Source: an uncultured Lachnospiraceae bacterium
Lineage (GTDB): Bacteria > Bacillota > Clostridia > Lachnospirales > Lachnospiraceae
Assembly: GCA_949935685.1 (NCBI GenBank)
Contig: CATLGN010000024.1
Coordinates: 1 to 12,566 of the forward strand
DNA: 12,566 nt
Reading direction: 5' to 3'
Shown: piece by piece, positions 1 to 12,566 of the stretch
How the letters are laid out: each line of letters starts with the position of its first letter
Numbering within the stretch: position 1 is the first letter of the stretch
Translations under genes and position numbers: made by a program
The notes under the pieces: model-generated
What the model was told of the DNA's origin: nothing
The model's input: only the letters and a program-made list of their open reading frames with translations
Databases searched by the model: none

Positions 1-473
1 GGGAGATGACGGTTGCGGATGTGGACAGGCTCTATGAAATTTATGCGGACGATTCGATCACGCGGTTTATGGAGAATCTTTTTGAAGACCGGGACGAGGA
101 ACGGCGGTATGCGGCGGATTATCGCAGGTATGTGTATGAATTTTACGGGTACGGCATCTGGATTGTGGAAGAAAAGGCCACCGGTACGGTGATCGGACGG
201 GCCGGGCTGGAACCGGGGGAGCGGGGCGCCGAACTGGGGTATGTGATTGCAAAACCCTGGCAGGGACAGGGTTTTGCATTTGAGGTATGCCGGGCGGTTC
301 TGGCATTTGCCGAACGGGAGATTGAGTGCAAACGGATTGTTTCCAGAGTACAGCCGCATAACGATGCTTCGGTGGCATTGCTGAAAAAGCTTGGCTTTCA
401 TCCGACAGGGGAAACGGATCCGTCCGGTATGTCTGTCTATGCATTGATGACAAAAAATGCTCCGGGGATATAA
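1..473 (+). CDS. GNAT-family N-acetyltransferase (5' partial)
   Basis: This looks like a RimJ/RimL-type GNAT acetyltransferase, which would move an acetyl group from acetyl-CoA to an amine; the substrate cannot be told. Counting from the Met at position 6, the acetyl-CoA loop is residues 78-91, with the Q-G-Q-G-F-A pyrophosphate-binding signature, preceded by the beta strand AELGYVI. The C-terminal motif NDASVALLKKLGF (119-131) is typical of the fold. The Met at 6 is probably not the start: the frame is open to the window edge, there is no room for a ribosome binding site, and the family usually has a few residues (such as IRE) before this MT-ADVDRLYEIY stretch. The gene therefore most likely begins just upstream of the window. 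Its stop codon lies in the loop of the hairpin that terminates the convergent gene. Family is confident; substrate is unknown. Confidence 0.88.
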   Translation, partial: EMTVADVDRLYEIYADDSITRFMENLFEDRDEERRYAADYRRYVYEFYGYGIWIVEEKATGTVIGRAGLEPGERGAELGYVIAKPWQGQGFAFEVCRAVLAFAEREIECKRIVSRVQPHNDASVALLKKLGFHPTGETDPSGMSVYALMTKNAPGI

Positions 474-484
474 GGCCCGGAGCA
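452..484 (-). terminator. Rho-independent terminator of the HD-GYP gene
   Basis: A 9-bp perfect stem (458-466 with 476-484, TGCTCCGGG/CCCGGAGCA) encloses a 9-nt loop. The A-run at 452-457 becomes a U-run directly after the stem on the minus strand, so this is oriented to end the convergent minus-strand HD-GYP transcript. On the plus strand the stem is followed by A residues, so it is not a classical terminator for the acetyltransferase, whose stop codon TAA (471-473) is in the loop. Confidence 0.8.
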
Positions 485-516
485 AAAGAGATGTATTGTC
501 GTATGCTGTATGGCGG

Positions 517-1662
517 TCAGACTACGGCGAGCATTTCCGCGATCGACAGATCGTCCCGCTTGCTGAGATCATAGAACTCTTTTCCGCACTGTACAATGGG
601 ACGTCCCAGACGGCCGCGGTTAATAAACACAACGTATCCCACCGCGCCATTGCTCAGACGCACCGGACAGTTGAGATACGTGTTGGCTGTGTTTTCCTGA
701 AAGAGCAGAATCGCGCGGGTGTCAAATTTGCTCAGTCCGTCGGTTTCGAAATGCTCAATCACGGCAAACGGTGTCAGCGCTTTTCGATAGGGACGGTCGG
801 AGGTCATGGCATCGTAAATGTCGCAGATTGTCACCAGCTTGGCAAAACGGTCGATCTCATCGTCCTTCAATCCGCGTGGATAGCCGCTGCCGTCACATTT
901 TTCGTGATGCATCAGCGCCGACAGGCGTACGGTTTCGTTCACGCCGTATTCCTCCAGCATCTGATACCCCTTTTCGGGATGGGTATTGATAATCGCCCGC
1001 TCTTCCGGCGTCAGAGGGCCGGGTTTCTGAATGATTTCATCCGGTATGGCAAGCTGGCCCATATCGTGGAACAGACCGCAGGCAGCCGCCATTCGGCAGT
1101 CTTCCTCGCTGTATTCCAGCCATTGCGCCAGCATCTTACAGAGGAGCGACGTATTGATACAGTGAGAATAAACGCTGTTGTCGTATTCTTTCATATATAA
1201 AAGCATTTCCAGAACGCTGATATTTTGCTTTTTGGGATGCAGCAGCGAAAGCGTCTGGCTTAAAATGGTGTCAACATTCAAATCCGTATTTTTGGCAACC
1301 AGATTATTGACTGCAACCTGAAAATAGTTCAGCCCTTCGCCATAAGTCTTTTTATACTCTTTGATTTCCTGAATGCGGGCTTCCCGGACGGGTTCCGGGA
1401 GGTTGGATATAAAACCGGGGATACCGCTTCCGCGCAGATCGTTTACGGTTGCTTTTTTATCGACAGATTCAGACGTGCCCGCCCCCTGGGGTATGTCGTC
1501 TTCAATATAGACGGTACGAATGGAAAAAACCCCCATTAACTGCAGTTTGAGGGGCGTTAATTTGGTCCCTTTGGGAACCAGCAACTGTTGCCCGTTCATG
1601 GCATAGATGTCTTCAGCCGTTGTCATACCGGGCTTTAATTGCTCGTAAGCAATTTGTTTCAT
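517..1662 (-). CDS. HD-GYP domain c-di-GMP phosphodiesterase-like protein
   Basis: A 381-residue soluble protein. Residues 1-55 form a small N-terminal module (LKPGMTTAEDIY, then LLVPKGTKLT) common on clostridial HD-GYP proteins. The HD-GYP domain spans about 150-325. Visible metal ligands and signatures are H167, H199-D200, H228, H252-H253, the GYP motif DGSGYPRG (257-264) and D281. Residues 330-380 are a short beta-rich C-terminal add-on. HD-GYP proteins hydrolyse cyclic di-GMP to pGpG or GMP using a two- or three-metal centre. There is no transmembrane or receiver domain, so the input signal is not apparent. One oddity: the usual HDxGK reads HDMGQ here (Gln at 203). The ATG start is supported by an AGAGAGG ribosome binding site 8 nt upstream and a promoter at 1722-1750. 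The gene stands alone, divergent from the aminotransferase operon. Domain call is secure; enzymatic activity is inferred. Confidence 0.93.
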   Translation of the reverse strand: MKQIAYEQLKPGMTTAEDIYAMNGQQLLVPKGTKLTPLKLQLMGVFSIRTVYIEDDIPQGAGTSESVDKKATVNDLRGSGIPGFISNLPEPVREARIQEIKEYKKTYGEGLNYFQVAVNNLVAKNTDLNVDTILSQTLSLLHPKKQNISVLEMLLYMKEYDNSVYSHCINTSLLCKMLAQWLEYSEEDCRMAAACGLFHDMGQLAIPDEIIQKPGPLTPEERAIINTHPEKGYQMLEEYGVNETVRLSALMHHEKCDGSGYPRGLKDDEIDRFAKLVTICDIYDAMTSDRPYRKALTPFAVIEHFETDGLSKFDTRAILLFQENTANTYLNCPVRLSNGAVGYVVFINRGRLGRPIVQCGKEFYDLSKRDDLSIAEMLAVV

Positions 1663-1721
1663 AAAAAATACCTCTCTTTTCCTGTCAAAACGTAAGACAT
1701 AGCTATCCTAACTATACTATT

Positions 1722-1750
1722 ATTATAAAACTTTTCGGATAGTTCGTCAA
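1722..1750 (-). promoter_or_regulatory. Promoter of the HD-GYP gene (minus strand)
   Basis: Read on the minus strand, TTGACG (1745-1750) and a perfect TATAAT (1722-1727) are separated by exactly 17 bp, a near-consensus sigma-A promoter. The predicted start falls near 1715, giving a leader of about 50 nt to the ATG at 1662. Confidence 0.75.
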
Positions 1751-1757
1751 CTGCGAC

Positions 1758-1786
1758 TGGACAATGGAGACATTTTGGAATATGAT
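1758..1786 (+). promoter_or_regulatory. Promoter of the aminotransferase-patatin-uppP operon
   Basis: TGGACA (1758-1763) and TATGAT (1781-1786) with a 17-bp spacer form a good sigma-A-type promoter about 50 nt upstream of the aminotransferase start. It lies back to back with the minus-strand promoter; the two -35 hexamers are 7 bp apart. Confidence 0.65.
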
Positions 1787-1841
1787 AAAACATAACATCG
1801 TTTTGAGCAGGAATTTATTTCTATCGTGAGGGGGAACCAAT

Positions 1842-3035
1842 ATGCTGGCGAGTCATTATCAGACAATGCTGCAGGGAAAATCGGTAATCCGTGAACTGTC
1901 AGAGTTTGCCACGGCCCGGGGAAAGGAGATCGGATATGAGAATGTCTTTGACTTTAGTCTGGGGAATCCTTCGGTTCCGGTGCCGGAGGCCGTGACACGG
2001 ACAATGGTGCGTTTGCTGCAGGAGGGCGATCCCATGGCGGTTCACGGCTACAGCCCTTCGCTTGGCATTACCGCGGTGCGGGAAAAGGTGGCGGCTTCGC
2101 TGCAAAAAAGGTCCGGCATGCCATATGAAGCGAAGCATATCTTTATGACTTCGGGCGCGGCCGGTGCGATTGCGCATGCGTTGCGGGCGGTAACGGAGCC
2201 CGGCGATGAAGTGCTGACATTTGCGCCGTGTTTTTCGGAATATGTTCCTTATGTGAATGGAACGGGGGCCATATTGAAGATGGTGCCTGCGGATACGGAA
2301 CGTTTTCAGATTCATTTTCCACGGCTGGAAGAAATGCTTTCCCGGCGCGTGGCCGCCGTACTGATCAATACGCCGAACAACCCGTCGGGTGTTGTGTACT
2401 CCGCACAGACGCTGCAAAAGCTGGCGGAGATATTGGAGAAAAAGTCGGCGGAATACGGACATACGATCTATCTGATCTCGGACGAGCCGTATCGGGAAAT
2501 CGTATTTGCGGGTGTGGATGCGCCTTTTGTGTCAGTGTATTATGCCAATACGCTGATGTGTTATTCTTTTTCCAAATCGCTTTCCCTGCCGGGCGAGCGG
2601 ATTGGATATGTGGCGGTGAGCCCGGCATGTGAAGCGGGAGAAACGATCATTCAAATGTGCGGGCAGATTTCGCGGGAGACGGGACATAACTGCCCGGCAT
2701 CACTCATACAGCTTGCGGTGGCGGAGCATCTTGATCTGACTTCGGACATAGCGGTTTATGAGACAAACAAAATGATTTTATATCGGGAACTGATCGATCT
2801 TGGCTTTACCTGTGTGGAACCCGGCGGAACTTTCTACATTTTCCCGAAGGCGCCGGAGGAAGACGCGGTCTCATTTTGCAGAAAAGGCAGAGATTATGAT
2901 CTGATTATGGTACCGGGGGACGGATTTGGCTGTCCCGGGTATTTCCGGATGGCGTATTGCATCGATACGGAAAAGGTGGAGCGCTCTCTGCCTGTGCTGC
3001 GCAGATTTATGGCGGAATGTTATCCTGACCGGTAA
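1842..3035 (+). CDS. PLP-dependent class I/II aminotransferase
   Basis: A 397-residue fold-type I aminotransferase of the aspartate aminotransferase superfamily, which moves an amino group between an amino acid and a 2-oxo acid using pyridoxal phosphate. The motifs appear in order: N-terminal FSLGNPSVPVP (38-48), the phosphate-site region TSGAAGAI (103-110), NTPNNPSG (176-183, with the cofactor-contacting Asn), SDEPY (213-217, Asp pairing with the pyridine nitrogen), SFSKS (242-246, K245 as the Schiff-base lysine), and R369 near the C-terminus, in the place of the substrate-carboxylate arginine. Length is normal for the family. The start is supported by a GAGGGGG ribosome binding site and the promoter at 1758-1786. 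It is followed after 19 nt by the patatin gene, so the two are probably co-transcribed. The amino acid used cannot be read from the sequence; sequences like this are usually annotated only as generic aminotransferases. Confidence 0.95.
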   Translation: MLASHYQTMLQGKSVIRELSEFATARGKEIGYENVFDFSLGNPSVPVPEAVTRTMVRLLQEGDPMAVHGYSPSLGITAVREKVAASLQKRSGMPYEAKHIFMTSGAAGAIAHALRAVTEPGDEVLTFAPCFSEYVPYVNGTGAILKMVPADTERFQIHFPRLEEMLSRRVAAVLINTPNNPSGVVYSAQTLQKLAEILEKKSAEYGHTIYLISDEPYREIVFAGVDAPFVSVYYANTLMCYSFSKSLSLPGERIGYVAVSPACEAGETIIQMCGQISRETGHNCPASLIQLAVAEHLDLTSDIAVYETNKMILYRELIDLGFTCVEPGGTFYIFPKAPEEDAVSFCRKGRDYDLIMVPGDGFGCPGYFRMAYCIDTEKVERSLPVLRRFMAECYPDR

Positions 3036-3054
3036 AGTGAGAAAGAAGGGGCTT

Positions 3055-3906
3055 ATGTATCAGGCAGGTCTGGTTTTGGAAGGCGGCGGCATGAAGGGAA
3101 TGTATACATGCGGCGTGCTGGAGTTTTTTATGGAAAAAGGGCTGTGGTTTTCGTCCTGCTACGGCGTATCGGCGGGCGCCTGTCATATGTGCAGCTATCT
3201 GTCCGGGCAGAAAAAACGCGCTTTTCATGTGGCGGTGGATTATTTAGAGTGCAGGGATTATTGCAGTGCAAGAAGCCTTTTGCTGACCGGCAATCTGTTT
3301 CATGAGGACTTTTGTTATGACCTGATTCCCAATTGGCTCAATCCCTATGATTATGAAGCGTTCGGCCGGTATGAGGGAAAAGCGTGGGCTGTTGTCACCA
3401 ATATTGTCACCGGCAGAGCGGAATATCTGCTCTTGCAGGATATGAGACGAGACATTAAGGCGGTTCAGGCTTCCAGTTCTCTTCCGCTTGTGTCCAGAAA
3501 CGTAAAGATCGGAAATAAGCTGTATCTGGACGGTTCTCTTGCGGATTCCATACCGATCCGGCGGTCCATTCTGGACGGCAACCGGAAAAACGTGGTTATA
3601 CTGACAAAAGAGGTGGGGTACCGGAAGGAAAAATCAGCCGCGCTCGGACTGATCCGGGCGGCTTATCTGCGCTACCCGAAGGTATATGAACGGATGAAAA
3701 ACAGGCATATTTCCTATAATAAGACATTAGACTATTTAGAAGAGCAGGAGAGAGAAGGCAGGGCCTTTGTAATCAGACCGCAGACGGCCAGCGGCGTAAA
3801 GCGGATTGAAAAAGACCGGGAAAAGCTGACAGCGTTATATGAGCAGGGCTACCGGGAGGCAGAGGCAAGTTATGAGGCGCTGCTGGACTATCTGGCGCAG
3901 CCGTAA
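3055..3906 (+). CDS. Patatin-like phospholipase family protein
   Basis: A 283-residue patatin-like lipid acyl hydrolase of the bacterial YjjU type. The Ser-Asp dyad is intact: an oxyanion-hole glycine stretch EGGGMKG (9-15), the nucleophile elbow GVSAG (37-41, Ser39) and the catalytic Asp in LDGSLADSIP (158-167, Asp159). The family cleaves acyl chains from phospholipids or related lipids. No signal peptide or membrane segment is seen, so action at the inner face of the membrane is likely. The frame is open 129 nt further upstream, into the aminotransferase gene, but the ATG at 3055 is chosen because it begins the conserved YQAGLVLEGGG strand and has a GAAGGGG ribosome binding site 4-8 nt ahead. 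It lies 19 nt after the aminotransferase and 16 nt before uppP. Natural substrate is unknown. Confidence 0.93.
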   Translation: MYQAGLVLEGGGMKGMYTCGVLEFFMEKGLWFSSCYGVSAGACHMCSYLSGQKKRAFHVAVDYLECRDYCSARSLLLTGNLFHEDFCYDLIPNWLNPYDYEAFGRYEGKAWAVVTNIVTGRAEYLLLQDMRRDIKAVQASSSLPLVSRNVKIGNKLYLDGSLADSIPIRRSILDGNRKNVVILTKEVGYRKEKSAALGLIRAAYLRYPKVYERMKNRHISYNKTLDYLEEQEREGRAFVIRPQTASGVKRIEKDREKLTALYEQGYREAEASYEALLDYLAQP

Positions 3907-3922
3907 AGGAGGAAGTGCTTGC

Positions 3923-4744
3923 ATGGAATTGTTAAAAGCAGTATTATTTGGTATTGTAGAGGGAATCACAGAGTGGCTCCCGATCAGCAGTACCGGACAT
4001 ATGATACTTTTGGAAGAGTTTGTACAGTTGGATGTGACGCCTGAATTCTGGTCTATGTTTCTGGTGGTAATCCAGCTCGGAGCCATTATGGCGGTTGTGA
4101 TTCTGTATTGGGACCGGATCTTTCCCTTTCGGTTCGGCGGCGGCAGCCTGATACGCGGAGACGTCTTTTCCATGTGGGGCAAGGTGGCTGTGGGCTGTAT
4201 TCCGGCCGTGGTGATCGGACTGCCGTTTGATGATCTGTTTGAAGAACTCTTCTATAATTATTGGTCGATTGCCATTGCACTGATTGTATTTGGTATTGCA
4301 TTTCTCGTGATTGAAAACAGGAAGCGGAAACCGAAAATGCGGAATATCGGCCAGATTACGCTTCCGGTGGCTTTTGTAATCGGCATTTTTCAGTTGATTG
4401 CCGGCATTTTTCCGGGGACATCGCGTTCCGGCTCGACGATAGTCGGCGCACTGCTCCTGGGCGTGTCCCGGACGGCGGCGGCGGAATTTACCTTCTTTAT
4501 GGCGATTCCGGTTATGTTCGGTGCAAGTCTGTTGAAGATTGTAAAGTTTATGCTCGAAGGCGTTACCGTCAGCGGCATGGAGTGGGCAATACTGGGCGTC
4601 GGATGTGCCGTGGCGTTTCTGGTGTCGGTTTTTGTCATCCGGTTTCTGATGGGATATATCAAAAAACACAATTTTAAAGTGTTTGCCTGGTACCGGATTG
4701 CACTGGGTGTGCTGGTTTTGGCTTATTTTATGCTGGCGGCATAA
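3923..4744 (+). CDS. uppP: Undecaprenyl-diphosphatase (UppP/BacA family)
   Basis: A 273-residue polytopic membrane enzyme of the BacA/UppP family, which dephosphorylates undecaprenyl diphosphate to regenerate the lipid carrier for peptidoglycan and other wall polymers; it is also classically linked to bacitracin tolerance. Both active-site signatures are present: EGITEWLPISSTGH (13-26, including the Glu-rich motif and His26) and PGTSRSGSTI (164-173, catalytic Arg168). About eight hydrophobic segments cover the rest. The longer open frame runs back into the patatin gene; the ATG at 3923 is preferred because AAAGGAGG (3905-3912) sits 10 nt upstream and the family motif then starts at the expected residue. 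It is the last gene of the operon. No GC-rich terminator follows, only an AT-rich stretch (4741-4770) leading into the rubrerythrin promoter. Confidence 0.97.
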   Translation: MELLKAVLFGIVEGITEWLPISSTGHMILLEEFVQLDVTPEFWSMFLVVIQLGAIMAVVILYWDRIFPFRFGGGSLIRGDVFSMWGKVAVGCIPAVVIGLPFDDLFEELFYNYWSIAIALIVFGIAFLVIENRKRKPKMRNIGQITLPVAFVIGIFQLIAGIFPGTSRSGSTIVGALLLGVSRTAAAEFTFFMAIPVMFGASLLKIVKFMLEGVTVSGMEWAILGVGCAVAFLVSVFVIRFLMGYIKKHNFKVFAWYRIALGVLVLAYFMLAA

Positions 4745-4772
4745 AAATTTAATTGATTTATAAAAAAAGATG

Positions 4773-4801
4773 TTGACAGGTTGGGACATACTCTTTATAA
4801 T
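4773..4801 (+). promoter_or_regulatory. Perfect consensus promoter of the rubrerythrin gene
   Basis: TTGACA (4773-4778), a 17-bp spacer and TATAAT (4796-4801) match the sigma-A consensus at all twelve positions. The last base of the -10 is also the first base of the palindromic operator at 4801-4827, so a bound repressor would block polymerase directly. Confidence 0.9.
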
Positions 4802-4827
4802 AATATCAGTAATCGTTACTGATATTA
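4801..4827 (+). promoter_or_regulatory. Palindromic operator, probably Fur/PerR family
   Basis: A perfect inverted repeat with 12-bp arms (4801-4812 and 4816-4827) and a 3-bp centre overlaps the -10 and the transcription start. Centred on C4814, the core reads CAGTAAT-C-GTTACTG, the 7-1-7 geometry of Fur-family boxes (the PerR box is TTATAAT-N-ATTATAA). The palindrome is seen directly; assignment to PerR is inferred from geometry and from control of a peroxide-detoxifying gene. As RNA it would also form a hairpin at the extreme 5' end of the transcript. Confidence 0.65.
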
Positions 4828-4869
4828 GCAATAAGAGATTGTAAAATATAATAACAGGAGGAAAAGGTA

Positions 4870-5409
4870 ATGAAATTTGTATGTCAGGTATGTGGTTATG
4901 TGCATGAAGGGGATGCGGCTCCGGAGAAATGTCCGGTTTGTAATGCGCCTGCAGGGAAGTTTACAGCACAGGGCAGCGAAATGGAATGGGCAGCAGAACA
5001 TGTAGTAGGCGTGGCACAGGGTGTCAGCGAAGACATTCTGGCTGATCTGCGTGCAAACTTTAACGGCGAGTGCTCGGAAGTTGGTATGTATCTTGCAATG
5101 GCAAGAGTTGCACACAGAGAAGGCTATCCTGAAATCGGTCTGTACTGGGAAAAGGCCGCATGGGAGGAGGCAGAGCACGCTGCAAAATTTGCGGAACTGC
5201 TGGGTGAAGTTGTTACAGATTCCACAAAGAAGAATCTGGAAATGCGTGTAGAGGCGGAAAACGGTGCTACGGCCGGCAAATTTGATCTGGCCAAGAGAGC
5301 AAAGGCTGCAAATCTTGACGCGATTCATGATACCGTTCATGAGATGGCAAGAGACGAGGCTCGTCATGGCAAGGCGTTCAAAGGTCTTCTGGAGAGATAT
5401 TTCGGCTAA
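4870..5409 (+). CDS. Reverse rubrerythrin (rubredoxin + ferritin-like di-iron domain)
   Basis: A 179-residue reverse rubrerythrin: a compact rubredoxin domain comes first (C5-x2-C8 and C21-x2-C24 binding one iron), followed by a four-helix ferritin-like di-iron domain. This order is the opposite of classical rubrerythrin. Candidate di-iron ligands are E67 and E70 on the first helix, the E100-x2-H103 motif, residues around E128-E130, and the E163-x2-H166 motif. Clostridial enzymes of this type reduce hydrogen peroxide, and sometimes O2, with electrons from NAD(P)H through an oxidoreductase, protecting strict anaerobes. Codon choice differs from the neighbours: the eight arginines use AGA or CGT and never the CGG common next door, which fits high expression. 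An AGGAGG site precedes the ATG. It appears monocistronic between its own promoter/operator and a terminator. Confidence 0.95.
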
Positions 5410-5420
5410 GAGAAAGAATC

Positions 5421-5457
5421 GGGTGTATGGGTGAAAACGCATACACCCTTTGTTTTT
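5421..5457 (+). terminator. Rho-independent terminator after rubrerythrin
   Basis: A 9-bp stem GGGTGTATG (5421-5429) with CATACACCC (5440-5448) and a 10-nt loop is followed directly by TTTGTTTTT (5449-5457), a typical intrinsic terminator. The next gene's ribosome binding site begins 2 nt after the T-tract. Confidence 0.88.
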
Positions 5458-5476
5458 CAGGAGGAGGGGAGATTTT

Positions 5477-6037
5477 ATGTTACATGATATGCGGATGCAA
5501 TCCATAAAAAACGTAGTGCCGTTTTCTCTGTTGATGATTGCGATGGGGGTAATCGGTTTCATGGTCTGCAAGATGGACGATGATATTGTCGGGCAGTATG
5601 TGATGTGGGGGATTTTTGGCCTTTTCGGCGCGATGGGCGTATTTTTTGTGATCAGGGCGATAACGGGCGGCTATCAGCAAAAGATGATCAAAAAGCTGAA
5701 GGCCGAGGGAAGCATGGCGCTGCAGGCGGCAGAGGAAGACTATCGGACGGCAAGGGAAGTGTGCGCCGGCGTCAAAGCGGGGCGTACCTGGCTGTTTTGT
5801 ACGAGAAGCCCGTTCTCACAGATTTTCCGGCTGGACCAGATTGCATGGGCTTATGCACATATGACCGTAAAGCGGCGCAACGGTTTGGCGACAAACAGAA
5901 CGTACTGTGTAAAAGTCCATATGCCGGACGGCACAGAGGAAGAAATTGCATGTAAGGACGAGGATATGTGTCAGTTGATTTTGAACTGTCTGGACAAGCC
6001 GGAACGGACAGGGAAAAGCGGAAACCGTGATTTTTGA
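5477..6037 (+). CDS. Two-TM membrane protein of unknown function
   Basis: A 186-residue protein not recognised with confidence. Two hydrophobic helices (about 13-31 and 40-60) form a hairpin with a short acidic connector (KMDDD), followed by a basic/amphipathic helix (67-98) and a soluble domain (about 100-172) with alternating strands such as TWLFCTR, YCVKVHMPDG and EEIACKDEDM. The soluble part would be cytosolic if both termini are inside, and its pattern suggests a small beta-rich (PH-like) domain, but this is a guess. The start at 5477 is chosen because the very strong AGGAGGAGGGGAG site (5459-5471) lies just upstream; an upstream in-frame Met at 5450 falls within the rubrerythrin terminator T-tract. 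No promoter fits between that terminator and the start, so expression probably depends on read-through. Its last codons form one arm of its own terminator. Confidence 0.8.
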   Translation: MLHDMRMQSIKNVVPFSLLMIAMGVIGFMVCKMDDDIVGQYVMWGIFGLFGAMGVFFVIRAITGGYQQKMIKKLKAEGSMALQAAEEDYRTAREVCAGVKAGRTWLFCTRSPFSQIFRLDQIAWAYAHMTVKRRNGLATNRTYCVKVHMPDGTEEEIACKDEDMCQLILNCLDKPERTGKSGNRDF

Positions 6038-6068
6038 AGTGAGAAAATCACGGTTTCCTGCTTTTTTT
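6020..6068 (+). terminator. Strong terminator overlapping the end of the membrane-protein gene
   Basis: A perfect 15-bp stem (6020-6034 with 6044-6058) with a 9-nt loop is followed by C then seven T (6062-6068). The stop codon TGA (6035-6037) is the first thing in the loop, so the left arm encodes the last five residues. The T-tract overlaps the first TTTACA repeat of the phosphate-transporter promoter. Confidence 0.9.
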
Positions 6069-6119
6069 ACATAAGTTTTACATAACTCCCGATTATATTT
6101 TACACAATATAGCTATAAT
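6066..6119 (+). promoter_or_regulatory. PHO-box-like repeats and -10 of the Na/Pi transporter gene
   Basis: TTTACATAA occurs at 6066-6074 and again at 6077-6085, exactly 11 bp later, and a third TTTACA is at 6099-6104, 22 bp on, in the same helical register. A perfect TATAAT is at 6114-6119. The -35 position (6091-6096, GATTAT) is poor. Direct repeats with 11-bp spacing upstream of a -10 with no good -35 are the pattern of PhoB/PhoP-activated promoters, and the gene is a phosphate transporter. The repeats are seen directly; control by a PhoP-type regulator is inferred. Confidence 0.55.
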
Positions 6120-6227
6120 CATATTTGACAGGAAGACAAAATATATTGGTAGAACAGGGGAGGACAGGACCGGAAGGGCCGATTGCAGGCGGACCGATGA
6201 CCGGCATTTTCTCCCGGGGAGAGAAAA

Positions 6228-7895
6228 ATGACGCTGGACGATTTGGGAATGCTGTTTCAGTTTATCGGCGGGCTCGGGCTGTTTTTATACGGTATGCATA
6301 TTATGGCGGACGGCCTGCAGAAATCTGCCGGAGACAGGGTAAAATCCCTGATGGGATTTCTGACGAGAAACCGGTTGGTGGCAGTGGCTGTCGGAGCGGG
6401 CATCACCGCTCTGATTCAGAGCAGTTCCGCGACGACCGTTATGGTGGTAGGCTTTGTCAACGCGGGGATGCTCTCGCTGACACAGGCTGTCGGCGTTATC
6501 ATGGGCGCCAATATCGGGACAACCATTACCGCCTGGATTGTTTCCCTGAGCGAATGGGGCAGTCTGCTGAAACCGGAATTTTTTGCGCCGCTTGTGGTGG
6601 GAGCGGGCGCTTTCCTGCTGCTGTTTGCCGGAAATGAGAGAAGGAAAAAGGCGGGGGAGATTATGACGGGTTTTGGCATCCTTTTTATCGGACTGAGTTT
6701 TATGTCCGATGCCATAACGCCGTACAGAGATGCCCCGATCTTTTCGGATGCTTTCCGCGTACTGGGGGGAAATCCGCTGCTGGCGGTTTTGACCGGCGCT
6801 GTCGTGACGGCGATTATTCAGAGTTCGTCGGCATCGGTGGGTATTTTGCAGACGCTGGCGATGAACGGCGTGGTAAACTGGCAGTCGGCGGTTTTTATTA
6901 TGCTCGGACAGAATATCGGGACGTGCGTGACGGCCATTTTATCCGGTGCAGGCGCGGGGAAGAATGCAAAACGCGCTTCTGTGATTCATCTTCTTTTTAA
7001 TGTAATCGGCAGTCTTTGGTTCGGCGTTGTCATGTTTGCTTTTTTCCGGATTCGGGCGGATATGGCGGTGCGGGCGATCGGGAGTGTGGAGATTTCACTC
7101 TTCCATACATTTTTTAACATTGTCAATACGCTGGTCATGTTTCCTTTTGCAAACGGGCTTGTGCGGATTGCCGAGATCATGATCGCGGACGACGGCCGGG
7201 GCGAAACGGATGAAAACGGCATTGTGGGTCAGATGGGGCGGAAACTTGACCGGCGAATTTTAAACAATCCCACGCTGGCGATTGAGACTGCGGTCGCAGA
7301 GGCGGTCGGTATCGGTATTCTGGCGCGGGACAATATGAAAACGGCGATGGGGGCGCTGCTGGAAAATGACAAGGAGCAAATCCGGCAGGTATTGCAGATG
7401 GAGGAAAATATCAACCGGCTGGTGACGATGCTGACTTCGTTTCTCGTGGAGGTGGATAATCTGTCTCTGACGGAGGCGCAGCACCGGATGATAAAAAATC
7501 TGTTTTATACGATCAGCGATATGGAGCGGATCGGGGATCACAGTGAAAACATTGCGGAGCTGGCGGAAGCAAAGCGGAAGGACAAAATCCGGTTTTCCGA
7601 CAGGGGGCAGAAGGACATGGAAAAAATGTATGATATAACACTGCATACGCTGGAAGCCGCGCTTGAGGCAAGAGAGCTGGGCAGCGCGGAAGCGGTCAGA
7701 CGGACGGAAAACACGGAGAAAATGGTCGATAAACTGGAACGGGAACTGCGGGATAAGCATATCCAGCGCCTTTCCAAAGGAAAATGCAGTCCCGAGAGCG
7801 GCATTATTTTTCTCGATGTGCTGAGCAATCTGGAGCGCATTGCAGACCACGCGGACAATATCGCGGGCTATGTTGCCGCGGAGCGGCGGGGCTGA
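6228..7895 (+). CDS. Na/Pi cotransporter family protein with PhoU-like C-terminal domain
   Basis: A 555-residue protein of the NptA/YjbB (SLC34-like) family, which couples inorganic phosphate movement to Na+. The membrane half (about 8-320) has the two inverted repeats expected of the family: QSSSATT (64-70) with GANIGTT (93-99), and QSSSAS (198-203) with GQNIGT (227-232). The cytosolic half (about 345-550) is a helical PhoU-like domain with two copies of its metal-binding signature, DMERIGDHSENI (431-442) and LERIADHADNI (535-545). PhoU domains usually tie transport to phosphate signalling. The ATG start has GGGGAGAG about 5 nt upstream. The leader from the -10 is roughly 100 nt, with a small palindrome (TCTCCC-G-GGGAGA, 6210-6222) over the ribosome binding site. 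No U-tract terminator follows the stop; instead the long hairpin begins 35 nt later. Confidence 0.95.
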   Translation: MTLDDLGMLFQFIGGLGLFLYGMHIMADGLQKSAGDRVKSLMGFLTRNRLVAVAVGAGITALIQSSSATTVMVVGFVNAGMLSLTQAVGVIMGANIGTTITAWIVSLSEWGSLLKPEFFAPLVVGAGAFLLLFAGNERRKKAGEIMTGFGILFIGLSFMSDAITPYRDAPIFSDAFRVLGGNPLLAVLTGAVVTAIIQSSSASVGILQTLAMNGVVNWQSAVFIMLGQNIGTCVTAILSGAGAGKNAKRASVIHLLFNVIGSLWFGVVMFAFFRIRADMAVRAIGSVEISLFHTFFNIVNTLVMFPFANGLVRIAEIMIADDGRGETDENGIVGQMGRKLDRRILNNPTLAIETAVAEAVGIGILARDNMKTAMGALLENDKEQIRQVLQMEENINRLVTMLTSFLVEVDNLSLTEAQHRMIKNLFYTISDMERIGDHSENIAELAEAKRKDKIRFSDRGQKDMEKMYDITLHTLEAALEARELGSAEAVRRTENTEKMVDKLERELRDKHIQRLSKGKCSPESGIIFLDVLSNLERIADHADNIAGYVAAERRG

Positions 7896-7930
7896 ATGGA
7901 CGGCATTGTGAACGTTTCATGAACTGAGAT

Positions 7931-8231
7931 GGACAGAAACGGAAAAGCACTGTAGTGCACTATGCTTCCGACAGAAGCGTACATCCCGTCGGTGCGCCTT
8001 GCGGAGGGTATTAGCGGTTCTTGGCGGTGCGCCACAGCCTGCAATTTCCGGACACGGATGTCCGGAAAAGGCCGACTTGCGCCCGGACGGCGCATAGAGG
8101 TCGATTGCACACCGGCCTGCATCTGCTGTCGCAACGCTTAGAACCGCTTATGCCCGCAGACCGGTGTATCGACGGGATGTACGCCTCTGTCGGAACGCCA
8201 CGATCCTGTCACGGCTTTTCCGTTTCTGTTC
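7931..8231 (+). repeat. ~300-nt long imperfect inverted repeat; candidate structured RNA or palindromic element
   Basis: Almost all of the 465-nt gap between the phosphate transporter and the next gene is one giant hairpin. Outer stem: 7931-7948 with 8214-8231 (18 pairs, 16 of them a perfect run). After an internal loop of 17 and 18 nt, the middle stem is 7966-7991 with 8170-8195 (25 of 26 pairs). It runs straight on without any indel into an inner stem, 7992-8031 with 8130-8169 (27 Watson-Crick, 5 G.U, 8 mismatches). The apex holds short helices (8034-8038/8125-8129 and 8040-8043/8118-8121), a perfect 10-bp hairpin with a CGGA loop (8045-8068) and a second hairpin (8078-8094). The element is GC-rich and lacks a ribosome binding site and a good U-tract. 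No clear target-site duplication flanks it. It could be a structured non-coding RNA, a 3' UTR structure of the transporter mRNA or a MITE-like palindrome. The pairing is certain; the function is unknown. Confidence 0.8.
8045..8068 (+). repeat. Perfect apical hairpin inside the long inverted repeat
   Basis: TTTCCGGACA (8045-8054) pairs perfectly with TGTCCGGAAA (8059-8068) around a CGGA tetraloop, forming one of two hairpins at the top of the long stem. The second is TGCGCC/GGCGCA (8078-8083 with 8089-8094). Confidence 0.8.
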
Positions 8232-8258
8232 TGGTCGTGCCGTGATGCCGCCCCTTTC

Positions 8259-8287
8259 TTGACAATCCCGGTGTACTTTGCTATACT
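8259..8287 (+). promoter_or_regulatory. Promoter of the Lys/Ala-rich protein gene
   Basis: TTGACA (8259-8264), a 17-bp spacer and TATACT (8282-8287) form a near-consensus sigma-A promoter starting 28 nt after the long inverted repeat. The leader to the ATG at 8361 is about 67 nt. Confidence 0.8.
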
Positions 8288-8360
8288 GCTCTAAGCATCT
8301 GGGTATTACATAATAGGAGCTGTAAATCAACAGAGGGAACAAATCCCGGAGGAGATAGTT

Positions 8361-8777
8361 ATGAAAGAGACAAAGAAAACAACGAAAACGTCCGCAAAAG
8401 CGAAAAGCGAGCCTGTCAGGGAAACGGTGAAAGCGGAGGCGACAAAAGTGGAAAACGCTGTTAAGAGTGCAGCCGAAAAGGCAAAGCCGGCAGTGAAAGC
8501 GGCAGCGGAAAAAGCAAAACCGGTCGTTAAGGCGGCAAAAGAGAAGGTGGAAAAGGCGGTTTCGACCAAGAAAAACACAGCGGAGAAGATTACAGTACAG
8601 TTCAGCGGTAAGTCGTATTCCACCGATGATCTTGTGAAAATTGCCAAAGATGTGTGGAAATACGATTTGGAAAGAGATGAAAACGATTTTAAATCCGTAG
8701 AATTGTTTGTGAAGCCGGAAGAAAGCATGGTTTATTATGTGATTAACGAAGATGTGCTTGGAAGCTTTGCCATCTGA
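8361..8777 (+). CDS. Small Lys/Ala-rich protein with conserved C-terminal domain, function unknown
   Basis: A 138-residue protein in two parts. Residues 1-76 are almost wholly Lys, Ala, Glu, Val and Pro, with a repeating 11-residue unit AAEKAKPAVKA / AAEKAKPVVKA (38-59) that predicts a charged amphipathic helix, as in histone-H1-like or LEA-like tails. Residues 77-138 form a compact acidic alpha/beta domain (ITVQFSGKSYSTDDLVKIAK, then a helix, then VELFVKP and MVYYVINEDV strands). The C-terminal part resembles a small domain of unknown function seen in Lachnospiraceae, from memory DUF6465; this was not verified. No signal peptide is seen, so it is likely cytosolic. A strong GGAGGAGA site and promoter precede it, and a terminator follows. 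DNA binding through the basic tail is possible but unsupported by any direct evidence. Confidence 0.85.
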   Translation: MKETKKTTKTSAKAKSEPVRETVKAEATKVENAVKSAAEKAKPAVKAAAEKAKPVVKAAKEKVEKAVSTKKNTAEKITVQFSGKSYSTDDLVKIAKDVWKYDLERDENDFKSVELFVKPEESMVYYVINEDVLGSFAI

Positions 8778-8792
8778 TATACAGACAGAGAT

Positions 8793-8843
8793 AAAAAAGA
8801 CGCTGTACGATACCGGAGAGCCGGTTTCGCACAACGTTTTTTT
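8793..8843 (+). terminator. Probably bidirectional terminator between convergent genes
   Basis: A 13-pair stem with two mismatches (8804-8816 with 8821-8833) around an AGAG loop is followed by ACG and seven T (8837-8843), which ends the plus-strand gene. On the other side the A-run 8793-8798 gives a U-run shortly after the same stem for transcripts of the minus-strand gene ending at 8866, so one hairpin can serve both. Confidence 0.78.
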
Positions 8844-8865
8844 CATTTTGCAGGAAAATTCATTG

Positions 8866-10245
8866 TCAGCTCAAATCGAGCTTTTCCGCCGTATATTCTT
8901 CATGGTAAGAATCTGTCACCAGATCTTTGATATGTGAAGTGCGATAGGAGGCGGCGATAATCTTGCCGGAATCCAGAGCGAGATCGTATGTTCCGTCAGC
9001 CCTTTGCACGAGATTACGGAACTGTACCACAACCTTTGCATCACAGCCCACGCCGTCCGCCTGCGACAGTCTGACGGTATAGACCAGTTTGACGTCGTTG
9101 TTGTGCGACTGGGTTTCAAAGTATTCCGGTTTGAGCACGTTCAGATAAGCCGAGAGGAGGCGCGGGTTACTCCATACAAAGGTATTTTTTCCGTTGACCC
9201 AGATCGGCATCAGGTTTGCCTCGCTGAAAATGCGGAGCCCATACTCGTTGGCGTCTCCAAACAGGGAGGAAGCCGTTTCGTTTAAGGTATGGATCATATC
9301 CGTGGTAAGCTCGGATGCGTCGCGCAGATAGCGGTCGGTATTCTCCACGGTAAATGCCCGGCAGCATTCTTCCTCTGAAAGTGAGACGGCATATTCATGC
9401 GCGATGGCATCTTCCTCGGAATAAGCAGCCCTGATCTGAACGGTATCCCCGGTATCGTAAAATGTTTTTGGCTCTGTTATTTCATAGCTGACAGTCTGTA
9501 AAAACGGGTCGGTACTTTCATTGGTAACAGTCAGGGAGAGCTCCGGCGCCACGCCTTCATAATGAATATGGACGCCGCTGAAAATATCGTCGGCCGTCAG
9601 TTCTTTTCCTTCCGGGAGTCCGTTGACCTCGATCTGAAAGCTGTCTTCCTGAATGCGAAGCTTTTGCTGCTTTGCCTGTTCCTCGTCGTAAATGATACGG
9701 ACATCGAGATGATCGCCGTTTCTCAGGCTGCCGTTTTCGGAGAGCAGATTAATCTGCGCATCTTCCCAGAACGTCTCATATTCTTCGGTTTCCCGGATGG
9801 AGAGAGAAGCGGTTCCTTTTGTGTCGTAGCCGGAATAGGTGACTGCCACATATTCCTCCGGGTTCAGTTTGTCAAAACTGAAATACCAGGCTCCCAAACC
9901 GAGAACGGCGAGCAGGAAGACGGCGGCTGTCGGCAAAAAGAATTTCAGGAACCCGTTTTGTCTGCCGCGTCTTTGCCGTTTGCGTGCCCTGCGGGCGGCG
10001 TTATAGGCTTTGCGGGTGCCGGCAGAGACTTTGCGCGGCGCGGTACGGGTGCGTCTGCGTTTGGCGGCGCTTGTTTTGTGTGCCGTTTCGGGAAACGGTT
10101 TTCGGCCGGATTTATTTGTGCCGCGGCCGGGTTTCCGTCTGCCGGCCTGATTTGTTATGGACTTATGCGCCGGCTTGACTTTATCTTTTTTTCTGCTGTT
10201 TTGTGTGCAGACTTTTGGCGTTTTGCGCTTTGTACTTGCTTTCAT
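8866..10245 (-). CDS. Single-pass membrane protein with polybasic N-terminal tail and repeated extracytoplasmic domains
   Basis: A 459-residue protein with no assignable function. Residues 1-98 are extremely basic (36 Lys/Arg in the first 100, almost no acidic residues) and probably disordered in the cytosol. Residues 99-121 form one transmembrane helix. Residues 125-459 are outside the membrane. Two similar beta modules are visible: NGDHLDVRIIYDEEQAK through LPEGKELTADDI (178-221), and TGDTVQIRAAYSEEDA through LRDASELTTDMI (265-318), each preceded by a Val/Thr-rich strand region. A separate C-terminal domain (about 320-459) follows. This resembles clostridial envelope proteins in which a zinc ribbon, a TM helix and Ig-like repeats are combined (TcaA-like), but here a basic tail replaces the zinc ribbon. 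The start is supported by GAAGGA on the minus strand upstream of the ATG. No confident promoter was found. The neighbours are convergent and divergent, so it is probably monocistronic. Confidence 0.85.
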   Translation of the reverse strand: MKASTKRKTPKVCTQNSRKKDKVKPAHKSITNQAGRRKPGRGTNKSGRKPFPETAHKTSAAKRRRTRTAPRKVSAGTRKAYNAARRARKRQRRGRQNGFLKFFLPTAAVFLLAVLGLGAWYFSFDKLNPEEYVAVTYSGYDTKGTASLSIRETEEYETFWEDAQINLLSENGSLRNGDHLDVRIIYDEEQAKQQKLRIQEDSFQIEVNGLPEGKELTADDIFSGVHIHYEGVAPELSLTVTNESTDPFLQTVSYEITEPKTFYDTGDTVQIRAAYSEEDAIAHEYAVSLSEEECCRAFTVENTDRYLRDASELTTDMIHTLNETASSLFGDANEYGLRIFSEANLMPIWVNGKNTFVWSNPRLLSAYLNVLKPEYFETQSHNNDVKLVYTVRLSQADGVGCDAKVVVQFRNLVQRADGTYDLALDSGKIIAASYRTSHIKDLVTDSYHEEYTAEKLDLS

Positions 10246-10393
10246 AGTAATACAATCCTTCTATATATAGTAACCTGCGGGAAACCGTGCAAAAATAAGT
10301 ATATGGTTTCTGACATTATTTTGCAATTACTTTTTAATTTTTTCTTAAAAAATTTATTTAGAATATTTTTATAAATTATTTTTGGAAAAAGAA
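10246..10393. other. AT-rich divergent intergenic region
   Basis: This spacer separates the minus-strand membrane-protein gene from the heat-shock promoter. Bases 10300-10393 are very AT-rich and contain A/T tracts that could act as an UP element for the hrcA promoter. A minus-strand TTGCAC (10287-10292) with TATATA (10264-10269) has a 17-bp gap, but it would start transcription within or past the ribosome binding site, so it is not called. No other gene or repeat was seen. Confidence 0.5.
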
Positions 10394-10422
10394 TTGACAA
10401 TAAATAGGGTAAGTGCTATTTT
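10394..10422 (+). promoter_or_regulatory. Heat-shock operon promoter
   Basis: TTGACA (10394-10399), a 17-bp spacer and TATTTT (10417-10422) preceded by TGC (extended -10) form a sigma-A-type promoter. The CIRCE operator starts 14 bp after the -10, in the early transcribed region, the usual arrangement for HrcA repression. Confidence 0.85.
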
Positions 10423-10436
10423 AGGTACAGAAGATG

Positions 10437-10463
10437 TTAGCACTCATAACGGACGAGTGCTAA
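10437..10463 (+). promoter_or_regulatory. CIRCE operator (HrcA binding site)
   Basis: TTAGCACTC (10437-10445), 9 nt, then GAGTGCTAA (10455-10463) matches the CIRCE consensus exactly. HrcA binds it as a dimer and represses the operon; GroE-dependent HrcA activity releases it on heat stress (established for Firmicutes). The operon encodes HrcA itself, so the circuit is autoregulated. Confidence 0.98.
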
Positions 10464-10484
10464 TAGCGAAAGGGAGTGATGGGG

Positions 10485-11513
10485 TTGCAGCTGGATGAGA
10501 GAAAATTGAAAATATTGCAGGCCATCATTCATAATTATCTGGAAACGGGCGAACCGGTAGGCAGCCGGACGATTTCCAAATATACCGATCTTCATTTGAG
10601 TTCCGCCACGATTCGCAATGAGATGGCGGATTTGGAGGAACTGGGTTATATCCTGCAGCCGCATACATCCGCAGGCAGGATTCCCTCCGATAAGGGATAC
10701 CGTCTGTATGTGGATAATATGATGCGGGAGAAGGAAAAAGAGGTAGACGAGATCAAGGAGATGCTGCTGGAGCGGGAAGACAGGATGGAGCAGCTTTTGA
10801 AACAGGTGGCAAAACTGCTGGCTGTCAGCACCAATTATGCGACCATGATTTCCGCACCGCAGACCAGGAAGAACAAACTGAAGTTTATCCAGCTTTCCAA
10901 GATGGACGCCCATCAGCTTCTGGCGGTCATTGTAATTGAAGGCAATGTGATCAAAAACAATATGCTGCGAATGGAAGAAGAACTGGATGACGAAACGATT
11001 TTAAAGTTGAATATCCTTCTGAATACGCATTTAAACGGATTGTCAGCGGAAGAAATCAATCTGAACATGATCTCCGCGATGAAACGGCAGGCCGGGATAC
11101 ACAGCGATATTGTGAGTGAAGTGATCGACGCGGTGGCGGATGCGATCAGAGCGGATGAGGATTTGGAGATTTATACGAGCGGCACGAATAATATTTTCCG
11201 CTATCCGGAACTGGCAGATAACCGGAAGGCAAGCGAACTGATCAATACGTTTGAAGAAAAACAGATGTTGACGGAACTTGTGAGAGACACCCTTGCGGAT
11301 GAAAGCAATACGGGGATACAGGTTTATATCGGGGAAGAAACGCCGATCAGGACGATGAAGGACTGCAGTATTGTCACCGCTACGTATGAATTGGAAGAAG
11401 GAATGCGGGGAACGATTGGTATTATAGGGCCGACCCGTATGGATTACGACAAAGTGGTGGATACGCTGAAAACGCTGATGCATCAGCTTGATATTTTATA
11501 TAAGAAGCAGTGA
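10485..11513 (+). CDS. hrcA: Heat-inducible transcription repressor HrcA
   Basis: The HrcA repressor, 342 residues from the start chosen here. The N-terminal winged helix-turn-helix (about 1-80) contains the signature stretch GEPVGSRTISKYTDL (22-36), SSATIRNEMADLEELG (39-54) and TSAGRIPSDKGYR (61-73). The rest is the GAF-like dimerisation domain with the inserted segment typical of the family. Start: in-frame GTG 10476, ATG 10479 and TTG 10485 are all possible. TTG is preferred because AGGGAG (10471-10476) then lies 8 nt upstream and the protein begins MQLDERKLKIL as in related HrcA; from ATG the ribosome binding site would be only 2 nt away. First gene of hrcA-grpE-dnaK, 31 nt before grpE, repressed through the CIRCE just upstream. 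Confidence 0.97.
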   Translation: MQLDERKLKILQAIIHNYLETGEPVGSRTISKYTDLHLSSATIRNEMADLEELGYILQPHTSAGRIPSDKGYRLYVDNMMREKEKEVDEIKEMLLEREDRMEQLLKQVAKLLAVSTNYATMISAPQTRKNKLKFIQLSKMDAHQLLAVIVIEGNVIKNNMLRMEEELDDETILKLNILLNTHLNGLSAEEINLNMISAMKRQAGIHSDIVSEVIDAVADAIRADEDLEIYTSGTNNIFRYPELADNRKASELINTFEEKQMLTELVRDTLADESNTGIQVYIGEETPIRTMKDCSIVTATYELEEGMRGTIGIIGPTRMDYDKVVDTLKTLMHQLDILYKKQ

Positions 11514-11544
11514 TCAGAAAAGGAAGCAGGAGGGAAGCAGGGAC

Positions 11545-12192
11545 GTGGCAGAAGAAAAGAGACAGGAACTTGAGCAGGAGCTGAGGCAGGAATCCGGGAG
11601 TACACCGGAGGCAGAGGGCGCCCAAACCGCAGAAACCATAGCAGAGCAGGCGGATTCGGGAGAGGCGGAAAATGCTGCGGGAGACACGGAGCCGGCAAAG
11701 GACGATGCCAGGGCCGCCAGAAAAAAGGCCAAAGCCGAGAAGGCGGAAAAGAAAGATAAATATAAGCAGAAGATCGAAGAACTGGAAGACCGGGTAAAAC
11801 GGCAGATGGCGGAATTTGAAAACTTTCGCAAACGGACGGACCGGGAAAAAACACAGATGTTTGAGACCGGAGCCAGAAGTGTGATTGAAAAAATCCTTCC
11901 TGTTGTGGATAATTTTGAACGGGGGCTGCTGGCAGCCGGACCGGAAGGCGAAAGCGATGCCTTTATGGAAGGTATGCATATGGTATACAAACAGTTGATG
12001 ACCGAATTGGAAAATATCGGGGTAAAACCGATTGAAGCGATTGGCACGGAATTTAATCCTGATTTCCACAATGCGGTGATGCAGGTGGAGAGTGAGGAAT
12101 ACGAATCCGGGATTGTGGCACAGGAATTGCAGAAAGGCTATCTGTATCATGACACTGTTGTAAGACACAGTATGGTAGCCGTTGTGCAGTAA
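11545..12192 (+). CDS. grpE: Nucleotide exchange factor GrpE
   Basis: GrpE, 215 residues, the ADP/ATP exchange factor for DnaK. Residues 1-70 are a low-complexity acidic and then Lys/Ala-rich tail. About 71-115 form the long coiled-coil helix (YKQKIEELEDRVKRQMAEFE, then FRKRTDREK). About 116-215 form the four-helix and beta domains, with VVDNFERGLLA (120-130), FMEGMHMVYKQL (140-151), GTEFNPDFHNAV (167-178) and the closing YLYHDTVVRHSMVAVV. The frame is open further upstream into hrcA, but the GTG at 11545 is chosen: AGGAGGG (11528-11534) is 10 nt upstream and the product then starts MAEEK. It lies 31 nt after hrcA and 44 nt before dnaK in one operon. Confidence 0.96.
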   Translation: MAEEKRQELEQELRQESGSTPEAEGAQTAETIAEQADSGEAENAAGDTEPAKDDARAARKKAKAEKAEKKDKYKQKIEELEDRVKRQMAEFENFRKRTDREKTQMFETGARSVIEKILPVVDNFERGLLAAGPEGESDAFMEGMHMVYKQLMTELENIGVKPIEAIGTEFNPDFHNAVMQVESEEYESGIVAQELQKGYLYHDTVVRHSMVAVVQ

Positions 12193-12236
12193 CCAATGGG
12201 TATACAGATATTTTAATTATATAGGAGGGCTTGATT

Positions 12237-12566
12237 ATGAGCAAAATTATAGGGATTGACCTTGGAACAACGAATAGCTGCGTGGCAGTTATGGAAGGCG
12301 GGAAACCGACCGTTATCGCAAATACAGAGGGCGCGAGAACAACACCGTCCGTAGTGGCATTTACGAAAACAGGCGAAAGACTGGTGGGCGAACCGGCGAA
12401 ACGGCAGGCTGTCACCAATGCGGAGAAGACGATTTCTTCTATTAAAAGAGACATGGGCAGCGATCATGGCAGAACGATTGATGATAAGAAATATTCGCCG
12501 CAGCAGATTTCGGCCATGATTTTGCAGAAACTGAAGGCGGATGCGGAAAGCTATCTGGGCGAGAAG
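12237..12566 (+). CDS. dnaK: Molecular chaperone DnaK (3' partial)
   Basis: The first 110 codons of DnaK (Hsp70), cut by the window end. The nucleotide-binding phosphate-1 motif [14 protein letters not shown] (5-18) and the conserved RTTPSVVAF (34-42) and [26 protein letters not shown] region are present. The ATP-driven chaperone works with GrpE and normally DnaJ, whose gene would be expected downstream. AGGAGGG (12223-12229) lies 7 nt before the ATG. No separate promoter or terminator is seen in the 44-nt gap after grpE, so it belongs to the CIRCE-controlled operon. Confidence 0.98.

Follow-up and report, generated by a model that had tools for sequence, protein, structure and literature searches.

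Several short, intergenic, foldable repeats of high copy number, namely bcr1, BOX, REP/BIME and their kin, resemble the element described here in these respects, but differ from it in their ends and in their sequence. TwoAYGGAY RNA (Rfam RF01731) comes from a computational screen of 2010, whose table classes it as a probable RNA that is unlikely to be cis-regulatory (PMC2864571). It appears in a paper of 2020 as a case in which covariation lengthens an annotated helix (PMC7657543), Rfam 15 reports two further covarying pairs for it (PMC11701678), and its link to CsrA was predicted in 2014 (PMC4333381). The consensus bound by CsrA is given as RUACARGGAUGU, in which ACA and GGA are fully conserved and GGA lies preferably in a hairpin loop (PMC4347634). 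TwoAYGGAY is placed by Rfam in clan CL00106 together with CsrB, and the K-12 csrB stretch that we fetched was reported in the same clan. The RNA family, miniature inverted-repeat transposable elements (MITEs) and the CsrA prediction are thus already known. In the one literature collection searched, no title or abstract was found that presents TwoAYGGAY as mobile or as the centre of two mini-transposons.

The DNA analysed here, called the window, is the whole stretch of 12,566 nucleotides from an uncultured Lachnospiraceae bacterium (G000), in which a long hairpin separates a phosphate transporter gene from the next gene. We read this hairpin, with a probability of roughly 0.55, as part of a miniature transposable element that bears a CsrA-type RNA with two sites, the binding of CsrA being predicted. 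An earlier note on the same DNA had called the hairpin an unexplained element of about 300 nt and had not recognised in it any named RNA class; the Rfam scan, however, identified TwoAYGGAY RNA, the sole Rfam match in the window, with a full-length match to the model (Table 1). The simple claim of novelty, which that note had itself tied to the lack of a known Rfam family, therefore falls. The hairpin itself is real. The RNA fold of 7900-8260 on the + strand reaches -193 kcal/mol, compared with a mean of -129.8 (s.d. 5.1) for shuffled sequences (z = -12.3; 0 of 100 shuffles as good), and the opposite strand gives z = -8.2. In the minimum-energy structure, 7931-8031 is paired with 8130-8231, as had been proposed, by 85 pairs, of which 77 are Watson-Crick and eight are G-U; the counts offered before were 69 and 6. 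The apex holds a tetraloop hairpin and a second hairpin, with the loops CGGA and CGGAC. The GGA of hairpin 2 begins at 8085, 29 nt past that of hairpin 1 (8056). Of the two loops, ACGGAU in hairpin 1 fits the AYGGAY motif, and CCGGAC in hairpin 2 keeps GGA with a first base other than A. Hairpin 1 has the sequence ACACGGAUGU, which resembles the ACARGGAUGU part of the CsrA consensus.

Table 1. Features of the hairpin locus and of its two neighbouring genes (positions in the window)
Feature	Position	Strand	Basis or remark
Na/Pi cotransporter with PhoU domain, upstream gene	6228..7895	+	PF02690 217.5 bits, PF01895 99.1 bits; TIGR00704
Element remnant	7905..8233	+	Lacks both tips (24 nt on the left side, 47 nt on the right) compared with L021 and L067
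Outer left palindrome arm	7931..7998	+	Inside arm pairing 7931-8031 / 8130-8231
TwoAYGGAY RNA core	7999..8162	+	RF01731, cmscan 88.7 bits, gathering score 43, E = 1.2e-14, model 1-168 of 168
Hairpin 1	8045..8068	+	10-bp stem, loop CGGA (8055-8058); minimum-energy structure and Rfam alignment
Hairpin 2	8078..8094	+	6-bp stem, loop CGGAC (8084-8088); minimum-energy structure
Outer right palindrome arm	8163..8231	+	Inside arm pairing 7931-8031 / 8130-8231
Promoter-like site TTGACA-17-TATACT (putative)	8259..8287	+	11 of 12 consensus matches; 25 nt past the remnant
DUF6465 protein gene, downstream	8361..8777	+	PF20069 94.8 bits

At the locus itself, no terminator-like site was found in 7850-8360, the core is spanned by unconvincing open reading frames (ORFs) only, and there is no transposase inside the window. 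Two alternatives had been offered, a large structured non-coding RNA and a MITE-like mobile palindrome, and each proves to describe part of the element: its core is an Rfam RNA family, and its relatives form a family marked by inverted ends and by target duplications of 10 bp. Nor does the element stand alone, for there are 55 core matches in the same genome, 54 of them above the cut-off. The earlier interpretation is, overall, partly supported.

The source genome is an assembly of 2.0 Mb in 361 contigs, 69% complete. When its copies were compared together with their surroundings, the full relatives were found to be about 400 bp long (396-402 bp in those that bear the core) and to carry CACGACAAACGCATGAATGAAC and its inverse as terminal inverted repeats. 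A search of the genome with 18 bases of this end gave 86 occurrences with at most three mismatches, and the reversed control gave none. Target duplications were counted for the 28 elements with both ends in the stretches fetched: 12 of the 28 have flanking 10-mers with at least eight identical bases, a level reached by 0.15% of mismatched pairs, and for every other duplication length from 4 to 14 at most one of the 28 elements reaches 80% identity. The remaining 16 elements bounded by the repeat show no clear duplication. Short length, terminal inverted repeats, target duplications, many copies and the lack of a convincing gene across the core are all found in this family, and these are the properties of MITEs. 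Not every member carries the whole core. Ten of the 28 elements were compared with the full ones, and five of them lack a core match and five hold a partial core; one coreless element of 152 bp (L135) has a perfect duplication and matches the full elements in the arms only, so that movement may not require the core, provided that its loss did not follow insertion. At seven loci (L002, L007, L010, L015, L019, L022 and L058), core pairs lie head to head about 200-500 bp apart, some with what looks by eye like a remnant of the same terminal repeat; these are possible composite elements with two cores.

The copy in the window was compared with full elements of the same genome. By blastn it is 93.3% and 94.2% identical over 329 bp to L021 and L067, respectively, at their positions 25-353 of 400, and in this comparison it showed neither an inverted-repeat tip nor a target duplication. 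It is a decayed member of the MITE family, in our reading one of the ISAs1 type. Another relative (L020) is 88% identical in a match that begins at 7893, on the first base of the transporter's stop codon (7893-7895); the end of that gene may therefore abut or include element sequence.

The assignment to ISAs1 is based on another organism. A scan of named genomes for the first inverted repeat yielded 19 stretches. In one of them (L220), from Candidatus Scybalomonas excrementavium, two copies of the repeat bound 1257 bp (2147-3403) with a single ORF of 374 amino acids, an ISAs1-family transposase (NF033564, 337.7 bits, cut-off 70), and GGAAAAAATT stands on both sides as a 10-bp duplication. In its ends and in its duplication length this ISAs1 element agrees with the family copies of G000. 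In a Defluviitaleaceae MAG (L216, 582-1641), a segment of 1060 bp is flanked by two copies of that terminal repeat and contains two short ORFs that look by eye like pieces of an ISAs1 transposase; the gene looks broken. Rfam scans of 16 of the 19 inverted-repeat stretches found the core in none of the 16. A family search for ISAs1 transposases gave no match in G000 or in nine other genomes of its genus (together G000-G009), matches in seven of 61 genomes (G000 and relatives) and matches also in three of 14 control genomes. The mobiliser is thus absent from the G000 assembly, either lost or not assembled in a genome that is 69% complete. A transposase acting in trans would spread the copies, although none was found in G000.

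The core is widely and unevenly distributed. It is found in nine of the same 61 genomes, and within the genus in five of ten (G000, G001, G002, G006 and G008), the other five having none. In a sample of the family, 65 of 397 genomes hold it (E <= 0.001; 63 above the cut-off), spread over 58 of 334 genera, and in a sample of the phylum 51 of 398 genomes (34 above the cut-off). Because at most six candidates per genome were scored in these two samples and stricter filters were applied, the copy numbers are lower bounds and some of the absences may be misses. The window element has no match in the plasmid and phage collections; for an element of G002 the only match was a stretch of 73 bp in two plasmid records of Lachnospira eligens, and it matched no phage. 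Among viral contigs, five stretches carry the first inverted repeat and two the core hairpin, but no RF01731 match was obtained in the three of the five repeat-bearing and the two of the two hairpin-bearing stretches that were scanned with Rfam. The end repeat of the second mini-element, described next, was not found in viral contigs.

Other ends, GATTCGGGTGTCAAAAG, flank the same core in G002. This second mini-element has the end repeat GATTCGGGTGTCAAAAGG and 7-bp duplications: in G001, G002 and G006, five of 14 elements have duplications with at least six of seven bases identical (5% of mismatched pairs). In G208, a genome of another genus, 20 elements were chosen among the matches listed; 14 of these 20 have such duplications, and 17% of mismatched pairs do so too, since the target is itself conserved. 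All 17 of the G208 elements of 312-316 bp hold the core (100-110 bits), and the other three, of 108 bp, have no core match (E <= 0.001). The target of this mini-element is TA-rich, its 7 bp resembling CTATAAG (G208 loci L256-L275; G398), and among the matches listed there are also repeat pairs about 108 bp and about 161 bp apart (G208, G398). No autonomous element of this second type was recognised by eye among the matches listed for eight genomes and among those for G006 and G336. In other genomes of the family, further arm sequences surround the core, and in seven copies from outside the family (L245-L251) the arms reach at most 58 nt, except for one alignment of 144 nt at 62% identity. In short, the core is a module that two or more kinds of mini-element contain, and it perhaps also stands outside such elements.

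The GGA loops, on which the predicted binding of CsrA depends, are found mainly on one strand. Counting GGA in a hairpin loop plus two bases on each side, in one copy from each of 45 genomes, we found two GGA loops on the sense strand in 33 genomes, one in nine, none in two and three in one. The antisense strand has no such loop in 36 of the 45, and two GGA loops occurred in 10 of 225 shuffled sequences. The motif ACANGGAY is present in 23 of 45 genomes on the sense strand versus one of 45 on the antisense strand, and in 36 of the 54 G000 copies. In G002 it is present in only one of 21 copies, and ANGGAY somewhere in 20 of the 21. Seven of the 45 genomes (G002, G031, G032, G128, G202, G273 and G339) have CGA in place of GGA in loop 1, which would remove one site of the CsrA type.

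Were the palindrome important as DNA alone, G-T mismatches should be as common in it as A-C mismatches. In the outer arms of the copies of G000, G001, G002, G006 and G008 they are (256 G-U versus 264 A-C), whereas the core stem of the same copies has 100 G-U versus 21 A-C, an excess that is inflated because the copies are related. With one copy per genome the ratio falls to 24:13 in the core (45 genomes, p = 0.10), the arms having 56:73 (32 genomes), and a strong claim of selection at the RNA level was therefore dropped. Mismatches confined to single copies gave G-U:A-C ratios of 13:18 in G000, 9:3 in G002 and 10:3 in G001, and distinct types of core position gave 11:13, 8:2 and 8:1, respectively; the private mismatches of G000 suggest that its copies may not be under selection at their sites. 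We regard this as moderate evidence that the core, and not the arms, has been kept as RNA, though in G000 not clearly in each inserted copy.

These ratios bear on the most serious alternative, namely that palindrome and core are together a selfish MITE with no role as RNA, the core looking conserved only through the kinship of its copies. The lack of a G-U excess among the single-copy mismatches of G000 is what such an element would show, and so are the coreless derivatives, the lack of strand bias and the lack of a promoter signal in G000 (both given below). This alternative, however, does not fit easily with a core that is common to two kinds of mini-element with different ends, with GGA loops that keep to one strand, or with the seven copies from outside the family, all of which keep two GGA hairpin loops (7 of 7) despite short or weak arms. 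We consider it improbable, although it deserves more credence than any of the other alternatives.

The position of the copies among genes was studied in 139 copies, with paired cores counted separately (54 from G000, 43 from three relatives and 42 from other genomes). Of these, 115 could be placed between called genes; both neighbours lie on the strand of the core in 33 cases and on the opposite strand in 46, and they are divergent in 21 and convergent in 15. The difference between 33 sense and 46 antisense cases has p = 0.18, and a cruder gene caller gave 34 sense, 37 antisense, 18 divergent and 29 convergent. At the G000 sites the better caller found 14 divergent and no convergent pairs and the cruder one 11 and seven, so this detail is unsure because the callers disagree. 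With neither caller is there a sense bias, which argues against a role as leader or 3'-UTR. Outward-facing promoter-like sites (at most two mismatches, within 80 bp) were found at 15 of 55 element ends, compared with none of 55 at 160-240 bp and four of 55 facing inward; the excess is due in part to the intergenic location. As for an internal promoter, none stands out in the arms of G000, in which the matches do not exceed those in a single shuffle of each arm, and in the arms of G002 the matches are slightly above the shuffle. Expression of the element is therefore presumed.

It may also be supposed that the copies are stand-alone genes for small RNAs of the CsrB kind, with promoters of their own, multiplied by transposition. 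Their membership in the CsrB clan and their indifference to the direction of neighbouring genes, as expected of independent genes, agree with this idea. Nevertheless, the promoter matches in the G000 arms, which remain at shuffle level (slightly better in G002), and the window, which lacks a terminator-like site, speak against it, and we think it unlikely. The Rfam type label suggests instead a cis-regulatory RNA of the neighbouring genes, and the core in the window does lie on the coding strand between two + genes. In the window, however, the promoter-like site of the downstream gene follows the element; moreover, the discoverers' own table disfavours this role, and the 115 placed copies lack strand bias (33 sense versus 46 antisense), for which reason it was set aside as very unlikely. 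Least probable of all is a structure acting as single-stranded DNA, such as a hairpin that serves as a recognition site for a transposase or for replication proteins, since this would suit the good folding of both strands and the symmetry of mismatch types in the outer arms, but not the inverted ends, target duplications and ISAs1 element with the same ends, which point to a DDE transposase, nor the coreless elements that are also duplicated, nor the excess of G-U over A-C in the core, weak once corrected.

The partner that the preferred reading of a mobile, two-site CsrA-type RNA demands is available in the source genome. CsrA is encoded in G000 (C61, E = 1.8e-25), and in the locus around it (L155) csrA stands beside a FliW-like ORF and genes that look flagellar by eye in their translations. 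In the family sample, CsrA (PF02599) was found in 210 of 397 genomes (208 above the cut-off), namely in 62 of the 65 core-bearing versus 148 of the 332 coreless ones (Fisher p = 4e-16, kinship being ignored), and in the set of 61 genomes in all nine core-bearing and in 34 of the 52 others (one below the cut-off). However, flagellin (PF00669), present in 213 of 397 genomes including 64 of the 65 with the core, predicts the core as well, and thus CsrA and motility are inseparable here: both proteins were found together in 206 of 397 genomes, and the core is found in none of the four genomes with CsrA only and in two of the seven with flagellin only. The core is therefore associated with motile, CsrA-bearing lineages as a whole. 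In one genome, G351 (one contig, 99% complete, one core match), neither CsrA nor flagellin was found; it is the lone exception.

A mobile element carrying a CsrA-type RNA might work as follows. Its palindrome has outer arms that vary between species, set around a conserved TwoAYGGAY module of about 165 nt. Transcription may reach the element as read-through of a neighbouring gene or may start at an unseen promoter; the transcribed module would fold so that its two GGA loops could hold a CsrA dimer, and each copy would then be a small decoy for CsrA. Going further, we tentatively suggest that mini-transposons of at least two kinds, with different ends, have acquired a CsrA-binding module in motile Clostridia, spreading CsrA sites, and that bursts of transposition add dozens of decoys and may reset motility and metabolism; this larger proposal is possible rather than probable. 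The finding of two carriers would explain the copy number and the patchy spread of TwoAYGGAY and argues against the label 'Cis-reg', and it opens the prediction on CsrA to a direct test. Should CsrA indeed bind, transposons would be distributing decoys of a global regulator, a possible route for quick change in a regulatory network.

As compared with the known systems, the locus agrees with RF01731 in its full-length match to the model and in its two neighbouring hairpins with GGA loops on one strand. This situation is different from that of the Rfam entry, the type of which is 'Cis-reg', in that the core here lies in the middle of a mobile palindrome longer than itself, has more than 50 copies in one genome without strand bias, and shows CCGGAC instead of AYGGAY in hairpin 2 of the window. 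It resembles MITEs derived from ISAs1 in having the ends and the 10-bp duplication of the ISAs1 element of L220 and in lacking a convincing gene across its core, but it differs from them in having a conserved RNA module aboard, which is also found in a mini-element with different ends. With the RNAs of the CsrB/RsmB type (CL00106) it has in common the Rfam clan, the GGA motifs in hairpin loops and a CsrA encoded in the genome. Unlike those RNAs, it has two sites and not many, no promoter was found for it, and its binding of CsrA is predicted; it exists, moreover, as dispersed mobile copies and not as one gene.
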